Of a stretch of DNA of 64,000 nucleotides, positions 1-64,000 are shown piece after piece; the first letter of the stretch is position 1, and each line of letters starts with the position of its first letter. The notes under the pieces are model-generated. The model had not been told where the DNA came from and did not search any database. It saw only the letters and a program-made list of their open reading frames with translations. This stretch comes from Haladaptatus sp. DJG-WS-42 (lineage in GTDB: Archaea > Halobacteriota > Halobacteria > Halobacteriales > Halococcaceae), in NCBI RefSeq assembly GCF_037198285.1, contig NZ_CP147243.1, positions 62,001 to 126,000 on the forward strand, read 5' to 3'. A program made the translations under genes and the position numbers.

Positions 1-647
1 TCTTTCTTGAAGTCTTTCGGGTCCTGTTCGATTGGGGGGAACGTGTCGTAGTGCATCGGGAAGGCGTAGTCAGCGTCGAGCCAGTCTGCGGCGATGGCCG
101 CCTGCCACGGGCCCATCGTAAAGTGGTCGCCAATCGGAAGCGCCACGGCGTCGGGTTCGAGATACGGGCCGATAACGTCGCGCATCTCGGTCATGAGGCC
201 GGTGTCGCCTGCGTGATAGAACGTGTAGCTGTCTTCGTCTGCGACCTGCGTTGGCAACGTGTCACTGATGATGAACCCGCCGGGCATTCCGCCCGAGTCT
301 GCGTACTCGGACATGAGGCCGTTGGTGTGGTCTGCGCGGTGCATCGTGACGAAGGCGTCACCGCACTCGACGGTGCCGCCGATGTTCATGCCAATCGTGT
401 CCTCGTGGCCGAACTCGTCTGTGATGTAGGCGGCGAGTTCGGGCGTGGCGACGACGGTTGCGTCAGTAAAGGCACCAGCGTCTGCGATGTGGTCTGCGTG
501 CCCGTGTGTGAGCAACAGATAGTCCGGAGACGGAACGGCTTCGGGCGATTTCTCCGTCTTTGGGTTGTCGAAAAACGGGTCGATAAGGAGGCTCGTGTCG
601 CCTACGTCCACCTGCCACGTCGAGTGTCCGTACCAAGTAAGTTTCAT
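1..647 (-). CDS. UPF0173-type metal-dependent hydrolase (C-terminus outside window)
   Basis: Reading leftwards from an ATG at 647, the protein begins [14 protein letters not shown] and carries the metallo-beta-lactamase signature [13 protein letters not shown] near residue 60, followed by further His/Asp ligands ([28 protein letters not shown]). This is the usual motif order of the UPF0173 family of binuclear-metal hydrolases, whose physiological substrate is generally unknown. About 215 residues are present with no stop before base 1, so only a short tail is missing. It is probably cytosolic, since no signal peptide is visible. The fold is secure; the substrate is not. Confidence 0.9.
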
Positions 648-700
648 GCCACATGTGAGTTGTGAGCAGAGCCACTTAACGACTGAGGAGAGTGCACGAC

Positions 701-946
701 TCACCGGAAATAGCGCAGATAGTATCCGGCGGCGAGCGCTGCACCGAGGGTGAAGCCACTAAAGGGCTCGTCAGTAGCGACGTGGGTTGCTTCCGTCGTC
801 GCGGCGGCCACAACGCCCGGAACCACCGCGGTGAGTGTGACTGCACACCAGAGCAGACACAGCCCCGCAACCGGTCGGTTTCGCAGAGTTAAATGTTCTC
901 TAGGGCGTGACCTAAGCGTTCTGCCGCGACGATGCAGTTTTAACAT
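701..946 (-). CDS. Small membrane protein, two predicted TM segments
   Basis: An 81-residue reading frame with a basic N-terminus (about residues 1-24, Arg-rich), a hydrophobic helix around residues 26-48 ([21 protein letters not shown]) and a second short hydrophobic stretch near the C-terminus ([16 protein letters not shown]). This is the pattern of many small haloarchaeal membrane proteins. ATG at 946 is the only conventional start in frame, although the true protein might begin nearer the first helix. It is divergent from the HTH gene at 970, leaving only a short shared promoter region. I do not recognise a family, and expression is an inference. Confidence 0.5.
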
Positions 947-969
947 GCGGGAGACATGTTCCAGACTGA

Positions 970-1344
970 ATGGTGCGAGACGGCTGGAAGCAGACCGCTC
1001 CAGACGTGCAGATAGTTCTCGATACGTTAGACGACTCTGTCTGTCAGTCGTTGCTCAAAGAACTCACGTCCACGAAAACGGTACAGGAACTCGCAGAAAC
1101 GGCAGACGTTCCGCGGTCGACTGCGTATCGGAAAATCAATCAGCTTGAAGCGGCGTCGCTGGTAGAATCGTTTATTGAGGTTCGAACCGACGGCCATCAC
1201 ACGACGCGCTACCGGCTTGCCTTCGAGGACGTAACGTTCAGTCTCGATGCGAACCGCGAGTTGACAGTCGCCATCACGCGCCCACCAGACGCCCCAGAAG
1301 ACCGGCTGGCGTCGCTTTGGAACGAACTGAGGAAAGAAACATGA
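970..1344 (+). CDS. Winged helix-turn-helix (ArsR-like) regulator
   Basis: A 124-residue protein with one winged-helix domain at about residues 12-75. The helix-turn-helix reads TVQELAETADVPRSTAYRKINQLEAASLVES, typical of haloarchaeal ArsR/TrmB-like repressors, and is followed by a wing containing TDGHHTTRYRL. The C-terminal third (LTVAITRPPDAPEDRLASLWNEL) may dimerise or sense a ligand. It overlaps the next gene by four bases (ATGA), so the two are almost certainly co-transcribed and translationally coupled. A second protein of the same architecture lies at 36698-37075. The regulated genes are unknown. Confidence 0.85.
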   Translation: MVRDGWKQTAPDVQIVLDTLDDSVCQSLLKELTSTKTVQELAETADVPRSTAYRKINQLEAASLVESFIEVRTDGHHTTRYRLAFEDVTFSLDANRELTVAITRPPDAPEDRLASLWNELRKET

Positions 1345-1616
1345 CCGAACTGATCACCGTCGTCGTTGCACTCAAAACAATCACACTCGTCCTTGGTGGG
1401 CTCATCACCTACTTTGCGTACAAAGCCTACCGTCGGACGAATGCCCCCGCACTGAGAGCACTTACTATTGGGTTCGGTATCGTTACAACAGGATCGTTGC
1501 TCGCTGGTATCGCAGACCAGATAATGGGTGTCGATGCGAGTCTCGTCGCCGTCATCGAAAGTGGGCTGACGGCCGTTGGCTTCGCTGTGTTAGTGTACGC
1601 ACTCTACGTCGAGTAA
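1341..1616 (+). CDS. DUF7521-like small membrane protein
   Basis: The ATG at 1341 lies inside the TGA of the preceding regulator (ATGA overlap), which fixes the start. The 91-residue product has three hydrophobic helices (about residues 3-22, 36-60 and 66-90), with a short basic loop YKAYRRTNAPALRAL after the first. In haloarchaea a wHTH gene followed by a DUF7521-like membrane protein is a recurring two-gene unit; I make that family link from the pattern and the paired arrangement. The membrane protein may sense a signal for, or be controlled by, its partner, but nothing in the sequence says which. Confidence 0.75.
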   Translation: MTELITVVVALKTITLVLGGLITYFAYKAYRRTNAPALRALTIGFGIVTTGSLLAGIADQIMGVDASLVAVIESGLTAVGFAVLVYALYVE

Positions 1617-1638
1617 ATACCGTAGAAAAAGGCGTGAT

Positions 1639-2211
1639 TCAGCCGAAGATGTACTGGAGGCGTGGGTAGCGCTCGATGAGCGGTTCGCCACGGACCTCGA
1701 TGCGTTCTAAGTAGGTGTCGAGGCCGAGGATGCGGCCTGCACCGAAGGCGGCCACGGCGAGGAAGACGAGCATGTACGCGAAGTCGCCGTTGATGACGCC
1801 GTGTTCGATGCTCCAGTTACCGAAGTAGAACATGAGCATCATGAACGCGCCGAAGAACGCCGCGAGGCGGGTCAGTGCGCCGACGATGAGTCCAAGACCG
1901 ATGAGGAGTTCACCCCACGGGACGGCGATTGCGAGGAAGTCAGCGAACCATGCGGTCTGTCCCATCCAGAGGAACATCCCTTGCAGTGGGTTGCCGTTGG
2001 TCGCCGCGACGTTCAGCAGGTAGCCCTGTGCGCCCCAGCCAGCTTCGAGCACCTTTTCGAGGCCTGCGTTCAAGAACGCAACCCCCATCATGAGTCGGAG
2101 TGCGAGGACGAACCACGCGCTCAGGCTGTGTGCTTCACCGCGAACCGTAATGCCACCGAGGTGGCTTTCGAACGTGTTTGCTCCTTCGAGGGTTGGTCGA
2201 GTAGTTGCCAT
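1639..2211 (-). CDS. DoxX family membrane protein
   Basis: Starts at the ATG at 2211 (MATTRPTLEGANTF), giving 190 residues; the longer upstream frame runs through the promoter. Four hydrophobic helices follow a polar N-terminus: RLMMGVAFLNAGLEKVL, FLAIAVPWGELLIGLGLIVGALTRLAAFFG, MMLMFYFGNW and FAYMLVFLAVAAFGAGRILGLD. The GELLIGLGL/LTRLAA helix is characteristic of DoxX/SURF4-like quinone-interacting membrane proteins. The C-terminus (LIERYPRLQYIFG) is soluble. A TATA-like element (TTTATATAC on the minus strand, near 2250) precedes it. The electron donor is unknown. Confidence 0.88.
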   Translation of the reverse strand: MATTRPTLEGANTFESHLGGITVRGEAHSLSAWFVLALRLMMGVAFLNAGLEKVLEAGWGAQGYLLNVAATNGNPLQGMFLWMGQTAWFADFLAIAVPWGELLIGLGLIVGALTRLAAFFGAFMMLMFYFGNWSIEHGVINGDFAYMLVFLAVAAFGAGRILGLDTYLERIEVRGEPLIERYPRLQYIFG

Positions 2212-2348
2212 TTTTATCACCTTACAAGTAATGCTACGCAAACAACCAGTATATAAACCAAAGCTGAGTCTCAACCCCTGGGAATCGACCCACTGTGAGG
2301 GTTTGCCACAGCACAAACGCTTAACCAGCCACAGACACGACCGGACGT

Positions 2349-3080
2349 ATGCGACACGTTCGATTCCGCGACCCGGCAGGGTCGGTACGAACTGGTGAGT
2401 GGACCGACGAAGGCATTGTTTTCGCGGGCGAAACCTACGACCCAGACGAGGTGGACGTCCTTCCCCCGTGTGAACCGTCGAAAATCGTCTGTGTCGGACT
2501 CAACTACGCAGACCACGCCGCAGAACAGAACTCAGAGATTCCAGACCGCCCACTTCTGTTCCTCAAACCGCCGAACACACTCGCTGGCCACGGCGACGAG
2601 GTGACGCTTCCGTCGGGTAAAGAGCGCATCGACCACGAAGCGGAACTCGGCGTTGTCATCGGCTCGCAAGCGAAAAACGTCGATGCCGAGGACGCGATGG
2701 ACTACGTGGCGGGCTTTACGTGCGTAGACGATCTCTCGAACCGCGACGACCAGCGCAAAGAACAGAATTGGATTCGCGGCAAGGCGTTCGACAACGCCGC
2801 GCCAGTCGGCCCGGTCGTGGCAACGCCCGACGAAGTCCCGGACGATGCTTCGGTCAAACTCTGGGTTAACGGTGAACTGCGCCAAGAGTCCTCGCGCGCT
2901 GAGTTCATCTTCTCGATTCCAGAACTCATCGAGGAGATTACGTCCTATCTAACGCTCGAAGAAGGCGACATCATCTCGACGGGGACGCCAGCGGGCGTCT
3001 CGCCGCTCGAAGACGGCGACGTGGTCGAAGTCGAAGTCGAAGGCGTTGGCGTACTCGAACACGCCGTTCGGATTCCCTAA
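2349..3080 (+). CDS. Fumarylacetoacetate hydrolase family protein
   Basis: A 243-residue FAH-fold enzyme. A short N-terminal lid (residues 1-45) is followed by the catalytic core with VGLNYADHAAEQ, RPLLFLKPPNTL, the acidic metal-ligand stretch RIDHEAELGVVIG, and GEGDIISTGTPAG-like C-terminal residues (EEGDIISTGTPAGVSPL). Members hydrolyse or isomerise beta-diketone acids such as acylpyruvates or 2-hydroxyhepta-2,4-diene-1,7-dioate using Mg or Mn; the exact substrate cannot be read here. Its stop overlaps the stop of the convergent gene at 3077. It is probably monocistronic. Confidence 0.92.
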   Translation: MRHVRFRDPAGSVRTGEWTDEGIVFAGETYDPDEVDVLPPCEPSKIVCVGLNYADHAAEQNSEIPDRPLLFLKPPNTLAGHGDEVTLPSGKERIDHEAELGVVIGSQAKNVDAEDAMDYVAGFTCVDDLSNRDDQRKEQNWIRGKAFDNAAPVGPVVATPDEVPDDASVKLWVNGELRQESSRAEFIFSIPELIEEITSYLTLEEGDIISTGTPAGVSPLEDGDVVEVEVEGVGVLEHAVRIP

Positions 3081-3484
3081 GCCCGCGCGTCGCTGACCGC
3101 TTCGATCTTTTCGAAAAATGCTTCGAGTTCAGTGGCAACGCGTTCTGGCGCTTCGAGTTCCAATTGTAACCCGATAGCCGCGCCGCTCGACCACCCGACG
3201 ACGTGGATGAGGCCAACGTTTATCGCGTCGAGAAATGCTGCAATATCGCCAGCGAAATCTGCGAAGAAATCGACCGGTTCTGCATACGATGAGTCGCCAC
3301 ACCCTCTCAAGTCCACGGCGAGGAGGTGATAGCGGGGGTCGATCGCGTCAAAGACGAGTTCCCAGTGAATCGACGACGAACAGTTCGAATGGATGAACAA
3401 CACTGGGTCTGTCTCACCCATGCGTTCACGATAGGCGAGTTGCTCGCCGCTCGGCAGTGTGACCACATGGGGTGCGGATGACAA
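3077..3484 (-). pseudogene. Internally deleted alpha/beta hydrolase
   Basis: The frame is open (135 residues) but looks like an alpha/beta hydrolase that has lost its middle. Residues 1-108 match the normal N-terminal half: LPSGEQLAYRE, LFIHSNCSSS for the oxyanion strand, DLRGCGDSS, and the nucleophile elbow GWSSG with Ser99. The sequence then passes directly into APERVATELEAFFEKIEA, which resembles the last helix of such enzymes. The cap, the catalytic Asp and the catalytic His loops are absent; family members are usually 250-300 residues. An in-frame deletion between two PERV-like segments would explain it. A residual function is possible but hydrolysis is unlikely. Confidence 0.7.
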
Positions 3485-3493
3485 CGCATAAAT

Positions 3494-3507
3494 TTAGGGT
3501 GGCCTAA
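3494..3507. promoter_or_regulatory. Putative iron-regulator (DtxR/Idr-type) operator
   Basis: The sequence TTAGGgtggCCTAA is a perfect 5+5 palindrome with a 4-nt centre. It matches the core of the two boxes upstream of the siderophore operon at 31307 and 31343. It sits 13 bases before the ATG at 3520, where a bound repressor would block transcription, and 10 bases before the divergent hydrolase start at 3484. The TTAGG-N4-CCTAA core fits what is known of haloarchaeal DtxR-family iron regulators. Confidence 0.6.
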
Positions 3508-3519
3508 TTCTGCGCCAAG

Positions 3520-4044
3520 ATGGAGTTGACGCGTCGAGACGCACTTAGTGCGCTTGCGAGCGTTGGAATCGTCGCCGGTGGCGGGTCGGCGTTCCTCGCA
3601 AGTGGCGACGACGGAGCGGACGTGTCACGTAGACAAATTGTCGAAACCATGGGCGCTGCTGCAGACGTACTCTACCCCACGGAAGTGACCGGGATTCATG
3701 CATTTGTCGAGACGTATTTGACGAGGAAGATAGATGGACGACCGGCGTACAGAAGCCAACTCGGGCGTGCGGTGGTCGAGCTGAACGAGACGGCACAGGA
3801 CTGGTACGACGCACCGTTCGCAGAGTTGTCGGTCGAACTCCGAACGCAACTCCTTGTCGAGATGGGGATTCCCGAAGCCGACCCGAGTGCAGACCCAGGC
3901 GAAACGACGGCGCGGCGACTTCGATACTACATCTGGAACGACCTTCAGTATGCCCTCTACTCGTCGCCAACTGGCGGCCGTCTCGTCGGCATCGAGAACC
4001 CACAGGGACACCCCGGTGGGTTAACCTACACAAAGCAACCATGA
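3520..4044 (+). CDS. Tat-signal gluconate 2-dehydrogenase subunit 3-like protein
   Basis: The N-terminus MELTRRDALSALASVGIVAG is a twin-arginine-like export signal (TRRDAL followed by a small hydrophobic stretch). After it comes the roughly 140-residue domain of gluconate 2-dehydrogenase subunit 3 (pfam Gluconate_2-dh3), with AADVLYPTEVTG and the C-terminal RRLRYYIWNDLQYALYSSPTGGRLVG. In bacteria this small subunit helps export or stabilise the partner flavoprotein. The next gene encodes that partner, beginning within this stop codon (ATGA at 4041). The putative iron operator just upstream suggests iron-responsive expression. The sugar or alcohol substrate is unknown. Confidence 0.85.
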   Translation: MELTRRDALSALASVGIVAGGGSAFLASGDDGADVSRRQIVETMGAAADVLYPTEVTGIHAFVETYLTRKIDGRPAYRSQLGRAVVELNETAQDWYDAPFAELSVELRTQLLVEMGIPEADPSADPGETTARRLRYYIWNDLQYALYSSPTGGRLVGIENPQGHPGGLTYTKQP

Positions 4045-5633
4045 CCCACACCGGAATCCCCCGCACTGACGTTTGCATCATCGGTGCTGGCCCTGCGGGA
4101 GCCCTGCTCGCAGATACGCTCGCGGCGGCGGGCCACGACGTGGTGGTACTCGAAGCCGGACCGCGCTTCGACCCAACGGACAGGCTCGAACGGATGGAAC
4201 GGTCGATTCGACCGGGTGACAGCGGTCTTTCGGTGTGGGACATGGGCGGAAAACGAGATGCCTACACGTCTTCCGGTGAGAACTTTTACCCGCTCAACCA
4301 CGCTCGTGTAAAGGGCGTGGGCGGAAGTACGCTTCACTGGCAGGGGATGGTGATGCGGTTGCACGAATCTGACTTCGCCGCGACCGGGCCAGCGGGCGGC
4401 GAGTGGCCAATCGACTACGACGATTTACGCTCGTACTACGCGAATGCAGAGCAAGAACTCGGCGTCGCCGGGGCAGTGGATAATCCGTTCTCTCCGCCGC
4501 GAGATGAACCGTATCCGATGCCCGCCTTCGCCCCCTCGCACTCGGACTCGATTTTCGCAGAAGCGTGCGAAGCGCTCGAAATCACGACTCACTCGGTAGG
4601 GAACGCCCGCAACTCAGTGGCGTACGACGGCCGTTCTCAGTGCGTTGGCTACGGGACGTGCAATCCCGTCTGCCCGTCAGGCGCGAAGTACTCTGCCGAC
4701 ACAACCATCGAGAAAGCAGAAGCGAAGGGCGTTCGCGTCGTGACCGAAGCCCCCGTTCAACGCCTCGAAACCACTGCAGCTGGCGAGCGAGTCGAAGCCG
4801 CCATCTACGCGAAAGACGGGCGGACGTACAGACAGGAAGCCCGCCAGTTCATCCTTGCCGCCGGTGGTGTCGAAATCCCACGACTGCTCTTACTGTCTGC
4901 ATCAGACGAACATCCGGACGGCCTCGCGAATTCGAGCGGCGCAGTCGGGCGCTATTTCATGGAACACCTGTTTGCGGGGATGGGCGGCGTACTCTCCGGC
5001 CGTGAAACCCGACAGAACCACGTGGGATTCATGACGACCGAAAGTCACCAGTTCTACGACAACGACGAGCCCGGAATCGGCCCTATCAAACTCGAATTTT
5101 TGAACTACGCTGGGCCATCGCCGGTCGAAATTGCAATGGACTCAGCCGAGTATGGCGACGACTTGCTCGAAACCCTCAAAGCCTCCTACGGTCACAATCT
5201 CGCGATGGGCGCACTCGTCGGCCAAGAACCCCGAAAGGAGAATTACATCGGCCTCGACCCCTCCGAGACTGACGACCACGGAAACCCCGTCCCTGATGTT
5301 CATTGGCGGATTGGCGAGCAGGAGAAACGGACCATTGCCCGTGCGAATGAGATTCAACAAGCCGTCTTGGACGAACTCGGCGTAGACATCAGGTGGAAAA
5401 TCGGGCCAGAGAACACCGGGCCGACGTACCACCACATGGGCACGACGCGAATGGGAACGGACCCGGAGACGAGCGTCGTCGATGCGCGCTTGCGATGTCA
5501 CGACGTGGCGAATCTTACGATTGCGTCGAGCAGCGTGTTTGTCACGTCAGGGGCGATGAACCCGACGCTCACGATTGCGGCGTTGGCACTCCGTGCTGCC
5601 GACTTCGTCGATGAATCGTTAAAACAAGCGTAA
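4041..5633 (+). CDS. GMC family oxidoreductase, gluconate dehydrogenase large-subunit type
   Basis: A 530-residue FAD-dependent glucose-methanol-choline oxidoreductase. The dinucleotide-binding motif DVCIIGAGPAGALLADTLA lies at residues 10-28, then GVGGSTLHWQGM (flavin loop), a Cys-containing CVGYGTCNPVCPSGAKYSAD segment around residue 200, and the C-terminal GMC_oxred_C with TYHHMGTTRMGTDP and GAMNPTLTIAALALRAADF. The four-base overlap with the subunit-3 gene supports a complex that is co-exported, since this subunit has no signal of its own. It probably oxidises a sugar, polyol or sugar acid and passes electrons to a membrane acceptor; no cytochrome subunit is adjacent. Confidence 0.9.
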   Translation: MTHTGIPRTDVCIIGAGPAGALLADTLAAAGHDVVVLEAGPRFDPTDRLERMERSIRPGDSGLSVWDMGGKRDAYTSSGENFYPLNHARVKGVGGSTLHWQGMVMRLHESDFAATGPAGGEWPIDYDDLRSYYANAEQELGVAGAVDNPFSPPRDEPYPMPAFAPSHSDSIFAEACEALEITTHSVGNARNSVAYDGRSQCVGYGTCNPVCPSGAKYSADTTIEKAEAKGVRVVTEAPVQRLETTAAGERVEAAIYAKDGRTYRQEARQFILAAGGVEIPRLLLLSASDEHPDGLANSSGAVGRYFMEHLFAGMGGVLSGRETRQNHVGFMTTESHQFYDNDEPGIGPIKLEFLNYAGPSPVEIAMDSAEYGDDLLETLKASYGHNLAMGALVGQEPRKENYIGLDPSETDDHGNPVPDVHWRIGEQEKRTIARANEIQQAVLDELGVDIRWKIGPENTGPTYHHMGTTRMGTDPETSVVDARLRCHDVANLTIASSSVFVTSGAMNPTLTIAALALRAADFVDESLKQA

Positions 5634-5655
5634 GGGGAAGACGAGGCGACCGTGA

Positions 5656-6294
5656 CTAGTCGCGGTCGTCCCAGTCCTTGTCGTCTCGGTCGTCCCAATC
5701 GTCTTCGCCGCACGCACACATCTTGCCGTTGTTGTAGGCGTCTAAGACCTTGTAGAGACATTCGCCGTTTGCTTCGAGTTTGTCCCACTCACCGGTGCAC
5801 CTGTTTGGGAGCATTATCTTTGCATCCCACGTTCTCATGGGTGTGTACTTCGGCGTCCCGAACTCAGCGAAGCCAGCGGCGTAGAGCCACCGAACTGCCA
5901 CGCCCGGCACACCGTAGTAGCAGCGGCCGCCGCCGATACACTTGTCTGCGGTGCCGCGATACCGGATACACGAGTCTTCTGCCCCGGCGTACTGGTTGAG
6001 CTTCGCCGCGACGAGCGCTTTTGCGAGAATACGGTTTTTGTCACCTCGAACGGGCTGTTTCAGGAGGTACTCAATCCAGAACTCTTTGCGGGCGCGCTTG
6101 TTGGCGATTTGCAGCACGTCAACCGGCCACGCTTCGGGATGGTTCTTCCAATACCCAGGTGACCGTGCACAGACTTTCCGTCGGTCTCTGTCACCTCGTG
6201 CTGCGGCTTTGCCCGGAATGGCAAGCGACGCCGCTCCTGCGATGAGCGCACCGCGTTTGAGGAGCGTCCGTCGTGAAGTACGTATGTCAGTCAT
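5656..6294 (-). CDS. Tat-exported Cys-rich protein with SPGYWKNHPEAWP motif, copy 1
   Basis: A 212-residue protein starting MTDIRTSRRTLLKRGALIAGAA, a clear twin-arginine signal. The mature part holds SPGYWKNHPEAWP at residues 45-57, then an Asn/Gln/Gly-rich region with evenly spaced cysteines (VCAR, DSCIRYR, DKCIGGGRCYYG, NRCTGEW, GECLYK, MCACG), eight of them conserved in the neighbour, likely as disulfides outside the cell. The tail CGEDDWDDRDDKDWDDRD is a strongly acidic repeat absent from the paralogue. GYWKNHPEAWP-like motifs occur in secreted proteins of several bacterial phyla with no function known to me. Confidence 0.8.
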   Translation of the reverse strand: MTDIRTSRRTLLKRGALIAGAASLAIPGKAAARGDRDRRKVCARSPGYWKNHPEAWPVDVLQIANKRARKEFWIEYLLKQPVRGDKNRILAKALVAAKLNQYAGAEDSCIRYRGTADKCIGGGRCYYGVPGVAVRWLYAAGFAEFGTPKYTPMRTWDAKIMLPNRCTGEWDKLEANGECLYKVLDAYNNGKMCACGEDDWDDRDDKDWDDRD

Positions 6295-6504
6295 GAGTTT
6301 TCACCTGAATTGAAATTCTCTACCAATTGACTTTGTTACATGTCTGTTACCTCAGTTTTGGTTGAACTACCAATCAGTATGGGGACCATTTCAGTGTGAA
6401 CGTTCAGCTTAGCAACTGGAGCGAATCGTGAGCCGAGAGACGTGTCACTCGTGAACCAGTGGTTAGCCTGTCGTGAACCTCGTGTGCAGAAAAGAAATGG
6501 GAAC

Positions 6505-7092
6505 TCAGTCGGCCTTGCAGGCGCAGAGCATGCCGTTGTTGTACGCGTCGAGGATTTCGTAGAGACATTCCCCGTTCACCTTAACCTTGTCACGTTCGCC
6601 AGTGCACTCGTTGTTGAGCATAACCTCGAGCTTCCACGTGGTCTGTGGCTCGTAGCCGTTTGCGAACGCTGGGAACCCAGAGGTGATGAGCCACTTGTCT
6701 GCCACGCCGGTCACGCCGAAGTAGCAGCGGCCGCCGCCGATACATTTGTCTGCGGTGCCGCGATACCGGATACACGAGTCTTCTGCCCCGGCGTACTGGT
6801 TGAGCTTCGCCGCGAGTAGCGCCTTTGCGAGGATGCGGTTTTTATCGCCTTGAACGGGTTGTTTCAGGAGATACTCAATCCAGTATTCTTTGTCCTTTTC
6901 GAGGCCGCCAACTTTGACGGTCTCAACTGGCCACGCCTCGGGGTGGTTCTTCCAGTATCCCGGCGATCGCGCACAGACAACTTTTCCACAACCGGCCGCA
7001 GAAACTGTTCCCGGTATGCCAACTGCCGCCGCACCCGCGATGAGTGCGCCGCGCTTTAACAACGTTCGTCGTGAGGTTTGAAAATCTCTCAT
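6505..7092 (-). CDS. Tat-exported Cys-rich protein with SPGYWKNHPEAWP motif, copy 2
   Basis: Start ATG at 7092 (MRDFQTSRRTLLKRG), giving 195 residues; the longer frame upstream lacks coding character. It is a tandem paralogue of the 5656 gene: same Tat signal, SPGYWKNHPEAWP at residues 43-55, and the same eight core cysteines through GECLYEILDAYNNGMLCACK. It lacks the acidic Asp/Trp tail. About 210 bases separate the two copies, and the leader regions differ, so each may have its own promoter. A 70-bp stretch (6746-6815) is identical to copy 1 although flanking codons have diverged. The function is unknown; a cell-surface or secreted structural or binding role fits. Confidence 0.8.
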   Translation of the reverse strand: MRDFQTSRRTLLKRGALIAGAAAVGIPGTVSAAGCGKVVCARSPGYWKNHPEAWPVETVKVGGLEKDKEYWIEYLLKQPVQGDKNRILAKALLAAKLNQYAGAEDSCIRYRGTADKCIGGGRCYFGVTGVADKWLITSGFPAFANGYEPQTTWKLEVMLNNECTGERDKVKVNGECLYEILDAYNNGMLCACKAD

Positions 7093-7255
7093 TTTTGGGA
7101 TTCCCCGGTGACAAGAACGCAAGAAATGTATATTGTTATCAATAAACATCCCTTTGAAAGCGCATTTTACCAGAAAACGGAATGAGGGGATTAAATCGTC
7201 ACACCACTTGCCCGAGGTGGGTGCGTTTAAGGGCGCACGCCGATAGCAGACAGGT

Positions 7256-8329
7256 ATGCAACCACGGGACCTCTCCTCGCACACCGCCTACCGCGCGGGG
7301 CGTGGCATCGAGGAGGTCGCACGCGAGTTGGGCATCGACCCAGCGAATCTAGTAAAACTCTCTTCTAACGAGAACCCACACGGACCGAGTCCGAAGGCCG
7401 CGGCCGCCGTCGAAGCCGCCGCGCCGACCATCCACACCTATCCGAAAACGTCGGCCGCAGACCTGACCGACGCCCTCGCAGAGAAGTGGGACGTCACTGG
7501 CGCACAGATCTGGCTCGCAAACGGCGGCGACGGCGCACTTGACTACCTCTGTCGGGCGATGCTCGAACCCGGAGACGAAGTACTCGTCACGAAACCCGGC
7601 TTCGCCTACTACGCGATGAGCGCGCGATACCACCACGGCGAGGTGAACGAGTACCCCCTCAAGAAACGCGATGACTTCGCCCAGACTGCAGCCACAGTGC
7701 TCGACCACTACGACGGCGAGCGCATCATCTTCCTCACGAGCCCACACAACCCAACTGGCTCTGTCATGGCACTCGATGAAGTCGTGACGGTGGCAGACGA
7801 AACCGCAGAGGAAACGCTCGTCGTCGTTGACGAGGCCTACGGCGAGTTCGCGGAAATGGACAGCGCCATCTCGCTCCTCTCCGACCGCGACGACATCGCC
7901 GTTCTCCGGACGTTCTCGAAGGCCTACGGTATTGCAGGACTTCGGCTTGGCTACGCTGTCGTCCCCGACGACTGGGCCGACGCCTACGCCCGGGTGAACA
8001 CGCCCTTTGCCGCGAGCGAACTCGCCTGCCGGGCCGGACTCGCCGCGCTCTCTGACGACGAACACGTCGAGAAATCCGTCGAAACCGCCGCGTGGGCACG
8101 CGAGTACATCGCCAACAATCTCGACGCGAAGACGTGGAATAGCGCCGGAAACTTCGTCCTCGCGGACGTCGGCGACGGCTCTGCGGTTACGCAGGCCGCC
8201 CAGCACGAGGGCATCATCGTCCGCGACTGTTCGAGCTTTGGGCTGCCCGAATGTATTCGAATCACCTGCGGAACCAAGGAGACCACGAAGCGCGCCGTGG
8301 CCGTGTTGAACGAGGTGCTCACCGCATGA
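7256..8329 (+). CDS. hisC: Histidinol-phosphate aminotransferase
   Basis: A 357-residue class I/II PLP-dependent aminotransferase, close to the usual HisC length. The N-terminus has LVKLSSNENPHGPSPKA, the HisC substrate-binding signature. VDEAYGEFAE precedes the PLP-lysine motif TFSKAYGIAGLRLGY, and the C-terminus has GIIVRDCSSFGLPECIRITCGT, where Arg binds the carboxylate. HisC converts imidazole acetol-phosphate to histidinol phosphate. It starts a three-gene unit: its TGA overlaps the ATG of the kinase at 8326. A role in other aromatic aminotransfer cannot be excluded. Confidence 0.9.
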   Translation: MQPRDLSSHTAYRAGRGIEEVARELGIDPANLVKLSSNENPHGPSPKAAAAVEAAAPTIHTYPKTSAADLTDALAEKWDVTGAQIWLANGGDGALDYLCRAMLEPGDEVLVTKPGFAYYAMSARYHHGEVNEYPLKKRDDFAQTAATVLDHYDGERIIFLTSPHNPTGSVMALDEVVTVADETAEETLVVVDEAYGEFAEMDSAISLLSDRDDIAVLRTFSKAYGIAGLRLGYAVVPDDWADAYARVNTPFAASELACRAGLAALSDDEHVEKSVETAAWAREYIANNLDAKTWNSAGNFVLADVGDGSAVTQAAQHEGIIVRDCSSFGLPECIRITCGTKETTKRAVAVLNEVLTA

Positions 8330-8835
8330 GAGTCGTCGTCACGGGCACGCCCGGGACGGGCAAGACAACGGCCACAACCCTCATCGACACCGACCTCGAT
8401 GTGGTTCACCTGAACGACGTGATTCGAGACGAGGAGGGCCTCTATAGCGAAATTGACGAGGAACGCGATAGCCTCGTTGCCGACCTCGACGCCGTCCGCG
8501 AGTGGCTCGCAGACCGCGACAACGTGCTCGTGGATTCGCACCTCGCCCACCACCTGACGGCGGACAAAGCAATCGTGCTTCGCTGTCACCCAGAACAGCT
8601 CGAACAGCGGCTGCTCGACCGTGGCGAAGCCGCGCAGAAAGCACGCGAAAACGCAGAGAGTGAAGCGCTCGACGTGATTCTCTCAGAAGCCGTCAACGAA
8701 CACGGGCTCGAATCCGTCTACGAAATCGACACGACCGACCGAACGCCCGAGGCGGTTGCCGCGGACGTAGAAGCCGTCATCGCCGGTGACCGCGCACCGT
8801 CTGCGGGCGAGGTTTCCTTCATCGACTATCTATAA
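8326..8835 (+). CDS. Adenylate kinase-like P-loop NTPase (AK6/Fap7 type)
   Basis: ATG at 8326 overlaps the hisC stop, giving 169 residues. MRVVVTGTPGTGKTTATTL contains a Walker A loop (GTPGTGKTT), then NMP-binding-like residues and DSHLAHHLTADKAIVLRCHP, the pattern of the archaeal/eukaryal AK6 (Fap7, hCINAP) family. These are nucleoside monophosphate kinases or ATPases, and Fap7 aids 18S/16S rRNA 3'-end maturation in yeast. It shares a base with the next gene (TAATG). A ribosome-assembly role is inferred from the family, not from this locus. Confidence 0.87.
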   Translation: MRVVVTGTPGTGKTTATTLIDTDLDVVHLNDVIRDEEGLYSEIDEERDSLVADLDAVREWLADRDNVLVDSHLAHHLTADKAIVLRCHPEQLEQRLLDRGEAAQKARENAESEALDVILSEAVNEHGLESVYEIDTTDRTPEAVAADVEAVIAGDRAPSAGEVSFIDYL

Positions 8836-9437
8836 TGCTCGACAAATTCAGACCCGTCGCAGACCGACTGCTCGCCCCCTTCGTCACCGTCGCCGCCCGA
8901 CTCAATCTCACCCCTGACAGCGTGAGCGTCGTGGCGTTCGTCCTCGCGGTCGCCGCCGGTGGCGTCTATTATCTCGCCGGACAGACACCCAGCTACTACC
9001 TCGTCGGCGCGGTGCTTGTCTTCCTGAACGGCTGGCTCGACCTCGTAGACGGCGCACTCGCCCGCGAATTGAACGTTGCCTCGCGCTCCGGAGATTTGCT
9101 CGACCACGTCCTCGACCGTTACGCCGACATCGTCGTGATTGCGGGCCTCATGGCTGGCGTTGGCGAGTACGCGATTGGCTTCGCCGCCATCACGGGCGTG
9201 CTCATGACCTCGTATCTCGGGACGCAAGCACAGGCGGTTGGCTTAGACCGCGTCTACGGTGGCCTCGTCGGGCGAGCAGACCGGCTTGCGCTCATCGGCC
9301 TCACGACCGTCGTCGCGGCGTTCATCCAGCAAGTTGGCGGCGTGTCACTCGTCGTCGCGCTCCTCGTGTTCTTCGCGATTATCGGCCACGTGACGGCGCT
9401 CCAACGCTTTTACTACTCGATGCGGGCGCTCACGTAA
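8835..9437 (+). CDS. CDP-alcohol phosphatidyltransferase (archaeal lipid head-group synthesis)
   Basis: A 200-residue integral membrane enzyme with about six hydrophobic helices. The family signature D-x2-DG-x2-AR-x8-G-x3-D-x3-D is complete, as DLVDGALARELNVASRSG followed by DLLDHVLDRYAD. Members couple a CDP-activated lipid to inositol phosphate, serine or glycerol phosphate. In haloarchaea this gene commonly follows the AK6-like kinase and is assigned to archaetidylinositol-phosphate synthesis, but the acceptor cannot be read from the sequence. The start ATG overlaps the preceding TAA by one base. Confidence 0.88.
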   Translation: MLDKFRPVADRLLAPFVTVAARLNLTPDSVSVVAFVLAVAAGGVYYLAGQTPSYYLVGAVLVFLNGWLDLVDGALARELNVASRSGDLLDHVLDRYADIVVIAGLMAGVGEYAIGFAAITGVLMTSYLGTQAQAVGLDRVYGGLVGRADRLALIGLTTVVAAFIQQVGGVSLVVALLVFFAIIGHVTALQRFYYSMRALT

Positions 9438-9496
9438 ACCGCCTGCAGGCGGCCATCCGGCGTGCCATTTATACACGCCCCTTGCTAAGTGGGGCT

Positions 9497-10024
9497 ATGG
9501 CTCAATGTGAGATGTGCGGAGACGAGTCTGGTTCGCTTACGACCGTTAAGGTCGAGGGAGCTGAACTCCAGCTTTGCGACAGCTGTTCGCAGTTCGGGAC
9601 GGAGGTTCGGACGCAGAAATCTTCTTCCAGTTCGTCCACCAAGTACTCGACCAGCAGTTCGTCTGGCAAGTCGTCGACGAGTGGCAGCACGTCGAGTTCA
9701 TCGAGTAGCGGCTCGACACGCCGTCGCCGGGACATGTTCGACGATATGGACGAGGTCGCAACCGACTACGACAACCGCATCCGCGAGGCGCGCGAGGACA
9801 AGGGATTGAGTCAGGAAGAACTCGCAAAGAGTCTCAACGAGAAGGCGAGTCTCATCCGCAAACTCGAACGCGGCGACATCCTGCCAAACGATTCCGTCCA
9901 GAAGAAACTCGAACGCGCGCTCAACATCAGCCTCTCTGAGAGCGCTGACACGGATTCAGAGTGGGAGGGAAGCGCCTCCACGACCACGACGCTCGGTGAC
10001 GTCGTAAAGCGCAAGGACAAGTAA
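9497..10024 (+). CDS. Multiprotein bridging factor 1 (MBF1) family protein
   Basis: Chosen start ATG at 9497 ([10 protein letters not shown]), 175 residues. An N-terminal zinc ribbon (CEMC...CDSC, residues 4-30) is followed by a long Ser/Thr-rich low-complexity linker (about residues 38-75) and then a Cro/C1-type HTH domain [32 protein letters not shown]. This is the standard layout of archaeal MBF1, which in eukaryotes bridges TBP and activators and in archaea binds the small ribosomal subunit. The serine linker is longer and purer than in many homologues. Confidence 0.92.
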
Positions 10025-10076
10025 CGCAACTACTGCGTCTCGCAATCTATTTGTCGCCGGGGAATCGCCTCCCGGT

Positions 10077-10721
10077 ATGTTCGTTCTCGTAAACCTGAAA
10101 GCCTACCCCTGTGACCCGGTCGCCGTCGCAGAGGCCGCAGCAGCCGTTGCTACAGACACAGACGCCCGTATCGCCGTCGCGCCGCAGGCCGCACACCTTT
10201 CTGCGGTCGCAGCGACCGGCGTCGAGACATGGGCACAGCACGTGAGCCCCGTCGAATACGGCAGCAACACCGGCAGCACGCTCGCTGAAGCCGTCGTAGA
10301 CGCCGGCGCAGAAGGGACGCTCATCAACCACTCAGAAAAGCGCCTCAAACTCGCAGACATCGACGCAAGCGTCCGCGCGGCAGAGCGCGCCGGATTAGAG
10401 ACGATTGTCTGTGCGAACAACCCCGCACAGGTCGGTGCCGCCGCCGCCCTCGGTCCCGACGCGGTGGCCGTCGAACCGCCGGAACTCATCGGCACGGGCA
10501 CGCCCGTGAGCAAAGCCGACCCCGGCATCGTAACCGGTGCAGTGGACGCGGCGAACGCAGTTGACGAGTCGGTGTCCGTCCTCTGTGGTGCTGGCATCTC
10601 GACCGGCGAAGACGTAATTTCCTCGCGCGACCTCGGCGCAGAGGGCGTCCTCCTCGCAAGTGGCGTGGCAAAAGCAGACGACCCGCGTGCCGCACTCGAA
10701 GACCTCGTCTCCGGGCTCTAA
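10077..10721 (+). CDS. tpiA: Triosephosphate isomerase (archaeal short type)
   Basis: A 214-residue TIM barrel of the short, archaeal form. Catalytic residues are visible: the N-terminal [10 protein letters not shown] (Asn and Lys of the substrate site), LINHSEKR (catalytic His with following Ser-Glu), [11 protein letters not shown] (catalytic Glu loop) and [10 protein letters not shown] (phosphate-binding loop). It interconverts dihydroxyacetone phosphate and glyceraldehyde 3-phosphate in glycolysis and gluconeogenesis. The stop codon overlaps the stop of the convergent HerA-like gene by four bases, leaving no terminator space between them. Confidence 0.96.
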
Positions 10722-12235
10722 GCGCGCTGGAGGTCGGGCAAGAACTGTGCTTCGATTACGTCGATAATTTCTTCGAACTCTGCGTCGCTGAGTCGGCCGT
10801 CGTGGGCGGCTTCGATGAACTGCGGGACGCTGTAGTCGTAGTGGCCACGTCCAAGGTGGGTGACCACACCAACGTCCTTGAGCGTAGCGTTGCAATTGTA
10901 CGCAATCGTCCGGTCTGCCTCTCCGCCCGTGGCGACGTAGGCGTCCATGGGCTCAGCCGGGCCATGCTCGCTGTAGTAGGCGAGCATTCCGCGTTCGATG
11001 GTGTCGAGTTCGGCTATCGAGCGACAGAGCTGTTTGACGAGCGGGCGATTCCCGCCAATCTGGAGTTCGTCAAAATCAGGTTCAGGACTCGGTGTTTCCG
11101 GTTCCGGTTCCGGCTCAGGGTCGGGTTCCGGCGCGTCGTGCTCGTAATTATCGAGCCCCGATTGTTCTGCATCGCGCATCCGCGAGGGCTGGGTAGTGTC
11201 GAGCATCGCTTGGGCGAACTGGTCTGCCATCCGGCTCATGTCGCGGGCGTCCGCGAGTTCGGCTTCGAGTTGCGAGATATGCTGTTCTTTCTTTTCGAGT
11301 TGGGCTTTGAGCCGTTCGACCTCGTCCTCGTGCTGGGCGCGCTTGTCGGTAATCGTCTTCAACTCGGAGACGAGCGAGTCGCTCACCGATTTGAGGTCGG
11401 GGCGCTCGAAGTCGTCTAAGCCGGGGGTCGCACCCGCGTCGAACGTCGTCTTGCGCCTGAACTGGACGCGACGAATGCTCTCTGCCCAATCGGTCATCAA
11501 GAACGCCTCGCCGTCACCCATGTTCTCGATGGCGTTTGCGTACTCGGTGCCGATGACGCGTTTGACGACTTTGGTGTCGTTGCCCCACGTCAGGCGGTGC
11601 CAGACGAGCCAGTCACACTGGGTGATAAAGTCCTTTTTCACGTCGGCCGGACGTTGGCTGATACCGGTGATGCCGAGTCCGTGTTTCCGCCCGCGTTTCC
11701 CGATTTTGATGAGCATGCGGCCACACTCGTCTAAGCCCGGGCCTTCGGGGAGGTACTCGTGGACCTCCTCTACGAGCATCAAGAAGGGCTTTTTCAGCTT
11801 CTTCTCTTTTGCGAACAGTTGCTTCGTGACCGCAGTGAGGAGGTCTTTGGCTTCGCTCTCATCGAGATAGCCAGACACGTCAAGAATGATGGGAACGTTG
11901 CCTTCGAGGGCGAGCGACGCGATTTTCTCTGCGTGCTCCGGGCCGACCATGATGTCACACTCCTCGTCTGCGCCGACGTGGAGCAATTCAAATTTCTCCT
12001 TGAGCCCGTAGTACTCGCCGTCGGTGTCAACGATGAGGATGGGGAAGTTGTTCGAGAGGAGTTTCTCTGCGACGACGCTCGCCGTGTTCGATTTCCCCGA
12101 CCCCGATTTACCCGTGATGAAGCCACGACCGGTGAGCACCTCGACGACGGGCAGGGAGACTTTCTCCCCGACAGTGCCCTCGCCTCCTGGGCCGTCGCTC
12201 ACGTCCGCGACTGTGATAGTTTCTACATCTGCCAT
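10718..12235 (-). CDS. HerA-like DUF87 ATPase with coiled coil
   Basis: A 505-residue P-loop ATPase: Walker [20 protein letters not shown] (residues 42-60), [13 protein letters not shown], Walker [17 protein letters not shown], and HerA/VirB4-type sensor regions [20 protein letters not shown]. After residue 290 comes a predicted coiled coil ([18 protein letters not shown]), a Pro/Glu-rich linker of PEPEP repeats near residue 375, and a C-terminal winged-helix-like domain. HerA proteins pump or tether DNA, often with NurA nuclease, which is not adjacent here. The role is probably in DNA processing; the partner is unknown. Confidence 0.88.
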
Positions 12236-12298
12236 GTGCGCGTATCACACTGGTCGCAGGCCTGCCCTATATACTGTTGGCTGTCGGTTTCTGAAAAA

Positions 12299-12571
12299 TC
12301 AGGCGCGGATGACGAAGTGGCTGTCACCTTGGTCCTCGAGGGTTGTAGACTCGAACATTCTGACGATATAGCCCGTTTGGGTCTGGCTGATGTCACAATC
12401 TGCGTCCACGCGCACGAGGTGGCCAATGAGCTGGGCTGACGGCGGTTTTTGGGCCGCACCGCAGTCGTAGATGGTAAGGAGTTCGTCGCCTGCCGGTGAC
12501 TCGTAGACGATGATGTAGGCGTGCGGTGCGAGTTCCCAGCAACCCTCACCTGCGCCCGCGAGTTTGTTCAT
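12299..12571 (-). CDS. Conserved-looking hypothetical protein
   Basis: A 90-residue soluble protein from ATG at 12571. It has an alternating beta-rich pattern (PHAYIIVYESPAGDELLTIYDCG, AQLIGHLVRVDADCDI, TGYIVRMFES, SHFVIRA) and three cysteines too far apart for an obvious zinc ribbon. The preceding gene on the same strand, the HerA-like ATPase, lies downstream by 63 bases, so they may be co-transcribed. I do not recognise the family. A small beta-barrel or binding protein would fit. Start and coding status rest on the frame and its composition. Confidence 0.65.
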   Translation of the reverse strand: MNKLAGAGEGCWELAPHAYIIVYESPAGDELLTIYDCGAAQKPPSAQLIGHLVRVDADCDISQTQTGYIVRMFESTTLEDQGDSHFVIRA

Positions 12572-12652
12572 GCCGAGAGTTCGTGCGCGTTCAGATAAAA
12601 CACCCCTCTCAGCTCCACAAACATTATTTTGTTCGGATAGGTCTGTGGGTGC

Positions 12653-13471
12653 ATGGATGATGCTGTGAACCACCCGCCCGTAAATGGTATCCCCGCACTC
12701 GGACTCGGAACGTGGCAAAACACCGACTTCGGTGCGTGTGTGGCGAGCGTCCGCAACGCACTCGACGTGGGCTTTCGCCACATCGACACCGCCCAGTACT
12801 ACGAGAACGAGGCGGCCGTTGGCGAAGGTATCAGCACGTCTCCAGTTTCACGGGAATCGGTCTTCCTCGCGTCGAAACTGTGGTTCGATGACCTCGCCTA
12901 CGACGACGTGGTTCAGACGGCACGCGAGAGCCTTGACCAGCTGGGCGTCGACTCACTCGACATGCTGTACGTCCACTGGCCAGCCGAAAGCTACGACCCA
13001 GCGGAGACGCTTGCGGCGTTCACCGACCTCAAACGCGACGGCCTCATCGACCACATTGGCGTGAGCAACTTCACCCCGGAGCTACTCAGAGAGGCCCAAG
13101 AGTGCTGTGACGCCCCCATCAAAGCAAATCAAGTCGAGATGCACCCGCTGCTCCAACAGGAGGAGTTGCGGGCTTACTGCGACCGCCACGACATCACGCT
13201 CGTCGCCTACTCGCCGCTCATGCGCGGCGAGGTTGGCGAGGTACGGGAAGTATGCGACGTGGCAGAAAAACACGAGACGACGCCCGAACAGGTCACGCTC
13301 GCGTGGCTTCTCGAGAAAAACGTCGTCCCCATCCCGAAGGCAACGAGCCGTGACCACATTCTGTCGAATTGGGAGAGTCAGTTTGTGGAGTTGGACGACG
13401 AAGACATCGCGCACATCGGCGGCATCTCACAGGAACGACGGCTCGGCGACCCGGTGTTCGCGCCGTGGTAA
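12653..13471 (+). CDS. Aldo/keto reductase
   Basis: A 272-residue TIM-barrel oxidoreductase of the AKR superfamily. The catalytic tetrad is visible: Asp in FRHIDTAQYYENE with Tyr a few residues on, Lys in FLASKLWFDDL, and His in MLYVHWPAES. The C-terminal NADP(H) region holds LLEKNVVPIPKATSRDHI with Lys and Arg for the 2'-phosphate. It reduces aldehydes, ketones or sugars; family members close to 2,5-diketo-D-gluconate reductase look similar. It is divergent from the hypothetical gene at 12299 and ends one base before the dinB stop. Confidence 0.92.
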   Translation: MDDAVNHPPVNGIPALGLGTWQNTDFGACVASVRNALDVGFRHIDTAQYYENEAAVGEGISTSPVSRESVFLASKLWFDDLAYDDVVQTARESLDQLGVDSLDMLYVHWPAESYDPAETLAAFTDLKRDGLIDHIGVSNFTPELLREAQECCDAPIKANQVEMHPLLQQEELRAYCDRHDITLVAYSPLMRGEVGEVREVCDVAEKHETTPEQVTLAWLLEKNVVPIPKATSRDHILSNWESQFVELDDEDIAHIGGISQERRLGDPVFAPW

Positions 13472-13472
13472 G

Positions 13473-14732
13473 TTAGAAATCAGTTAGTGACTGTTGGCCC
13501 TGTCGGGCTGCTTCGTGGTCGAGCGTCGGTTTTTCTCGTGGCTCATCAGGAACCTCGTCACCACCACTCCAACTATCGAGACTCGCCTGTTCTTCGTCCG
13601 CAAACGAGAGCTTCGAGACGCGAACGCCGAGTTTGCGCGCCGTTTCGCCTTCGAATTCGGTGAGCAACGAGCGCGCCACCGACTCGACGAGGTCCGGGTC
13701 TTGGACGGGGCCGGGCAACGACCGCGCGCGTGTGTGTACATCGAACGGCGGCGTCACCACCTTGATACCAATCGTTTGGTAGAGCGCGCCTTCACGGTCT
13801 GCGCGCTCGGCGACCGCTTCAGCGAGCCGAGAAACCGTCTCTTGGTGCTCGCTCGGTTCCGCCGTCGGCGGAAACGCAGACTCTCTGGAGAAACTCTTTG
13901 GCTTGCCAACCGGTTCGACGACGCGCGTGTCTCTCCCGTTCGCTCGCTCGTAGAGTTCGCGGCCGCGTTCCCCAAACCGGTCTACGAGTTGGTCGCGGTC
14001 TGCGTCAGCGAGGTCACCCGCCGTCTCGATGCCGAGGTCACGTAGCGAGCGCGCCGTGACTGGGCCAATTCCGTGGACTGCTTCGATGGAGAGCGGTGCG
14101 AAGAAGTCGCGGACGGTTCCCGGCTCAACGACGGTCAAGCCGTCCGGCTTGTCGAAGTCGCTTGCGACCTTGGCTGCGCTCATGTTTGGCGCGACGCCGA
14201 TGCTCGCGGTCACGCCCACCTCGCGTTCGATGCGCTGTTTGATGTAACGGGCGTAGCCTTCGGCGAGCGTTCTGCTTCCATCCGGGGTTTTATCCCATGC
14301 GGTGCGGTCGGTCACGTCGAGATAGGCTTCGTCGATGCTCACTTCTCTGAGCGTGTCCGCGCAGTCGCGCAGAATGGCTTTGACCGCTGCGCTCACCGAC
14401 TTGTAAAAGTCGAGGTCCACAGACCGATAGTACCCACCAGCCTCGCCGTCGTCAACGTCTTCGATGCGCGGGAGGGTGTCGAGCGCCTTTGAGATGGCTT
14501 GGGCACTTTCGATTCCGAACGCGCGTGCTTCGTAGCTCGCCGTCGCCACCGCGCCAATCGTCTCGCCGGGTTCGTAGCCCATGCCGACGATGACGGGCTT
14601 GCCGACCAGTTCAGGCTCTCGCAAGCGCTCGCAGGCGGCGTAAAAACAGTCCATATCGACGTGCAAGATGATGCGCGCGGGGCCGTCCTCGTCGGGAACC
14701 CCAGGCAATCGGACACCATCTCGATTGGCCAT
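13473..14732 (-). CDS. dinB: DNA polymerase IV (Y-family translesion polymerase)
   Basis: Start ATG at 14732 gives 419 residues. The Y-family palm residues are present: IILHVDMDCFYAACE (first carboxylates) and EVSIDEAYLDVT (SxDE). Next come helix-hairpin-helix thumb residues GIGPVTARSLRDLGIETAGDLADAD and a little-finger domain. The C-terminus ends in GQQSLTDF, a textbook PCNA-interacting (PIP) box, as in Sulfolobus Dpo4. It performs error-prone bypass of damaged bases. Upstream sequence before 14813 is noncoding. It probably acts with the sliding clamp; SOS-type control is not expected in archaea. Confidence 0.95.
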   Translation of the reverse strand: MANRDGVRLPGVPDEDGPARIILHVDMDCFYAACERLREPELVGKPVIVGMGYEPGETIGAVATASYEARAFGIESAQAISKALDTLPRIEDVDDGEAGGYYRSVDLDFYKSVSAAVKAILRDCADTLREVSIDEAYLDVTDRTAWDKTPDGSRTLAEGYARYIKQRIEREVGVTASIGVAPNMSAAKVASDFDKPDGLTVVEPGTVRDFFAPLSIEAVHGIGPVTARSLRDLGIETAGDLADADRDQLVDRFGERGRELYERANGRDTRVVEPVGKPKSFSRESAFPPTAEPSEHQETVSRLAEAVAERADREGALYQTIGIKVVTPPFDVHTRARSLPGPVQDPDLVESVARSLLTEFEGETARKLGVRVSKLSFADEEQASLDSWSGGDEVPDEPREKPTLDHEAARQGQQSLTDF

Positions 14733-14779
14733 ACTGGTAGTACACAGTGGAAGCGTGTTAAGGTTCCTGAAGCGGGTGG

Positions 14780-14965
14780 GTGGACCGAACGGTGATGCAT
14801 GCAGGTGACACACGCTGGAATGTGACGAACGGGCGAGCGCTCTCCGGCCAATACGAAGGAGCCCAACTCACAGCCATCGCCACCGCTCTCGGGATGTACT
14901 GGGTGGTTTGGCTCGACTTCTACCCCCGAACGGACGTGTACGGGCGCGACGCCGGGCCAAATTGA
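14780..14965 (+). pseudogene. C-terminal remnant of a DUF3179 protein
   Basis: A 61-codon frame from a GTG, reading VDRTVMHAGDTRWNVT, then NGRALSGQYEGAQLTAI and WVVWLDFYPRTDVY. This matches the last section of DUF3179 proteins, which normally run over 300 residues and end with a TRWN-x-x-GxAxxG-x-x-G-x-x-L then FW-x-x-W-x-DF-x-P-x-T motif. The rest of the gene is missing: a stop lies just upstream at 14768 and then the dinB promoter. It is therefore a truncation left by a deletion or rearrangement, not an intact gene. The family call is from motif memory and moderately sure. Confidence 0.6.
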
Positions 14966-14978
14966 AAAGGTGTTTCGA

Positions 14979-15167
14979 TTACAGGCCGACGTCTTTCCAC
15001 CGAACGCTGCTCGCGTGCTCGGTGTGGCCGTACGTCGTCCCCGCGTACTTCTCTAAGTCGGTAATCGTGGTACAGCTCAAGCACGCATACACTTCATCGT
15101 TGTTAGTACCGAACACTCTGACAAAGTCTGGCGTAACGAACCCCCCACAGTTTGAACATTGTTTCAT
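14979..15167 (-). CDS. Small zinc-ribbon protein (DUF7563-like)
   Basis: A 62-residue protein with two CxxC pairs: MKQCSNCGGFV at the N-terminus and YACLSCTTI around residue 30, giving a four-Cys zinc site. The rest (EKYAGTTYGHTEHASSVRWKDVGL) is polar. Haloarchaea encode many such single-ribbon proteins, usually of unknown function but sometimes affecting biofilm or stress traits. It lies convergent with the DUF3179 remnant, 14 bases apart. Nucleic-acid or protein binding is plausible but not shown. Confidence 0.85.
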   Translation of the reverse strand: MKQCSNCGGFVTPDFVRVFGTNNDEVYACLSCTTITDLEKYAGTTYGHTEHASSVRWKDVGL

Positions 15168-15570
15168 GTTAACTTCCCCCTTACAACTCTAAACTGATGG
15201 ATGGACTGACTATTAAGTGTATCTATCGTTTACTTTCGTTATTAGGCGACTACTCGCTAAAATTGAATGAAGAAACAATTTCTCGTAGAATATACAGACA
15301 ATCGGAAACAATATTCGCAACAGCGTACCATTTTCACTCAGCGTTTGCGCCGCCCGTCGATTTTATATCAAAAATACCAACAGTGCGCATTCTTTGACCA
15401 TCGCTCTCCTGACACTCGCGGAACGAAGAGTTACTTAATAATTATTACAAATTGTGTGGATGAATTCAAAAGTGTGGCCTATAATCGTAATGCGATAGTT
15501 CGGTAAGCTAATCCTAACTTACGAAACAGATATGCACTGATAGAAACATTATACTCGTTGGTGTAAAACT
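15168..15570. other. AT-rich intergenic region
   Basis: About 400 bases, markedly more AT-rich than the surroundings, holding no convincing gene; the short open frames in it lack haloarchaeal codon character. It contains promoter-like AT tracts for the divergent genes on both sides and an inverted repeat near its right end (15499-15525). Confidence 0.6.
15499..15525. promoter_or_regulatory. Inverted repeat upstream of the channel-like gene
   Basis: TTCGGTAAG is followed after ten bases by CTTACGAA, which pair except for one bulged G. It lies 46 bases before the GTG start at 15571, where a regulator could act on the promoter. No matching regulator is known to me, so this is a structural observation only. 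Confidence 0.35.
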
Positions 15571-16323
15571 GTGAGTGACTTGTTCATACTTCAAGCGGGA
15601 ACTATTGGGGATACGCTGACGAGCATGCTAAACGAGATGATTGCGTTCGTGCCGAATCTGGTCGGCGCGATTCTCATCTTGCTCATCGGTTGGCTCGTCG
15701 CCAGAGGAGCCATGCGGCTGGTTGAATACGTCTCAGACCGCATCGAACTCGACCGCGTCGTCCTTGCGACGCCGCTCGGGGACATTCTCGGTGGCACAGA
15801 AAAAGCGATCTCCCATTCGTTCGGGTTGCTCGCCTATGCATTCGTGTTCGCGCTCTCCGTCCTCGCGGCCGCAGAGGCACTCGCCATTCCACTCCTGTCG
15901 CTGTGGATTTCAGAGGCCGTGTCCTACTTGCCGTCGCTGATCGCCGGATTGCTCATCATCGTCCTCGGCTTTGTCGTCGCTGACTTCATCGGCGACGCCA
16001 TCCAGCGCACCCGCGCGGCGACCGAGACGATGTACACGAGCTGGTTTGCAACGGGCGTTCGCCTGTTCCTCTACTTCACTGTCGTCGTCATCGGTCTCGA
16101 TACGATGGGCGTCGACGTGGAACTGCTCTACATCCTCGCAACCGCCTTCGCTGGCGGGGTGGCAATCGCGCTCGCCCTCGGTGTCGGTATCGCGGTTGGC
16201 TGGGGTGGCAAGGACTACGTTGCCCAGAACATCGCCAGCTGGATGAGCGCCGCACGCGGTGGCATCACGCCCCGCTCTGACGGCCCAATGACCGGTGGCG
16301 AAACCCCGGCTGACGACGACTAA
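15571..16323 (+). CDS. Mechanosensitive-channel-like TM-helix repeat protein
   Basis: A 250-residue membrane protein starting at a GTG, with five hydrophobic segments. The first (LVGAILILLIGWLVARGAMRLVEYVSDRI) and third (YLPSLIAGLLIIVLGFVVADFIGDAIQ) share the conserved TM-helix of small MscS relatives. The last, GGVAIALALGVGIAVGWGGKDYVAQNI, resembles the pore helix followed by the start of the MscS beta domain. The protein then ends, so the large cytoplasmic vestibule is absent. It may form a small channel or a regulatory homologue. Confidence 0.82.
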   Translation: MSDLFILQAGTIGDTLTSMLNEMIAFVPNLVGAILILLIGWLVARGAMRLVEYVSDRIELDRVVLATPLGDILGGTEKAISHSFGLLAYAFVFALSVLAAAEALAIPLLSLWISEAVSYLPSLIAGLLIIVLGFVVADFIGDAIQRTRAATETMYTSWFATGVRLFLYFTVVVIGLDTMGVDVELLYILATAFAGGVAIALALGVGIAVGWGGKDYVAQNIASWMSAARGGITPRSDGPMTGGETPADDD

Positions 16324-16364
16324 TCAGATCCGATTTTCGAGTTTTTCGAGAGAACCAGTGACGC

Positions 16365-17966
16365 CTAGCGACGGCGATACCACCACACCGCCGCCGCGAC
16401 GACGACAACCACAGCGAGGCCAATCGCCTCTGTTGGAATCTGTTGGGGCGCGCCTTCGATGACTTCCACGGGAACTTGTTGTGTCTCTGTGCGCCTCGTG
16501 CCGTCCGCCTGCTCGTAGTCAATCGCGAGCGTCACCGCTTTCATCTTTGGAATCGCGTCGTCTGACACTTCGAGGTCGAACGACACCGTGGTCGATTCAC
16601 CGGCATCCAGCCGGGAGACGAACGTTGAGGCGTCTGCACTTGAGACGGGCTCTTCTGCGAGCAATCTGACGTTGACGTTTCTGATTGCTTCCGCCCCGTC
16701 GTTCGTGAGGCGAACCACGAGCACACCCTCAGAATCGACTTCGAACGTCGCGTTCACGGGGTCGACGCTGAACCGGTCTTGTTTCTGCGCGACGGCGACC
16801 GCAAGCGAGAACGGGTCGGTCGTCTGTCGGCCGGTTGGCGACTGGTACTCAACCGTCGTCGAAAGCCGCCGCACTCCCGCTGTGGCGTTTTGTGTCACCG
16901 TAATCGGGTACTCGAACTGAGCGCTTTCTCCGGCTTCGAGCGAGCCAACTGGCACCGCAAGCGACTGCGCGATGAGCGGCGGAGAGACGGGTTGGAGCAC
17001 GACCACCACGTCGGTCGCCGTTGTCTGCCCGGTGTTCGTCACCGTCCCCGTGACTGTTCCACGGTCACCGACGCTGAGCGTGCTCGACACGTTATCGATG
17101 GCGAACTGCTGGCCCGACTGTGGGCGAATCCCAATCGAAAGCGGGTTCGAGCGTTGGGTCAGCCCGTCTTCGTTTTTGTATTCGACCACGGCTTCTGCGG
17201 CGTAGTCACGGACGAGTGCGTCGGTCGCAACGCCAACACGGGCGGTCACGCGCTTGGTCGTACCCGGCTGCCACGTTCCGACGAAACTTTCTGCGCTCTG
17301 TGCGCCCGTCCCGAAGGTGAGTTCGCTGTCGGCCGATTGGATGAGGAGCGTGGCGTCACGGGCGGTTTCCGTTCCGTCGTTTCGAATGTTGAGCGTGACC
17401 GATCCGGTTTCCCCGACCGCAACGTCAGAATCAACGGAGAGGACGGTGAATCGAGGCTGGTCTTCGACGACGACTGTCACCGGAAGTTCCTGCGTGCGAG
17501 TGCGCTCGGTGAACCGAAGCGAGCCGTCTTCGCGGGTAATGACCTTCGAGGTGTACTCATACTCTACCGCCACGGTCAGGTCGTAGGTCCCCGGCGCTGC
17601 ATCCTCGGCAACGGCGAGCCGTATTGGATACGGACCCGCAACACCCTCTGGAACCGTCCCCGCGGGTGTGGTTGCGGTTTTTACGGTGATGGGGCTGTTC
17701 TCAGGCGCAGAGACTGAAACCGTGGTCTGGCGCGCTGTCTGTACCAACTGCTCGAACTCATCGTCACCGGTTATCTGTACTACGCCGTTGTTCACGAGAT
17801 ACAACGACACGGCACCATCAGTTCCCGGCGCGAGGGTGTTTTCTGGGATGAAAGCGGTAAAATCAGGGCGACCGGCGACGCTCGTGTCCTCTTGCAGGCC
17901 CGCGACGGGGCCAACACTACAGGCAAGGAGCACGCAAAAGACACCGATAACCCGCAAAACGTCCAT
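16365..17966 (-). CDS. Surface-anchored CARDB/NEW3-like repeat protein
   Basis: Start ATG at 17966 (MDVLRVIGVFCVLLACSVG), 533 residues: a Sec signal peptide (about 1-24), then four or five Ig-like repeats each with a VNATFEVDSEGVLVVRLTN or VDSDVAVGETGSVTLNIRN segment and a DAGESTTVSFDL-like strand, and a C-terminal membrane helix LAVVVVVAAAVWWYRRR. Such CARDB/NEW3 repeats occur in haloarchaeal cell-surface proteins encoded beside ABC-2 transporters, as here (divergent ABC genes start 119 bases away). It could help assemble an extracellular product or act as a transporter subunit; its cargo is unknown. Confidence 0.83.
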   Translation of the reverse strand: MDVLRVIGVFCVLLACSVGPVAGLQEDTSVAGRPDFTAFIPENTLAPGTDGAVSLYLVNNGVVQITGDDEFEQLVQTARQTTVSVSAPENSPITVKTATTPAGTVPEGVAGPYPIRLAVAEDAAPGTYDLTVAVEYEYTSKVITREDGSLRFTERTRTQELPVTVVVEDQPRFTVLSVDSDVAVGETGSVTLNIRNDGTETARDATLLIQSADSELTFGTGAQSAESFVGTWQPGTTKRVTARVGVATDALVRDYAAEAVVEYKNEDGLTQRSNPLSIGIRPQSGQQFAIDNVSSTLSVGDRGTVTGTVTNTGQTTATDVVVVLQPVSPPLIAQSLAVPVGSLEAGESAQFEYPITVTQNATAGVRRLSTTVEYQSPTGRQTTDPFSLAVAVAQKQDRFSVDPVNATFEVDSEGVLVVRLTNDGAEAIRNVNVRLLAEEPVSSADASTFVSRLDAGESTTVSFDLEVSDDAIPKMKAVTLAIDYEQADGTRRTETQQVPVEVIEGAPQQIPTEAIGLAVVVVVAAAVWWYRRR

Positions 17967-18084
17967 ATCGATATGTAAGTCAAGAAAATAGATAACTGCT
18001 TTTACGATTCTCAGCGTCGAGCGTTGGTCTCGCCTGCGAGAACGCCCCTGCGATGCTATATGTTCGGATAGCTTACTGTCACCT

Positions 18085-18978
18085 GTGACTGCGCTTATCG
18101 AAACCGATGGGCTCACCAAATTCTACGGCGAGGTACGAGGCATCGAGGACTTGTCGTTCTCCGTAGAGGAGGGGACGATTTTCGGCTTTCTCGGGCCAAA
18201 TGGGGCCGGAAAGAGCACGACTATCAGGACGCTCCTTGGCCTGCTACACCCGACGAGCGGCGAGGCGCGCCTCCTTGGTCACGACGTGACCGACACGAAC
18301 GCGCTCACGCAGGCCAAACAGGAAATCGGGCACATCCCCGGCGACTTCCACTTTTACCGGAACACAACCGGCGAGAAGGTACTCGATTATTTCGCGCGAC
18401 TCCGCGGCGACGACCGACGCGAGGAACTCCTCGAACTGTTTCCCGTGCCCGCAGACCGCAAGGTGAAAGCCTACTCGCGGGGGAATCGCCAAAAACTCGC
18501 CATCGTCCAGGCGTTCATGCACGACCCGCGGCTCGTCATCATGGACGAGCCAACCTCCGGCCTCGACCCGCTCGTCCAAGAGACGTTCTACGACTTCCTG
18601 CTCGCAGAACAAGAACAGGGCGTCACGACGTTCTTCTCGACGCACATCCTGAGCGAGGTTCGGAAAATCTGTGAGCGCGTGGCCATCATCCGTGACGGCA
18701 AGCTCGTCGCGCTCGAAGACATCGACACGCTGCTCGAAAAAAGTGGGAAAGTCGTCCGCGTGTCGCTTGCAGAGGACGTAGACCCAGAGACGTTCATGAT
18801 GCCCGGCATCGCCCGAACCGAGCTAGACGAGGCGGGCTACCTCCGGCTCATCGTCACCGAGAACTACGATGGCCTCATCGACGAACTCGCAAAGTACACG
18901 GTACAGGACGTAGACATCCGTGAGACCTCCATCGAAGACGTGTTCTTACACTTTTACGACGGTGATGTCCATGCTTGA
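18085..18978 (+). CDS. ABC transporter ATP-binding protein (first pair)
   Basis: A 297-residue ABC ATPase from a GTG start. Walker A GPNGAGKSTTIRTLLGLL, Q-loop region, signature YSRGNRQKLAIVQA (a variant of LSGGQ usual in this DrrA-like subclass), Walker B RLVIMDEPTSGLD and H-loop STHILSEV are all present, followed by a C-terminal regulatory domain. It powers the ABC-2 permease encoded next, whose start lies inside this gene's last codons. DrrA-like exporters handle drugs, lipids or surface polymers; the substrate is not evident. It is probably co-transcribed with the following three genes. Confidence 0.92.
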   Translation: MTALIETDGLTKFYGEVRGIEDLSFSVEEGTIFGFLGPNGAGKSTTIRTLLGLLHPTSGEARLLGHDVTDTNALTQAKQEIGHIPGDFHFYRNTTGEKVLDYFARLRGDDRREELLELFPVPADRKVKAYSRGNRQKLAIVQAFMHDPRLVIMDEPTSGLDPLVQETFYDFLLAEQEQGVTTFFSTHILSEVRKICERVAIIRDGKLVALEDIDTLLEKSGKVVRVSLAEDVDPETFMMPGIARTELDEAGYLRLIVTENYDGLIDELAKYTVQDVDIRETSIEDVFLHFYDGDVHA

Positions 18979-19771
18979 AATCGCCCGCTTCGAAGCCCGT
19001 CGGCGTACCCGGAGTGCGGCGGCACTGACGCTCCTCATTCTCGCGCTCATCGCGCTCACGATTGGGTTGTATCCGTCGATTTCCGATACCGGCGTCGATT
19101 TGGACGCCTACTTAGAAACGCTCTCGCCGGAACTCCGACAGAGCTTCGTGGGGAGCGTCACGTCCCTTACCTCCATCGACGGCTACCTCGTCTCGCAGTT
19201 GTACGTGCTCGTCTGGCTGCTCATCCTCGGCATCTACTTCGCCTACGCTGCCGCGTCGCTCGTCTCTAGTGAAATCGAACACCGGTCTATCGACCTGCTG
19301 CTCGTCAACCCGATTTCACGAACCCGGTTTATCGTCGAAAAGTTCCTCGCACTCTTACCGGTGAACATCGCCGTCAACGGAATCGCGCTCGTCACCGTCT
19401 ACTTCGGCATCCAATTTGTAGGTGAATCGCTCCCGCTCGAAGACTTACTCGCGCTTCACGGATTGTTCGTCATCTACCTCGCGGCGTGTTCAGGCCTCGG
19501 TCTCGTCGCCTCCGTGGCGTTCGATGACGTCCGGCGAGCACAGGGAGTCGGCATTGGCCTCCTGTTTGCGACCTACTTCCTCGACTCGCTCACCCGCGGG
19601 ACGGATTACGAGTGGGCTGGGCAGTTTTCGTTCGCGCGGTATCTCGACCCCGCAGACGTGCTGTCGCTCGGTGAAATCGATTGGCTCGGCACGGCGATTC
19701 TCCTCGCGGCGACAATCGGCCTCGTGGTGCTCGCCGCAGAACTGTTCGAGCGAAAGGACATCAACGGCTAA
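18965..19771 (+). CDS. ABC-2 type permease (first pair)
   Basis: ATG at 18965 (MSMLEIARFEARRRTRSA) overlaps the ATPase gene by 14 bases; a second ATG six bases on is also possible. The 268-residue product has six hydrophobic helices, for example ALTLLILALIALTIGL, LYVLVWLLILGIYFAYAAASLVSSEIEHRSIDLLLVNPISRTRF (the typical ABC-2 loop after TM2), and a last helix AILLAATIGLVVLAAELFE. With the ATPase at 18085 it makes one complete exporter. The overlap suggests translational coupling. The 52 bases to the next ATPase gene leave room for only a weak promoter. Confidence 0.9.
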   Translation: MSMLEIARFEARRRTRSAAALTLLILALIALTIGLYPSISDTGVDLDAYLETLSPELRQSFVGSVTSLTSIDGYLVSQLYVLVWLLILGIYFAYAAASLVSSEIEHRSIDLLLVNPISRTRFIVEKFLALLPVNIAVNGIALVTVYFGIQFVGESLPLEDLLALHGLFVIYLAACSGLGLVASVAFDDVRRAQGVGIGLLFATYFLDSLTRGTDYEWAGQFSFARYLDPADVLSLGEIDWLGTAILLAATIGLVVLAAELFERKDING

Positions 19772-19823
19772 GCTGACAAATTCCTCGGAACAATTACATC
19801 TGCGCCGGGAGTACGTACCTGAA

Positions 19824-20795
19824 ATGGCGACACACGACGAGAGGCCTGTGGTTGCGGTGTCGGGACTCTCGAAGGTGTTTTCCCGTCGCGGGAAACAGCC
19901 GGTGACGGCGGTTGATGATGTGTCGTTTGCCGTTGGACAGGGGAGTGTGGTTGGCCTGCTCGGGCCGAACGGCGCGGGCAAGACGACGACCATCAAAGCC
20001 ATCCTCGGACTCGTAACGCCGACTTCCGGGAGTATTCGAGTGGGTGGGGTTGACGTACAAACCAATCCCCGTGAAGTCTACCGAAACGTGAGCGCCGTGC
20101 TCGAAGGCTCGCGCAACATCTACTGGCGACTCTCGCCCAGACAGAACGTCGATTTTTTCACGAGCTTACAGGGAATCCATCCGAAAACCGTCAGGCAAGA
20201 GCACGACGACCTGTTCGGCTGGCTCGGCCTCACGGAGAAGGTTGACGACCCGGTCACGAACCTTTCGCGGGGGATGAAACAGAAGACGGCGCTCGCGTGT
20301 GCGATTGCACGGAACACAGATGTGTTGTTTCTCGACGAACCAACGCTCGGTCTCGACGTCGAGACCTCGCTCGACTTACGGCGTGAACTCAGGCGATTGG
20401 CCAAACACGACGGGAAAACCATCCTCATCTCCAGTCACGACATGGACGTTGTCCAAGACGTGTGCGACCGCGTCATCATCATGAACGAGGGGCGAATCGT
20501 CGCAGACGAACGCATTGCTGACCTGATTGCGCTGTTTCGCTCCCAGACCTATCGCATCGCGGTAAGCCACGACGAGGCCGCGCTCAGGGCACACCTCCGC
20601 GAGTTCGAAGTGACCGACTGGGCGAATCGAGATGGCTTCACCGAGTTCGATGTCGTTCTCCGAGACGGCGACCGATTTTACGAGTTGATGGAGACGCTCC
20701 GGACAGAACGCGTGGCGCTCGAATCGGTCATGGCGATTGAACCTGACTTAGAAGACGTGTTTCTCACCGTCACCGATAACGAGGCTGCGCGATGA
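19824..20795 (+). CDS. ABC transporter ATP-binding protein (second pair)
   Basis: Start ATG at 19824 (MATHDERPVVAVSGLSKVF), 323 residues; the longer upstream frame overlaps the previous permease and is not coding. It has Walker A GPNGAGKTTTIKAILGLV, the segment ISAVLEGSRNIYWRLSPRQN typical of the subclass (seen as VSAVLEGSRNIYWRLSP), signature LSRGMKQKTALA, Walker B VLFLDEPTLGLD and H-loop SSHDMDVV. It pairs with the permease at 20792 by a four-base overlap. It is diverged from the first ATPase, so this is probably a second exporter, or the two modules form one heteromeric system. Confidence 0.9.
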   Translation: MATHDERPVVAVSGLSKVFSRRGKQPVTAVDDVSFAVGQGSVVGLLGPNGAGKTTTIKAILGLVTPTSGSIRVGGVDVQTNPREVYRNVSAVLEGSRNIYWRLSPRQNVDFFTSLQGIHPKTVRQEHDDLFGWLGLTEKVDDPVTNLSRGMKQKTALACAIARNTDVLFLDEPTLGLDVETSLDLRRELRRLAKHDGKTILISSHDMDVVQDVCDRVIIMNEGRIVADERIADLIALFRSQTYRIAVSHDEAALRAHLREFEVTDWANRDGFTEFDVVLRDGDRFYELMETLRTERVALESVMAIEPDLEDVFLTVTDNEAAR

Positions 20796-21565
20796 GGCCA
20801 ACGCTCGTCCTCTTTCGGGGCATCTTCCTGAAAGCGATCATCCTCCTGACGCGGTATGCGTTCAACACGGTGAGTGAACTCGTCACCATCTACCTATTTT
20901 TCGCGCTCATCTTCTTTGGCGGGCAGGCGTTCATCGGAACCGCGTTCACGGACTCGCTCGAAGGCATCATCGTCGGTTTTTTCGTGTTCACAATTGCGGT
21001 CGGCGCGTATTCCTCTGTGTCGTGGGACATCATCCGCGAAGCGCAGTGGGGGACGCTTGAACAGCTCTACATGTCGCCATTTGGGTTTGGCCGCGTGACG
21101 TTGGTGAAAGTCTGCGTGAACGTCCTCATCAGCTTCCTGTGGGGTGGCACAATGCTTGCACTCATGCTTCTCACGACCGGGGAAACCCTCGCGCTCGACC
21201 TCGTGACGATTCTACCATTGCTCGTGCTCACGCTCGCGTCTGCTGTGGGGGTTGGCTTCATCACTGGCGGCCTTGCGCTTCTGTACAAGCGCATCGAGAA
21301 CCTGTTTGCGATCATCCAGTTCACGTTCATTGGCCTGCTGGCGGCCCCCGTTGACGCCTACCCCGTGTTGAGATTTCTGCCGCTCGCGCTCGGTGGCGAT
21401 CTGCTCGGCGCGGCGATGGCCAGAGGTGTGCGACTCTGGGAACTCCCGACTGGCGACCTCTTGTTGCTCACCGCCAACGCCGTGGGCTACGTCGTGGTTG
21501 GCTACGGAATCTTCCAGTATATCAGCAAGAAAGCGCGTGACAGGGGCGTTTTGGGCCACTACTGA
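20792..21565 (+). CDS. ABC-2 type permease (second pair)
   Basis: A 257-residue permease beginning in the stop of the preceding ATPase (ATGA at 20792). Six membrane helices are predicted; the conserved amphipathic ABC-2 stretch appears as SVSWDIIREAQWGTLEQLYMSPFGFGRVTLVKV, where GTLEQLYMSP matches the family's polar loop. This type is found in Na/ABC-2 and lantibiotic-style exporters. It ends the four-gene run; a 190-base gap to the next small frame follows, with no obvious hairpin terminator. Substrate unknown. Confidence 0.9.
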   Translation: MRPTLVLFRGIFLKAIILLTRYAFNTVSELVTIYLFFALIFFGGQAFIGTAFTDSLEGIIVGFFVFTIAVGAYSSVSWDIIREAQWGTLEQLYMSPFGFGRVTLVKVCVNVLISFLWGGTMLALMLLTTGETLALDLVTILPLLVLTLASAVGVGFITGGLALLYKRIENLFAIIQFTFIGLLAAPVDAYPVLRFLPLALGGDLLGAAMARGVRLWELPTGDLLLLTANAVGYVVVGYGIFQYISKKARDRGVLGHY

Positions 21566-21754
21566 ATCTGCCCAGCTTTCTCGCCAAATCAACTTGCTTT
21601 TTCCACTCCACCTCGCTCCTCTATCGGCAATTCTGCAAAGAGAAGCCTCAAAGCGGGAAAACACACAATATTAAAGGTCGTTAGTATGCTAATAAGTGTT
21701 ATTACCACACCAACGAAATGGTTAAGTAAAGGAGGTATGTTACTCAGTAACACC

Positions 21755-21874
21755 ATGTCAAAACGAAGCCGACGACCGACAATGAAAGATGTTGACCACA
21801 CACCGCCAGCAGGCGAGTCTGTGACAAATGTGTGGAATCGAGGGCGAAAACCGGAACCAGAATCCAGCGATTAA
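21755..21874 (+). CDS. Small hypothetical protein (39 aa)
   Basis: Chosen start ATG at 21755: MSKRSRRPTMKDVDHTPP then AGESVTNVWNRGRKPEPESSD. The arrangement of a basic start, MKDVDHT and a terminal NVWNRGR looks like the tiny conserved soluble proteins common in haloarchaea. An alternative ATG at 21737 directly abuts a GGAGGT (21731-21736), too close for a usable Shine-Dalgarno site; many haloarchaeal messages are leaderless. A short palindrome GTTACTcAGTAAC overlaps the alternative start. The function is unknown and the coding call is moderate. Confidence 0.45.
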   Translation: MSKRSRRPTMKDVDHTPPAGESVTNVWNRGRKPEPESSD

Positions 21875-21982
21875 GCAGCCAGCAGTTCTTCTGAACAGTC
21901 TCAGTTTGGAGCCAATAGAGGCAGCATTTTCCGCTCAGCGTGCGTTCTAGACTCCGTTGCACCCCGCGCAACGGTGAGGGAA

Positions 21983-22660
21983 ATGAGCAGTGAGTATCAA
22001 CAAATCGTAGACGACGCAGAACACGAGTGGCGAACCAGCTTTGACCAAGGGCCGACGCGAACCAGATGGACAGTGCTCCCCGTCCAGATTGGCGACAATG
22101 CCCCCGACTTTACGCTCCCAGACCAGCAGGGAAACGAGCGCACGCTGAGCGAGTTCTGGACAGGCAGCCCCGCACTCGTCCTCTTTTGGCGGCACTTTGG
22201 CTGTCGGTGTAGCATCGAGCGCGCCGCTCGCTTGAAAGCCGAACTGGCGGCCTACGATGCAGCAGGTGGAACCGTCGTCATCGTTGGGCAGGGCGACCCC
22301 GAGCGAGCCGCCGCCTACGCCCGCGAACACGACATCGTCTGCCCGATTCTCTGTGATACCTCGATGCGCGCGTACAGCGAATACGGCCTGCTCGAAGGCC
22401 AGCCGTCGCAAATCATCTACGGCTTAGACGAAGCCGTTCGCAACCGTGACCCGGCGGCCACAGACGCGCTGGTCGAAGCACGCAGACGCGAAGGGCGCCC
22501 GCTCGTGGATAATCCGTGGCAACTCCCCGGCGAGTTCATCATAGCAGAGAACGGACGCATCCAACTGGCCTACCGCTACCAGTACTGTGAGGACTTCCCC
22601 GACCCGCGAATCCACGAGACAACCCTTCAATCGCTCACCCGCACAGAGAGCGATAGCTAA
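21983..22660 (+). CDS. Peroxiredoxin-like AhpC/TSA family protein
   Basis: Start ATG at 21983 (MSSEYQQIVDDAEHEW); a GTG nine bases earlier is in frame. The 225-residue product has a thioredoxin-fold core: IGDNAPDFTLPDQQGNERTLSEFW, LVLFWRHFGCRCSIERAARLKAEL with a Cys-x-Cys at the active-site position, and GGTVVIVGQGDPERAAAYARE. The C-terminus includes NPWQLPGEFIIAENGRIQLAYRYQYCEDFPD. It belongs to the AhpC-TSA_2 group of putative thiol peroxidases. The active-site CRC instead of the usual TxxC makes peroxidase activity uncertain. Confidence 0.85.
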   Translation: MSSEYQQIVDDAEHEWRTSFDQGPTRTRWTVLPVQIGDNAPDFTLPDQQGNERTLSEFWTGSPALVLFWRHFGCRCSIERAARLKAELAAYDAAGGTVVIVGQGDPERAAAYAREHDIVCPILCDTSMRAYSEYGLLEGQPSQIIYGLDEAVRNRDPAATDALVEARRREGRPLVDNPWQLPGEFIIAENGRIQLAYRYQYCEDFPDPRIHETTLQSLTRTESDS

Positions 22661-22720
22661 ACCCTCAGCGCGCGTATCTCTCTCATTCCAGTGGCCATCG
22701 CGCCACCAGCGAAGTCAGCC

Positions 22721-23008
22721 ATGTACATAGAACTCGAACGAGACGACGCAACACGCTCTCCGGTTGCCGGTGACGAACCTATCGTGCCCGGTGCGACCAT
22801 GTCGTGTCGCTCGCATCTCGTGACAACCGTCTACCGAAACATCTGGGTCATCACCGTCACGTCCATCGAGGACCTCGAAAAATTGATTCCAGAACCGGTT
22901 TCGGTACTTCCGGCGGAGCGAAACGGCACCGACGCAAAAGTCGTCATCCACGCCACGCCAGAGCGACCCGCAGAACCAAAAGAGCGCGAGCCGATGCCAG
23001 CTGCGTAA
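22721..23008 (+). CDS. Hypothetical protein downstream of peroxiredoxin-like gene
   Basis: A 95-residue soluble frame from ATG at 22721 (MYIELERDDATRSP); a GTG at 22691 would add ten residues. A middle part with hydrophobic strands (TTVYRNIWVITVTSIEDLEKLI) is followed by a Pro/Glu-rich tail (RPAEPKEREPMPAA). I do not recognise it. It lies 60 bases after the peroxiredoxin-like gene in the same direction and ends four bases before the siderophore operon terminates on the other strand. It may be co-transcribed with the peroxiredoxin-like gene. Confidence 0.45.
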   Translation: MYIELERDDATRSPVAGDEPIVPGATMSCRSHLVTTVYRNIWVITVTSIEDLEKLIPEPVSVLPAERNGTDAKVVIHATPERPAEPKEREPMPAA

Positions 23009-23012
23009 CCGG

Positions 23013-24812
23013 TCACCTATTTTGGGCGACTTCCCAGAGCGGGTTCACCACTTCGCCGTGTTCTGCGGCGTGCGGGCGGCCACCGTCGTCTGCGTAGCCG
23101 TCTTGGAGGAGGCGATTGCGATTCAGACACAGTTTCGTGAGCGTCGGCCGCAGTAGGTCAAACAGTTCGAAGCGGTCCTGTAGCTCGGGGAACTGTGCTT
23201 GGTAGTCGATAACGGCTTCACGAACCTGTCTCCAGAACTGCTGTTCAGGATAGTCGTGGTGTTCGGTGAGGACGTTCGAGAGGTAGCGAAGCACGCAGAC
23301 GAACAGGCCGGTGAAGATGAACTGCGTGAGGCCTTCCGGTGGCTCAGACCGGAGAATGTCTGTGACGTCCTCGGGGAGCGACTGGAGTTCCGGGAACGGC
23401 TGGTCGCTCACGTTCACGTCGTCTACGAAGTCCTTGACCGCGATGCGCGTCGGCACGCCGTCTTCGACGACAAGAATGGTGTTCTGGCCGTGGGGCGAAA
23501 ACACCGTCCCGTAGCGATAGAGGTAGTGCAGCAGTGGCGGGAGCATGGCCGAGAACAGTTCGTCCAGCCACGTTTCGACCGAGAGTCCGGATTCCTCAAT
23601 GAGCTGTGAGACGAACGGCTCGCCATCCGAGACGTGGAGCAGCGCGGCGAGGGTAATCGGCTGCTCAGTGTCTCGCACGAGGTCTTCGATGCTCTCGCGC
23701 CAGACGACGCCGAGCAGTTCGTCGTATTGGTACGGTGCGCCCTCGATGGCGGTGAAATCGGGGTGGTCAAAGTTGACGCTCGCCACTTCGCCCGGCAAGA
23801 GCAATTCACACTCGTCGCGGAGGAACGGGTCTTCGTCGCGGATTCGCGTGACGTACTCGGTAACGAGCGGAGCGACTTCCGTCCGCTCGCCGGGCAGGCC
23901 GCGCCAGACGAGCGTATTGAGAATCCGCATCGGAACTTTGACGTTGTGTTTTTTCTCGTCATCGACGTTCACGAATGTTCGCACCGACTGCATCGGCCGA
24001 TAGCGGTCGTTTCCGGTTCCGAGCAAGACGATTTCGTCGCGGGCAATCGCGCCGGGATACAGTTGGGTGATACTGCTGTTCCACTGGTATTCGTGAACCG
24101 GGACGAACAGGTAGTCTGCGGGGTCAAGGTTCTTCTCGGTGAGGGTGTCACAGAAATCGTCGTACTGGTGGCCGAGTTCGGTGCGAACGAAGTCGTCGTG
24201 GCTGAGTCCCGCGACGCCCGAGAAGGAGGCGTGGTCGCGCGACAGCGCCACCCAATAGAACTGCGTGTTCGCGCCGAGTTCGGGGGCGAACTTTCGGTAC
24301 TCGTCGTAGCCCCAGCCAACGCGGCCTTTGTTGTAGGTGATCCATGGATGGCCAGTCATCTCGCCCTCTATTTCGGCGTACGACAGGTCGGTTATGGACG
24401 CGGTTCCGAGGTGGTCGTCGCGGGCGTAGATATGCGCATCGGCCAGTTGCGTGCGCTTGTACTCACGGATGAGGTGGCCCGCCGTGAGGTCATCAATGCC
24501 AATCGTGTTTTGCGCGTCACGCAGGAAGCGGACCGGGTCGGTCGCTGACTCTGTCTCGCCGGCCTCGATACGAACGATTGACGCAGCGTCCACGAGCAGG
24601 CTGTCACAGAGTCTGTCCTGTCCGGCGAATTCGTAGGTCACGTCGCCAAGTGGGAGACGGTAGCCTGTCTCCGTCTCCTCGGGGTCGATGAGGGCTTCGT
24701 AGGTGAACTCCGCGAGCATCTTTGCGAGGAGTTCTGTGCCGGTTTGTTCCCACGCCTCCTCGGTGAACGCGCGGTTATCGAACGAGACGGTCGCTGGTGG
24801 TGTCGTGGTCAT
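23013..24812 (-). CDS. rhbF: IucA/IucC family siderophore synthetase, RhbF-like
   Basis: A 599-residue NIS (NRPS-independent siderophore) synthetase. Motifs include MTGHPWITYNKGRVGWGYDEY in the nucleotide/citrate-binding region, PMQSVRTFVNV, RILNTLVWRGLPGE and the C-terminal FSPHGQNTILVVEDG (His and Gln of the active site). It joins a hydroxamate amine to a carboxyl of citrate or of a citryl half-product using ATP. As the last gene of six, in the rhbF position of Sinorhizobium, it should add the second arm. Its start overlaps the monooxygenase stop by four bases. HPWITYN and SPHGQN vary from the usual HPxxK and EAHxQN, which may reflect substrate selectivity. Confidence 0.9.
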   Translation of the reverse strand: MTTTPPATVSFDNRAFTEEAWEQTGTELLAKMLAEFTYEALIDPEETETGYRLPLGDVTYEFAGQDRLCDSLLVDAASIVRIEAGETESATDPVRFLRDAQNTIGIDDLTAGHLIREYKRTQLADAHIYARDDHLGTASITDLSYAEIEGEMTGHPWITYNKGRVGWGYDEYRKFAPELGANTQFYWVALSRDHASFSGVAGLSHDDFVRTELGHQYDDFCDTLTEKNLDPADYLFVPVHEYQWNSSITQLYPGAIARDEIVLLGTGNDRYRPMQSVRTFVNVDDEKKHNVKVPMRILNTLVWRGLPGERTEVAPLVTEYVTRIRDEDPFLRDECELLLPGEVASVNFDHPDFTAIEGAPYQYDELLGVVWRESIEDLVRDTEQPITLAALLHVSDGEPFVSQLIEESGLSVETWLDELFSAMLPPLLHYLYRYGTVFSPHGQNTILVVEDGVPTRIAVKDFVDDVNVSDQPFPELQSLPEDVTDILRSEPPEGLTQFIFTGLFVCVLRYLSNVLTEHHDYPEQQFWRQVREAVIDYQAQFPELQDRFELFDLLRPTLTKLCLNRNRLLQDGYADDGGRPHAAEHGEVVNPLWEVAQNR

Positions 24813-26134
24813 TGTGGTGAGTGGGTCTGCGTACGGTTTGCGAACGATGCGGCGTCGAACGACTGGAAGACGGTGTCCGTGTCCTCGGGATACACTTCCC
24901 GTCCGGCAAGTCGGTTCACGATAATCGAGTTGCGATACGCGCCAAGGCCGAGGTCGGGCGCGCCAATGCCGTGGCTGTGGAGGTCCATGTTCTGGACGAA
25001 CAGGCCACCCTCGCCGTCGAAATCGAGTTGGTAATCTTTCGAGACGCAGAATCGGCCCTTGTCATCACGGGCAAGGGCTGGTTCGAGCGGGGCGAGAAAC
25101 ACCGGCTCCGGCCGGGTGTACCCCGTTCCGAGCACGACAACGTCGGCTTCGTAGGCGAACGACACGGCTTGCTCGCGCTGGTGGCAGTCGAGGACGAAGC
25201 GGTCTTCGGCTTCGGCGAGGTCGCGGATTTCGGTGTTTGCGAGCAGGCCAACGTCCGGCTCAGCGCGAATCGACTGGCGGTAGAGTTCGTCGTAGATGTC
25301 GGCGCTCGTGTTCTCGTCAATTCCCTTGTACAGCAGGTCTTGGTTCGCCCGCGTCTCGTCTCTGACTTCTTGAGGCAAGTCGTGGAAATACCGCGAGTAT
25401 TCGGGGGTGAAAAACTGGAGGCCGAGTTTCGAGTACTCCATTGGGAAGAAGCCCGGCGACCGGGTGAACCAGTCTAAGCGCTGGCCGGTGTCGGGGCGGT
25501 GTTCGAGCAGGTCTAAGAACACCTCGGCGGCGCTCTGTCCGCTCCCGACGACCGCAACGTTGTCTGCGTCGAGACACCGCTCGCGGTTATCGAGGTAACT
25601 CGCGGTATGGAACACGTCGGGTGAGTTCACCTGCAACGGTTCGGGGACGTGCGGGCGCGACCCGATGCCGACGACCACGTTTTTGGTGAGATAGTGTTCT
25701 ACGTCGCCGGTTTCGGGGTCGATGGTTCGCACGCGGAAATGGTCGCCTTCTTCGCGGACGCTCGTGACTGCCTGTGAGAACTGCGTGTTCGAGAGTTCGC
25801 GCGACACCCACTGGCAGTAGGCGTTGTACTCACGGCGGGGAATCTGGAACGTCTCGAAGAAGTAAAACTCGTAGAGGCGGTCGCGTTCGCGTAGGTAGTT
25901 CAGGAACGAGTAGCGACTCGTCGGGTCTGCGAGCGTGACGAGGTCTGCAAGGAACGGCACTTCGAGCGTTGTGCCTTCGATGAGCATCCCACCGTGCCAC
26001 TCGAACTCCTGTTTTTGTTCGACAAACACGGCGTCTAAGTCCTCGTCTGCAGATTCGATGAGCGCTGCCAGTCCGAGGTTGAACGGCCCGAGACCGACGC
26101 CGAGAACGTCGTAAACGCGCTCATCGTCGCTCAT
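24809..26134 (-). CDS. rhbE: L-lysine/ornithine-type N-monooxygenase, RhbE-like
   Basis: ATG at 26134 (MSDDERVYDVLGVG) gives 441 residues. FAD motif VLGVGLGPFNLGLAAL, then NADPH-binding VVGSGQSAAEVFLDLLEHRP and a C-terminal VVLGTGYTRPEPVF motif identify the SidA/IucD/PvdA flavin-dependent N-hydroxylase family. In a diaminobutyrate-derived pathway it should hydroxylate a primary amine of 1,3-diaminopropane before acetylation, giving the hydroxamate precursor. Starts overlap upstream gene stops (ATGA). It acts in the cytosol and needs O2. Confidence 0.92.
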   Translation of the reverse strand: MSDDERVYDVLGVGLGPFNLGLAALIESADEDLDAVFVEQKQEFEWHGGMLIEGTTLEVPFLADLVTLADPTSRYSFLNYLRERDRLYEFYFFETFQIPRREYNAYCQWVSRELSNTQFSQAVTSVREEGDHFRVRTIDPETGDVEHYLTKNVVVGIGSRPHVPEPLQVNSPDVFHTASYLDNRERCLDADNVAVVGSGQSAAEVFLDLLEHRPDTGQRLDWFTRSPGFFPMEYSKLGLQFFTPEYSRYFHDLPQEVRDETRANQDLLYKGIDENTSADIYDELYRQSIRAEPDVGLLANTEIRDLAEAEDRFVLDCHQREQAVSFAYEADVVVLGTGYTRPEPVFLAPLEPALARDDKGRFCVSKDYQLDFDGEGGLFVQNMDLHSHGIGAPDLGLGAYRNSIIVNRLAGREVYPEDTDTVFQSFDAASFANRTQTHSPQ

Positions 26135-26724
26135 TGGCTCACCGCCGGTGCGTCGATGAACGAGTCGCGGGTACACTCCATCAAGAGTGCATCCTTTTCG
26201 TCCATCTCGATTTCGCGGATGGGCGAGAAGCCGACGCGCTCGAAGACGTGAATCACGGCGTCGTTTCGCACGTCTGGTTCGGTCAGGATACGGTTCGTTT
26301 TCGGGTGTGTGAACTGAAACGCGGTCATGGCTCTGAGCAGTGGAATCGCATAGCCACAGCCGAGGTACTCGGGCGGGCCAATCAGGAGGTGAATGCCTTG
26401 GTCTGTGGATGACGGGTCACAGTAGTCCGCGAGGACGTCGTCTGCGGCCCAGTAGGACTCCCAATAGCTCATCGGCACGCCGTCGAGACAGCCGATGTAG
26501 GGCGTCATGTGGGCTTCAGCTAGCTTTTCTTCGAGATGATTCTGGAACGTTGGGAGCGGGTCGTTGAGTTGCCAGTATGGCAGGACGTGGTCGTAGTTGA
26601 GCCACGCATGGAGGCGTTCTAAATCGTTTTCAGTGACCTGCCTGAAGCCGATGGTGCGCGAAATCGACGCATCGTGTCGCCGGAAGTCGTAGGGGGCGGC
26701 GACGACGCCGGATGGTCCAGTCAT
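26131..26724 (-). CDS. rhbD: GNAT acetyltransferase of siderophore pathway, RhbD/IucB-like
   Basis: A 197-residue GNAT protein related to IucB: IGFRQVTENDLERLHAWLNYDHVLPYWQLNDPLP at the N-terminal half and GYAIPLLRAMTAFQFTHPKTNRILTEPDVRNDAVIHVFERVGF at the CoA-binding and C-terminal part. It should acetylate the N-hydroxyamine made by the monooxygenase with acetyl-CoA, forming the hydroxamate that binds ferric iron. It overlaps the neighbours by four bases on each side. In Sinorhizobium the corresponding gene is rhbD, at the same position. Confidence 0.9.
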   Translation of the reverse strand: MTGPSGVVAAPYDFRRHDASISRTIGFRQVTENDLERLHAWLNYDHVLPYWQLNDPLPTFQNHLEEKLAEAHMTPYIGCLDGVPMSYWESYWAADDVLADYCDPSSTDQGIHLLIGPPEYLGCGYAIPLLRAMTAFQFTHPKTNRILTEPDVRNDAVIHVFERVGFSPIREIEMDEKDALLMECTRDSFIDAPAVSQ

Positions 26725-28478
26725 TCTCCCACCACCAGTGGGTTGTCGATGTCGGTGTACACCGACTGGTTTTCGAGCGACCCGACGAGCTCGTCCATGT
26801 CGTGGAATCGCGTGAGGAGGTTCGCTTTACACGGCAACGTTGGCGATTCGAGCAGGTCAGTCAGCAGCGACGAGTCATCATGGTCGAACGCCCGACAGTG
26901 CTCCAGTCCTTCCCGGAGAATCGAGAGCAAGTCGCGCTCGTTACAGAGTCCCGCACAGCCAAAGGCGTTCACAAGGCCGAACGCGTTGTTGAGGATGAGA
27001 TAGTAGCGAAGGCGCTCGTCTGCCACCTCGTCCGGGCAACAGGTTCCGAGGCGTTCTGCGGCATCCGGAAGCACCGACTCGACGGCCGCTTGCTTTGATT
27101 CGGGCAGGTAGTAGCCCTGATTGTCGCGGTAGTAGAAGGTGTCAGGATACCCGGCTTCGTCAAGCGCGAGCACCGAGTTTTGCTGGTGGGCTTCTACACC
27201 GAGCCCCTGTTCGAGATAGAGCCACAGCGCCGGGCGCACAGACCGGCTGAGATACTCACAGAACCACTCCTTTGAGACGGCGTCCGTCGAGCGACTCTCG
27301 CGCGCTGCAATCTCACGGATGAGTCGTCCTAACCGAGAATCTGTGGCTCCCGAGGGCGCGTCCTGACAGAGCGCGACGAGCGGCGTCACCCGCTCTGGGT
27401 CGCCGGGGAATGGGTTTTCTCGCAACACCGTCTCGAAGCCGGATTCACCCTCGCCGAACGTGACCGTGAGCGAGGCGGGGTCTCTGATGATGTCGAAATC
27501 GGGAAACGTCTGATTCAGCTCGTCGCCGACCTCCGTGTCGAGTAGGTCGGCGACGGCAACCCCACGCGGAAGTTCCTCGCGGGTGTTCGTCCGCAGTGAG
27601 TTCGTGATGCGAACCGGCAGCGAAGTTTTCACCATGAACGGCGCATCCGGCGCGTAGAGCGTCCGAACTGACGTTGTTGGGTAGAACTCGCGGCCGAACG
27701 GGCCGAGGAACTCTATGGTTCCCGCAGCAACCTGTTCTTCGACGTCGGGTTGCCGTTCGAGATAATCTGCCTGCCGCGGATGGAGTGGCACGAACACGTC
27801 GTCCGTGTCCACGAGCGATTCGTAGCCGGTTGCCGCCAAGTCGGCTTTCACCCAGTCGCTTGCAGAGTGAGAAAGTGCAGCGTAGTCCTCGGTCAGTTCG
27901 GGGACGACCCGCGCATAGTGCAGTTGAAACGAGCCGCGCAACTCCGGCGCGAAGGTGGGGTTGTCGCCCATTCCCTGACGCGATTTCGGCGTCGGATGCA
28001 TGAGGTGGCCAAAGAGCAGCGACTGTTCGGCCTCACTGAAGGTCGCCGCCGGTTTCGTCACGTCGTCGTCGCGTTCACGGACGAATCGCTCGATGGCACG
28101 CCGCGAGAGCGTCGCACGGTGGGTGAGTTCGCCGGGGTCACCGTCTCGGGACAGCGAGAGTTCTTTCACGCAGAGTGCGACGAGTGTGTGAGCGTCGAGC
28201 GGAAGGGTTCCGTTTTCCCCCTCGTAGAAAAAGCCTGCAAAGCAATGTCGGCCTGTCGGGGATTCGTACTCGAAGGGTGCGTAGAGCGTGAGTCCCTGCT
28301 GGTCGAGCGAGACACGGACAACGCGGTCTGCGACGGTTTCGACCGGGACGGCATCTGCTGACTCAACCACGCCAGCGCCCGTCTCACGGAGGTAACAGTT
28401 AAGGAACGCCTGCATCGAAGCGTGGTCTGCAATCGCCGCCGGGTCGAGTTCAACCGGCGTTTCGAGGTTGGTGCTCAT
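26721..28478 (-). CDS. rhbC: IucA/IucC family siderophore synthetase, RhbC-like
   Basis: A 585-residue NIS synthetase, similar to but distinct from the 23013 gene. Motifs include LMHPTPKSRQGMGDN (Arg/Lys citrate and ATP site), FYPTTSVRTLY, FMVKTSLPVRITNSLRTNTRE and GVEAHQQNSVLALD near the C-terminal active site. The two synthetases presumably act in turn on citrate: this one attaches the first hydroxamate arm, the RhbF-like one the second, though which does which is inferred from gene order. It overlaps the decarboxylase stop by four bases. Confidence 0.9.
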   Translation of the reverse strand: MSTNLETPVELDPAAIADHASMQAFLNCYLRETGAGVVESADAVPVETVADRVVRVSLDQQGLTLYAPFEYESPTGRHCFAGFFYEGENGTLPLDAHTLVALCVKELSLSRDGDPGELTHRATLSRRAIERFVRERDDDVTKPAATFSEAEQSLLFGHLMHPTPKSRQGMGDNPTFAPELRGSFQLHYARVVPELTEDYAALSHSASDWVKADLAATGYESLVDTDDVFVPLHPRQADYLERQPDVEEQVAAGTIEFLGPFGREFYPTTSVRTLYAPDAPFMVKTSLPVRITNSLRTNTREELPRGVAVADLLDTEVGDELNQTFPDFDIIRDPASLTVTFGEGESGFETVLRENPFPGDPERVTPLVALCQDAPSGATDSRLGRLIREIAARESRSTDAVSKEWFCEYLSRSVRPALWLYLEQGLGVEAHQQNSVLALDEAGYPDTFYYRDNQGYYLPESKQAAVESVLPDAAERLGTCCPDEVADERLRYYLILNNAFGLVNAFGCAGLCNERDLLSILREGLEHCRAFDHDDSSLLTDLLESPTLPCKANLLTRFHDMDELVGSLENQSVYTDIDNPLVVGE

Positions 28479-29896
28479 GCGACCACCTCCGGCGTTACGG
28501 CAGCCTCACAGACGTACTGGAACAGCGTTTCGAGGTCGTTCCGAGTGATTTTCGGGTTGAGCAGGGTGAACTTGAGGTACACATCGCCGTCCACCTCTGT
28601 TCGCGCGAGGACGGCATCCCCGGCGTCAAAGAGCCGCTCGCGGATGGTTTCGTTCAGTGCATCAGGATTTGTGTCTCCAGTGTGGCGGAACACGACCGTC
28701 GTGAGCTGTGGTTCCGCGGCGAGTTCGAGGTCGGGGTTCATCCGGACGATGTCGCCCGCCTCCGCGGTCAGCGCGATAGTGTGGTCAACGAACGACGCGA
28801 TAATGTCACTGCCAAGCGCGCGGAACGTCAGATACGGCTTCAGCGCGTCGAATCGGCGGCTCGTGCGAAGTGATTTTGCGACGAGGTTCGGCGGGCCGTC
28901 GCCCTCCGGGTCAAGGTAGGCCACGTCGCGGGCGAGCATCTCGAAGGACTCGGATTCCTTGACGAGGAATGCGCCACAGCCGAGCGGTTGGTAGAGCAGC
29001 TTGTGGAAATCGACGGAAATCGAATCGGCACGGTCGATGCCAGTGAGTTTGTGCTCGTGGCGTTCCGAGAAGGCGAGTGCGCCGCCGTAGGCCGCATCGA
29101 CGTGAAACCAGAGGTCGTACATGGCTGCTCGGTCCGCGAGTGCGGCGAGAGGGTCGATTGCACCGAAGTCGGTCGTGCCCGCAGTTGCGACGAGTGCAAT
29201 TGGCGTTTCGTCGGATTGCTCGAACCCTTCAAGGATATTATCGAGCGCGTCGAGCGACATTCGGTCGGTTTCGTCGGTCGGCACTTCGACCACGGCCGAT
29301 TCACCCAGTCCGAGGATGCGAGCGGCCTGTGCGGCGGTAAAGTGTGCGGCTTCAGCGCACAGGATGCGGAACTCTTCGGCCCCAGCGAGGCCGTCTTGGC
29401 GAGGGTCATTTCCGCGAGCGTCAAGCGCCATGTCGCGGGCGAGCAGCAGGCCTTGGAGGTTCGATTCCGTGCCACCGCTCGTGAACACACCGTCACCCTC
29501 GGTGAAGCCGAACACCGAACAGAGACGCTCGACCATGCGCTGTTCGAGCACCGTGGCGGCGGGCGCTTGGTCGAACGAATCGAGCGACTGGTTGGTCGCG
29601 GCGACGAGTGCTTCTGCGGCGATTGCCGGGGCCACCGGCGGACACTGAAGGTGGGCGATGCACGCCGTGTCGGTCACATCCACGGAATCTGCGAGCACCT
29701 GCTTTGCTTCGGCGTAGGCAGCGTCGAGACCAGCTCCGGATTCGGGAAGCGGGTCGGTGTTCGAGATTTGTGTTTCGAGTTCATCGTAGGACGCACCCGT
29801 GTATGGGCCGTCGAACTCGGGGAGCGCGTCGATTGCGGCGCGGAAGGCGTCGCGGTAGGCCGCATGGCTGAACAGTTCTTTGGGGTCGGGGTTCAT
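28475..29896 (-). CDS. rhbB: L-2,4-diaminobutyrate decarboxylase, RhbB-like
   Basis: A 473-residue group II PLP-dependent decarboxylase. Landmarks: TSGGTESNLQGLLLARDMAL (PLP phosphate binding), ALVATAGTTDFGAIDPLAALAD, HVDAAYGGALAFSERH and the PLP-lysine motif SISVDFHKLLYQPLGCGAFLV. It resembles glutamate/diaminobutyrate decarboxylases. In the RhbA-RhbB pathway it produces 1,3-diaminopropane from 2,4-diaminobutyrate. It follows the aminotransferase with a four-base overlap, which supports this assignment over a general aromatic amino acid decarboxylase. Confidence 0.92.
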   Translation of the reverse strand: MNPDPKELFSHAAYRDAFRAAIDALPEFDGPYTGASYDELETQISNTDPLPESGAGLDAAYAEAKQVLADSVDVTDTACIAHLQCPPVAPAIAAEALVAATNQSLDSFDQAPAATVLEQRMVERLCSVFGFTEGDGVFTSGGTESNLQGLLLARDMALDARGNDPRQDGLAGAEEFRILCAEAAHFTAAQAARILGLGESAVVEVPTDETDRMSLDALDNILEGFEQSDETPIALVATAGTTDFGAIDPLAALADRAAMYDLWFHVDAAYGGALAFSERHEHKLTGIDRADSISVDFHKLLYQPLGCGAFLVKESESFEMLARDVAYLDPEGDGPPNLVAKSLRTSRRFDALKPYLTFRALGSDIIASFVDHTIALTAEAGDIVRMNPDLELAAEPQLTTVVFRHTGDTNPDALNETIRERLFDAGDAVLARTEVDGDVYLKFTLLNPKITRNDLETLFQYVCEAAVTPEVVA

Positions 29897-31242
29897 GCTG
29901 CGGCCTCCTGTCCGTCGACGACCGCGTGGACGGCTTCGGTGAACCGTGCGGCCATCTCGTCGACCTGTTCGCGGGTGACAATGAGCGGCGGGAGGAAGCG
30001 GGCGGTCGCGGAGTTATGGCCGCCGGTCTCGATGACGAGGCCACGGTCGAGACACGCCTGCTGGACGGTGGCGGCAAGGTTGCCGTCTGGCGGATGTGGC
30101 CCTTTTGACTCGTCGGGCGTGACGAACTCAACGCCAAGCATCAGGCCGCGGCCGCGAACGTCACCGACGCAGTCGTAGCAAAGCAGGTCGCTGAGTGCGT
30201 CGCGGAGTCGAGCCCCCATGCGAGCGGCGTGGTCGTCGAGGTCATTTTCAAGGATGTAGTCGATGGTCGCTGCTCCGGCGGCCATGGCGAGTTGGTTCCC
30301 GCGGAAGGTTCCGGCGTGCGCACCGGGTTCCCACTGGTCGAGCGATTCGTCGTAGAGGACGACGGCGATAGGGAGGCCGCCGCCAATTGCCTTCGAGAGC
30401 GTCACCACGTCGGGGGTGATGTCTGCCTGCTCGAAGGCGAACATCGACCCCGTACGGCCAAGCCCGGTCTGGATTTCGTCGACGACGAGTGGGATGTCGT
30501 GTTCACGGGTGAGCCGCCTGACCTCGCGCACCCATTCGTGGGGCGCGGGCCGCGACCCGGCCTCGCCTTGGACGACTTCAAGCACCATGCCCGCAGGTGC
30601 CGTGAGTCCCGATTTCGGGTCTTCGAGCAAGTTTTCGAGATAGTCGGCGTTTGCACGCCACTCGGCTTCGCTGCCGAGGCCAAACGGTGGGCGGTAGTTC
30701 GCGGGGAACGGAAGGTGATGAACGTAGGGCAGCAATCCGCCGATGTCGTCTTTTGCGCCCCGGTCGCCGGTGAGCGAGAGCGCGGCCTGAGTCATCCCGT
30801 GGTAGCCACCTTGGAACGAGAGCATTCCCTCGTTGCCGGTTGCCGTTTTGACGAGTTTCATTGCGGCTTCGATGGCGTCGGTTCCGGCTGGGCTACAAAA
30901 CTGGACTTTGGCGCGGGAGGCGAATTCTGGTGGCAGACTGTCGTAGAGGGCGTCTACGAACCGCTCTTTCGCGGGAGTGGTCACGTCGAGGGTGTGCATC
31001 GGGCTGTCGCGGGCGAGGTGGGCTTCGATGGCCTCAGTCACGACGGGATGGTTGTGCCCGAGCGCCAGCGCCCCTGCCCCGGCGAGACAGTCGAGATACT
31101 CGTTTCCGTCCATGTCTTCGATGACGGTTCCGTGCGCCCGCTTGATGGCGAACTTGAGCGAGCGCGGATACGTACGGGCGTTCGATTCGCGCCGTTGTTG
31201 CTGGCCCAACAGCGCGGAGTTGGGGCTGTCGGCGTAGGTCAT
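29893..31242 (-). CDS. rhbA: Diaminobutyrate-2-oxoglutarate aminotransferase, RhbA-like
   Basis: A 449-residue class III aminotransferase, first gene of the operon. It has LDCLAGAGALALGHNHP, the PLP site VQFCSPAGTDAIEAAMKLVKTATG, SFQGGYHGMTQAALSLTG, VVDEIQTGLGRTGSMFAFEQ and the PLP lysine in VVTLSKAIGGGLPIAVVLY. This matches 2,4-diaminobutyrate:2-oxoglutarate transaminases, which form diaminobutyrate from aspartate semialdehyde and glutamate. The 65 bases before its start lead to two perfect palindromic iron boxes, so the whole operon should be repressed in iron-replete cells. Confidence 0.92.
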   Translation of the reverse strand: MTYADSPNSALLGQQQRRESNARTYPRSLKFAIKRAHGTVIEDMDGNEYLDCLAGAGALALGHNHPVVTEAIEAHLARDSPMHTLDVTTPAKERFVDALYDSLPPEFASRAKVQFCSPAGTDAIEAAMKLVKTATGNEGMLSFQGGYHGMTQAALSLTGDRGAKDDIGGLLPYVHHLPFPANYRPPFGLGSEAEWRANADYLENLLEDPKSGLTAPAGMVLEVVQGEAGSRPAPHEWVREVRRLTREHDIPLVVDEIQTGLGRTGSMFAFEQADITPDVVTLSKAIGGGLPIAVVLYDESLDQWEPGAHAGTFRGNQLAMAAGAATIDYILENDLDDHAARMGARLRDALSDLLCYDCVGDVRGRGLMLGVEFVTPDESKGPHPPDGNLAATVQQACLDRGLVIETGGHNSATARFLPPLIVTREQVDEMAARFTEAVHAVVDGQEAAA

Positions 31243-31306
31243 GCTCCCACTCCACGGCTGCGTGTTAGCGCGGTTACATCTTTTTTCCAGTTGGTCTGCA
31301 TACGAA

Positions 31307-31326
31307 TGTTTAGGGCGACCTAAACA
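31307..31326. promoter_or_regulatory. Putative iron-regulator operator 1, siderophore promoter
   Basis: TGTTTAGGgcgaCCTAAACA is a perfect 8+8 palindrome around a 4-nt centre, 65 bases upstream of the RhbA-like start. Its core TTAGG-N4-CCTAA is shared with 31343 and 3494 and fits DtxR/MntR-like haloarchaeal iron regulators (Idr/SirR type), which repress siderophore genes when iron is sufficient. Confidence 0.75.
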
Positions 31327-31342
31327 TAGTAAACGCTTCGAT

Positions 31343-31360
31343 TTTTAGGTAAGCCTAAAA
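31343..31360. promoter_or_regulatory. Putative iron-regulator operator 2
   Basis: TTTTAGGtaagCCTAAAA is a perfect 7+7 palindrome. Its centre is 35 bases from the centre of operator 1, so two dimers could bind together over the siderophore promoter. It is 245 bases from the divergent ferritin-like gene, so control of that gene is possible but less direct. Confidence 0.75.
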
Positions 31361-31468
31361 CTAGGATCTTTCACGCGAGGGCGTGCGAAAACAGACGTCG
31401 CGAGCCGAGGTGGACAGAATGACCCTGCTGAGTATGACTACGGAGAATCTGAACCACTCGATTGGAAA

Positions 31469-31486
31469 TACCATAAATTTATGGTA
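31469..31486. promoter_or_regulatory. 18-bp perfect palindrome upstream of ferritin-like gene
   Basis: TACCATAAATTTATGGTA reads the same on both strands. It lies in the AT-rich promoter region about 119 bases before the ferritin-like start at 31605. It differs from the iron boxes, so a second regulator may act here. A looser inverted repeat with the same ATACCAT/ATGGTAT ends occurs at 36052-36075. Confidence 0.5.
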
Positions 31487-31604
31487 ATACAAAATTTTTG
31501 TGTGTTGGTTCGGTACATTTCGCGACATTTGTGTGGAATTTGGGTGAGAGTTTGGCAAACCCCTTTCAAGCAATTTGCCATCGCTTTGAGTGGAGTTACA
31601 GACA

Positions 31605-32309
31605 ATGACTACCAACTCGCCCGAAAACGATTCCGTGTCCGCGATGCAGCAAGCAATCTCCGCGGTGAACGACCGCTTTACCTCCCGGCGGGACTTCATC
31701 ACGAAGGGAACGGCCGCCGGTGTGGTCTTACTCGGCATGGGTGGTAGCGCCGTTGGTGGTGCCGCAGGCCAGGAAGACGACGAAGAGCCAACCGACGTGG
31801 ACGTTCTCAATTACGCCCTCACCCTGGAACACTTAGAAGACGCCTTCTATCGTGAAGGCATCGAGATGTTCTGCAGTAAGGATTTCAAAAGCTGCAAAAC
31901 ACTAAACGGCTTTAGCGACCGCGTCCGCACCGACGTGTATGACAATATCGTGGACATCGGCGACCACGAATCGACGCACACGGAGGTCCTCACGCAGGTC
32001 ATCACCGACCTCGGTGGCGACCCCGTTCCCGAACTCGAATACGAATTCGGCTTCGAAACCGCAGCCGAGTTCCTCGCCATCGCCCAAGTGTTAGAAAACA
32101 CTGGCGTGTCCGCCTACGACGGCGCAATCAACCGCATCGAGACTAAAGAACTGGTCACTGCTGGCGCAACCATCGCAACGGTGGAAGCTCGCCACGCCTC
32201 CTACCTGAACCTCTTAAACGGCGCAGACCCCTTCCCTGCTGCCTTCGACGAGGCGAAGTCCCAAGAGGCGATTCTCGAAGCCGCCGGTGGCTTCATCATC
32301 CAAGAGTAA
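31605..32309 (+). CDS. Tat-exported ferritin-like domain protein
   Basis: Start ATG at 31605 (MTTNSPENDSVSAMQQ), 234 residues. An N-terminal polar stretch precedes the twin-arginine signal TSRRDFITKGTAAGVVLLGMGG and a negatively charged linker QEDDEEPTDVD. The mature domain is a ferritin-like four-helix bundle (Ferritin_2 type) with ALTLEHLEDAFYREG (carboxylate), DIGDHESTHTEVL and AATIATVEARHASYLNLL supplying the Glu/His ligands. Such proteins are exported and may bind metal at the surface. Divergence from the siderophore operon suggests an iron link, though the family is also seen in desiccation or oxidative responses. Confidence 0.85.
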   Translation: MTTNSPENDSVSAMQQAISAVNDRFTSRRDFITKGTAAGVVLLGMGGSAVGGAAGQEDDEEPTDVDVLNYALTLEHLEDAFYREGIEMFCSKDFKSCKTLNGFSDRVRTDVYDNIVDIGDHESTHTEVLTQVITDLGGDPVPELEYEFGFETAAEFLAIAQVLENTGVSAYDGAINRIETKELVTAGATIATVEARHASYLNLLNGADPFPAAFDEAKSQEAILEAAGGFIIQE

Positions 32310-32421
32310 CGCGGCTTTCTCACCCTCCGTTCATCTTTTTCGGCTGCTTCGCGCGGTAAGTGGCGGTAATCTTGTTGGCAGAATGAAAAAACTATTTCCC
32401 AGTCGTTCTTGAACGTGTCGT

Positions 32422-32661
32422 ATGGCCGGAATTAGTATCCACATCTCGGGGCCATTCGCACTCGCTATCGCGCTCGTTGGCGCGGTTTTGATTTACCGAG
32501 ACGGAAAGTCACGCGGGATGGACACCGCTGACATGTGGGCGGTTGGCTTCTTCATCGGATTTTTCATTCCGCCGCTTATCGGCGCAATCGTCGTCCTCGT
32601 GTTCTATTTCCAGAAACGAAAGCCCAGACGGAGCGTGCCGTATGCGGTTCCGCCTGAGTAG
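32422..32661 (+). CDS. Small membrane protein
   Basis: A 79-residue protein with two hydrophobic helices: FALAIALVGAVLIYRDGKSRGMDTADM (the loop after the first helix is polar) and AVGFFIGFFIPPLIGAIVVLVFYFQKRK. The C-terminus is basic and Pro-rich (RKPRRSVPYAVPPE). The arrangement resembles PLDc_N-like or phospholipase-anchoring small proteins, but no catalytic motif is present. It is free-standing, with 112 bases after the ferritin-like gene. The coding call rests on composition and on the TM pattern. Confidence 0.7.
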   Translation: MAGISIHISGPFALAIALVGAVLIYRDGKSRGMDTADMWAVGFFIGFFIPPLIGAIVVLVFYFQKRKPRRSVPYAVPPE

Positions 32662-33011
32662 CCATCGAGAGTGTACCCACCTTTTGTTCGGAGCAATGTC
32701 GAATCGGTGAGTGCGAACCCTTATCCCAACACGACGGGTAGAGCAGATTGCTTCGGCTTCATCACCGAAGAATTGCAGTCTGCTATGATACGCAGATTCG
32801 CTAAGTATGGTGGATTTCTCCACCGATACTTCTTACAATCCGTGAGTCGTGACGCTGTAACGCAATGCAGCAGTCCTCTTGTCTGCGTTCGAAGTACGTC
32901 ACCGAATGGCTACACTCGTCGCCGTCAGGCACGGTGAAATCACGTGAAACCGTGAACAGCGGATGCAGCGCAGAGACACAAGTTTTTACCGAGATTTGTG
33001 CAAGAGTGCAG
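32662..33011. other. Intergenic region without a supported gene
   Basis: About 350 bases between the small membrane protein and the FAD oxidoreductase. Reading frames crossing it have no start/stop logic or haloarchaeal composition. The last 100 bases probably hold the oxidoreductase promoter, including AT-rich spots. Confidence 0.6.
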
Positions 33012-34130
33012 ATGATGGAGCCGATCGTCATCGTCGGTGGGGGCATCATCGGAGCCAGCATCGCCTACCACCTCAGAGACGAAGCGCGGCCTGTGATTCT
33101 ATACGAGAAGAACACCGTCGGCTCTGGAACGTCTGGCGAGTCGGTTGCAGTTTTCGTCTGGCACCAATCGACCCCCGACCCGCTGAGCCACCGACTCAGA
33201 GAGCGAGCGTGGGACATCTACGACCAGCTCATTCGAGACGGGACACTCAGTTTCGAGCAAACCGGCACGCTTGACGTTGCATTCACTGACGAAGCCGCTA
33301 CAACGCTGCGAGAGGTCGCCACGACACTCGATTCGTACGGCGTTTCTGCCGAGTTCTTGGCCCCCGAATCGTTGGCGGTGCACGGACTCGAACCAGCGGC
33401 CCTCTCGGGCGCCCTCTCCACACCCGACGACGGCTATCTCGACCCTTCAGAGATTATCCAACACTTCCTCAAAGAAGCCAGTTCACAGGGCGTCACCGTC
33501 GAGACAAAGACTGCAGTCACTGGTATACAAACCACGCCGGATGGCGTGACCGGCGTCGAAACGGAAGCCGGGTTTCAACCAGCACACGCCGTGATAAACG
33601 CTGCTGGCCCGTGGGCATCCACAGTAAATCGAATGGCGGGAGTTGCGCTCCCGCTGCGGCACAATCTCGGGCCGGTCGTCGTCCTCCAGAAAGACACGCC
33701 GTTTACGCTCCCGTTCATCGAATTCGAAGACGGCCTCTACGTCCGGGGCGAAGGCGACAGGCAGGCGTTTGCTGGCCAGTTCGGCGCGAGCTACGAGGAC
33801 GCAACCGAGCTGCAGCCAGACGAGGCACGTTCCGTCGCCCACGAGTTCTATCTGGACACAGAGGCCCGAATCGAGGAGGCGATTCCTCGACTCTCCGGGG
33901 CTGAACTCGTAACCGAGTGGGTTGGGATGCGAACGCTCACGCCCGACGGGGTGCCGTTCGTCGGTGAAACTGCCGTTTCGGGTTTCTACGTTGCGTGTGG
34001 CATGAACGGGCTCGGGGTGACGCTGGCACCGGCGATTGGGGAGGTGCTTGCGGCGCAGGTTACTGGTGGAGAGTTAGATTCGGGGCTTAAGGAATATCTC
34101 AGTCCGGGGCGGGTATCTGAGACAAGCTAA
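33012..34130 (+). CDS. FAD-dependent D-amino acid/glycine oxidase family oxidoreductase
   Basis: Start at tandem ATGATG (33012), 372 residues; the longer upstream frame is noncoding. The N-terminus IVIVGGGIIGASIAYHLRDEARPVILYEKNTVGSGTSGESV is the DAO-family FAD motif. Later segments GLYVRGEGDRQAFAGQFGA and FVGETAVSGFYVACGMNGLGVTLAPAIGEVLAAQVTGG complete the fold. Members oxidise glycine, sarcosine, D-amino acids or related secondary amines with O2 or a quinone. No transporter or glycine-cleavage gene is nearby to suggest the substrate. Confidence 0.9.
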   Translation: MMEPIVIVGGGIIGASIAYHLRDEARPVILYEKNTVGSGTSGESVAVFVWHQSTPDPLSHRLRERAWDIYDQLIRDGTLSFEQTGTLDVAFTDEAATTLREVATTLDSYGVSAEFLAPESLAVHGLEPAALSGALSTPDDGYLDPSEIIQHFLKEASSQGVTVETKTAVTGIQTTPDGVTGVETEAGFQPAHAVINAAGPWASTVNRMAGVALPLRHNLGPVVVLQKDTPFTLPFIEFEDGLYVRGEGDRQAFAGQFGASYEDATELQPDEARSVAHEFYLDTEARIEEAIPRLSGAELVTEWVGMRTLTPDGVPFVGETAVSGFYVACGMNGLGVTLAPAIGEVLAAQVTGGELDSGLKEYLSPGRVSETS

Positions 34131-34152
34131 ATTTGCGAGCAGTCAAAAATTC

Positions 34153-34305
34153 ATGAGACCAATCGAACTGATTAGCGTATTTGTGGTCGTGGAGTTCGTG
34201 GTAATGTCCTCAGTAGTGCTGCTCTTGGTTCCGCTGGAAGCCGCAGCACCGCTCATTCCGCTTCTATTGTTCTTCTTGATTGTCCTGCATCTGTATCGTT
34301 CGTGA
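34153..34305 (+). CDS. 50-aa putative membrane peptide
   Basis: ATG at 34153 opens 50 codons ending in TGA at 34305. The product is MRPIELISVFVVVEFVVM then SSVVLLLVPLEAAAPLI and PLLLFFLIVLHLYRS, almost wholly hydrophobic with two membrane spans and a short loop. It begins 22 bases after the oxidoreductase stop, so they may share a transcript. No family is recognised. Short hydrophobic frames arise by chance less often in GC-rich halophile DNA, but comparison across species would be needed. Confidence 0.4.
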   Translation: MRPIELISVFVVVEFVVMSSVVLLLVPLEAAAPLIPLLLFFLIVLHLYRS

Positions 34306-34618
34306 ACTTGTGATATAGAACGCTGGTGAACGAGCTAATGTTACGTCTTTGATGAACACTACGATGCGCAGAGTGAGAGCGAACGTGAGTGTAGACGTGC
34401 TGGATAAACACGATGACGCGCGCCGCGAAGCAGCGCGAGCACACACGAGAAAGGAGTATCTGGATAACTTGTAATAATCTGTTCAGAAATTTTTTATTGC
34501 AATCCTCGAACGGTGATAGATTTCAGAGACCGTGCTGAATAGAGAGCGCAAGTCGACATGTGCGGCGTGAAATAGGTGCGTGTAGAGTGTATACCATTCA
34601 AGCGTCTCGGTTGAATCG
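34306..34618. other. Intergenic region with one weak short frame
   Basis: Contains a 40-codon frame (34352-34474, plus strand) whose product MNTTMRRVRANVSVDVLDKH is followed by an Arg/Glu/Ala-rich stretch ending in EYLDNL. It is charged and helical-looking but not recognised. It may be a small gene or the scar of a larger one; the remainder is AT-rich and featureless. Confidence 0.35.
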
Positions 34619-35014
34619 TTATTCCACTCCCTCCCGAATGACCATCGCCTTCACCCGACGCACTCCATCAAAGTCACGGAGTTGGTAGATTAATCTGCGA
34701 ACTCGCCCGGCTGGCCCTCGACAGAACAGGGCTTCGAGACACCACTCTCCTTGATGCGTGTGACTTGTATTGAGAATAACCTCCTGATACTCGTGTTGAA
34801 CAGCGTGGAGTTCCCCTATCACCTCGTGGTGGCGATAATCGAACGCAACGAGAGCGACAACTTCACCGCTCGTTTCTTCGAGACGAGAGTGAGACTCGAT
34901 GTATTCTAGCATCGCTTCTCTGACTGCCCGTGACCTGTTTTCGATTTCTTGTTCTTGCCACACCCGGTCGAACTCCGCCACGACTTCATCGGGGATATTG
35001 AAACTCGTTCTCAT
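34619..35014 (-). CDS. nikR: NikR-family nickel-responsive repressor
   Basis: A 131-residue protein: N-terminal ribbon-helix-helix MRTSFNIPDEVVAEFDRVW...ENRSRAVREAMLEYI, then a C-terminal ACT-like nickel-binding domain. Ligands expected for NikR are there: His in ELHAVQHEY and HTHQGEWCLE, giving two His and one Cys at the spacing of E. coli His87, His89 and Cys95, plus the upstream His. It should repress nickel uptake when Ni is plentiful. The transporter gene is divergent, 107 bases away, so autoregulated shared control is likely. Confidence 0.92.
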   Translation of the reverse strand: MRTSFNIPDEVVAEFDRVWQEQEIENRSRAVREAMLEYIESHSRLEETSGEVVALVAFDYRHHEVIGELHAVQHEYQEVILNTSHTHQGEWCLEALFCRGPAGRVRRLIYQLRDFDGVRRVKAMVIREGVE

Positions 35015-35077
35015 GAGTACCGAAACGTCGTGCCCCTACAAGAGTTTCCTCGTATGACGATTCACCCATTTCGGTAT

Positions 35078-35101
35078 TAACAACCGTTATCCCCGTCGTT
35101 A
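35078..35101. promoter_or_regulatory. Candidate NikR operator in nikR-transporter intergenic region
   Basis: TAACAACCG...CGTCGTTA forms an imperfect inverted repeat between the divergent nikR and transporter genes, ending 20 bases before the transporter start. A GTATGA, one half of the E. coli NikR box, occurs at 35052 but its inverted partner TCATAC is absent, so the archaeal site may have a different sequence. Confidence 0.4.
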
Positions 35102-35121
35102 GCGGAATCTCTAATATATAG

Positions 35122-35928
35122 ATGTTACACAACGAAGCTCTTGGGCTTCTCATCGGTGCCGTCGCTCTCGGTGCAGTCCACGGTATCGAACCCGGGCACG
35201 GTTGGCCAGTCGCTGCGTCGTACGCACTCGACCAAACGAACAAGTGGGTGTACGGGTTCGCGGCGAGTTTCATCCTCGGCGTAGGTCACCTTATCAGCAG
35301 TATTGCGATGGTTGGAGTGTTTTTCTACGCGAAGGAGTATTTCAATCTCACACAGGTCAACGAACCGATTACGATACTCGGTGGTATCCAAATCGGCGGG
35401 CAGATTAGTCTCGTGGCCGGTGTCTTGCTCATTGCACTCGGTATCCGCGAGTACTTCCAAGGGCACTCTCACGGAACTGACAACGACGGCCACGGTCACG
35501 ACCACAGCCATGAAGACGAGCACTCACACGACCACAGCCACTCGCACGGCGATGAATCTGGAGGAGTCCTCTCACGCTTGAAAGAGTTTATTCCCTTCGT
35601 AGGCGGGCACTCACACGACTACGGCGACCTCGAAGATGCCGCCGACCGTGGCCTCCTCGGAATCGCGTGGTTCGCGTTCGTCCTCGGATTCGCACATGAA
35701 GAAGAGTTTGAGATTATCGCGCTCTGCACCGGGTCTGACTACTGTCTCGAACTGATGAGCGCGTACGCCCTTACCGTCATCATCGGTATCGTCGGACTGA
35801 CAATGCTGATGGTTGCAGGTTATCAGCACTACGAAGAGAAATTTGAGCAGTACACGCCGTACCTCCCAGCGTTTTCCGCCGCTGTCCTCATCCTCATGGG
35901 CGTCGGGTTCATCACCGGACTGTTCTAA
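35122..35928 (+). CDS. NicO/RcnA-type nickel/cobalt transporter with His-rich loop
   Basis: A 268-residue membrane protein with about six helices. The first contains GAVHGIEPGHGWPVAASYAL, whose paired histidines match NicO/RcnA metal-path residues. A cytoplasmic or extracellular loop at residues 114-168 has about 20 His residues (EYFQGHSHG, DGHGHDHSHEDEHSHDHSHSHG), a nickel-binding reservoir. GFAHEEEFEIIALCTGSDYCLELMSAYAL forms a conserved segment in the later half. Uptake or export cannot be told apart from sequence; NikR divergence favours nickel-responsive uptake. Confidence 0.88.
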   Translation: MLHNEALGLLIGAVALGAVHGIEPGHGWPVAASYALDQTNKWVYGFAASFILGVGHLISSIAMVGVFFYAKEYFNLTQVNEPITILGGIQIGGQISLVAGVLLIALGIREYFQGHSHGTDNDGHGHDHSHEDEHSHDHSHSHGDESGGVLSRLKEFIPFVGGHSHDYGDLEDAADRGLLGIAWFAFVLGFAHEEEFEIIALCTGSDYCLELMSAYALTVIIGIVGLTMLMVAGYQHYEEKFEQYTPYLPAFSAAVLILMGVGFITGLF

Positions 35929-36285
35929 CCCATCCTAACGGTTTCCATGAGTTCCGAGCGGCAGTTTCGTCAGCGAGACGGTGGAAACACGATGGTCATT
36001 TGCTGAGTACACCCTTTGTATCTCCCGGTCGTTCACCATAATGTAATTCATATACCATTTCTAAAAATATGGTATGTTTGTCATTATTGGGCCAGTGGTG
36101 TTCCTCTCGATGTACTCCCTAAGAAAATCCAAAAAAGTATTTCACTTCCACTGAGGTCTACTAGTTGTAATCAACCGGTGACGCTGTCCACCATTCGATA
36201 AGTGGTTGAAATCAAACGGCGAAAATCAGCTAAGAACTTAATCGAAGCTCCGCTGTCTGTCGATTTGAGTCCGGTAAAAGCGCGA
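35929..36285. other. Intergenic region with an AT-rich inverted repeat
   Basis: No convincing gene. It holds ATACCATttctaaaaatATGGTAT (36052-36075), a 7-bp inverted repeat with the same end sequence as the palindrome at 31469. The rest is moderately AT-rich. It may contain a terminator for the transporter and a decaying mobile-element flank. Confidence 0.5.
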
Positions 36286-36345
36286 GTGGGGTCGGAGGGA
36301 TTGTGAACCTCGGTCGCTCGCATTGCTCGCTCCCTGGTTCAAATC
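36286..36345. repeat. tRNA-Trp-3'-end-derived palindromic unit
   Basis: The left part repeats the tRNA-Trp 3' end (GTGGGGTCGGAGGGATT, identical to 36400-36416) but then reads GATTGTGAACC where the tRNA has GATTTGAACC, one extra G. The middle has TCGCTCGC-like repeats and the right arm GGTTCAAATCCTCCTCGGTC is an imperfect inverted copy, followed by CATAATT. The unit can fold into a long hairpin. Two related units derive from tRNA-Lys near 49.7 kb. Confidence 0.7.
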
Positions 36346-36364
36346 CTCCTCGGTCATAATTACA

Positions 36365-36390
36365 CGCGCCGCTCAGCAGTTAGCGGCGCG
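36365..36390. terminator. Stem-loop just past the tRNA-Trp 3' end
   Basis: CGCGCCGCT (36365-36373) and AGCGGCGCG (36382-36390) form a perfect 9-bp stem with an 8-nt loop, ten bases beyond the mature 3' end of the minus-strand tRNA-Trp. It may stop transcription or define 3' processing. Confidence 0.5.
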
Positions 36391-36400
36391 AGAAAGTTAG

Positions 36401-36578
36401 TGGGGTCGGAGGGATTTGAACCCCCGATCGACTGATATCTCCGGTACGCCTCGGTACTCCAGAGGGTCGTCAACGCACCCAATGATCAGTCAGGTGCTCT
36501 GTATATCAGTTCTGGAGTGTCGTCACCGTGCGTGTTACCTCTGGAGTCAGTCGCCATGCCGGGCTTGGCCACGACCCC
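36401..36578 (-). tRNA. tRNA-Trp (CCA) with archaeal anticodon-loop intron
   Basis: On the minus strand the 5' half GGGGTCGTGGCCAAGCCCGG leads to an anticodon arm ACTGACTCCAGA, and the 3' half ends in a T-arm and acceptor GGGGGTTCAAATCCC then TCCGACCCC with discriminator A. Acceptor GGGGTCG pairs with CGACCCC. The 178-bp gene exceeds a normal tRNA by about 100 bases, a single intron after the anticodon. Haloarchaeal tRNA-Trp introns host a box C/D guide RNA; box-C-like GTGACGA and box-D CTGA segments are visible. It would be spliced by EndA at a bulge-helix-bulge. Confidence 0.93.
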
Positions 36579-36697
36579 GCGCATCTCTTCGTTGGACAAT
36601 GCTACCTAAAGTGGTTTCGATTCGGGAGCGAAAAACACGCCGCGTGCGTTGGGTTTGTCCGGTTGGATCCATCACCCCGGTAACTCGTCGTGGCTCC

Positions 36698-37075
36698 TCA
36701 GAACGACGCAGAAACGCTCGCGGCGTCGCATGGAGATATCGTGAGTTCGAGACCGTGGTCGCTCGACACGGAGACGACGATGTTCTCCACCGCACGCACG
36801 TACTCGCTCGTGTGGTTTCCCGAGAGTGACAGGCGCGTTCGTTCTTCGAGGAGGCCGACATCGGTGAGTTGGTTGACCTTCCGGTAGGTCGTCGAGACGG
36901 GCAAGTCACAGGATTCTGCAATCTCGTGGGCTGAGAGCGCCGCATCCTTCGTTGCCATGAGGACGGCCCGGCACGCGGCGTCATCAAGCGCCTTGAGCAG
37001 TGGTTCGACGTTCTCTTGGGCGACGGTGGTGGATCCGTTCGAGCGACCGGGAGCGAAAGAGAGTGCAGTGGACAT
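36698..37075 (-). CDS. Winged HTH (ArsR-like) regulator
   Basis: A 125-residue protein with a single winged-helix domain at about residues 25-100. ALSAHEIAESCDLPVSTTYRKVNQLTDVGLLEERTRL is the HTH, similar in layout to the 970 gene, followed by SGNHTSEYVRAVENIVVSV. The N-terminal 20 residues are Ser/Gly-rich and presumably disordered. It lies between tRNA-Trp and the HTH_10 regulator at 37205. The targets are unknown; the 130-base region upstream contains a TATA-like element (GGTTTATATACTC). Confidence 0.82.
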   Translation of the reverse strand: MSTALSFAPGRSNGSTTVAQENVEPLLKALDDAACRAVLMATKDAALSAHEIAESCDLPVSTTYRKVNQLTDVGLLEERTRLSLSGNHTSEYVRAVENIVVSVSSDHGLELTISPCDAASVSASF

Positions 37076-37204
37076 GGTGATTCTCTATTCTGTACGAGGG
37101 ACGCTATGGGAACCAATGGACTGCCCGGATAACACGGGTGGTTTATATACTCCCGTGCGATTGCGTGTGATGCTGGAGCTACTGTTTCTCGACGAACAGT
37201 CCGT

Positions 37205-37855
37205 CTACCCGTCGCGTTCGAGAAGCTGGTCGAACACTTTCGATTGCGCGGCAGCGAGGTGTTGGGCAAACGTTGACTGGCTGATGCCGAGCGTCGACGC
37301 AATTTCGGTCGCGTTTGCGCCTCGTGGCTGGGAAAAATAGCCCATCTCGTAGGCAGTTTGGAGGACTTCGAATTGCCTCTCAGTCAATCGACTTCTATCG
37401 ACGAACACGTTGTCTTTTGCCGTCCCTTCGGTCGGTGAGCGAACAAGCCGTTTGATGTCGATATCAGGAAACCGGTCGCGGAGGTCGGCGATAACTTCCT
37501 GTAAGTGGTGAAAGTCGGTCGCGTGAAACACGATGGTGAACGTTCCGTCGTGGGCGAAATAGCGCTCGATTGGGCAGCCAAAGAGCCCGAGACACTCACA
37601 GGGACAGGTGACGCCGCGGTCGTGGGTGTACCGGTAGAGTCGGGTCGGACCGTAGGCAAAGATGGGTTCGATGTCCGGGTCGAGGTCTGGAACCTCACCT
37701 TCCAGCAAAAATTCGGTGACGCTGTGGGTCGAATCGAGCGGCGAGATTGACGTCGACCGTGAATAAATCGGGTGGTCGACCTCGTTCGAAAGGGTGGCAA
37801 TCGGACACGTTTCGGTTGACGCAAACTCGACCGTTGCGCGGATTCCCGACAGCAT
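37205..37855 (-). CDS. HTH_10 (bacterio-opsin activator-type) transcription regulator
   Basis: A 216-residue protein. The N-terminal 145 residues are the sensor domain typical of haloarchaeal Bat-like regulators (YRYTHDRGVTCPCECLGLFGCPIERYFAHDGTFTIVFHATD). The C-terminal HTH_10 reads LTERQFEVLQTAYEMGYFSQPRGANATEIASTLGISQSTFAQHLAAAQSKVF, a classic haloarchaeal HTH. Four cysteines in CPCECLGLFGC might bind metal or sense redox. It is five bases upstream of the PNPOx-like gene in the same direction of transcription order (that gene precedes it), so they may be co-transcribed. Confidence 0.88.
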   Translation of the reverse strand: MLSGIRATVEFASTETCPIATLSNEVDHPIYSRSTSISPLDSTHSVTEFLLEGEVPDLDPDIEPIFAYGPTRLYRYTHDRGVTCPCECLGLFGCPIERYFAHDGTFTIVFHATDFHHLQEVIADLRDRFPDIDIKRLVRSPTEGTAKDNVFVDRSRLTERQFEVLQTAYEMGYFSQPRGANATEIASTLGISQSTFAQHLAAAQSKVFDQLLERDG

Positions 37856-37859
37856 GGGC

Positions 37860-38318
37860 CTATGCGTCAGCCGTTTGGTCGATTTCGACTCGGCGACCGC
37901 CGATGTCGTCTGGGTCGAGTTCGTACAGCTTGATATCGAGGTTGTCTTTCGTCTGTCCCCAGATTTCGAACAGCGGGCGCTTTGCGTTGCCGTACTGAAC
38001 GATGTGTTCGACGGTCACCTCCGCTGGCGAGATCTCTTTGAGTGTGCCGACAGCGACCGCGCTGCGATACACCGAGTCGTCCTGGTCGTGGACGACGATG
38101 CGAACCATCGGTGCAGAAGAGAGAAAGCGTCGCTTCTCGCTTTCGGGAGTCGAGACGAGACGCATGAAAAATCGCCGATTGGTGGCGTCGTAGCCATACG
38201 AAATTGGGATGGCGTACGGCGTGTCATCGTCTGCGAGAGAGAGAACAGCTGTTTCGTGAGCGCTTAGAAGAGCGTCGGTCTCTTTCTCGCTCATTTTGGT
38301 CTGCTGATCGAGCACCAT
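37860..38318 (-). CDS. Pyridoxamine 5'-phosphate oxidase-like flavin-binding protein
   Basis: Chosen start ATG at 38318 (MVLDQQTKMSEKETD), 152 residues; the longer frame lacks a good start. It has the split-barrel FMN-binding fold of the PNPOx/HugZ-like superfamily: AVLSLADDDTPYAIPISYGYDATNRRFFMRLVSTPESEKRRFLSSAPMVRIVVHDQD. Proteins of this kind in haloarchaea bind FMN or F420 and are often of unknown function. The gene ends four bases before the HTH_10 regulator start on the same strand, suggesting an operon in which the regulator might respond to it. Confidence 0.83.
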   Translation of the reverse strand: MVLDQQTKMSEKETDALLSAHETAVLSLADDDTPYAIPISYGYDATNRRFFMRLVSTPESEKRRFLSSAPMVRIVVHDQDDSVYRSAVAVGTLKEISPAEVTVEHIVQYGNAKRPLFEIWGQTKDNLDIKLYELDPDDIGGRRVEIDQTADA

Positions 38319-38447
38319 AGTTCCTACTTGTGTATCTTCTGTGAACGACTGTATAGTTATTGTTGGAGACTGCACACCTCAGACGGCATCTCGACTCTCT
38401 GCGTACACCGAAGGCAGTGGACGATTGAGAACAACACTCGGCAGGTA

Positions 38448-38594
38448 TCAGACGGACGAAAAGGCGTTAGAAGACACCGCAGACCCACAGATGACGCACC
38501 CGTTGTTGATGAGCGCATCGCGCATCGATGCGTTCACAACCAGCGATTCTCCGCACTCGGGGCAGGAGAAGGTGAGGTCATTTTCAATACTCAT
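38448..38594 (-). CDS. 48-aa zinc-ribbon protein (DUF7560-like)
   Basis: A short gene read leftwards from ATG at 38594. Its product MSIENDLTFSCPECGESL then VVNASMRDALINNGCVICG and SAVSSNAFSSV has two CxxC pairs (CPEC and CVIC) that make a four-Cys zinc site. This is the layout of haloarchaeal DUF7560-type single zinc ribbons, some 40-55 residues long. It is isolated, 129 bases from the PNPOx-like gene. Function unknown; nucleic-acid or protein binding is plausible. Confidence 0.75.
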   Translation of the reverse strand: MSIENDLTFSCPECGESLVVNASMRDALINNGCVICGSAVSSNAFSSV

Positions 38595-38750
38595 CATTGG
38601 TCACTAGTACGCTCGTTGAAGATAAATGAAACCCCTACGGTTCTCAGCCAGCGAGAATTTCTCTCTGTGGGCTGGTTTTTACAGAGAAGCGTCCGTCGCA
38701 AGCGACAGAATACCCGCGCACTCATTTGAGCCGACGCCAATTAGCTCTCA

Positions 38751-39212
38751 ATGCTCGATTGGCGTGCCATCGGCCTCGGCATCCTCGCACAGATGAGCTA
38801 TCTCGGGGTGCTCTACGCCGCGTGGCCACTGCGAGGAAAACTCATCCAAAGCCTCGCGCTCGTCGCGCTCACGGGCGTCCTCGGTGGCGTCGTCGCCGGG
38901 CGGTTGGCTACCGAACACGGCTTCGACCGAATCCGACATGGATTGATAAGTGGTATCGGTGGTGGTGCGGTGTTCGCACTTTCATTTTTCGGCATCAAAT
39001 CCACGCCCGGGCTGGCACACGGCGCGTACTGGAGCGTCGGGTTTGTCATGGCAACGAACATTCCGTTTCCCGGCCTCATGCTCCGCGACGGCGGGCTATG
39101 GCTCGTCGTCGGATGGAGTTTACTTGGCGGGGTGGTCATCGCCGGACTCGGCTTGCTCGCGGGCTATCTCACACCGCCCGCGAGCGAGGGACTCGTGTTC
39201 ATCAGAGAATAG
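38751..39212 (+). CDS. DUF5518-like membrane protein
   Basis: A 153-residue membrane protein with four hydrophobic helices: WRAIGLGILAQMSYLGVLYAAWPL, SLALVALTGVLGGVVAGRLA, HGLISGIGGGAVFALSFFGI and LWLVVGWSLLGGVVIAGLGLLAGYL. The Gly-rich TM helices and the GGVVAGRLA-type motif resemble haloarchaeal DUF5518 proteins; the assignment is by pattern. Its stop is immediately adjacent to the stop of the convergent zinc-ribbon gene (39212/39213). Confidence 0.72.
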   Translation: MLDWRAIGLGILAQMSYLGVLYAAWPLRGKLIQSLALVALTGVLGGVVAGRLATEHGFDRIRHGLISGIGGGAVFALSFFGIKSTPGLAHGAYWSVGFVMATNIPFPGLMLRDGGLWLVVGWSLLGGVVIAGLGLLAGYLTPPASEGLVFIRE

Positions 39213-39443
39213 TCAGTCGTCGCGGTCGTCGTCGCTCCACTCGCAGTCTTGGCACTTCCACCCGGTGACGAACTCCATCACCGAGGGCATGTAGCCGACT
39301 TCGAGGACGTTGCCGCCACAGTCGGGACACGCACGGTCTGCGTCTCGAATCGGTTCTGCATCCATCACATCAGCGCCTTCGATGAGCGCGGCGAGTCGCT
39401 TGGGCGTGACCATGCGGCCCTCTACGACGCGATTATCAGCCAT
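39213..39443 (-). CDS. DUF5795-like zinc-ribbon protein
   Basis: A 76-residue protein with an N-terminal helix region (RMVTPKRLAALIEGADVMDAEPIRDAD) and a zinc ribbon made by CPDCGGNVLEVGYMPSV and WKCQDCEWSDDD, two CxxC pairs 24 residues apart. This is the arrangement of haloarchaeal DUF5795. It lies 44 bases upstream (in its own direction) of nothing else on this strand but is divergent from no gene; the DUF5794 membrane protein follows on the same strand at 39488, transcribed toward it. Both could share a transcript. Confidence 0.82.
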   Translation of the reverse strand: MADNRVVEGRMVTPKRLAALIEGADVMDAEPIRDADRACPDCGGNVLEVGYMPSVMEFVTGWKCQDCEWSDDDRDD

Positions 39444-39487
39444 AGAAAAGCGCAGGGCCGCCGTCCCCTAAGTATTAGCGCTCTCGG

Positions 39488-40405
39488 TCAGAGCCACGGC
39501 GCGCGGCTGTCGGGTTCGCCGGGGTAGCCGTAGGCCCCCGAGTCGTCTTCTTCGTCGTCGCCGCCATCAGTGACCGCCTGTGCGGCCACGGGCTGTTGGT
39601 GGGTTGCCGTTGGTTCAGGCATTGGTTCTGGGTCTTCTGGAACCGTCTTCGTCCGCTTTGGAATCGTCGCGTTGTCCGGGTCGAACGCGAGGATGGTCGC
39701 GATGCCGAGGACAGCGAGCGCGATTGGTGCGTCGCTTGGGACGCCCGGGACGTGCAGGATGGAGAGGGGCAACATCCCGAGGGCGACCGCACTGCCGAAG
39801 CGGAAGCGGTCGATGTCAACCACGCCGCGCAGCCATGGGCCGAGCAGCGCAATCGAGAGTGCGAACGCAACGCCCACGCCTGCGGCCGCCGCAGACCGCA
39901 TGATGAGGTCTGGGTTGAGCGAGAGGGCGAGTTCGAAGCCGGACACGTCGAGGCTTGCGAGCAGGCCGAGGCCGATGATGACACCGGGCCGTGGCAGGTA
40001 CTCGCCAATCGTCGCGCTCGCGGTTTTGGCCGCGATGGCGAGGATGACGAGCGCGGCGAAGCGCTCGAACGTCGCGAGATTCAACACGCTTTCGATGGTC
40101 GGGGCGAACGCCGCCTCTGCGGCGGCGAGTGCGATGAGTGGAACCCCGACGAGCAGAATCGTCTGTGCCTGTTCGCGCGGGTTTCCGTCCATTTCAGCGA
40201 GGATGACCGCGACGGTCGCAGAGCCACCGAAGACGAGGAGGCCGACTTCGAGGATGCCGGTGATGCTGTCGAGTGCGCCAGCGAGAACGAGCGCAGGAAA
40301 GATGCCATCGATAAGTGGCAACGCCATGACCGTGACGAGAAGCTTCGCCGCGCCGCCTACCTGTTGCTCTAAGCGGAGTGCGATTGGGTGTTGGGAGCTA
40401 CTCAT
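39488..40405 (-). CDS. DUF5794 membrane protein
   Basis: A 305-residue membrane protein with about seven helices, for example LLVTVMALPLIDGIFPALVLAGALDSITGILEVGLLVFGGSATVAVIL, then FAALVILAIAAKTASATIGEYLPRPGVIIGLGLLASLDVSGF and AGVGVAFALSIALLGPWLRGVVDIDRFRFGSAVALGMLPLSI. After the last helix comes an acidic, Pro-rich cytosolic tail (EDPEPMPEPTATH, GGDDEEDDSGAYGYPGEPDS). This matches the haloarchaeal DUF5794 group, typically adjacent to DUF5795. Function unknown. Confidence 0.85.
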   Translation of the reverse strand: MSSSQHPIALRLEQQVGGAAKLLVTVMALPLIDGIFPALVLAGALDSITGILEVGLLVFGGSATVAVILAEMDGNPREQAQTILLVGVPLIALAAAEAAFAPTIESVLNLATFERFAALVILAIAAKTASATIGEYLPRPGVIIGLGLLASLDVSGFELALSLNPDLIMRSAAAAGVGVAFALSIALLGPWLRGVVDIDRFRFGSAVALGMLPLSILHVPGVPSDAPIALAVLGIATILAFDPDNATIPKRTKTVPEDPEPMPEPTATHQQPVAAQAVTDGGDDEEDDSGAYGYPGEPDSRAPWL

Positions 40406-40889
40406 TTCGGACTACTGATGGCCGTCACCTTCGGCCAAACGGCGATAGTGGAGACGATACTGGCGAGCGCTGTGGTCACGTTTTCGCCAGAGGCCTACCG
40501 ACGGGAATCCTGCCAGTGTAAAAATGGGTTTCATCGCGTTAAAGAGTGTCAGCTCGTCGGAACGGGTGTTCTGACCGACCGTACTCCGTGCGATGGGACT
40601 GGCAGCGTCCATACGCTCACAACAATAGTTATAGACATAAACGTTGTGTGAGAGACGGTTCCATGGCTCTCGAATATCGAACGTGAAACGTTCCCACAGC
40701 ACGGGAAGCCACACTTGTGTACAGAATTGGTGGACAATTGTCTACACCTGGCCGTAAACTATATTGGGTTATGTCGGAAGTTTACCAGTCGAGTGGTGGC
40801 GAATGCCGGTCCCGCCGGGTGGCGTGACACGTTCCACCACGCAGGCGATATCTCGCAACGTTTTTGAGGAACCCTTTCCGACGGTTTAT
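40406..40889. other. guaB upstream region without a supported gene
   Basis: About 480 bases; overlapping short frames on both strands lack codon bias. It contains TATA-like AT tracts (40754-40765 and 40884-40889) and an imperfect palindrome at 40717. The last TATA-like element touches the guaB start codon, so the guaB transcript probably begins upstream, perhaps from the 40755 box, with a leader of about 100 bases. Confidence 0.55.
40717..40747. promoter_or_regulatory. Imperfect palindrome upstream of guaB
   Basis: GTGTACAGAATTG and CAATTGTCTACAC flank five bases and match at 11 of 13 paired positions. It lies directly upstream of a TATA-like ACTATATT (40758). A regulator, perhaps of purine synthesis, could bind here; no such regulator is encoded nearby. 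Confidence 0.4.
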
Positions 40890-42383
40890 ATGGCGAACGA
40901 CGTTCCCGAAGACGACCCATTCTCCCAGAAGTTGAGAGTCCCAGAGGCGCTCACTTTCGACGACGTATTGCTCAGACCCAAAGAGAGCCGTGTCGAACCC
41001 GACGACGCGGACGTGAAGACGCACGTCTCGAAAAACGTCAGCATCAACGTGCCCGTGCTCTCTGCGGCGATGGACACGGTCACCGAGAGCGACCTCGCAA
41101 CCGCGATGGCCCGACAGGGCGGCATTGGTGTCCTCCACCGAAACATGGACGTCGAGACGATGGTCGAAGAAATCAACCGCGTGAAGGCCGCAGACGACCT
41201 CATCATCCGCGAAGTCGTCACCGCGAGCCCGGACATGACCATCCGCTCCGTTGACCAACTCATGGAACAACGCGGCATCAGTGGCGCACCCGTCGTGGAC
41301 GACGACGACAAGGTGCTCGGCATCATCAGCGCGACGGACGTGCGCCCGTACCTCGAAGTCGGCGAAGGCGACGAAGTCCGCGAAGCGATGACCGACGAAG
41401 TCATCACCGCAACGGAAGCCGTCACCGCACGCGAGGCGCTCGAACTCATGTACGAGCACAAAATCGAGCGTGTCCCAATCGTGGACACCGAGAACAAACT
41501 CATCGGCCTCGTGACGATGCAGGGCATCCTCCACCGTCGTGAGTACGACAACGCCGCCCGCGACGAGACCGGCAGCCTCGTCTGTGGCGTCGCCGTCGGC
41601 CCGTTCGAACTCGACCGCGCGCAAGCCGCGGACGAAGCCGGTGCGGACGTCCTCTTCATCGATTGCGCCCACGCGCACAACATGAACGTCATCGACAGCG
41701 CCCGCGAGATTCAGGAGACGGTCTCCGCGGACGTTGTCGTGGGCAACGTCGGGACCCGCGAAGCCGCCGCGGAAATCGTGGACTTCGCAGATGGCATCAA
41801 GGTCGGTATCGGCCCCGGCAGCATCTGTACCACTCGCGTCGTCACGGGTGCTGGAATGCCACAGATTACGGCCATCGCGCAGGTCGCAGACGTGGCGTCG
41901 AAACACGACGTTCCCGTCATCGCAGACGGTGGGATTCGCTACTCCGGCGACGCCATCAAGGCACTCGCCGCGGGCGCAGACGCCGTGATGCTCGGTTCGT
42001 ACTTCGCCGGAACCGACGAGGCACCGGGCCGCGTCATCACGATGAACGGCAAGAAGTACAAACAGTACCGCGGCATGGGCAGCGTCGGCGCGATGCGCTC
42101 GGGCGGCGGCGACCGCTACCTCAAAGACGAACCAGAGGACGAAGACGACTACGTCCCCGAAGGCGTCGAGGCCGCAACGCCGTACAAGGGCAGTCTCGCA
42201 AGCGAACTCCACCAGCTCGTCGGTGGGATGAAAAGCGGGATGGGCTACGTCGGCGCATCGACGGTGCCGGAGTTCAAAGCACGCGCTGAGTTCGTCCGCA
42301 TCTCCTCGGCTGGCCAGACGGAAGGCCACCCACACGACGTGATGATTACGGACGAAGCGCCGAACTACAGCCCACAAGAGTAA
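40890..42383 (+). CDS. guaB: IMP dehydrogenase
   Basis: Start ATG at 40890 (MANDVPEDDPFSQKL), 497 residues, the normal IMPDH length. Catalytic domain LTFDDVLLRPKES at the N-terminus, two CBS domains (around residues 95-215), the IMP-binding VGIGPGSICTTRVVTG with catalytic Cys in GSICTTR, IADGGIRYSGDAIKALAAGADAVMLGS, and the mobile flap QYRGMGSVGAMRSGGGDRY. It oxidises IMP to XMP with NAD, the first committed step of GMP synthesis. The longer upstream frame from 40764 (TTG) is rejected because the protein begins normally here. Confidence 0.96.
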   Translation: MANDVPEDDPFSQKLRVPEALTFDDVLLRPKESRVEPDDADVKTHVSKNVSINVPVLSAAMDTVTESDLATAMARQGGIGVLHRNMDVETMVEEINRVKAADDLIIREVVTASPDMTIRSVDQLMEQRGISGAPVVDDDDKVLGIISATDVRPYLEVGEGDEVREAMTDEVITATEAVTAREALELMYEHKIERVPIVDTENKLIGLVTMQGILHRREYDNAARDETGSLVCGVAVGPFELDRAQAADEAGADVLFIDCAHAHNMNVIDSAREIQETVSADVVVGNVGTREAAAEIVDFADGIKVGIGPGSICTTRVVTGAGMPQITAIAQVADVASKHDVPVIADGGIRYSGDAIKALAAGADAVMLGSYFAGTDEAPGRVITMNGKKYKQYRGMGSVGAMRSGGGDRYLKDEPEDEDDYVPEGVEAATPYKGSLASELHQLVGGMKSGMGYVGASTVPEFKARAEFVRISSAGQTEGHPHDVMITDEAPNYSPQE

Positions 42384-42417
42384 CCCCGCAGGGAACGTTT
42401 TTTCGCGGTTTAATAGG

Positions 42418-42960
42418 CTACTGCGCGGACGCTTTTCGCCACTCAGCTTCGAGCAGGCCAAAGTAGTGTGTGTCGTGGTACTCGCCATTTATGAACACGT
42501 CCTCACGGTGGACGCCTTCTGCGGTGAAGCCGAGGCGTTTCAGCAGGCCCATCGACGCTTCGTTGAACGAAAACACGGCAGCCTGAATCCGGTGCATCCG
42601 AAGCTGGTCGAAGCAATACTCGATGGCGAGTTCGACGGCGGCTTTCGCGTAGCCTTCGCCTTGATAGTCGGGTACGAGCCAGTAAGCCAACTCGACTTGC
42701 CCCGTCTCGCGGTCGATGGGGTCTAACTCGACCACGCCGACGCGCCGGTCGTTGCTGACGATGAGCAGTTGGAGACTGTTATTGTCCGTGCTCATCTCCT
42801 CGAAGTACTGGCGCTCTTGATAGCCGTTCGTTGGGAGTTGTTGGCCAACGGGCACCCGCACGGCAGGATGGTTGACGTTGTCGCGAAGAAAGTCGAGGTC
42901 TTCTGCTTCGACGGTCGCAAGCGAGACGCGCTTCCCTTCGAGAACGATGGCCCCGGGCAT
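42418..42960 (-). CDS. GNAT family N-acetyltransferase (RimJ/RimL-like)
   Basis: ATG at 42960 (MPGAIVLEGKRVSLATVEAEDLDFLRD), 180 residues. The GNAT core has VGVVELDPIDRETGQVELAYWLVPDYQGEGYAKAAVELAIEYCFDQLRMHRIQAAVFSFNEASMGLLKRLGFTAEGVHRE, in which QGEGYA is the acetyl-CoA loop and the Asn-Glu-Ala-Ser region is typical of RimJ/RimL-type protein or small-molecule acetyltransferases. It runs convergent with guaB, 34 bases apart. The substrate is unknown; ribosomal-protein acetylation is only a family guess. Confidence 0.9.
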   Translation of the reverse strand: MPGAIVLEGKRVSLATVEAEDLDFLRDNVNHPAVRVPVGQQLPTNGYQERQYFEEMSTDNNSLQLLIVSNDRRVGVVELDPIDRETGQVELAYWLVPDYQGEGYAKAAVELAIEYCFDQLRMHRIQAAVFSFNEASMGLLKRLGFTAEGVHREDVFINGEYHDTHYFGLLEAEWRKASAQ

Positions 42961-43044
42961 GGTACGAACGACTCTACAGAGCCTGAAAAACCTTCCTTGC
43001 ACCGACCTGCGCACCGAGAACTGGCTTATCCACTCGCACAGCCT

Positions 43045-43443
43045 ATGAGCGCCATGGTTGTGTCCCCTACCATCGAACGCCTTCTCTCGTCCGGGCGTGC
43101 AAGCGCCCACCTTGCGACCTCGCACGACGACCGCCCGCACGTCGCGCCCGTCTGGTACGTTTACGACAATAGCAAACTGTACCTGATGACCGGCGGGCGA
43201 AAACTTCGGAACATCGCGGAAAATCCGCGGGTTGCAATATCAATCGAAAACACGCGTGAGAGCTACTGGGCGGTCAGCATTCTCGGGATGGCCCGCATCG
43301 TCACCGACCGCGAGAAGGTGACAGAGATACGGCGGAAGCTGAACGCGAAGTACCGCACAACGGCGACCGACGGCGGCGAGTCCGGCTACGAATACCGACT
43401 GGTCGAAATCGAGATTGGCAGCGCGACGCGTGCTGGCGGATAG
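43045..43443 (+). CDS. Pyridoxamine 5'-phosphate oxidase-family protein
   Basis: Start ATG at 43045 (MSAMVVSPTIERLLSSG), 132 residues; the earlier ATG in the long frame lies in the divergent promoter. The split-barrel features RASAHLATSHDDRPHVAPVWYVYDNSKLYLMTGGRKLRNIAENPRVAISIENTRE are typical of the F420/FMN-binding PNPOx-like proteins. It could be a flavin or F420-dependent reductase. The gene is divergent from the GNAT gene and 56 bases before nucS. Confidence 0.85.
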   Translation: MSAMVVSPTIERLLSSGRASAHLATSHDDRPHVAPVWYVYDNSKLYLMTGGRKLRNIAENPRVAISIENTRESYWAVSILGMARIVTDREKVTEIRRKLNAKYRTTATDGGESGYEYRLVEIEIGSATRAGG

Positions 43444-43499
43444 CGACCACCCGAAATCTTCAGCCTTATTTTCCGCCCGTGAGTTCACTCAGAGAGCGC

Positions 43500-44252
43500 A
43501 TGCCTCTCTCGCAACTCGAATCTCCCGAACCGAAAGCGGTCGTCGAAGCTGCGAAGGCAGCCGCTCGCGACGGCTCGATGCTCACCGTCGAAGCGCGCTG
43601 TGAAGTGACCTACGAAGGGCGAACAAGCGGCTATCTCGCCGCGGGCGACCGCATCCTCGTCGCCAAACCCGACGGCACGTTCCTCGTCCACCAGCCAACG
43701 GGTCACAAACCAGTGAATTGGATGCCCGGCGGCGGCAGCGTCTCCGCCCGTCTCAGTGATGGCGACGCCGTTTTGCTCGCGCGACGAACCAATCCGAGCG
43801 AGCGCGTCGAAGTTCGCATCGAAGAAACCTACGGGGTCACGCGGTTCAACGCGGTAGACGGCGCAACATACGAGGATTCGGGCACGGAAGCCGAGATGCA
43901 CGAGTTCATCGAGCAGAACCCGAACGTGCTTGGCTCCGACATCCGCATCGTCGAACACGAACGCGAGTCGAAGTACGGCTACATTGATTTCTACGCCGTA
44001 GACGATGACGGCGTTCCGGTCGTTATCGAGGTCAAACGGATTCAGGCAACGCTCAATCACTTCGACCAACTCCAGCGCTACGTCTCGCTCTACGAGGACA
44101 CGAACGAGGACGTGCGCGGGATGCTCGTCGCGCCCTCTGCTTCAGAGCGCGTGAAACGGGCCCTCCGGGACAATGGACTGGAGTTCGTCGCGCTCTCTGA
44201 GTTCGGCCGCGACGCAAAAGGCGCGACAGAGGCGAAGTTGAGTGATTTTTAA
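43500..44252 (+). CDS. nucS: Endonuclease NucS
   Basis: Start ATG at 43500 (MPLSQLESPEPKAVV); a GTG seven codons earlier is the alternative. The 250-residue product has an N-terminal beta-rich DNA-binding domain (ARCEVTYEGRTSGYLAAGDRILVAKPDGTFLVHQPTGHKPVNW) and a C-terminal RecB-like nuclease core with DIRIVEHERESKYGYIDFYAVDDDGVPVVIEVKRIQATLNHFDQLQRYV, where Glu, Asp and EVK form the catalytic site. The last residues KLSDF resemble a PCNA-binding tail. NucS cuts branched DNA and, in some archaea and mycobacteria, acts in mismatch repair without MutS/L. Confidence 0.94.
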   Translation: MPLSQLESPEPKAVVEAAKAAARDGSMLTVEARCEVTYEGRTSGYLAAGDRILVAKPDGTFLVHQPTGHKPVNWMPGGGSVSARLSDGDAVLLARRTNPSERVEVRIEETYGVTRFNAVDGATYEDSGTEAEMHEFIEQNPNVLGSDIRIVEHERESKYGYIDFYAVDDDGVPVVIEVKRIQATLNHFDQLQRYVSLYEDTNEDVRGMLVAPSASERVKRALRDNGLEFVALSEFGRDAKGATEAKLSDF

Positions 44253-44382
44253 GACGAACGGAAAGCGACGGGCAGTTTATCTGGTAATCAATCCACACTT
44301 CGACTATGGTTTCCCGTGAAATTCTCTCGCGTCAACCCTTACGATGAATTGATATCTTTTGCATGTGAAATAGTATCACAAT

Positions 44383-45090
44383 ATGGCTCCGATTGACGAA
44401 CTAACGATTCTTGTTCCGGTCGATATTTCGGAGTCAGAACTCCCACCGCTCCAGATTCTCGACCTCCTCAAACCAATCGAGGTCGTGTTGCTCGGCTACT
44501 TTCCGGTGCCGGACCAAGCAGAACCGGCACTCATCAAAGACGAATACGAAGCCGAAGCGGTAACCAGACTGAACGCAATCGCTGACGGCAGGCGTGACCT
44601 AACCGACGTGCTCGTTTTCACCCACGACCGAGAAGCCACAATCGACCGGATTGCTCACCAGCACGGCTGTGACGCGGTCTTGGCGGGTGGTGACACAGCC
44701 GTCATCAATCGCATTCTCGTCCCACTCCGTGGCGATGTAAACCTCACCCGCATCATCTCGGTCGTTGCGAACCTCGTTCGCGCAAGCGACGCTACGGTCA
44801 CCCTGTTTCACTCGGTCACCGAAGACACGAACCGGAGTCACGGTGAATTTCTTCTCCGTGGGGCGGTCGAGCGCCTGACTGAATACGGAATCGACGAATC
44901 ACGGATTGAGTGGCGACTCGGAGAGGGAGGAAGTCCACAGGACGAAATCATCGCACTGTGTAGCGAGTACGACATCGTGATTCTCGGTGAAACAGAACCC
45001 TCGCTTCGAGAACGCATTATCGGCGACGTGCTCTCACGGATTATCGACAGCATCGAAATTCCCGCGCTCATCGTCCGGGATGTCGAGTGA
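44383..45090 (+). CDS. Universal stress protein (two-Usp-domain)
   Basis: A 235-residue protein with two Usp-like folds. The N-terminal half (LTILVPVDISESELPPL...VVLLGYFPVP) is degenerate; the C-terminal half has ATVTLFHSVTED, a middle with DEIIALCSEYDIVILGETEPSLRERIIGDVLSRIIDSIEIPALIVRDVE, where ILGET-x5-RERIIGDV resembles the ATP-binding GxxGxxLGxx region. It is followed after 40 bases by a permease that itself carries Usp domains, so both probably act together at the membrane. Whether it binds ATP or another nucleotide is not clear. Confidence 0.85.
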   Translation: MAPIDELTILVPVDISESELPPLQILDLLKPIEVVLLGYFPVPDQAEPALIKDEYEAEAVTRLNAIADGRRDLTDVLVFTHDREATIDRIAHQHGCDAVLAGGDTAVINRILVPLRGDVNLTRIISVVANLVRASDATVTLFHSVTEDTNRSHGEFLLRGAVERLTEYGIDESRIEWRLGEGGSPQDEIIALCSEYDIVILGETEPSLRERIIGDVLSRIIDSIEIPALIVRDVE

Positions 45091-45130
45091 TGATCGCTCT
45101 CGTGTCGTGTGAAATTCTTGCGGAGCGGCC

Positions 45131-47311
45131 ATGAGCACCGGCGGCGGTGAGTTAGAGCGAACCCTCGGCTTCCTCGAAGCGATGACGCTCGGTGGCGGCA
45201 CGATGATTGGTGCCGGAATTTTCATCCTCCCCGGCATCGCAGCGGAACTCGCCGGACCGGCAAGTTCTGTTTCGTACGCCATCGCTGGCTTCGTCGCGTT
45301 GCTCGCGGCGCTCTCACTCTCCGAGTTGGCGACGGGGATGCCGATTGCGGGCGGGAGCTACCACTACGTCAATCGCGCGCTTGGTGGACTGTTCGGCGCA
45401 ATCGTCGGCTGGGGCATGTGGACCGGCCTGATGTTCGCAAGCGCCTTCTACATGGTCGGCTTTGGGCAGTATCTGGTTGCACCCATTCCGTTCCTCGATG
45501 GGCGCGTGTTCGTCATCATCCTTGGACTCATTGGCTTGGCGTTGCTCATCGGGGTCAACTACTACGGCACGGAGGAATCGAGTTCCCTCCAGAACGTCAT
45601 GATTCTGGCAGAGACGGCAATCATCGTCGTCTTCGTCGCCGTTGGCGTGTTCTTTATCGTCCCGGAAAATCTGGAGCCATTTGCGCCGACCGGCCCCAGC
45701 GGAATTCTCGCCACGACCGGCATCGTTTTCATCTCGTTTCTCGGATTCGAAATCATCGCCACCGTCGCGGGCGAAATCAAGAATCCAAGCCGAACGATTC
45801 CGCTGTCGATGATTCTCTCCGTGGTGCTCGTAACGTTCCTCTACGTCCTCGTCATGCTTGTCAGCACGGGCGTCATCCCGTTCGAATCGCTTGGGCAGTC
45901 ACCCATCCCCGTCTCTGACGTTGCCGCAGTGTACCTGGGTTCGGTTGGTGGGGTTGCCATCGTGTTCGCCGCGATTATCGCCGCGATTTCGAGTTCGAAT
46001 TCGTCGATTCTCGCCGCCTCGCGCGTCGTTTACGCCATGGGCCGAGACGGTCTCGTGACCAACTGGATGAACGTGAGCCACGCGCGCTTCCGGACGCCCC
46101 ACCGCGCCATTCTCGCGACCGGCGGGCTCACGGCTCTCCTCATACTGGTCGGCCTCAAAGTTGACGCTATCATCGCCCTCCTCGCTGAAGCGGCGAGTTT
46201 CAGCTTCCTCGTCTCCTACTCACTCGTTCACCTCGCGCTCATCGTCTTCCGGCGGGCCGACCCCGACGAGTACGACCCGTCGTTCAGGCTCCCCTTCCCG
46301 CTCTATCCGGTCGTTCCCATCCTCGGCGTGCTCCTCTCGTTCGTCGTCATCTCGCAGATGGCGCCCGTTATCATCCTCATCGGGTCAAGCATCGTCGCGC
46401 TTGGCGTGGTGTGGTATTTCGTCTACGCGAGAAGCCGCGTCGTGGGCGAGGGACTCATCGGCGAGGCACTCCGGCGCGCACCAGCCGAGGTGTACCGCGT
46501 TGTCGTTCCCGTCGCCAATCCAGCCACGCAACGCGGGCTTCTCAGACTCGCCGCCGCCAGCGCGCACGCGAACGACGAACAAGGGACGCCGGAACTCGTT
46601 GCGGTCAATGTCGTTCAGGTCGAACACCCCTCGCCGTTACAGAACGTTGAATCAGATCGCCTCGACCACCAACACGAACTGCTCGAAGCCGCCCACGAAA
46701 TCGCCGCGACCGAAGACGTCCACCTCCGTACCCGGGCGATGGTCGCCCCCACCATCGACAAAGCGGTGCTCGACGTGCTCAAAGCCGAACGCGCAGACCA
46801 CCTCCTCCTCGGCTGGGACGGGACGCTTGGCGATGCTGATTCGCTGTTCGGTCACACGCTCGATTCGATAATCAACGACGCCGACTGTCCCACGTCGCTC
46901 GTCACGCTCCGAACCGAGACGATTGGGTCGCCAGTGGCGCTCGTCGCACCCGGGCCGAACGCCCCGGTCGTCGCCAGACGCGCCGTGGAGTTTGCCTCCG
47001 TCGAAGGAACCACCCCAACCCTCCTGAACATCCAACCGCCACAGGCGGACGAAGCAGACGCGATTCAACGCGGCGAGACATTCATTGAAGAAGTCGCAGA
47101 ACGTGCGGGGCTTGAACCCGATGAATACAACGTCGAGGTCATCGTCAGCGACGACGTCACTGCCGCGATTCTCGGCGCACTCGGCCGATTCGACACCATC
47201 TGTGTTGGCTTGTCTCAACGAACCGACGGTGCTCAGATTCCGTTCGGCACGATTACGCAACAGGTGGTCGAGCACGGCGTCGGAAACGTTGCGATGATAC
47301 GCGGGTCGTGA
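45131..47311 (+). CDS. APC-family amino acid permease fused to two Usp domains
   Basis: A 726-residue protein. Residues 1 to about 440 form an APC-superfamily transporter of about 12 helices: LGFLEAMTLGGGTMIGAGIFILPGIAAE (the first helix Gly-rich motif), ATGMPIAGGSYHYVNRALGG, TTGIVFISFLGFEIIATVAGEIKNPSRTIPLSM and a last helix VIILIGSSIVALGVVWYFVY. The remainder is two tandem Usp domains (about residues 455-590 and 595-726) with LLGWDGT and VCVGLSQRTDG-like parts. This domain pairing is known in haloarchaea. It probably imports amino acids or polyamines, with the Usp part regulating. Confidence 0.9.
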   Translation: MSTGGGELERTLGFLEAMTLGGGTMIGAGIFILPGIAAELAGPASSVSYAIAGFVALLAALSLSELATGMPIAGGSYHYVNRALGGLFGAIVGWGMWTGLMFASAFYMVGFGQYLVAPIPFLDGRVFVIILGLIGLALLIGVNYYGTEESSSLQNVMILAETAIIVVFVAVGVFFIVPENLEPFAPTGPSGILATTGIVFISFLGFEIIATVAGEIKNPSRTIPLSMILSVVLVTFLYVLVMLVSTGVIPFESLGQSPIPVSDVAAVYLGSVGGVAIVFAAIIAAISSSNSSILAASRVVYAMGRDGLVTNWMNVSHARFRTPHRAILATGGLTALLILVGLKVDAIIALLAEAASFSFLVSYSLVHLALIVFRRADPDEYDPSFRLPFPLYPVVPILGVLLSFVVISQMAPVIILIGSSIVALGVVWYFVYARSRVVGEGLIGEALRRAPAEVYRVVVPVANPATQRGLLRLAAASAHANDEQGTPELVAVNVVQVEHPSPLQNVESDRLDHQHELLEAAHEIAATEDVHLRTRAMVAPTIDKAVLDVLKAERADHLLLGWDGTLGDADSLFGHTLDSIINDADCPTSLVTLRTETIGSPVALVAPGPNAPVVARRAVEFASVEGTTPTLLNIQPPQADEADAIQRGETFIEEVAERAGLEPDEYNVEVIVSDDVTAAILGALGRFDTICVGLSQRTDGAQIPFGTITQQVVEHGVGNVAMIRGS

Positions 47312-47378
47312 ACAACCGTGAGCGCTCCTTTAGCGGGAAAGTTCGAAAAACTCGCACGGCAATCTGCCGATGGCGGAG

Positions 47379-47582
47379 CTATTGATCTGCGTAGTGGCGA
47401 ATGAGCCCACACTCCGGGCAGACTGCAACGAGGGTTTTGACCTTCTCTTTGACGCCGAGTCCGCCGAGAAAGCCCGGCTTTGGTTCGTTCGTGACGAGAT
47501 AGAGTTTGAAGCCATCGTCGGTTCGCATCTCCATCTCTTCCATCGTGACCCCACAGTCAGGACACCGCCGAATGGTCGTCAT
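47379..47582 (-). CDS. Small zinc-ribbon protein
   Basis: A 67-residue protein with two CxxC pairs: IRRCPDCGVTMEEMEMR and VAVCPECGLIRHYADQ, spaced about 43 residues, and a hydrophobic middle (TDDGFKLYLVTNEPKPGFLGGLGVKEKVKTL) that may form a beta hairpin. It resembles nucleic-acid-binding ribbons such as the DksA/transcription-factor kind but without a named family. It lies convergent with the permease, 67 bases beyond its stop. Whether it is linked to the protease gene at 47677 is unclear. Confidence 0.8.
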   Translation of the reverse strand: MTTIRRCPDCGVTMEEMEMRTDDGFKLYLVTNEPKPGFLGGLGVKEKVKTLVAVCPECGLIRHYADQ

Positions 47583-47676
47583 ATCCTCTGTAAAATGTTC
47601 GTTGCGTGCGATAAAGGCGATGCACCGCTCAAATTCTCACCAGACTTTATACTGTTGACAATTTAATCACATTATC

Positions 47677-48771
47677 GTGGATAAGACTGTGCTCGCTGTC
47701 GTATTGGTGCTCTTGGCCGGGTGTGGCGCCAGCCCTGTCGATACCGCAACCCAAACGACACCAACGCCAACCGAAATGGCGACGACTGAGACGCCGTCAG
47801 TCACTCCGTCTACGACGGTTGAATCCACCACGTCTCCCGCAACGACCACAGCCCAGCCGACGGCTCAACCAACCACCGAGGCTCCACCCATCAATCCGTG
47901 GAACAAGAACCCGGTGACAGTGGCCATCGAGAAACCAGAACAGGATTCCCGCAACTACACGCCGCTCGTCGAAGCGGCGCTCGACTACTGGGAGACCAAC
48001 AGTACGCAGTACACGGCTGCTGAAGTTGAGTTCGAGATCGTCGAAAATTCGAGCGAGGTCGACGTGATACTCAGGATGAGCCCAACGATTCAGCGCTGTG
48101 GTTCACTCACCTCCGAAGACCTGCTCGGGTGTGCGCCACGATACTCACCCGAGAACGAACTCCCCTCGCCAACCGTCGTCTACATCGCCACTGGCTTCGT
48201 GAACGAGACGACCGTGAAAACCATCAAGCACGAACTCGGCCACACCCTCGGCTTGGGCCACGAGACGCCACCGGCGTTCATGACGGCGTACACCAACGCC
48301 ACCTCCCTCTCGATTCCGAACGCGACTGAGCGACGAATCCCGTTCAACCAGGCCACCCTCACCGTGTTCGTCAACTACTCGAACGTGGACGACGGCATCG
48401 ACTACGCCTACGAGACGAAGATCGAGCAAGCGCTTGACTACTACAACAACGGCGCAGAAGGAACGGAACCCGACCAGCTCGAGTTGGTCGTCGTGGACAC
48501 CCGCGAAGAGGCGGACATCGTCATCAACGTGGGCGACGAGCGAACCGAACCCTACACCGACATCAGCGTGTTCGGCTACGACACAGACGACGACCCGGCG
48601 TTCGAATACTACTCAAATGCTACGATAACTGTGGCTGGGTACGACTCAGGCGACACCGGCTGGATTGTTGGGTACTACCTCGGCTATGCGCTTGGGGCCG
48701 AATCGAACGAGGAACTGCCTCGGCCGTTTAGAGACGGGGAGATTGACGACCCGAACTGGTGGGAGTACTGA
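47677..48771 (+). CDS. Matrixin-like metalloprotease lipoprotein with a dead second domain
   Basis: A GTG start gives 364 residues. The signal ends in the lipobox LAGC (Cys16), then a Thr/Pro/Ser-rich linker (about residues 18-70) for glycosylation. Residues 78-200 hold a metzincin domain: TVKTIKHELGHTLGLGHETPPAFM provides the HExxHxxGxxH zinc site (His185, Glu186, His189, His195). Residues 230-345 repeat the fold (strand-helix-strand LTVFVNYSN...KIEQALDYYN, LELVVVDTREEADIVINV) but at WIVGYYLGYALGAES have Tyr333, Tyr334, Tyr337 and Ser343 in place of the ligands. The second copy is thus probably non-catalytic. Confidence 0.83.
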   Translation: MDKTVLAVVLVLLAGCGASPVDTATQTTPTPTEMATTETPSVTPSTTVESTTSPATTTAQPTAQPTTEAPPINPWNKNPVTVAIEKPEQDSRNYTPLVEAALDYWETNSTQYTAAEVEFEIVENSSEVDVILRMSPTIQRCGSLTSEDLLGCAPRYSPENELPSPTVVYIATGFVNETTVKTIKHELGHTLGLGHETPPAFMTAYTNATSLSIPNATERRIPFNQATLTVFVNYSNVDDGIDYAYETKIEQALDYYNNGAEGTEPDQLELVVVDTREEADIVINVGDERTEPYTDISVFGYDTDDDPAFEYYSNATITVAGYDSGDTGWIVGYYLGYALGAESNEELPRPFRDGEIDDPNWWEY

Positions 48772-48924
48772 TGCTTCTGGGTACTTTCAGCGAAGATACA
48801 TCCGTTGGCCGTTACCCACGCCAATACTGGGCTCTGTATAACTGCTTGAGAACGGAGGTGTGTCTGAGCAACGCGGGCAATTTGCCAACGAGCTAATAGC
48901 TGTATCTGACGTATCATCTGTGTA

Positions 48925-49689
48925 ATGTCGTTGGCTGCGAAAAACCGAATCGTCGTTATCACCGGGGCGAATGAGGGCATTGGCTACCACATGCTCACAT
49001 CACTCCTCGAAAGCGGCTACCGCGTTGCTGGGCTGGATATCAACGGCGAACACATCTTGTCACTTCAGAAAACTCACCCAGAGCAGGTTCGTTTCGTTGC
49101 GTGTGATGTGACCGCAGATGACGCGGTTGAAACAGCAATCGAGGAGATAATCGACGACTGGGGGCGCATTGATATTCTCGTCAATAACGCCGCGATATTC
49201 AATTTCGCGCCCTTTGAAGCCCAGTCGCTTGCCGACACGAAACGCGAATTCGAGGTGAACTACTTCGGCTACATTCGGATGATTCACGCCGTCTTGCCAC
49301 ACATGCGAGCCCGAAATGAGGGCATCATCCACAACGTGAGCTCCGGGGCGGGTCTCGTTGGCCATCCCGGACTCACTGGCTACGCTTCAACAAAGGGTGC
49401 AATCGAAGCACTTGTCCGGTCTCTGCGACTGGAACTGCAACATGAAAACGTCTCGTGTACGCTGATGCACCCACCGCTTTCGAACACTGAGTCGGCAGCG
49501 GAACTTGGATATCCAGAATCACTGTTAAGTGATCCCGCTGATGTGGGCCGGAAATTGGCTGCACAAATCGAATCGACTGATCAAGTAATAACCGCTGATT
49601 GGCAAACGAAAATCGGACTGTATCTCTCTCAACGCATCCCATACTTGGTGAAAAAGGGGACTGAGCGATTCGTCACCCCTGCAAAATAA
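48925..49689 (+). CDS. SDR family NAD(P)-dependent oxidoreductase
   Basis: A 254-residue short-chain dehydrogenase. Nucleotide-binding VVITGANEGIGYHML (TGxxxGIG), DVTADDAVETAIEEI, the conserved NNAA in LVNNAAIF, catalytic Ser and Tyr-x3-Lys in HNVSSGAGLVGHPGLTGYASTKGAIEALVRSLRLEL. The substrate is not identifiable; the C-terminal part is longer than in minimal SDRs (DWQTKIGLYLSQRIPYLVKKGTERF). It is the last host gene before the tRNA-like repeat array and the integrative element, three bases short of the array. Confidence 0.92.
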   Translation: MSLAAKNRIVVITGANEGIGYHMLTSLLESGYRVAGLDINGEHILSLQKTHPEQVRFVACDVTADDAVETAIEEIIDDWGRIDILVNNAAIFNFAPFEAQSLADTKREFEVNYFGYIRMIHAVLPHMRARNEGIIHNVSSGAGLVGHPGLTGYASTKGAIEALVRSLRLELQHENVSCTLMHPPLSNTESAAELGYPESLLSDPADVGRKLAAQIESTDQVITADWQTKIGLYLSQRIPYLVKKGTERFVTPAK

Positions 49690-49692
49690 CTA

Positions 49693-49978
49693 TGCCACTC
49701 ATCGGTTGATTCGTTGCAAAACGGGCCGGGCGCGATTATGAACCCCAGTCGCTCACTGCGTTCGCTCCTTCGTTCAAATCGCTTGTAACCCGCACATAAT
49801 TCAGCTGTTCAGAGCACACGCTACGCGGTGCTCAGAGGGTAATGAATTATGAGAAGCGGGCCGGGCGCGATTATGAACTACGCCGAGACGGTCGGCTCGC
49901 TCCGCTCGCCGCTGCGACTCGTCTACTTCAAATCGCTCGTAGCCGTTTTGCCACTCATCAGTTGATTCGTGGCAAAAA
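49693..49978. repeat. Array of degenerate tRNA-Lys 3'-end palindromic units
   Basis: Two units (tRNA-like starts at 49722 and 49857) each open with CGGGCCGGGCGCGATT, the tRNA-Lys 3' end, then read ATGAAC where the tRNA has TGAAC: one extra A. Each continues through TCGCTC-like repeats to a right arm with TTCAAATCGC. Unit 1 is followed by CATAATT, as at the tRNA-Trp unit. The flank TGCCACTCATC...GTTGATTCGT recurs at 49693 and 49950; in the second copy TTTTGCCAC and GTGGCAAAA (49946-49977) form a perfect hairpin. This looks like attachment-site accretion. Confidence 0.7.
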
Positions 49979-49999
49979 CGGGCCGGGCGCGATTTGAAC
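49979..49999. repeat. Left attachment site (attL)
   Basis: 21 bases identical to the 3' end of the minus-strand tRNA-Lys at 53664-53684. It is preceded by a hairpin (49946-49977) and followed 40 bases later by the integrase gene. The flanking bases differ from those at the tRNA, as expected of a recombination joint. Confidence 0.75.
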
Positions 50000-50039
50000 C
50001 CACTCGCTTCGCTCGCGGAAACCGCAACAGGCGACCCGG

Positions 50040-51098
50040 ATGGAGAGGCTACAGGCTCTGCGATGGAGCAACATGCCCGAAAATACTTTGGAGCCTATCA
50101 GCCCACGAGACGCCTACGACTGGTATCTCGACGCACAGACCCAAGAGTACAGTACCAACACCATCTACGCCCACAAATCCCGACTGGGTCACTTCCTGCG
50201 CTGGTGTGACCAAACCGGGATTGACAACATGAACCAGATAGACGGCAGGAAGGTCGAGCGATACAAAACGTGGCGGCAGCGAGAAGGGGGGTTGAACAAA
50301 GTGAGCCTGCGTACCCAGACCTCAACGCTCAAAGTGTTCTTGAGCTGGTGTGCGAGCATCGACGCAGTTCACCCGCATGTCGCAGAGAACGTCCGGGTTC
50401 CCTCCGTCAGCAAACGAGAGAAGAAACGGACGAAGGACGCAGACCCAGAGCAGATACTGGCCGCCCTTGACTACCTGCGAAAGTTCCACTACGCGACTAA
50501 CAAGCACGTAGCGCTCACCTTGCTCTGGGAAACCGCGATGCGAACAGGTGGGTTACACAGCCTCGACTTCGGGGACTACTACCCCCGGAAAGCGTACCTG
50601 AAGCTCAAGCACCGACCTGAGACAGGAACCACGCTCAAGAATGGAGAGTCAGGAGAGCGACCAGTTGCACTGAATGACCGGACGTGCAACCTGCTGGATG
50701 ACTACCTTGAGAACACGCGGGAACCCACGCAGGACAAGTACGGACGAGACCCGCTCATCACCACGTCGTTCGGACGGGCCGCAAAGGGGACTATCCGAAT
50801 GTGGACGTACAAGTACACCCAGCCATGTCGTATCGGGCTTGAGTGTCCGGGCGGACGCAACCCAGACGTGTGCGAAGCTCGGCAAGAACACGAACAATGT
50901 GCTACCTGCCCGTACAACTACCATCCGCACGCTCTCAGGGGCGCAAGCATCACCCACCACCTGAATGACGGGTGGCCCGTGAATAACCTCTCAGAGCGCG
51001 TGGACGCCTCTCCAGAGGTCATCAATGACCACTACGATGAACCGACGGATGGAGACCGTCTCGATAGACAGTGGCGGTTCATGGACGAACACAGCTGA
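50040..51098 (+). CDS. int: Tyrosine recombinase/integrase
   Basis: A 352-residue phage-type integrase (start ATG 50040, or an internal ATG at 50073). An N-terminal SAM-like core-binding domain (residues 20-110: EYSTNTIYAHKSRLGHFLRWC) precedes the catalytic domain with Arg168 (LLWETAMRTGGLHSLDF), His297-x-x-Arg300 (YHPHALRGASITHHL) and nucleophile Tyr332 (INDHYDEPT). A Cys cluster CPGGRNPDVC...CATCPYN (residues 269-292) may bind zinc, a feature of some haloviral integrases. It sits beside attL and would catalyse integration at tRNA-Lys. Confidence 0.93.
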   Translation: MERLQALRWSNMPENTLEPISPRDAYDWYLDAQTQEYSTNTIYAHKSRLGHFLRWCDQTGIDNMNQIDGRKVERYKTWRQREGGLNKVSLRTQTSTLKVFLSWCASIDAVHPHVAENVRVPSVSKREKKRTKDADPEQILAALDYLRKFHYATNKHVALTLLWETAMRTGGLHSLDFGDYYPRKAYLKLKHRPETGTTLKNGESGERPVALNDRTCNLLDDYLENTREPTQDKYGRDPLITTSFGRAAKGTIRMWTYKYTQPCRIGLECPGGRNPDVCEARQEHEQCATCPYNYHPHALRGASITHHLNDGWPVNNLSERVDASPEVINDHYDEPTDGDRLDRQWRFMDEHS

Positions 51099-51177
51099 AT
51101 AGGAGCGAGATGTCCCCGAACTTCAGAATTTTATGCTGGAACTCATTCGTGCAATCCCTTATTCAACAGACATAGAA

Positions 51178-51534
51178 CTAACAGGGGAGGTTCAATGGCA
51201 TTCTCTCTAACAGATGCGCTTCATTCCCACTAACCAAGTAGGTCGCCTTAGATGAACTATCAGCATCTGTTTGGTTGGTACTATATGAGTAGGGGTGAGA
51301 AACCTTCACCACATGTCCATCGAGACTGTAACTAATGACTGATGCTCGTTTCTTAGAAGTGACTTCAGACGTGTCCCACGCTGTGAGACAGGATGCATTT
51401 TCTAACGTTGTTTCTAAATACGCTTCCTCCTGTGTCAGCGCAGTATTTTTTGCACTTTGGTTAGTTACCACAACACCCACGACCAGTACTCCAACGATTA
51501 CCAATAAGACTGAAAAGAATGGGCGATTATTCAT
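51178..51534 (-). CDS. Membrane-anchored hypothetical protein of the element
   Basis: Start ATG at 51534 (MNNRPFFSVLLVIVGVLVVGVVVTNQS), 118 residues; a further ATG lies four codons upstream. A single N-terminal membrane helix is followed by a roughly 90-residue extracytoplasmic domain rich in Thr/Ser (EEAYLETTLENASCLTAWDTSEVTSKK...HPYSYSTNQTDADSSSKATYLVSG), with one Cys near each end of the domain (ENASCL and the terminal NLPC) that could form a disulfide. Composition is AT-richer than flanking host genes, as expected for cargo. No family recognised. Confidence 0.6.
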   Translation of the reverse strand: MNNRPFFSVLLVIVGVLVVGVVVTNQSAKNTALTQEEAYLETTLENASCLTAWDTSEVTSKKRASVISYSLDGHVVKVSHPYSYSTNQTDADSSSKATYLVSGNEAHLLERMPLNLPC

Positions 51535-51763
51535 TGATACCCACATTATTGATATGCGAATAAGTACTTTCTGTAGACTGAAAATATCAATATAAAATAT
51601 ACGTTAGAGCCTCACAGCACAACATTTGCTATCTTCGAGCGTCCATGCTCCCGTTCCATTTTTTTGCTGGAAACGACTGAGAACAACAGACACAAACGTT
51701 CTATCGTGGTTAGCTTATATACTTGATTTAAACAAGAACTGTAGCCGAAAGTATGGCTCTGTC

Positions 51764-51890
51764 AGTACGCAGGAAGCCTCCGCTACAATCCACCGCACCA
51801 CCCGAACTGGAAGTCAAGTAGGACTGAAGAATCCTCACAGGCCCACTCTCTCCCTTCGGTCGAGTTGGTGGGCGGCGCTTCCTGCGTACT
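51764..51890. mobile_element. Non-coding insertion with 14-bp terminal inverted repeats
   Basis: AGTACGCAGGAAGC at the left and GCTTCCTGCGTACT at the right are perfect inverses, enclosing about 100 bases. The interior has TACAATCCACCGCACC and AAGAATCCTCAC segments. Length and termini suit a MITE or palindrome-associated element mobilised in trans. No target-site duplication is clear. Confidence 0.5.
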
Positions 51891-51964
51891 ACCAGACCGA
51901 AAATACGAGGTTTATCACCCTGTTCTTGGGAGGATACTCATCACTCAATAGAATGGTTTACCCT

Positions 51965-52621
51965 TTATATACCCCTCATCGTGCCGTCTGCTAGGCGTTC
52001 TCGTTCTTCGAATTGCAGGTACCGCATTGGGTCTGCCGAGTCAGGATTCCGGAAGTAATTCTCCAATTTTGCATATTCTCGTCTAATCTCCTTTTCAGAC
52101 AGTCCAAGATTTTTCGCAACCTCCGAGAACAACTTATCTCGATTTTCAGGCTTCTGGTTGTAGTGATACGACCGTTCTGTTTCGTCCTGATGAACGATTA
52201 CTGCACAGACACAGAAGGCAATCAGTTCGGCCCGTTGTCCCCACTCTCTGAGGTTCAAACTCAGGAATGAGTGTCTGACACTGGAAAGCTGGAACGTGGT
52301 CAATTCCAAATGTCCTGAGATTATTTCAATCAAGTGTAAATTGTTTTGATAGTTGTACCATTTCTTGTTCACCCAACCACCATTTTTCAGCCCCCGGTTG
52401 TAGAAGTCTAAATTCTTGAATTTGAAATAATCCTCTGTTGCCCCCTCAATGTCTTGATACCGAATGTGGGTCGCGTTGTTTGTGTCTGGCTCTTCAAGAG
52501 TTCTTAGAGGGGGACTGGGTTGAGCTACTCCGGAGTATCTGTGAGGATTTCTCTGGTACTGCTGCCAATCGACGGGGACAATCTCACCGTCATGGATAAA
52601 TCGCTGGTTCGTAGTGAGCAT
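51965..52621 (-). CDS. Hypothetical element protein with possible HTH
   Basis: A 218-residue soluble protein starting MLTTNQRFIHDGEIVPV. A hydrophobic helical centre (GQRAELIAFCVCAVIVHQDET) is followed by SEVAKNLGLSEKEIRREYAKLENYF, which has helix-turn-helix character (Leu-Gly-Leu-Ser turn). The overall pattern recalls cyclin-like or TFB-type helical repeats and conserved proteins found in haloarchaeal proviruses, but I cannot name a family. It is AT-rich and lies in the middle of the element. A regulator of element copy or excision is one possibility. Confidence 0.6.
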   Translation of the reverse strand: MLTTNQRFIHDGEIVPVDWQQYQRNPHRYSGVAQPSPPLRTLEEPDTNNATHIRYQDIEGATEDYFKFKNLDFYNRGLKNGGWVNKKWYNYQNNLHLIEIISGHLELTTFQLSSVRHSFLSLNLREWGQRAELIAFCVCAVIVHQDETERSYHYNQKPENRDKLFSEVAKNLGLSEKEIRREYAKLENYFRNPDSADPMRYLQFEERERLADGTMRGI

Positions 52622-52935
52622 AACTCTGCTGAGGAGACATCAATAGATAATCAATTTTGTGCTTGGTCAATCTTACTGGAATAACTGGTACACCTATACC
52701 AACGGTTCCAAAATCACCAAAAATCTTCGTGCCGACTAACGCTCCCCCTGAACGAGTATTTTCGCCCAATGTCACAACCGTTCTCGTTGTGGGGGTTCCT
52801 GCTGGCGGACAGGAACCGTAGACCCGTTAGAATCCTCCTGCTGTGAGAGGTTTCAATGAAGTATCGGATACAGGAGAAGGATGCAGCAACTCATCAGCCG
52901 AAAAGCCCATAGATTAGGCAACCAACTAACATGAA
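52622..52935. other. Intergenic region in element with a stem-loop
   Basis: About 310 bases without a supported gene. GGTTCCTG (52794-52801) and CAGGAACC (52810-52817) form a perfect 8-bp stem with an 8-nt loop, perhaps a terminator or structured leader. The rest is AT-rich and probably holds divergent promoters. Confidence 0.5.
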
Positions 52936-53391
52936 ATGGTCACTGGGTGGCTGAGGGGTGGTGCTCTTCTCCTTGGGATAGCTTGTCTCGTCTTTGCCGG
53001 AATCGGTGTGTATGGGCTGGCAACAGCGCCACCCGCCGGAGCGAGCTATGCAATAGCAACGGTCGAACCAGTTGAGGACACACCTCCTGCGACGAAGGTC
53101 ATCGCGTACAGTCAGCTCCCACCAGCGGCACAGGCGTCGTTTGATGGCGCTCAACAGGATAGGACGGTGGTTGCGGTCTATGAGTCAGAAGACCCGGAGG
53201 CGGTTCGGAGCATCCTTGCCCATCGCTACGTGCGGAAAGACGGGAAGGACTTTCAGTATTCAGTCATCCACGGCGACAACACGTACCCCCGGAGTCACAC
53301 AGTGCTTGTCCTCACCCTCTCGGGGCTATCTGGACTGGTGTTGGTCAGCTACGGGCTCGAAAAGCGAGACGGTCTCAGGTTGTCGAGTTGA
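52936..53391 (+). CDS. Two-TM hypothetical protein (DUF7979-like)
   Basis: A 151-residue protein with an N-terminal helix (RGGALLLGIACLVFAGIGVYGLATAPP) and a C-terminal helix (TVLVLTLSGLSGLVLVSYGL) enclosing an extracytoplasmic domain of about 75 residues. The segment KVIAYSQLPPAAQASFDGAQQDRTVV resembles the haloarchaeal DUF7979-type domain that starts with LxPxAQxAF; this match is from memory. The ATG at 52936 follows another out-of-frame ATG. It is the last element gene before attR. Its GC is closer to host genes, so it could be a host gene captured inside the element. Confidence 0.62.
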   Translation: MVTGWLRGGALLLGIACLVFAGIGVYGLATAPPAGASYAIATVEPVEDTPPATKVIAYSQLPPAAQASFDGAQQDRTVVAVYESEDPEAVRSILAHRYVRKDGKDFQYSVIHGDNTYPRSHTVLVLTLSGLSGLVLVSYGLEKRDGLRLSS

Positions 53392-53663
53392 TGTTCTCAG
53401 GAAGTGCGTGTGTGCATCACTTCTATCAACCGACATCCTGTTGGATACAGCCTCTTTAGGCGATAAGCTATTCGAGTCATCTGTTGAGCGGTTCAGCGAA
53501 TTGGAACAGTGACATACGCTTATGCTGGTCGAAGTTGACTACAGATTATCGCAGGACTGTGGCCCAATCGATTCGGTAGGTGACGAACTCAATCGCCTAA
53601 TCTCAGTTCAGTATTTAACTGACGGACTTCCGTCTGTTGGATACAATTCCTCACGAAGTGAAG
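53392..53663. other. Right-end noncoding region of the element
   Basis: About 270 bases with no supported gene. The 12-mer CTGTTGGATACA occurs twice (near 53437 and 53634). Just before the tRNA the short palindrome TCACGAAGTGA (53651-53661) could end tRNA-Lys transcription. Confidence 0.5.
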
Positions 53664-53684
53664 CGGGCCGGGCGCGATTTGAAC
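53664..53684. repeat. Right attachment site (attR) inside tRNA-Lys
   Basis: The 3'-terminal 21 bases of the tRNA gene, duplicated exactly at 49979-49999. It includes the T-arm 3' half and the acceptor 3' strand, the usual recombination target of tyrosine integrases. Confidence 0.75.
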
Positions 53685-53737
53685 ACGCGACCGTCTGATT
53701 AAGAGTCAGACGCTCTGCCTAACTGAGCTACCGGCCC
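53664..53737 (-). tRNA. tRNA-Lys (CTT), integration target
   Basis: Minus strand: GGGCCGGTAGCTCAGTTAGG then CAGAGCGTCTGACTCTTAAT and CAGACGGTCGCGTGTTCAAA to the acceptor end CCGGCCC with discriminator G. Acceptor (GGGCCGG/CCGGCCC), D-stem (GCTC/GAGC), anticodon stem (TCTGA/TCAGA) with loop CTCTTAA, and T-stem (GCGTG/CGCGC) all close. Anticodon CTT reads AAG (Lys). Length 74 bases, no intron. Its 3' end is the att sequence, so the gene stayed intact after integration. Confidence 0.97.
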
Positions 53738-53953
53738 ACGCAAATTCACCTAACGGCGGTTGATTAATATAGGTTGTGTTTCGGCAGGCGGCCGTCACGT
53801 CGTCGCATGACACCACCTGAAGAACCACCGCCGATAGAGAGATTTCTGCTGGCGTGTAAGCCACGATACGTGGCGAACGACAGGGTGAAACAAGCCGAAT
53901 GAGGGACAAAAGGTGGGCAATATAAGTATCGTCCGCGGGATAGTCCGATTACG

Positions 53954-55417
53954 ATGAGTACAGGCATCACGATGGCTTCGATGTCGTCCTACGCGATTCT
54001 TGGCTGTGGTAGCGTCGGGCACGCCGTCGCAGAGGAGTTGGTGGATGAGGGGAAGGAGGTTCTCATCTTAGACCAAGACCCCGGACGCGTCGAGGCCCTG
54101 CGTGACCAGGATTTGAACGCGAAAACCGCAGACATTCGCGAAGAAGACGTCATCGCAGAGTTAGATGAGACGGACGTCATTTTGATTCTCTCTTCAGACG
54201 TGGCCGCAAACCGGGAAGCCGTAGAGAACATCCGCGAGCGCGGCGGCGAGCAGTTCATCGTCGTCCGTGCCTCAGACCCCGTTTCGGCGGATGAACTCAC
54301 GAAAGCCGGTGCGGACGTTGTCATCAACCCGTCTTCTGTCATCGCGGATTCCGCCCTGCGCGCTCTCGAAAGCGGCGAACTCGAATACAAAGCCGAACAG
54401 CTCGCCGAAGTCATCGACGACACGGAGTCGAAGATGGCGATTATCACCCACGATAACCCCGGTCCCGACTCCATCGCGAGCGCGGTTGCCCTTCAGGCAA
54501 TTGCGAGCGCCCGCGGCGTCGAAGCCGACATTCTTTATGATGGCGAAATTGGCCACCAAGAGAACAGAGCCTTCGTCAACCTGCTCGGCATCGACCTCGT
54601 CTCCCGTGACGGAGTCAACCTCGATGACTACGACACCATCGCGCTCGTAGACCACGCGAAAGCTGCGGAAAACGCGGTGGACGTCGAAGCCGACATTTTC
54701 ATTGACCACTTCGAACCTGACCCTGAGTACGATGCAGCGTTCATGGACGTGCGCCCGAACGTCTCTTCGACCTCCACGATTCTCACGAAGTACGTCCAAG
54801 AGTTCGATTTAACGCTCGGCAAGGAAGTCGCCACGGCGCTGCTCTACGGGATTCGCGCTGAGACGCTCGATTTCAAGCGCGATACGACGCCCGCAGACCT
54901 GACCGCCGCGGCCTATCTCTATCCGTTTGCTGACCACGACACGCTCGAACAGGTCGAGTCGCCGAGCATGAGCCCCGAGACGCTCGACGTGCTTGCAGAA
55001 GCCATCCGGAATCGTGACGTGAAAGGCAGTCATCTCGTCTCGAACGCTGGCTTCATCCGCGACCGCGATGCCCTCACGCAAGCCGCCCAACACCTCCTCA
55101 ACTTAGAGGGTATCACGACGACTGCGGTGTTCGCCTTGGACGACGACACCATCTACCTCGCTGCCCGGTCGAAGGACATCCGGCTGAACATCAGAAACGT
55201 CCTCCAAGATGCCTTTGGCGAACTCGGCGAGGCGACGGGTCACTCGACCGACGCCAACGTCTCGATTCCACTCGGCATCTTCACGGGTATCGAAACGACC
55301 GAAAGCAACCGTGACACCCTCCTCCAACTCGTTGAAGAAGCCGTCCGCAGAAAGCTCTTTCAGGCGATGGGGGTCGAAGGAGCCAGCAGTAGCAGTGAAA
55401 GCGGAAACGGAAATTAG
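53954..55417 (+). CDS. TrkA-N / DHH phosphoesterase fusion protein
   Basis: A 487-residue fusion. The N-terminal 140 residues are a Rossmann TrkA-N domain (YAILGCGSVGHAVAEELVDEGKEVLILDQDPGRVEALRDQ). Residues 150-470 are a DHH-DHHA1 phosphoesterase: IITHDNPGPDSIASAVALQAI (the DHDNPDPD-like metal motif), DTIALVDHAKAAENAV, IFIDHFEPDPEYDA and a C-terminal GHSTDANVSIPLG. DHH enzymes cleave pApA, c-di-AMP or short oligoribonucleotides. The TrkA-N/DHH pairing suggests a link between nucleotide signalling and K+ or NAD sensing. An internal ATG at 53981 is a possible start. Confidence 0.88.
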   Translation: MSTGITMASMSSYAILGCGSVGHAVAEELVDEGKEVLILDQDPGRVEALRDQDLNAKTADIREEDVIAELDETDVILILSSDVAANREAVENIRERGGEQFIVVRASDPVSADELTKAGADVVINPSSVIADSALRALESGELEYKAEQLAEVIDDTESKMAIITHDNPGPDSIASAVALQAIASARGVEADILYDGEIGHQENRAFVNLLGIDLVSRDGVNLDDYDTIALVDHAKAAENAVDVEADIFIDHFEPDPEYDAAFMDVRPNVSSTSTILTKYVQEFDLTLGKEVATALLYGIRAETLDFKRDTTPADLTAAAYLYPFADHDTLEQVESPSMSPETLDVLAEAIRNRDVKGSHLVSNAGFIRDRDALTQAAQHLLNLEGITTTAVFALDDDTIYLAARSKDIRLNIRNVLQDAFGELGEATGHSTDANVSIPLGIFTGIETTESNRDTLLQLVEEAVRRKLFQAMGVEGASSSSESGNGN

Positions 55418-55704
55418 GCCGCGATTTCGTCGTCTTCTTCTGGTTGGCGCAGACGTTCTACGACGTCGTTGATGAGCACCACGTCGCCCACAGCGCGTAC
55501 CCAGCGGTACGGAATGATGACCCCACGGTGCCCTTCGAGCCGGTTTCGGAACAGGTCGGTGTTGAGCTGACTCAGCGCGAGCCCCGTCACAACCTCTTGG
55601 TCGAGATCGAGTCGAATATCCTCGACCTCACCCACGAACACCCCGTTGTTGGAGTAGACTTCGCGGCCGACAAGGCTCGTAATTTCTTGCGGCATTGCGT
55701 CCAT
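55414..55704 (-). CDS. PRC-barrel domain protein
   Basis: A 96-residue PRC-barrel: ITSLVGREVYSNNGVFVGEVEDIRLDLDQEVVTGLALSQ is the conserved strand pattern, followed by RGVIIPYRWVRAVGDVVLINDVVERL. The acidic end EEDDEIAA is typical. PRC-barrels bind RNA or partner proteins, including in rRNA maturation (RimM-like) and archaeal cell division (CdpB-type proteins). The start could be the internal ATG (MPQEITS) at 55695. The stop overlaps the convergent DHH stop by four bases. Confidence 0.85.
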   Translation of the reverse strand: MDAMPQEITSLVGREVYSNNGVFVGEVEDIRLDLDQEVVTGLALSQLNTDLFRNRLEGHRGVIIPYRWVRAVGDVVLINDVVERLRQPEEDDEIAA

Positions 55705-55771
55705 ACATTCGAGGTCTGTCCAAGGGGCCTTAACTCTTGGCTGAGCGTCTGACGCAGCGCCGACGCGGGTG

Positions 55772-57943
55772 TCAGGGTTGTATCAGTTCAATGGGGTGGA
55801 GCGGCGACTCGGTTCTGAACGCCGCCAACTGTTCTTGACACGACGTGCCGCTTGCGACAACCTGCGTGGCATCAGCAAACTCCTCGGCCAACTGTTCACC
55901 GACGTCCATGCTCACCTCGTAGTACTCTTCTTTGTAGCCAAAGCTCCCGGCCATCCCACAGCAGTCAGCAGACGAGGTTTGTACGTCGTAGCCGAGGTCA
56001 GCGAGGACGGCTTCCGTGTACGCTGCCAACCCGTGCGAGCGTTGCTGGCAGTGGCTGTGGTAGGCAAGTTCTGTTTCGGAACCTTCAGTGAGCGCAGACG
56101 CATCCGCGCCGTTTTCGAGCAGCCCGTACACGTACTCGAACACCTCGTAGCTCGCCCCCGAAATGCGCTCGAAGGAGGCGGGTTCGAGGAACTTCTCGTA
56201 ATCGTCGCGGAACATCGTGAGATCGCTCGGTTCGATGACCACAATATCTCTCCCCGCGTCGATGTGCTCTGCCACCTGCCCGTAGACGGTTTTCGCCTGC
56301 GTGCGTGCGGTTTCGACCATTCCCTGTGACAACGGCGCGCGCCCGCTTTCTTCGAGATGCGGAATCTGCACCCGACAGTCGAGCGCTTCGAGCACGCGCA
56401 CGGCGGCTTTCCCGCGCGCCGGATTCACGTAGTTCGTGTAGATGTCTGGATAGAGCACCACGTCGCGGTCGTACGCTGCCACCGGTTCGCGCTCGGCCAT
56501 CCACTCACGGAGCGTCTCGCCTGCGAACTCGGGCAGGTCGCGGCGAGCGTCGATACCAGCGACCGATTCGAGCAGCCTTCGCGCCGGGCCAATCTTCCCC
56601 ACCCAATTCGAGACGGGCGCGAAGCGACTGCCCAGTTTGAAAAGCGTGCCCGCGTTGCCGAACACACGTTTTTGCAGGTCGAGGGTTCCCGGTTCTTCGT
56701 CCGGCGTCAAGCCTTCGACGAGGAAGCCAAGTTCGTCCTGTGGTTTGCCGCGATTCACGCGGTCGCGAACCACCGTGTTCACCCACGGAATGTCGATTTT
56801 CACCGGGCAGGTCGGCACGCACTGTGAACACCCGGTACAGAGGTCGTTGAACTCAGCTGCGGTGTCGAGTCCCGAGATTCCGGCTTCCCAGCCCGTACCG
56901 ATGCCGCCGGTGTACGTCTCGCCACCGAAGCCGTGACCGCCGACGGCTTGGAAGTTGGCGCAGGTGTTCGCACACGCGCCACACCGGATGCAGTAGAGCG
57001 TCTCGCGGAGGTCTTCGTCCGCGCGCATCTCGCGGCGGCCGTTATCGACGAGCACAAGGTGGAAGTCGCGCTCGCCCGTCCCGAACTCGTTTGCCTCGAA
57101 ATCGATTGTGGGGGTCTCTACCGGTGGCGTGAGCAGCGAGACGTACGACGTGATATCCTGACCCGTTCCTGTGCGGGCGATGAGTTCGACAAACGGTTGG
57201 AGGTCTGCGAGGGTCGGAACGAGTTTTTCAACGCCCGCCACCGCGACGTGGGTGTCCGGCGTGACCGCAGATTTGCGGGCGTTGCCCTCGTTCGTGACAA
57301 TGGCGAGCGTTCCCGATTCAGCGACGATGAAGTTCGCCCCGGTCATGCCCACGTCGGCCTCAATGATCTTCTCGCCGACGATATCGCGGGCGAACGTGGT
57401 GAGCGCTTGCGGGTCGTCAGGGAGCGGCTCATCGAGGTCGAAGTGGTCGTTGAACAGGTCGGCGATTTCGTCGGTCGATTTGTGGAGCGCCGGGCCAATC
57501 AAGTGACTCGGCGTCTCGTGGGCTAACTGGATGACGAACTCGCCGAGGTCGGTTTCCCACACCTCGTATCCAGCGGCTTCGAGGTGTGCGTTGAGTTCGA
57601 GTTCCTCGGTCGTCATCGACTTGCTCTTGACGAGCGACTCCGCGTCCTTTGCGGCCATCACATCCTCGACGTAGCGGTTCGCATCCTCGGCGTCGGCTGC
57701 GACGTACACCTGCCCGCCGTTGGCTTCGACGGCCTCGGTGACCTCCTCGATGAGGTCTGGAAGGCGTTCGATGGCATCTTCCTTGATGGCTCGCGCCTCC
57801 TCTCTGAGTGCTTCGTAGCGGTCGAAGTGAGCGACGTTGAAGTCGGCGAGTTCCGCGAGGCCGCGTGTGTTGGTTCTGACGGCGTCACCCTCTTCGTCCA
57901 TGAGCTTTCGCAACGCCGCCGCCTTCTGTCGGCGCGAACTCAT
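55772..57943 (-). CDS. LutA/LutB-type fusion (LUD + 4Fe-4S + CCG domains)
   Basis: A 723-residue protein combining parts that are separate in bacterial LutABC. Residues 1-300 are a LUD domain (VGMTGANFIVAESGTLAIVTNEGNARKSA). Residues 310-400 contain two ferredoxin-like cysteine runs, CIRCGACANTCANF and CTGCSQCVPTCPVKID, for two 4Fe-4S clusters. The C-terminal half is a CCG domain with LDCRVQIPHLEESGR, SHCQQRSHGL and DCCGMAGSFGYKEEYYE. Such proteins oxidise lactate or glycolate and feed electrons to the membrane. LutC follows by a four-base overlap. Confidence 0.9.
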   Translation of the reverse strand: MSSRRQKAAALRKLMDEEGDAVRTNTRGLAELADFNVAHFDRYEALREEARAIKEDAIERLPDLIEEVTEAVEANGGQVYVAADAEDANRYVEDVMAAKDAESLVKSKSMTTEELELNAHLEAAGYEVWETDLGEFVIQLAHETPSHLIGPALHKSTDEIADLFNDHFDLDEPLPDDPQALTTFARDIVGEKIIEADVGMTGANFIVAESGTLAIVTNEGNARKSAVTPDTHVAVAGVEKLVPTLADLQPFVELIARTGTGQDITSYVSLLTPPVETPTIDFEANEFGTGERDFHLVLVDNGRREMRADEDLRETLYCIRCGACANTCANFQAVGGHGFGGETYTGGIGTGWEAGISGLDTAAEFNDLCTGCSQCVPTCPVKIDIPWVNTVVRDRVNRGKPQDELGFLVEGLTPDEEPGTLDLQKRVFGNAGTLFKLGSRFAPVSNWVGKIGPARRLLESVAGIDARRDLPEFAGETLREWMAEREPVAAYDRDVVLYPDIYTNYVNPARGKAAVRVLEALDCRVQIPHLEESGRAPLSQGMVETARTQAKTVYGQVAEHIDAGRDIVVIEPSDLTMFRDDYEKFLEPASFERISGASYEVFEYVYGLLENGADASALTEGSETELAYHSHCQQRSHGLAAYTEAVLADLGYDVQTSSADCCGMAGSFGYKEEYYEVSMDVGEQLAEEFADATQVVASGTSCQEQLAAFRTESPLHPIELIQP

Positions 57944-58446
57944 CGTTCCTCCACGATGAGCACGTGAATGCTCTCAGGGCCGTGGACACCGCGAACGAGC
58001 GAGCCCATGTCGGCGGTCGCACTTGGGCCGGTGGCGAGAATTTGGGTGCGCGTGCCTGCGTCAAACTCTTCTTCGAGTTGGGAGAATGCGTCGGTCATGC
58101 TCGGTGTGATGTCCGCCTCCGCAACGACGATGACGTGGCGACTCGGATAGAGCGAGATGAACTCGTCTGCGTCAGTCGTCGTCCGGAGGGTGACGGTTCC
58201 GTAGTCGGCGACGGCGAGACCGGCGTGCGAGACGCCGGTTTCCGCGGCGAGCAGTTCTTGCGGCGTCGGGTCAACGGTGACGGAGGCGTCGTCGTACGAG
58301 AGCGATCCCCGGAGTGCGGTGCCGACGGTAGGTGGTTCGAGAAGGGCGGCGAGGTCGGTCGAAAACGTATCTGGAGACGTTCGCACGATGTCGTCCGCCT
58401 TCCCATCGAGTGCGGACTCGAACGTGCGGACGGTATCGGTACTCAT
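57940..58446 (-). CDS. LUD domain protein, LutC-like
   Basis: ATG at 58446 (MSTDTVRTFESALDG), 168 residues; five residues could be added from an earlier ATG. It has the small LUD domain: LLAAETGVSHAGLAVADYGTVTLRTTTDADEFISLYPSRHVIVVAEADITPSM and a C-terminal ILATGPSATADMGSLVRGVHGPESIHVLIVEER. LutC is required with LutA and LutB for growth on lactate in Bacillus. It is upstream in the operon, so its translation precedes the fusion gene. No lactate permease is adjacent. Confidence 0.9.
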   Translation of the reverse strand: MSTDTVRTFESALDGKADDIVRTSPDTFSTDLAALLEPPTVGTALRGSLSYDDASVTVDPTPQELLAAETGVSHAGLAVADYGTVTLRTTTDADEFISLYPSRHVIVVAEADITPSMTDAFSQLEEEFDAGTRTQILATGPSATADMGSLVRGVHGPESIHVLIVEER

Positions 58447-58490
58447 GGCACGAACTGCCACGGCCTGCTAAATGATTGTTCGGGAACCGG

Positions 58491-59594
58491 TTACAGCGAA
58501 TCGAGAACCTCAGCGAATGCCGCGAGTGCGGCTTCCACGTCTGCTGGTGACCGCGAAGCCGCGATTCGAAAGCCTTCAGGGACGCCGAAGAATCGGCCGG
58601 GGACGACGAGAATGCCTGCGTCCCACGCGGCGGCGGCGAGTTCGTCGCCATCGACTGCCTCGTGAAAGAGGAGCCCAAACGTACAGCCGGGCTGGATGGT
58701 TCCCGTGAGGTCGTCGCGGTCTTCGACGAACGCCGTGAGTTGGGCGTGGTTCTCCGTGAGGTGTGAGCGAGCGTGTTCTGCGAGCTGGGCTGCGTTGTGA
58801 AAGGCACGACGGGCGAGGGCGACGCTCGGGCCGGAAATCGACGGGACGTACTGCAAGATGTGATTTGCTCGCTTCACAAACGCGGCATCCGCGATGAGCC
58901 AGCCAATGCGGAGTTCACCGAGGCCGAGGAATTTCGTGAGCGACCCCGTGACGATGGTGTTGTCGAGTCCCGCTGCTGTGACGCCGCCGAAGGCGAGGTC
59001 ACTGGCTGGCTCTTCAACGAACGCGCCGTACACCTCATCGACAAGCAAGCGCGCACCGGCGTTGGCACAGTCAGCTGCGAGGTCAGCGAGTGCGTCGCGG
59101 CCGGTCAAGACGCCCGAAGGATTGTGACGATTGGTGACCATGACGAGGTCTGTTTCGTCGGTGAGCGCGCTTTCGACCCGGTCTGCATCGAGTTGCCAAT
59201 CGGTTTCCTCCATTCGAAGAAAGCGGTCGGTCTGGCTGTTGAGCGCTTCCGGCGTCACGACGAGCGGTTCGTAGCCCGGCTTTTCGACGAGGATTCGCTG
59301 TTCTGGGCTGTCTTCGGCTTCGCGCTCGATTCCAACGGTCGCCGCGATAGCGAGAAAGTTTGCGTGCGTTGCCCCGGCGGTGATGAGCACGTTTTTCGGC
59401 GCGACTCCGTAAGCGGCGGCAATCTGCGATTCGAGCGCTACCGTTTCGGGTGGGTCTTCGAGGCCTGAGAGGACCGATGGCGTTACACGCGTATACGAGG
59501 GACTGCTCGTGCGAAGGTCGCTCGACCCGAGGTCGTAGGCGGCCTCCTCTGGCCGCCCAGCAATCCAGTCGAGATACGAGATGACAGAGAACAT
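58491..59594 (-). CDS. Class I/II PLP-dependent aminotransferase
   Basis: A 367-residue aminotransferase of fold type I. PLP motifs: VLITAGATHANFLAIAAT (phosphate loop), VTNRHNPSGVLTG, LLVDEVYGAF and the Lys site TGSLTKFLGLGELRIGWLI. C-terminal EGFRIAASRS carries the substrate Arg. It resembles MalY/ valine-pyruvate or aspartate-type enzymes. The substrate is unknown; near the LUD operon it could feed pyruvate or other 2-oxo acids, but 44 bases separate it and direction is the same, so co-transcription is plausible. Confidence 0.88.
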   Translation of the reverse strand: MFSVISYLDWIAGRPEEAAYDLGSSDLRTSSPSYTRVTPSVLSGLEDPPETVALESQIAAAYGVAPKNVLITAGATHANFLAIAATVGIEREAEDSPEQRILVEKPGYEPLVVTPEALNSQTDRFLRMEETDWQLDADRVESALTDETDLVMVTNRHNPSGVLTGRDALADLAADCANAGARLLVDEVYGAFVEEPASDLAFGGVTAAGLDNTIVTGSLTKFLGLGELRIGWLIADAAFVKRANHILQYVPSISGPSVALARRAFHNAAQLAEHARSHLTENHAQLTAFVEDRDDLTGTIQPGCTFGLLFHEAVDGDELAAAAWDAGILVVPGRFFGVPEGFRIAASRSPADVEAALAAFAEVLDSL

Positions 59595-59731
59595 AGTTTC
59601 TGTGTATCACCATACGAGTTTAGCTTTCCGCCGTGGGCGGCCAGCACACAGGGCGGTACGTGCGACCGACTGTCGAGATACATAAACACAGGAAATAGTT
59701 ATATATGAGTGTTCACGGAGTGACCAAGTAT

Positions 59732-59880
59732 GCAGTCAGTGAAGTAAATAGGTAAGCCAACAAAGAAACGGATGCCGGGTGCCTCTGACAAACCGGCAAC
59801 GAAGACCGGTGGGGTGGCTTTGCCCGGGGCCGCCACACTCGGTTTCACTTTCGCTAAAAATTCACCCTGCTACCATTGGG
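59732..59880 (+). ncRNA. Candidate structured RNA with K-turn/H-ACA-like hairpins
   Basis: A TATA-like TTATATAT (59699-59706) points right, with no ORF for 900 bases on this strand. Downstream, TGCCGG/CCGGCA (59773-59778/59793-59798) forms a hairpin around GTGCCTCTGACAAA, with TGA as in kink-turn loops. A second stem ACCG/CGGT (59805/59840) encloses GTGGC/GCCAC (59814/59832) with an internal loop and an ACA at 59835-59837. The arrangement resembles archaeal H/ACA guides such as sR-h45, but the target is unidentified. Alternatively it is a leader or coding remnant. Confidence 0.35.
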
Positions 59881-59910
59881 TGGCACTGGATTTTCGAGAG
59901 GTTGGGTGGG

Positions 59911-59934
59911 CTCAGGGGGAATCGACCCCCTGAG
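59911..59934. terminator. Strong stem-loop downstream of cutA
   Basis: CTCAGGGGG and CCCCCTGAG form a perfect 9-bp stem with loop AATCGA. It lies 14 bases past the minus-strand cutA stop and also at the right side of the RNA candidate, so it may serve as a bidirectional terminator. Confidence 0.6.
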
Positions 59935-59948
59935 GCCGAACATTACGG

Positions 59949-60257
59949 CTAATTTTCTGAGACGGCGTCGTCGCGCCACTGAGCGTACGCATCGAGAATT
60001 GCAGTCTCGTCAAATCGCTCGATACACGGCACGTCGTAGGGGTGGAGTTCACCAACGCGAGAGACGAGTGCATCGTACTGGGCGTCGGTGGTTTTCGCGA
60101 GAAGCGCGACTTCGTCGTCTTCGTGGACGGCGTCGTTCCAGCGGTACACCGACCGGCAAGGGAGGAGATTCACGCACGCCGCGAGTCGTGCTTCGACCAG
60201 CGCGTGGGCAATCGTGTCGGCGGCCTCCGGTGGGGCGGTAATGTAAACGGTGGGCAT
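59949..60257 (-). CDS. cutA: Divalent-cation tolerance protein CutA
   Basis: A 102-residue trimeric CutA: MPTVYITAPPEAADTIAHALVEARLAACVNLLPCRSVYRWNDAVHEDDEVALLAKTTDAQYDALVSRV and the C-terminal HPYDVPCIERFDETAILDAYAQW, including the conserved Cys, the SVYRW-type motif and HPYDVP. CutA affects copper tolerance in bacteria and has structural stability in archaea; its exact role is debated. It stands alone, ending near the 59911 stem-loop, with its own promoter likely in the 21-base gap before the zinc-ribbon gene or farther upstream. Confidence 0.95.
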   Translation of the reverse strand: MPTVYITAPPEAADTIAHALVEARLAACVNLLPCRSVYRWNDAVHEDDEVALLAKTTDAQYDALVSRVGELHPYDVPCIERFDETAILDAYAQWRDDAVSEN

Positions 60258-60278
60258 CGATGAGAAAATCGAGTCTGC

Positions 60279-60461
60279 TTAGGCTTCGAACGGGTTGTAC
60301 GTGCCGTTTATATTCCACTCGTGGATGCAGTGGGGCGTGCCGATGCGCTTTTCGCCGTCAATCGTTGCGATTCGCCAGTTTTCAACCGCGTCGTCCCACA
60401 CGTCAGCGCGCCCACACTGGAGGCAGGTTCGCTCTCGAGGTGGGACAATCGTTTCAGGCAT
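60279..60461 (-). CDS. Small HEWNING-type zinc-binding protein
   Basis: ATG at 60461 (MPETIVPPRERTCLQCG), 60 residues; longer frame upstream is optional. It has CLQCGRADVWDDAVENWRIA and GTPHCIHEWNINGTYNPFEA, i.e. a CxxC pair and a Cys-x-His pair that can bind zinc, followed by the HEWxINGxYNP signature seen in small haloarchaeal proteins. Function unknown. It runs in the same direction as cutA, 21 bases upstream, so the two may be co-transcribed. Confidence 0.8.
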   Translation of the reverse strand: MPETIVPPRERTCLQCGRADVWDDAVENWRIATIDGEKRIGTPHCIHEWNINGTYNPFEA

Positions 60462-60614
60462 GCGTGGTAACAGGCCACGCGGCATAATGAATCTCTCGTC
60501 TGCGCCCGGTCTGTCCATCGGCCCCACCGAAAGCACAAAGTGTTGTGCGAGCGACCCAACGGCAATGGGTCACACGGCCTGCTCGCTTGCTCACCATTCG
60601 ACTTTGTACTACGC

Positions 60615-62300
60615 ATGAACACCGCAACCCACCTCACAGAAACCCTCGTAGAACTGGACGTCGAGTTCGTTTTTGGCTACCCCGGCGGCCGCGTCATCGA
60701 ACTGTTCTCAGAACTCGGTGACACGCCGATTCAAGTTATCCGCCCGCGCGACGAACGCGAAGCGAGCGTGATGGCGGAGCTGTACGGCCGACTCACCCGC
60801 AAACCAGGCGTCCTCGCCGGACAGGGACCATGGATTGGCAGCCTCGGCGCAATCGGACAGATGGAAGCCCGGCTCGGCTCTTCGCCGATGGTCGTCCTCA
60901 CCGAAGCCTCAGAGCGCGGCGAGTATTCGACGCTCGCGCCGTACCAACAGGCAAGAGGCGACTACGGGGGTCTCTCACTTCCCGACATCCTCGGGGCGAT
61001 AACGAAAGAACACTGGTTCCCTCGCACACCGGTCGAAACCCTACGGAGCGTCCACCTCGCGTTCAAACACGCGACCAGCGGGCGACCCGGCCCAACCGCC
61101 GTCATCCTTGATGGGGGTGCAGTCTCGAAGGAGGTTCCAGAAAACCCCGTGCCGCCGCTTTGGGACGCCAACGCACAGACGAAGACGTGGAAGTCCCGAC
61201 CAACTGCTGGCGACCTCGACCAAGCTGTCGCCGCGCTCGAAGCCGCAGACCGACCGGTCATCGTCGCCGGCAATGGTATCCACGCCGCAGATGCCTACGA
61301 CGAACTCGTCGCGGTCGCCGACGCCTACGACTGCGCCGTGGCGACCTCGTATCTCGGGAAATCCACCATCGCAGAGACCCACCCGCGCGCCGCTGGCGTC
61401 ATCGGTTCGTTTGGTCACGAAGGCGCAAACCAAGTCGTGAGCGAGGCCGACGTGCTTCTCGTGGTTGGCTCGCGGCTCAACCCGATGGACTCGAACTGGC
61501 AAGCCCCCGAATTCATCCGCCCCGACGAGCAAACCATCATCCACGCGGACGCAGACACGCGAAACGCCGGGTGGGTGTACCCCGCAGACGTTGGCCTCAT
61601 CGGCGACGCGAAAGAGACCTTGGCCGCGCTCGTAGCCCGTGGCGAGGCAGCTGCAGGGTGGGCGAAAGACCGGGTGGCCGAGGCTCAACAGGACTTCACC
61701 GCACCCGAGTGCGACTCGGACGCAGCTCCCGTCAAACCACAGCGCGCCGTCAAAGAAATCGAGCGCGTGGTTGACGAAGACACCATCGTTACCGCAGACT
61801 CCGGAAACAACCGCTTTTGGCTGTTAAACTACCTCCAGACGCCCGCGCCGCGAACCTACTTCGGGAGCGGTGGCGTTGGCGGGATGGGGTGGGCTGGTCC
61901 CGCGGCCGTAAGCGCGGCGCTCGCGACGGACAAAGACGTGCTTGCCGTGGCCGGAGACGGTGGGTTTGCGATGACGATGACCTCCATCGAGACAGCCGTC
62001 GAATACGGCGTCGCGCCCACCTACGTCGTGCTCAACGACACGAGCCTCGGGATGGTACGCGAGATGGACGCCGACATGCCTGGTGTGGAGTTCCAGAACA
62101 CGGACTTCGTCGCCGTAGCGGAGGCGCTTGGCGGGACTGGGATTCGCGCAAACTCCCCTGGCGAACTCAGAGCAGGCCTCAAAGCAGGCAACGCCGCGGA
62201 CACGCCAACGGTCATCGACGTGCGTATCGACCGGTCAGAACGGATGGCGGACACGCTTCAATCGTCGTTCTACGCCTCGGTTGGCGGCCTTCACGAGTGA
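60615..62300 (+). CDS. Thiamine-diphosphate enzyme, acetolactate synthase-like
   Basis: Start ATG at 60615 (MNTATHLTETLVELDVEF), 561 residues, of the pyruvate-oxidase/acetolactate-synthase layout. N-terminal Pyr domain with YPGGRVIELF and the catalytic Glu in RDEREASVMAELYGRLTRKPG, a central domain (ADRPVIVAGNGIHAADAYDEL, GSFGHEGANQVVSEADVLLVVGSRL), and the C-terminal PP domain with GDGGFAMTMTSIETAVEYGVAPTYVVLND (GDG...N ThDP-Mg motif). It may be an acetolactate synthase paralogue, or act in glyoxylate or oxo-acid metabolism; no small regulatory subunit is adjacent. Confidence 0.88.
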   Translation: MNTATHLTETLVELDVEFVFGYPGGRVIELFSELGDTPIQVIRPRDEREASVMAELYGRLTRKPGVLAGQGPWIGSLGAIGQMEARLGSSPMVVLTEASERGEYSTLAPYQQARGDYGGLSLPDILGAITKEHWFPRTPVETLRSVHLAFKHATSGRPGPTAVILDGGAVSKEVPENPVPPLWDANAQTKTWKSRPTAGDLDQAVAALEAADRPVIVAGNGIHAADAYDELVAVADAYDCAVATSYLGKSTIAETHPRAAGVIGSFGHEGANQVVSEADVLLVVGSRLNPMDSNWQAPEFIRPDEQTIIHADADTRNAGWVYPADVGLIGDAKETLAALVARGEAAAGWAKDRVAEAQQDFTAPECDSDAAPVKPQRAVKEIERVVDEDTIVTADSGNNRFWLLNYLQTPAPRTYFGSGGVGGMGWAGPAAVSAALATDKDVLAVAGDGGFAMTMTSIETAVEYGVAPTYVVLNDTSLGMVREMDADMPGVEFQNTDFVAVAEALGGTGIRANSPGELRAGLKAGNAADTPTVIDVRIDRSERMADTLQSSFYASVGGLHE

Positions 62301-64000
62301 ACGACGAATTGGCGCACGATGCGGGCGACGAGAACGAACAGAAGTCCGCCGGTCACCATTCCGATTCCGAGAAGTCCCCAATCGCCGAGGCTGAGCGGGA
62401 CGGTGCCAAAATAGGTGCGAAGCGGCGTGTAGACGACGGCGAGTTGGAGTGCAAGCGAGCCTGCAACCGCGAGAAACAGCCACCAGTTGATAACCGGCGT
62501 GCCGCGAAGCCAGCGCACGACGAACAGTTTGACAAATTCGAGCAGGACGAACCCCGTGAACACCATCGTGAGGGCGTAGGGTGTCACTGTTGGCGCGCCG
62601 TCGAGGACGACCACCATCAGTCCGAGCATCACCAGCGCGGCGGCCACGCCAGCCCCGCCAACAAAGCCAAGCAGTTCGCGGTCGAGGATGCCTGTGGCGC
62701 GCGCTCTTGGCTGTCTGTCCATCACATCGTCGCCCGTCGAATCAACACCAAGTGCGAGTGCGGGCAGACCGTCAGTAAGGAGGTTTATCCAGAGCAGTTG
62801 CACCGCCGGGAGGATGAGATACCCGGCGAGCGAGGCGATGAACACCAACAGCACCTCCGCGAAGTTCGCAGAGAGCAGGTAGGCAACGAACTTCCAGATG
62901 TTGTCGAAGACGGCCCGTCCGTTTCGGATTGCGGTGCGAATCGTGGCGAAATTGTCGTCGAGGAGGACGATGTCGCTGCTCTGGGCGGCCACGTCCGTCC
63001 CGCGTATTCCCATCGCCACGCCCACGTCTGCGCGCTTGAGCGCGGGCGCGTCGTTCACGCCGTCGCCGGTCATCGCCACGACGTGGCCCTGCGCCTGTAA
63101 CGCTTCTAAAATTCGCACCTTGTGGGCGGGCGTCGCCCGGGCGAACACGGTGGTTCCAGACAGGCGCGCGGTGAGTTCGTCGTCGTCCATCGCATCGAGT
63201 TCCGTCCCGTCGAGCGTTGCGCCCGAAAGGCCAATATGGGCTGCGATGACGCTTGCCGTGACGCGGTTGTCGCCCGTGATGAGTTTGACGTCGATACCGG
63301 CGCGGTGGCACTCCGCGATTGCGGTGGCGACCTCTGGACGGGGCGGGTCAAGCAGGCCCTGTAACCCGACGAAGATGAGCGACTCGTCCGGGTCGTTGGT
63401 GGTGTTGTAGGCGAAGCCGAGAACGCGGAGCGCCGCCGCGGCGAAGGCGTCCGTTTGCTCGCGGATTTGCGCACGCAGGTCGTCAGTGAGCGGGACAACA
63501 CCGGCCTCGGTGTGGACGTGTGAGCAGTGGTCGAGCACCGGTCGGGGAGCGCCTTTGACGAAAGCAACGTCGTCGTGGACGGTCATCATCTGCTGGGTCT
63601 CTGCAGAAAAGGGGCGTTCAGAGACGCGTGGGTGGGCGTCCCGAACCGCGTCCGGGTCGAGGCCGTACCAGCGCGCAGAGCCGAGTAACGCCTGCTCGGT
63701 CGGGTCACCCACGTCGTCGGTGGCGTCGTTGCAGACGACGCCGATTTCGAACAGGCGGCGCAGTCTGTCGTCCTCCGACGGGTCGTCTGCGAGCGAATAC
63801 ACGCGGTCTGGCACCCACACTTGACTCACGACCATCTCGCCTTCGGTGACGGTGCCCGTCTTGTCCGTGCAGATGATATCGACCGTTCCAAGGGCTTCGA
63901 CCGCGGGGAGTGCCCGAACGAGGGCGTGTTCTGCGGCCATCCGTCTGACGCCGAGTGCGAGCGTGAGCGTCACCACCGCGGGAAGGCCCTCTGGAATGGC
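62291..64000 (-). CDS. Cation-translocating P-type ATPase (N-terminus outside window)
   Basis: Runs off the right edge, so the 5' part is missing. Visible parts: [38 protein letters not shown] (helix 4 region with the cation-site PEGL), phosphorylation site [13 protein letters not shown]-domain ([29 protein letters not shown]), hinge [22 protein letters not shown] and the C-terminal helices ending [19 protein letters not shown] and the C-terminal cation-ATPase helices indicate a P2-type (Ca or Na/K-like) pump. It overlaps the convergent ThDP gene by ten bases. Confidence 0.94.

Follow-up and report, generated by a model that had tools for sequence, protein, structure and literature searches.

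Tandem GYWKNH-domain proteins with twin-arginine leaders in Haladaptatus sp. DJG-WS-42: gene conversion between the copies and a widespread domain family

The GYWKNH locus of Haladaptatus sp. DJG-WS-42 lies in a window of 64,000 nucleotides, the whole stretch of DNA that was analysed. Two adjacent open reading frames on the minus strand, copy 1 and copy 2, were found where the initial annotation had placed a tandem pair of motif-bearing proteins with Tat-type leaders (Table 1). The genes are separated by 210 bp, and their products are identical in 136 of 195 aligned residues (70% amino-acid identity). The motif SPGYWKNHPEAWP is common to both copies, as is CARSPGYWKNHPEAWP, located soon after the twin-arginine leader. 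The eight conserved Cys described earlier are all shared; copy 2 contains a ninth, C35. A whole-genome search identified these two genes as the only close copies in the genome. The name "GYWKNH domain" is coined here for a domain of about 115-150 residues that starts with the motif. Copies 1 and 2 belong to it by their GYWKNHPEAW motif, central A-x-L-N helix and terminal L-D-x-Y-N-N-G.

Table 1. Coordinates of the tandem genes, their parts and the flanking genes in the window.
Feature	Position	Strand	Basis and remarks
Copy 1, Tat-type exported GYWKNH-domain protein	5656..6294	minus	212 aa, 8 Cys; ORF and match to profile A2, E 5.1e-38 (copies 1 and 2 are themselves rows of this profile)
Copy 2, paralogue of copy 1	6505..7092	minus	195 aa, 9 Cys; ORF and match to profile A2, E 9.1e-39 (same restriction)
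Twin-arginine leader, copy 1	6199..6294	minus	TSRRTLLKRGALIAGAA; sequence; TIGR01409 12.8 bits, cutoff 16.7
Twin-arginine leader, copy 2	6997..7092	minus	sequence; TIGR01409 16.2 bits, cutoff 16.7
Acidic Asp/Trp tail, copy 1	5656..5706	minus	stop loss and 24-bp imperfect tandem repeat, 5659-5682 / 5683-5706
Converted tract, copy 1	5942..6011	minus	70 bp identical to 6746-6815; AAKLNQYAGAEDSCIRYRGTAD
Converted tract, copy 2	6746..6815	minus	70 bp identical to 5942-6011
Tract extension, copy 1	5916..5941	minus	25 identical bases and one mismatch at 5941
Tract extension, copy 2	6720..6745	minus	counterpart of 5916-5941
GMC-type oxidoreductase, convergent neighbour	4041..5633	plus	conserved synteny; name by sequence recognition
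HisC-type aminotransferase, divergent neighbour	7256..8329	plus	conserved synteny; name by sequence recognition

Each protein starts with the twin-arginine leader TSRRTLLKRGALIAGAA, as annotated, and the RR motif is evident in every tandem copy of this genome and of the congener sequences. Both TIGR01409 scores lie below the cutoff. A check for the lipobox [LVI][AST][GA]C revealed AAGC in the copy 2 type, ending in C35, with a non-classical Ala at position -3. C35 is confined to genes of the copy 2 type and sits at the leader end, outside the paired Cys; copy 1 has no Cys at its leader end. A lipid anchor at C35 of the copy 2 type is possible, with a lipobox that is not classical. The acidic Asp/Trp tail is present on copy 1 and absent from copy 2, in agreement with the initial annotation. 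The orthologue of copy 1 in congener G002, G002_b, stops at TGA. Copy 1 has TGG at this place and reads on through the 24-bp imperfect repeat, yielding DWDDRDDKDWDDRD. The tail is a recent lineage-specific extension outside the domain and not a conserved feature.

The genus neighbourhood comprises genes recognised by sequence as FAAH, G2DH subunit 3, GMC, HisC, kinase, PgsA, MBF1 and TIM. Most of these neighbours also occur in another haloarchaeal family (L089, L090), with neighbour identities of 49-79%. L090 harbors one gene copy at the locus. L089 harbors a tandem pair at the same locus (7046-7711 and 7887-8651), of which one copy carries DEWRDNY instead of the GYWKNH motif and keeps the rest. 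An alpha/beta-hydrolase-like gene of the window (3077-3484, minus strand) encodes 135 aa, while its counterpart in the congener (L050:5684-6622) encodes 312 aa. The window gene lacks most of the middle and C-terminal part and is therefore probably non-functional. The conserved order G2DH subunit 3 - GMC - GYWKNH gene(s) - HisC, kept by the three species of the genus and also by the other family, would fit a partnership of the pair with the GMC oxidoreductase and the gluconate-2-dehydrogenase-subunit-3-like genes, as a maturation or electron-transfer accessory. However, the housekeeping genes HisC, PgsA and TIM on the other side are equally conserved, and the convergent orientation to GMC rules out a shared operon. 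Other haloarchaeal copies adjoin ABC-transporter/acyl-CoA-synthetase-like genes or a fimbria-like cluster, and their surroundings contain no GMC homologue. The orientation and the GMC-free locations make a functional link to GMC quite unlikely.

The initial annotation had proposed conversion between the copies on account of a tract that is identical while the codons around it differ. The 70-bp identity is exact, and at an offset of 804 bp the copies share no longer stretch of identical bases. Allowing one mismatch extends it to 96 bp (5916-6011 / 6720-6815). Identical residues are encoded by different codons in 44 of 114 cases (39%) outside the tract and in 0 of 22 inside, with a chance probability of about 2e-5. 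The tract bounds were set by inspecting copies 1 and 2, and the independent evidence is therefore provided by the congener G002. Of two congeners, G002 (L050) has the same tandem pair at the same locus, and G001 (L051) has one gene at this position. Over the whole gene, the pairing is orthologous, copy 1 with G002_b and copy 2 with G002_a. The dN of the mature part outside the tract amounts to 0.03 for copy 1/G002_b and 0.06 for copy 2/G002_a. Sites that divide the four sequences two against two are orthologue-type in 100 cases and species-type in 9. Six of these nine form one unbroken run, codons 97-106 (permutation, 0 of 100,000). Within the 87 bases of the tract, the paralogues of one species differ at 1 and 0 positions and the orthologues at 6 and 7. 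Accordingly, the tract rejects the orthology tree in the AU test (p 1.2e-4), and the rest of the gene rejects the species-pairing tree of the tract (p 2.8e-44). The dS analysis along the tract suggested by the initial annotation gave paralogue values of 0.048 and 0.000 inside versus 1.25 and 1.42 outside. Orthologue dS was 0.35 and 0.43 inside versus 0.44 and 0.59 outside, close enough to discount DNA-level constraint as the cause of the identity.

Equal conservation of the tract in all homologues, named by the initial annotation as a refutation, would have spoken for strong selection; within the tract, however, orthologues have 6-7 synonymous differences and the paralogues of each species 0-1, and the test did not refute conversion. 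The tract peptide is fully conserved across all four tandem copies (dN 0), as selection would produce. Selection or a recent partial duplication in place of conversion is nevertheless hardly credible, as synonymous sites of the tract diverge between species (dS 0.35-0.43) and not within them (0-0.05), and the topology tests contradict it. The species-type synonymous sites rule it out for the tract. Gene conversion between the tandem paralogues is thus demonstrated by sequence comparison. It probably took place separately in both lineages, because each pair differs at one position or none and an unconverted pair should show several. The simplest reason for repeated conversion at one place would be that the last stretch of high identity keeps acting as a substrate. 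Alternatively, selection may hold one surface identical. Gene conversion is efficient in Haloferax volcanii, a polyploid haloarchaeon of the same archaeal class (PMC11276520). Non-reciprocal homogenisation is common to both cases, but acts on genome copies in Haloferax volcanii and here on a segment of about 90 bp in tandem paralogues.

The GYWKNH domain is found far beyond the haloarchaea. At least 40 loci were returned from 84,980 species, represented by one genome each; since the queries were exact peptide words, the motif among them, the counts are lower bounds and biased to the canonical motif. Over a dozen groups of bacteria and archaea have the domain. Archaeal relatives belong to Methanosarcinales, Methanomicrobiales and haloarchaea. 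Bacterial relatives come from Chloroflexota, Nitrospirota, Acidobacteriota, Planctomycetota, Verrucomicrobiota, Spirochaetota, Lentisphaerota, proteobacteria, Actinomycetota, Bacteroidota and others. Among haloarchaea its distribution is patchy, with 13 carriers in a class sample of 244 genomes. The sequences fall into at least three types: TPGYWKNHPEAWPV...LDxYNNGLLCAPHRD as type 1, GCTPGYWKNHPEAW...NNxGCPL as type 2, linked to type 1 by hhalign (98.6%), and the Bacteroidota form GYWKTHSxYGPAP as type 3. The family tree has weak support at its deep nodes. In this tree, a methanogen sequence clusters with Geobacteraceae/deltaproteobacterial ones (0.987), which points to lateral transfer. No match was obtained in phage records, nor in plasmids with the bacterial core as query; copy 2 as query gave one weak Haloarcula match among plasmids. 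No Pfam or NCBIfam model reached its curated cutoff over the mature domain of copies 1 and 2 or of the relatives, and an exact-string literature search for the motif retrieved no paper. In the homologue of Methanosarcina sp. DH2 (L010:8046-8450), a TAA stop immediately precedes the terminal Cys segment. A congener's third copy, located elsewhere (L052:8342-9625), has a decayed motif, GYWGSNPDAWP, and keeps the rest of the domain. It is extended at the C-terminus by about 230 aa, which weakly resemble choice-of-anchor D.

The domain forms the C-terminal end of the protein in 32 of 40 occurrences. Among the parts that precede it are SdrD_B, thrombospondin type 3 (TSP_3), SpaA, dockerin, DUF7507 and DUF11 domains and Ig-like stalks. 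The initial annotation's expectation of a widely shared secreted module is borne out by this mostly C-terminal position on stalk-like secreted proteins of many distant phyla. SdrD_B, DUF7507 and thrombospondin-3 stalk proteins (MSCRAMM-like adhesins) carry the domain at or near the C-terminus, whereas copies 1 and 2 have neither a stalk nor a recognised anchor. Tat-dependent export is described for the Tat-fimbriae of haloarchaea (PMC12687288). Copies 1 and 2, by their twin-arginine leaders, would share this export route with TafE and TafA (NCBIfam NF052522, NF052520). A haloarchaeal TafE-like protein (L086:7696-8673, G130) ends in a GYWRNN-type domain; its TafE-like match scores 59.9 bits, short of the equivalog cutoff of 155. 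Copies 1 and 2, in contrast, show no TafE/TafA domain match and lie without a fimbrial cluster alongside. A TafE search of the own genome gave no match, and control genomes were equally silent. The region L086:7696-15283 contains several TafE/TafA-like genes, all below the equivalog cutoff, and a gene for a signal peptidase similar to SipW. By gene content, this cluster is possibly a variant of Tat-fimbriae or of TasA-like fibres. A C-terminal position behind long, variable N-termini is also the common layout of toxin tips in polymorphic-toxin-like systems. Such a role is very improbable for the GYWKNH domain, which is free-standing and Tat-type here with no obvious immunity-gene partner, and which occurs elsewhere in several or internal copies per protein. 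Three tandem GYWKTH-type domains joined by poly-glutamate linkers were found in a Bacteroidota protein (L124:892-2814).

AlphaFold2 models of the mature part of copy 2 (pLDDT 92.3, pTM 0.90) and of a 127-residue Chloroflexota core (L026:7962-8342; pLDDT 95.3, pTM 0.89) predict a small, mostly helical domain. An N-terminal short helix and a beta hairpin are followed by longer helices. The copy 2 model has an additional Cys-rich loop and a second hairpin. Foldseek found no significant match to either model in the PDB (best E 0.74 and 3.5), which does not prove a new fold, and a sequence-profile search of the PDB gave no match (best E 9.5). Among predicted viral structures, proteins of Pithovirus LCPAC001 (A0A481Z1W0) and Pithovirus LCDPAC02 (A0A481YQX6) matched with E 3.5e-5 and 1.9e-4 (prob 1.0), and an Indivirus collagen-repeat protein (A0A1V0SDM6) matched weakly (prob 0.91, E 0.24). 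Unlike copies 1 and 2, the matching regions are parts of larger proteins. Viral contigs scanned with different queries yielded no confirmed relative, so that the giant-virus link is one of predicted fold. It is a tentative proposal that the module represents an undescribed extracellular domain superfamily of archaea, bacteria and giant viruses, that its fold has no counterpart yet among solved structures, and that stalks, fimbriae and collagen-like fibres carry it as an exchangeable head. In this genus, the converted tract would then keep one surface of the two diverging copies identical because both would have to contact the same partner.

Two pairs of Cys covary among 40 occurrences of the domain. 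The Cys before GYW co-occurs with the distal Cys after YNNG (14/1/3/22, Fisher p 3.9e-7), and the Cys in the SSC(I/V) turn with the proximal Cys after YNNG (24/1/1/14, Fisher p 9.3e-9); these p-values are optimistic, given the relatedness of the sequences and a scoring pattern that was revised once, after weaker first values, which makes the test partly exploratory. The cross-combinations showed no positive association. Pairs that are gained and lost together imply disulfides. Copies 1 and 2 possess all four of these Cys, and in copy 2 numbering the bonds would be C40-C192 and C107-C190, stapling the ends of the domain. They would tie the N-terminal GYWKNHPEAW motif to the C-terminal LDxYNNG-C segment. 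Of the eight shared Cys, the remaining ones (C117, C123, C163, C176) are located in regions where the haloarchaeal proteins are longer.

Polar residues of the domain are nearly invariant across distant phyla, beyond the apparent need of a scaffold, and K-N-H-P-E and D..NN are retained in sequence types 1 and 2. An enzyme, e.g. a surface hydrolase or transferase with K48, N49, H50, E52, D83, D182, N185 and N186 as catalytic residues, would account for this conservation. It is an unlikely reading, as the domain lacks similarity to any solved enzyme. Moreover, GYWGSNPD replaces GYWKNHPE in the third copy of the congener, with the rest kept, and the Bacteroidota forms have GYWKTHS; N and E are consequently not strictly needed.

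An extracellular interaction head is favoured by the leader, the probable disulfides, the placement at the C-terminus of stalks and of a fimbria-like subunit, and the lack of a catalytic relative. Each protein would consist almost wholly of one extracellular, disulfide-rich GYWKNH domain exported by the Tat pathway. In other microbes, the same domain tips long secreted or surface stalks, and its most likely role, suggested by this placement, is that of a cell-surface interaction head for binding or assembly. The genus itself has no stalk, which is a counterpoint to a binding head. In this archaeon, the domain may be released or held at the surface alone. A C-terminal stalk domain could instead be an enzyme or an assembly or anchor signal. 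The two copies have diverged elsewhere but exchange a segment of approximately 90 bp by gene conversion, probably repeatedly, in at least two species. A Tat-exported pair of disulfide-rich interaction heads, homogenised by conversion, is regarded as a rather probable explanation of the whole locus.

The GYWKNH domain can be recognised in over a dozen groups at phylum level, and no Pfam or NCBIfam model, solved structure or literature mention was found for it. A single profile model, structure and binding screen could close this gap. As a case of conversion the locus is unusually clean, with one tract in two species, normal dS between them and almost none within. It can thus be used as a natural example of how paralogues are homogenised in archaea.
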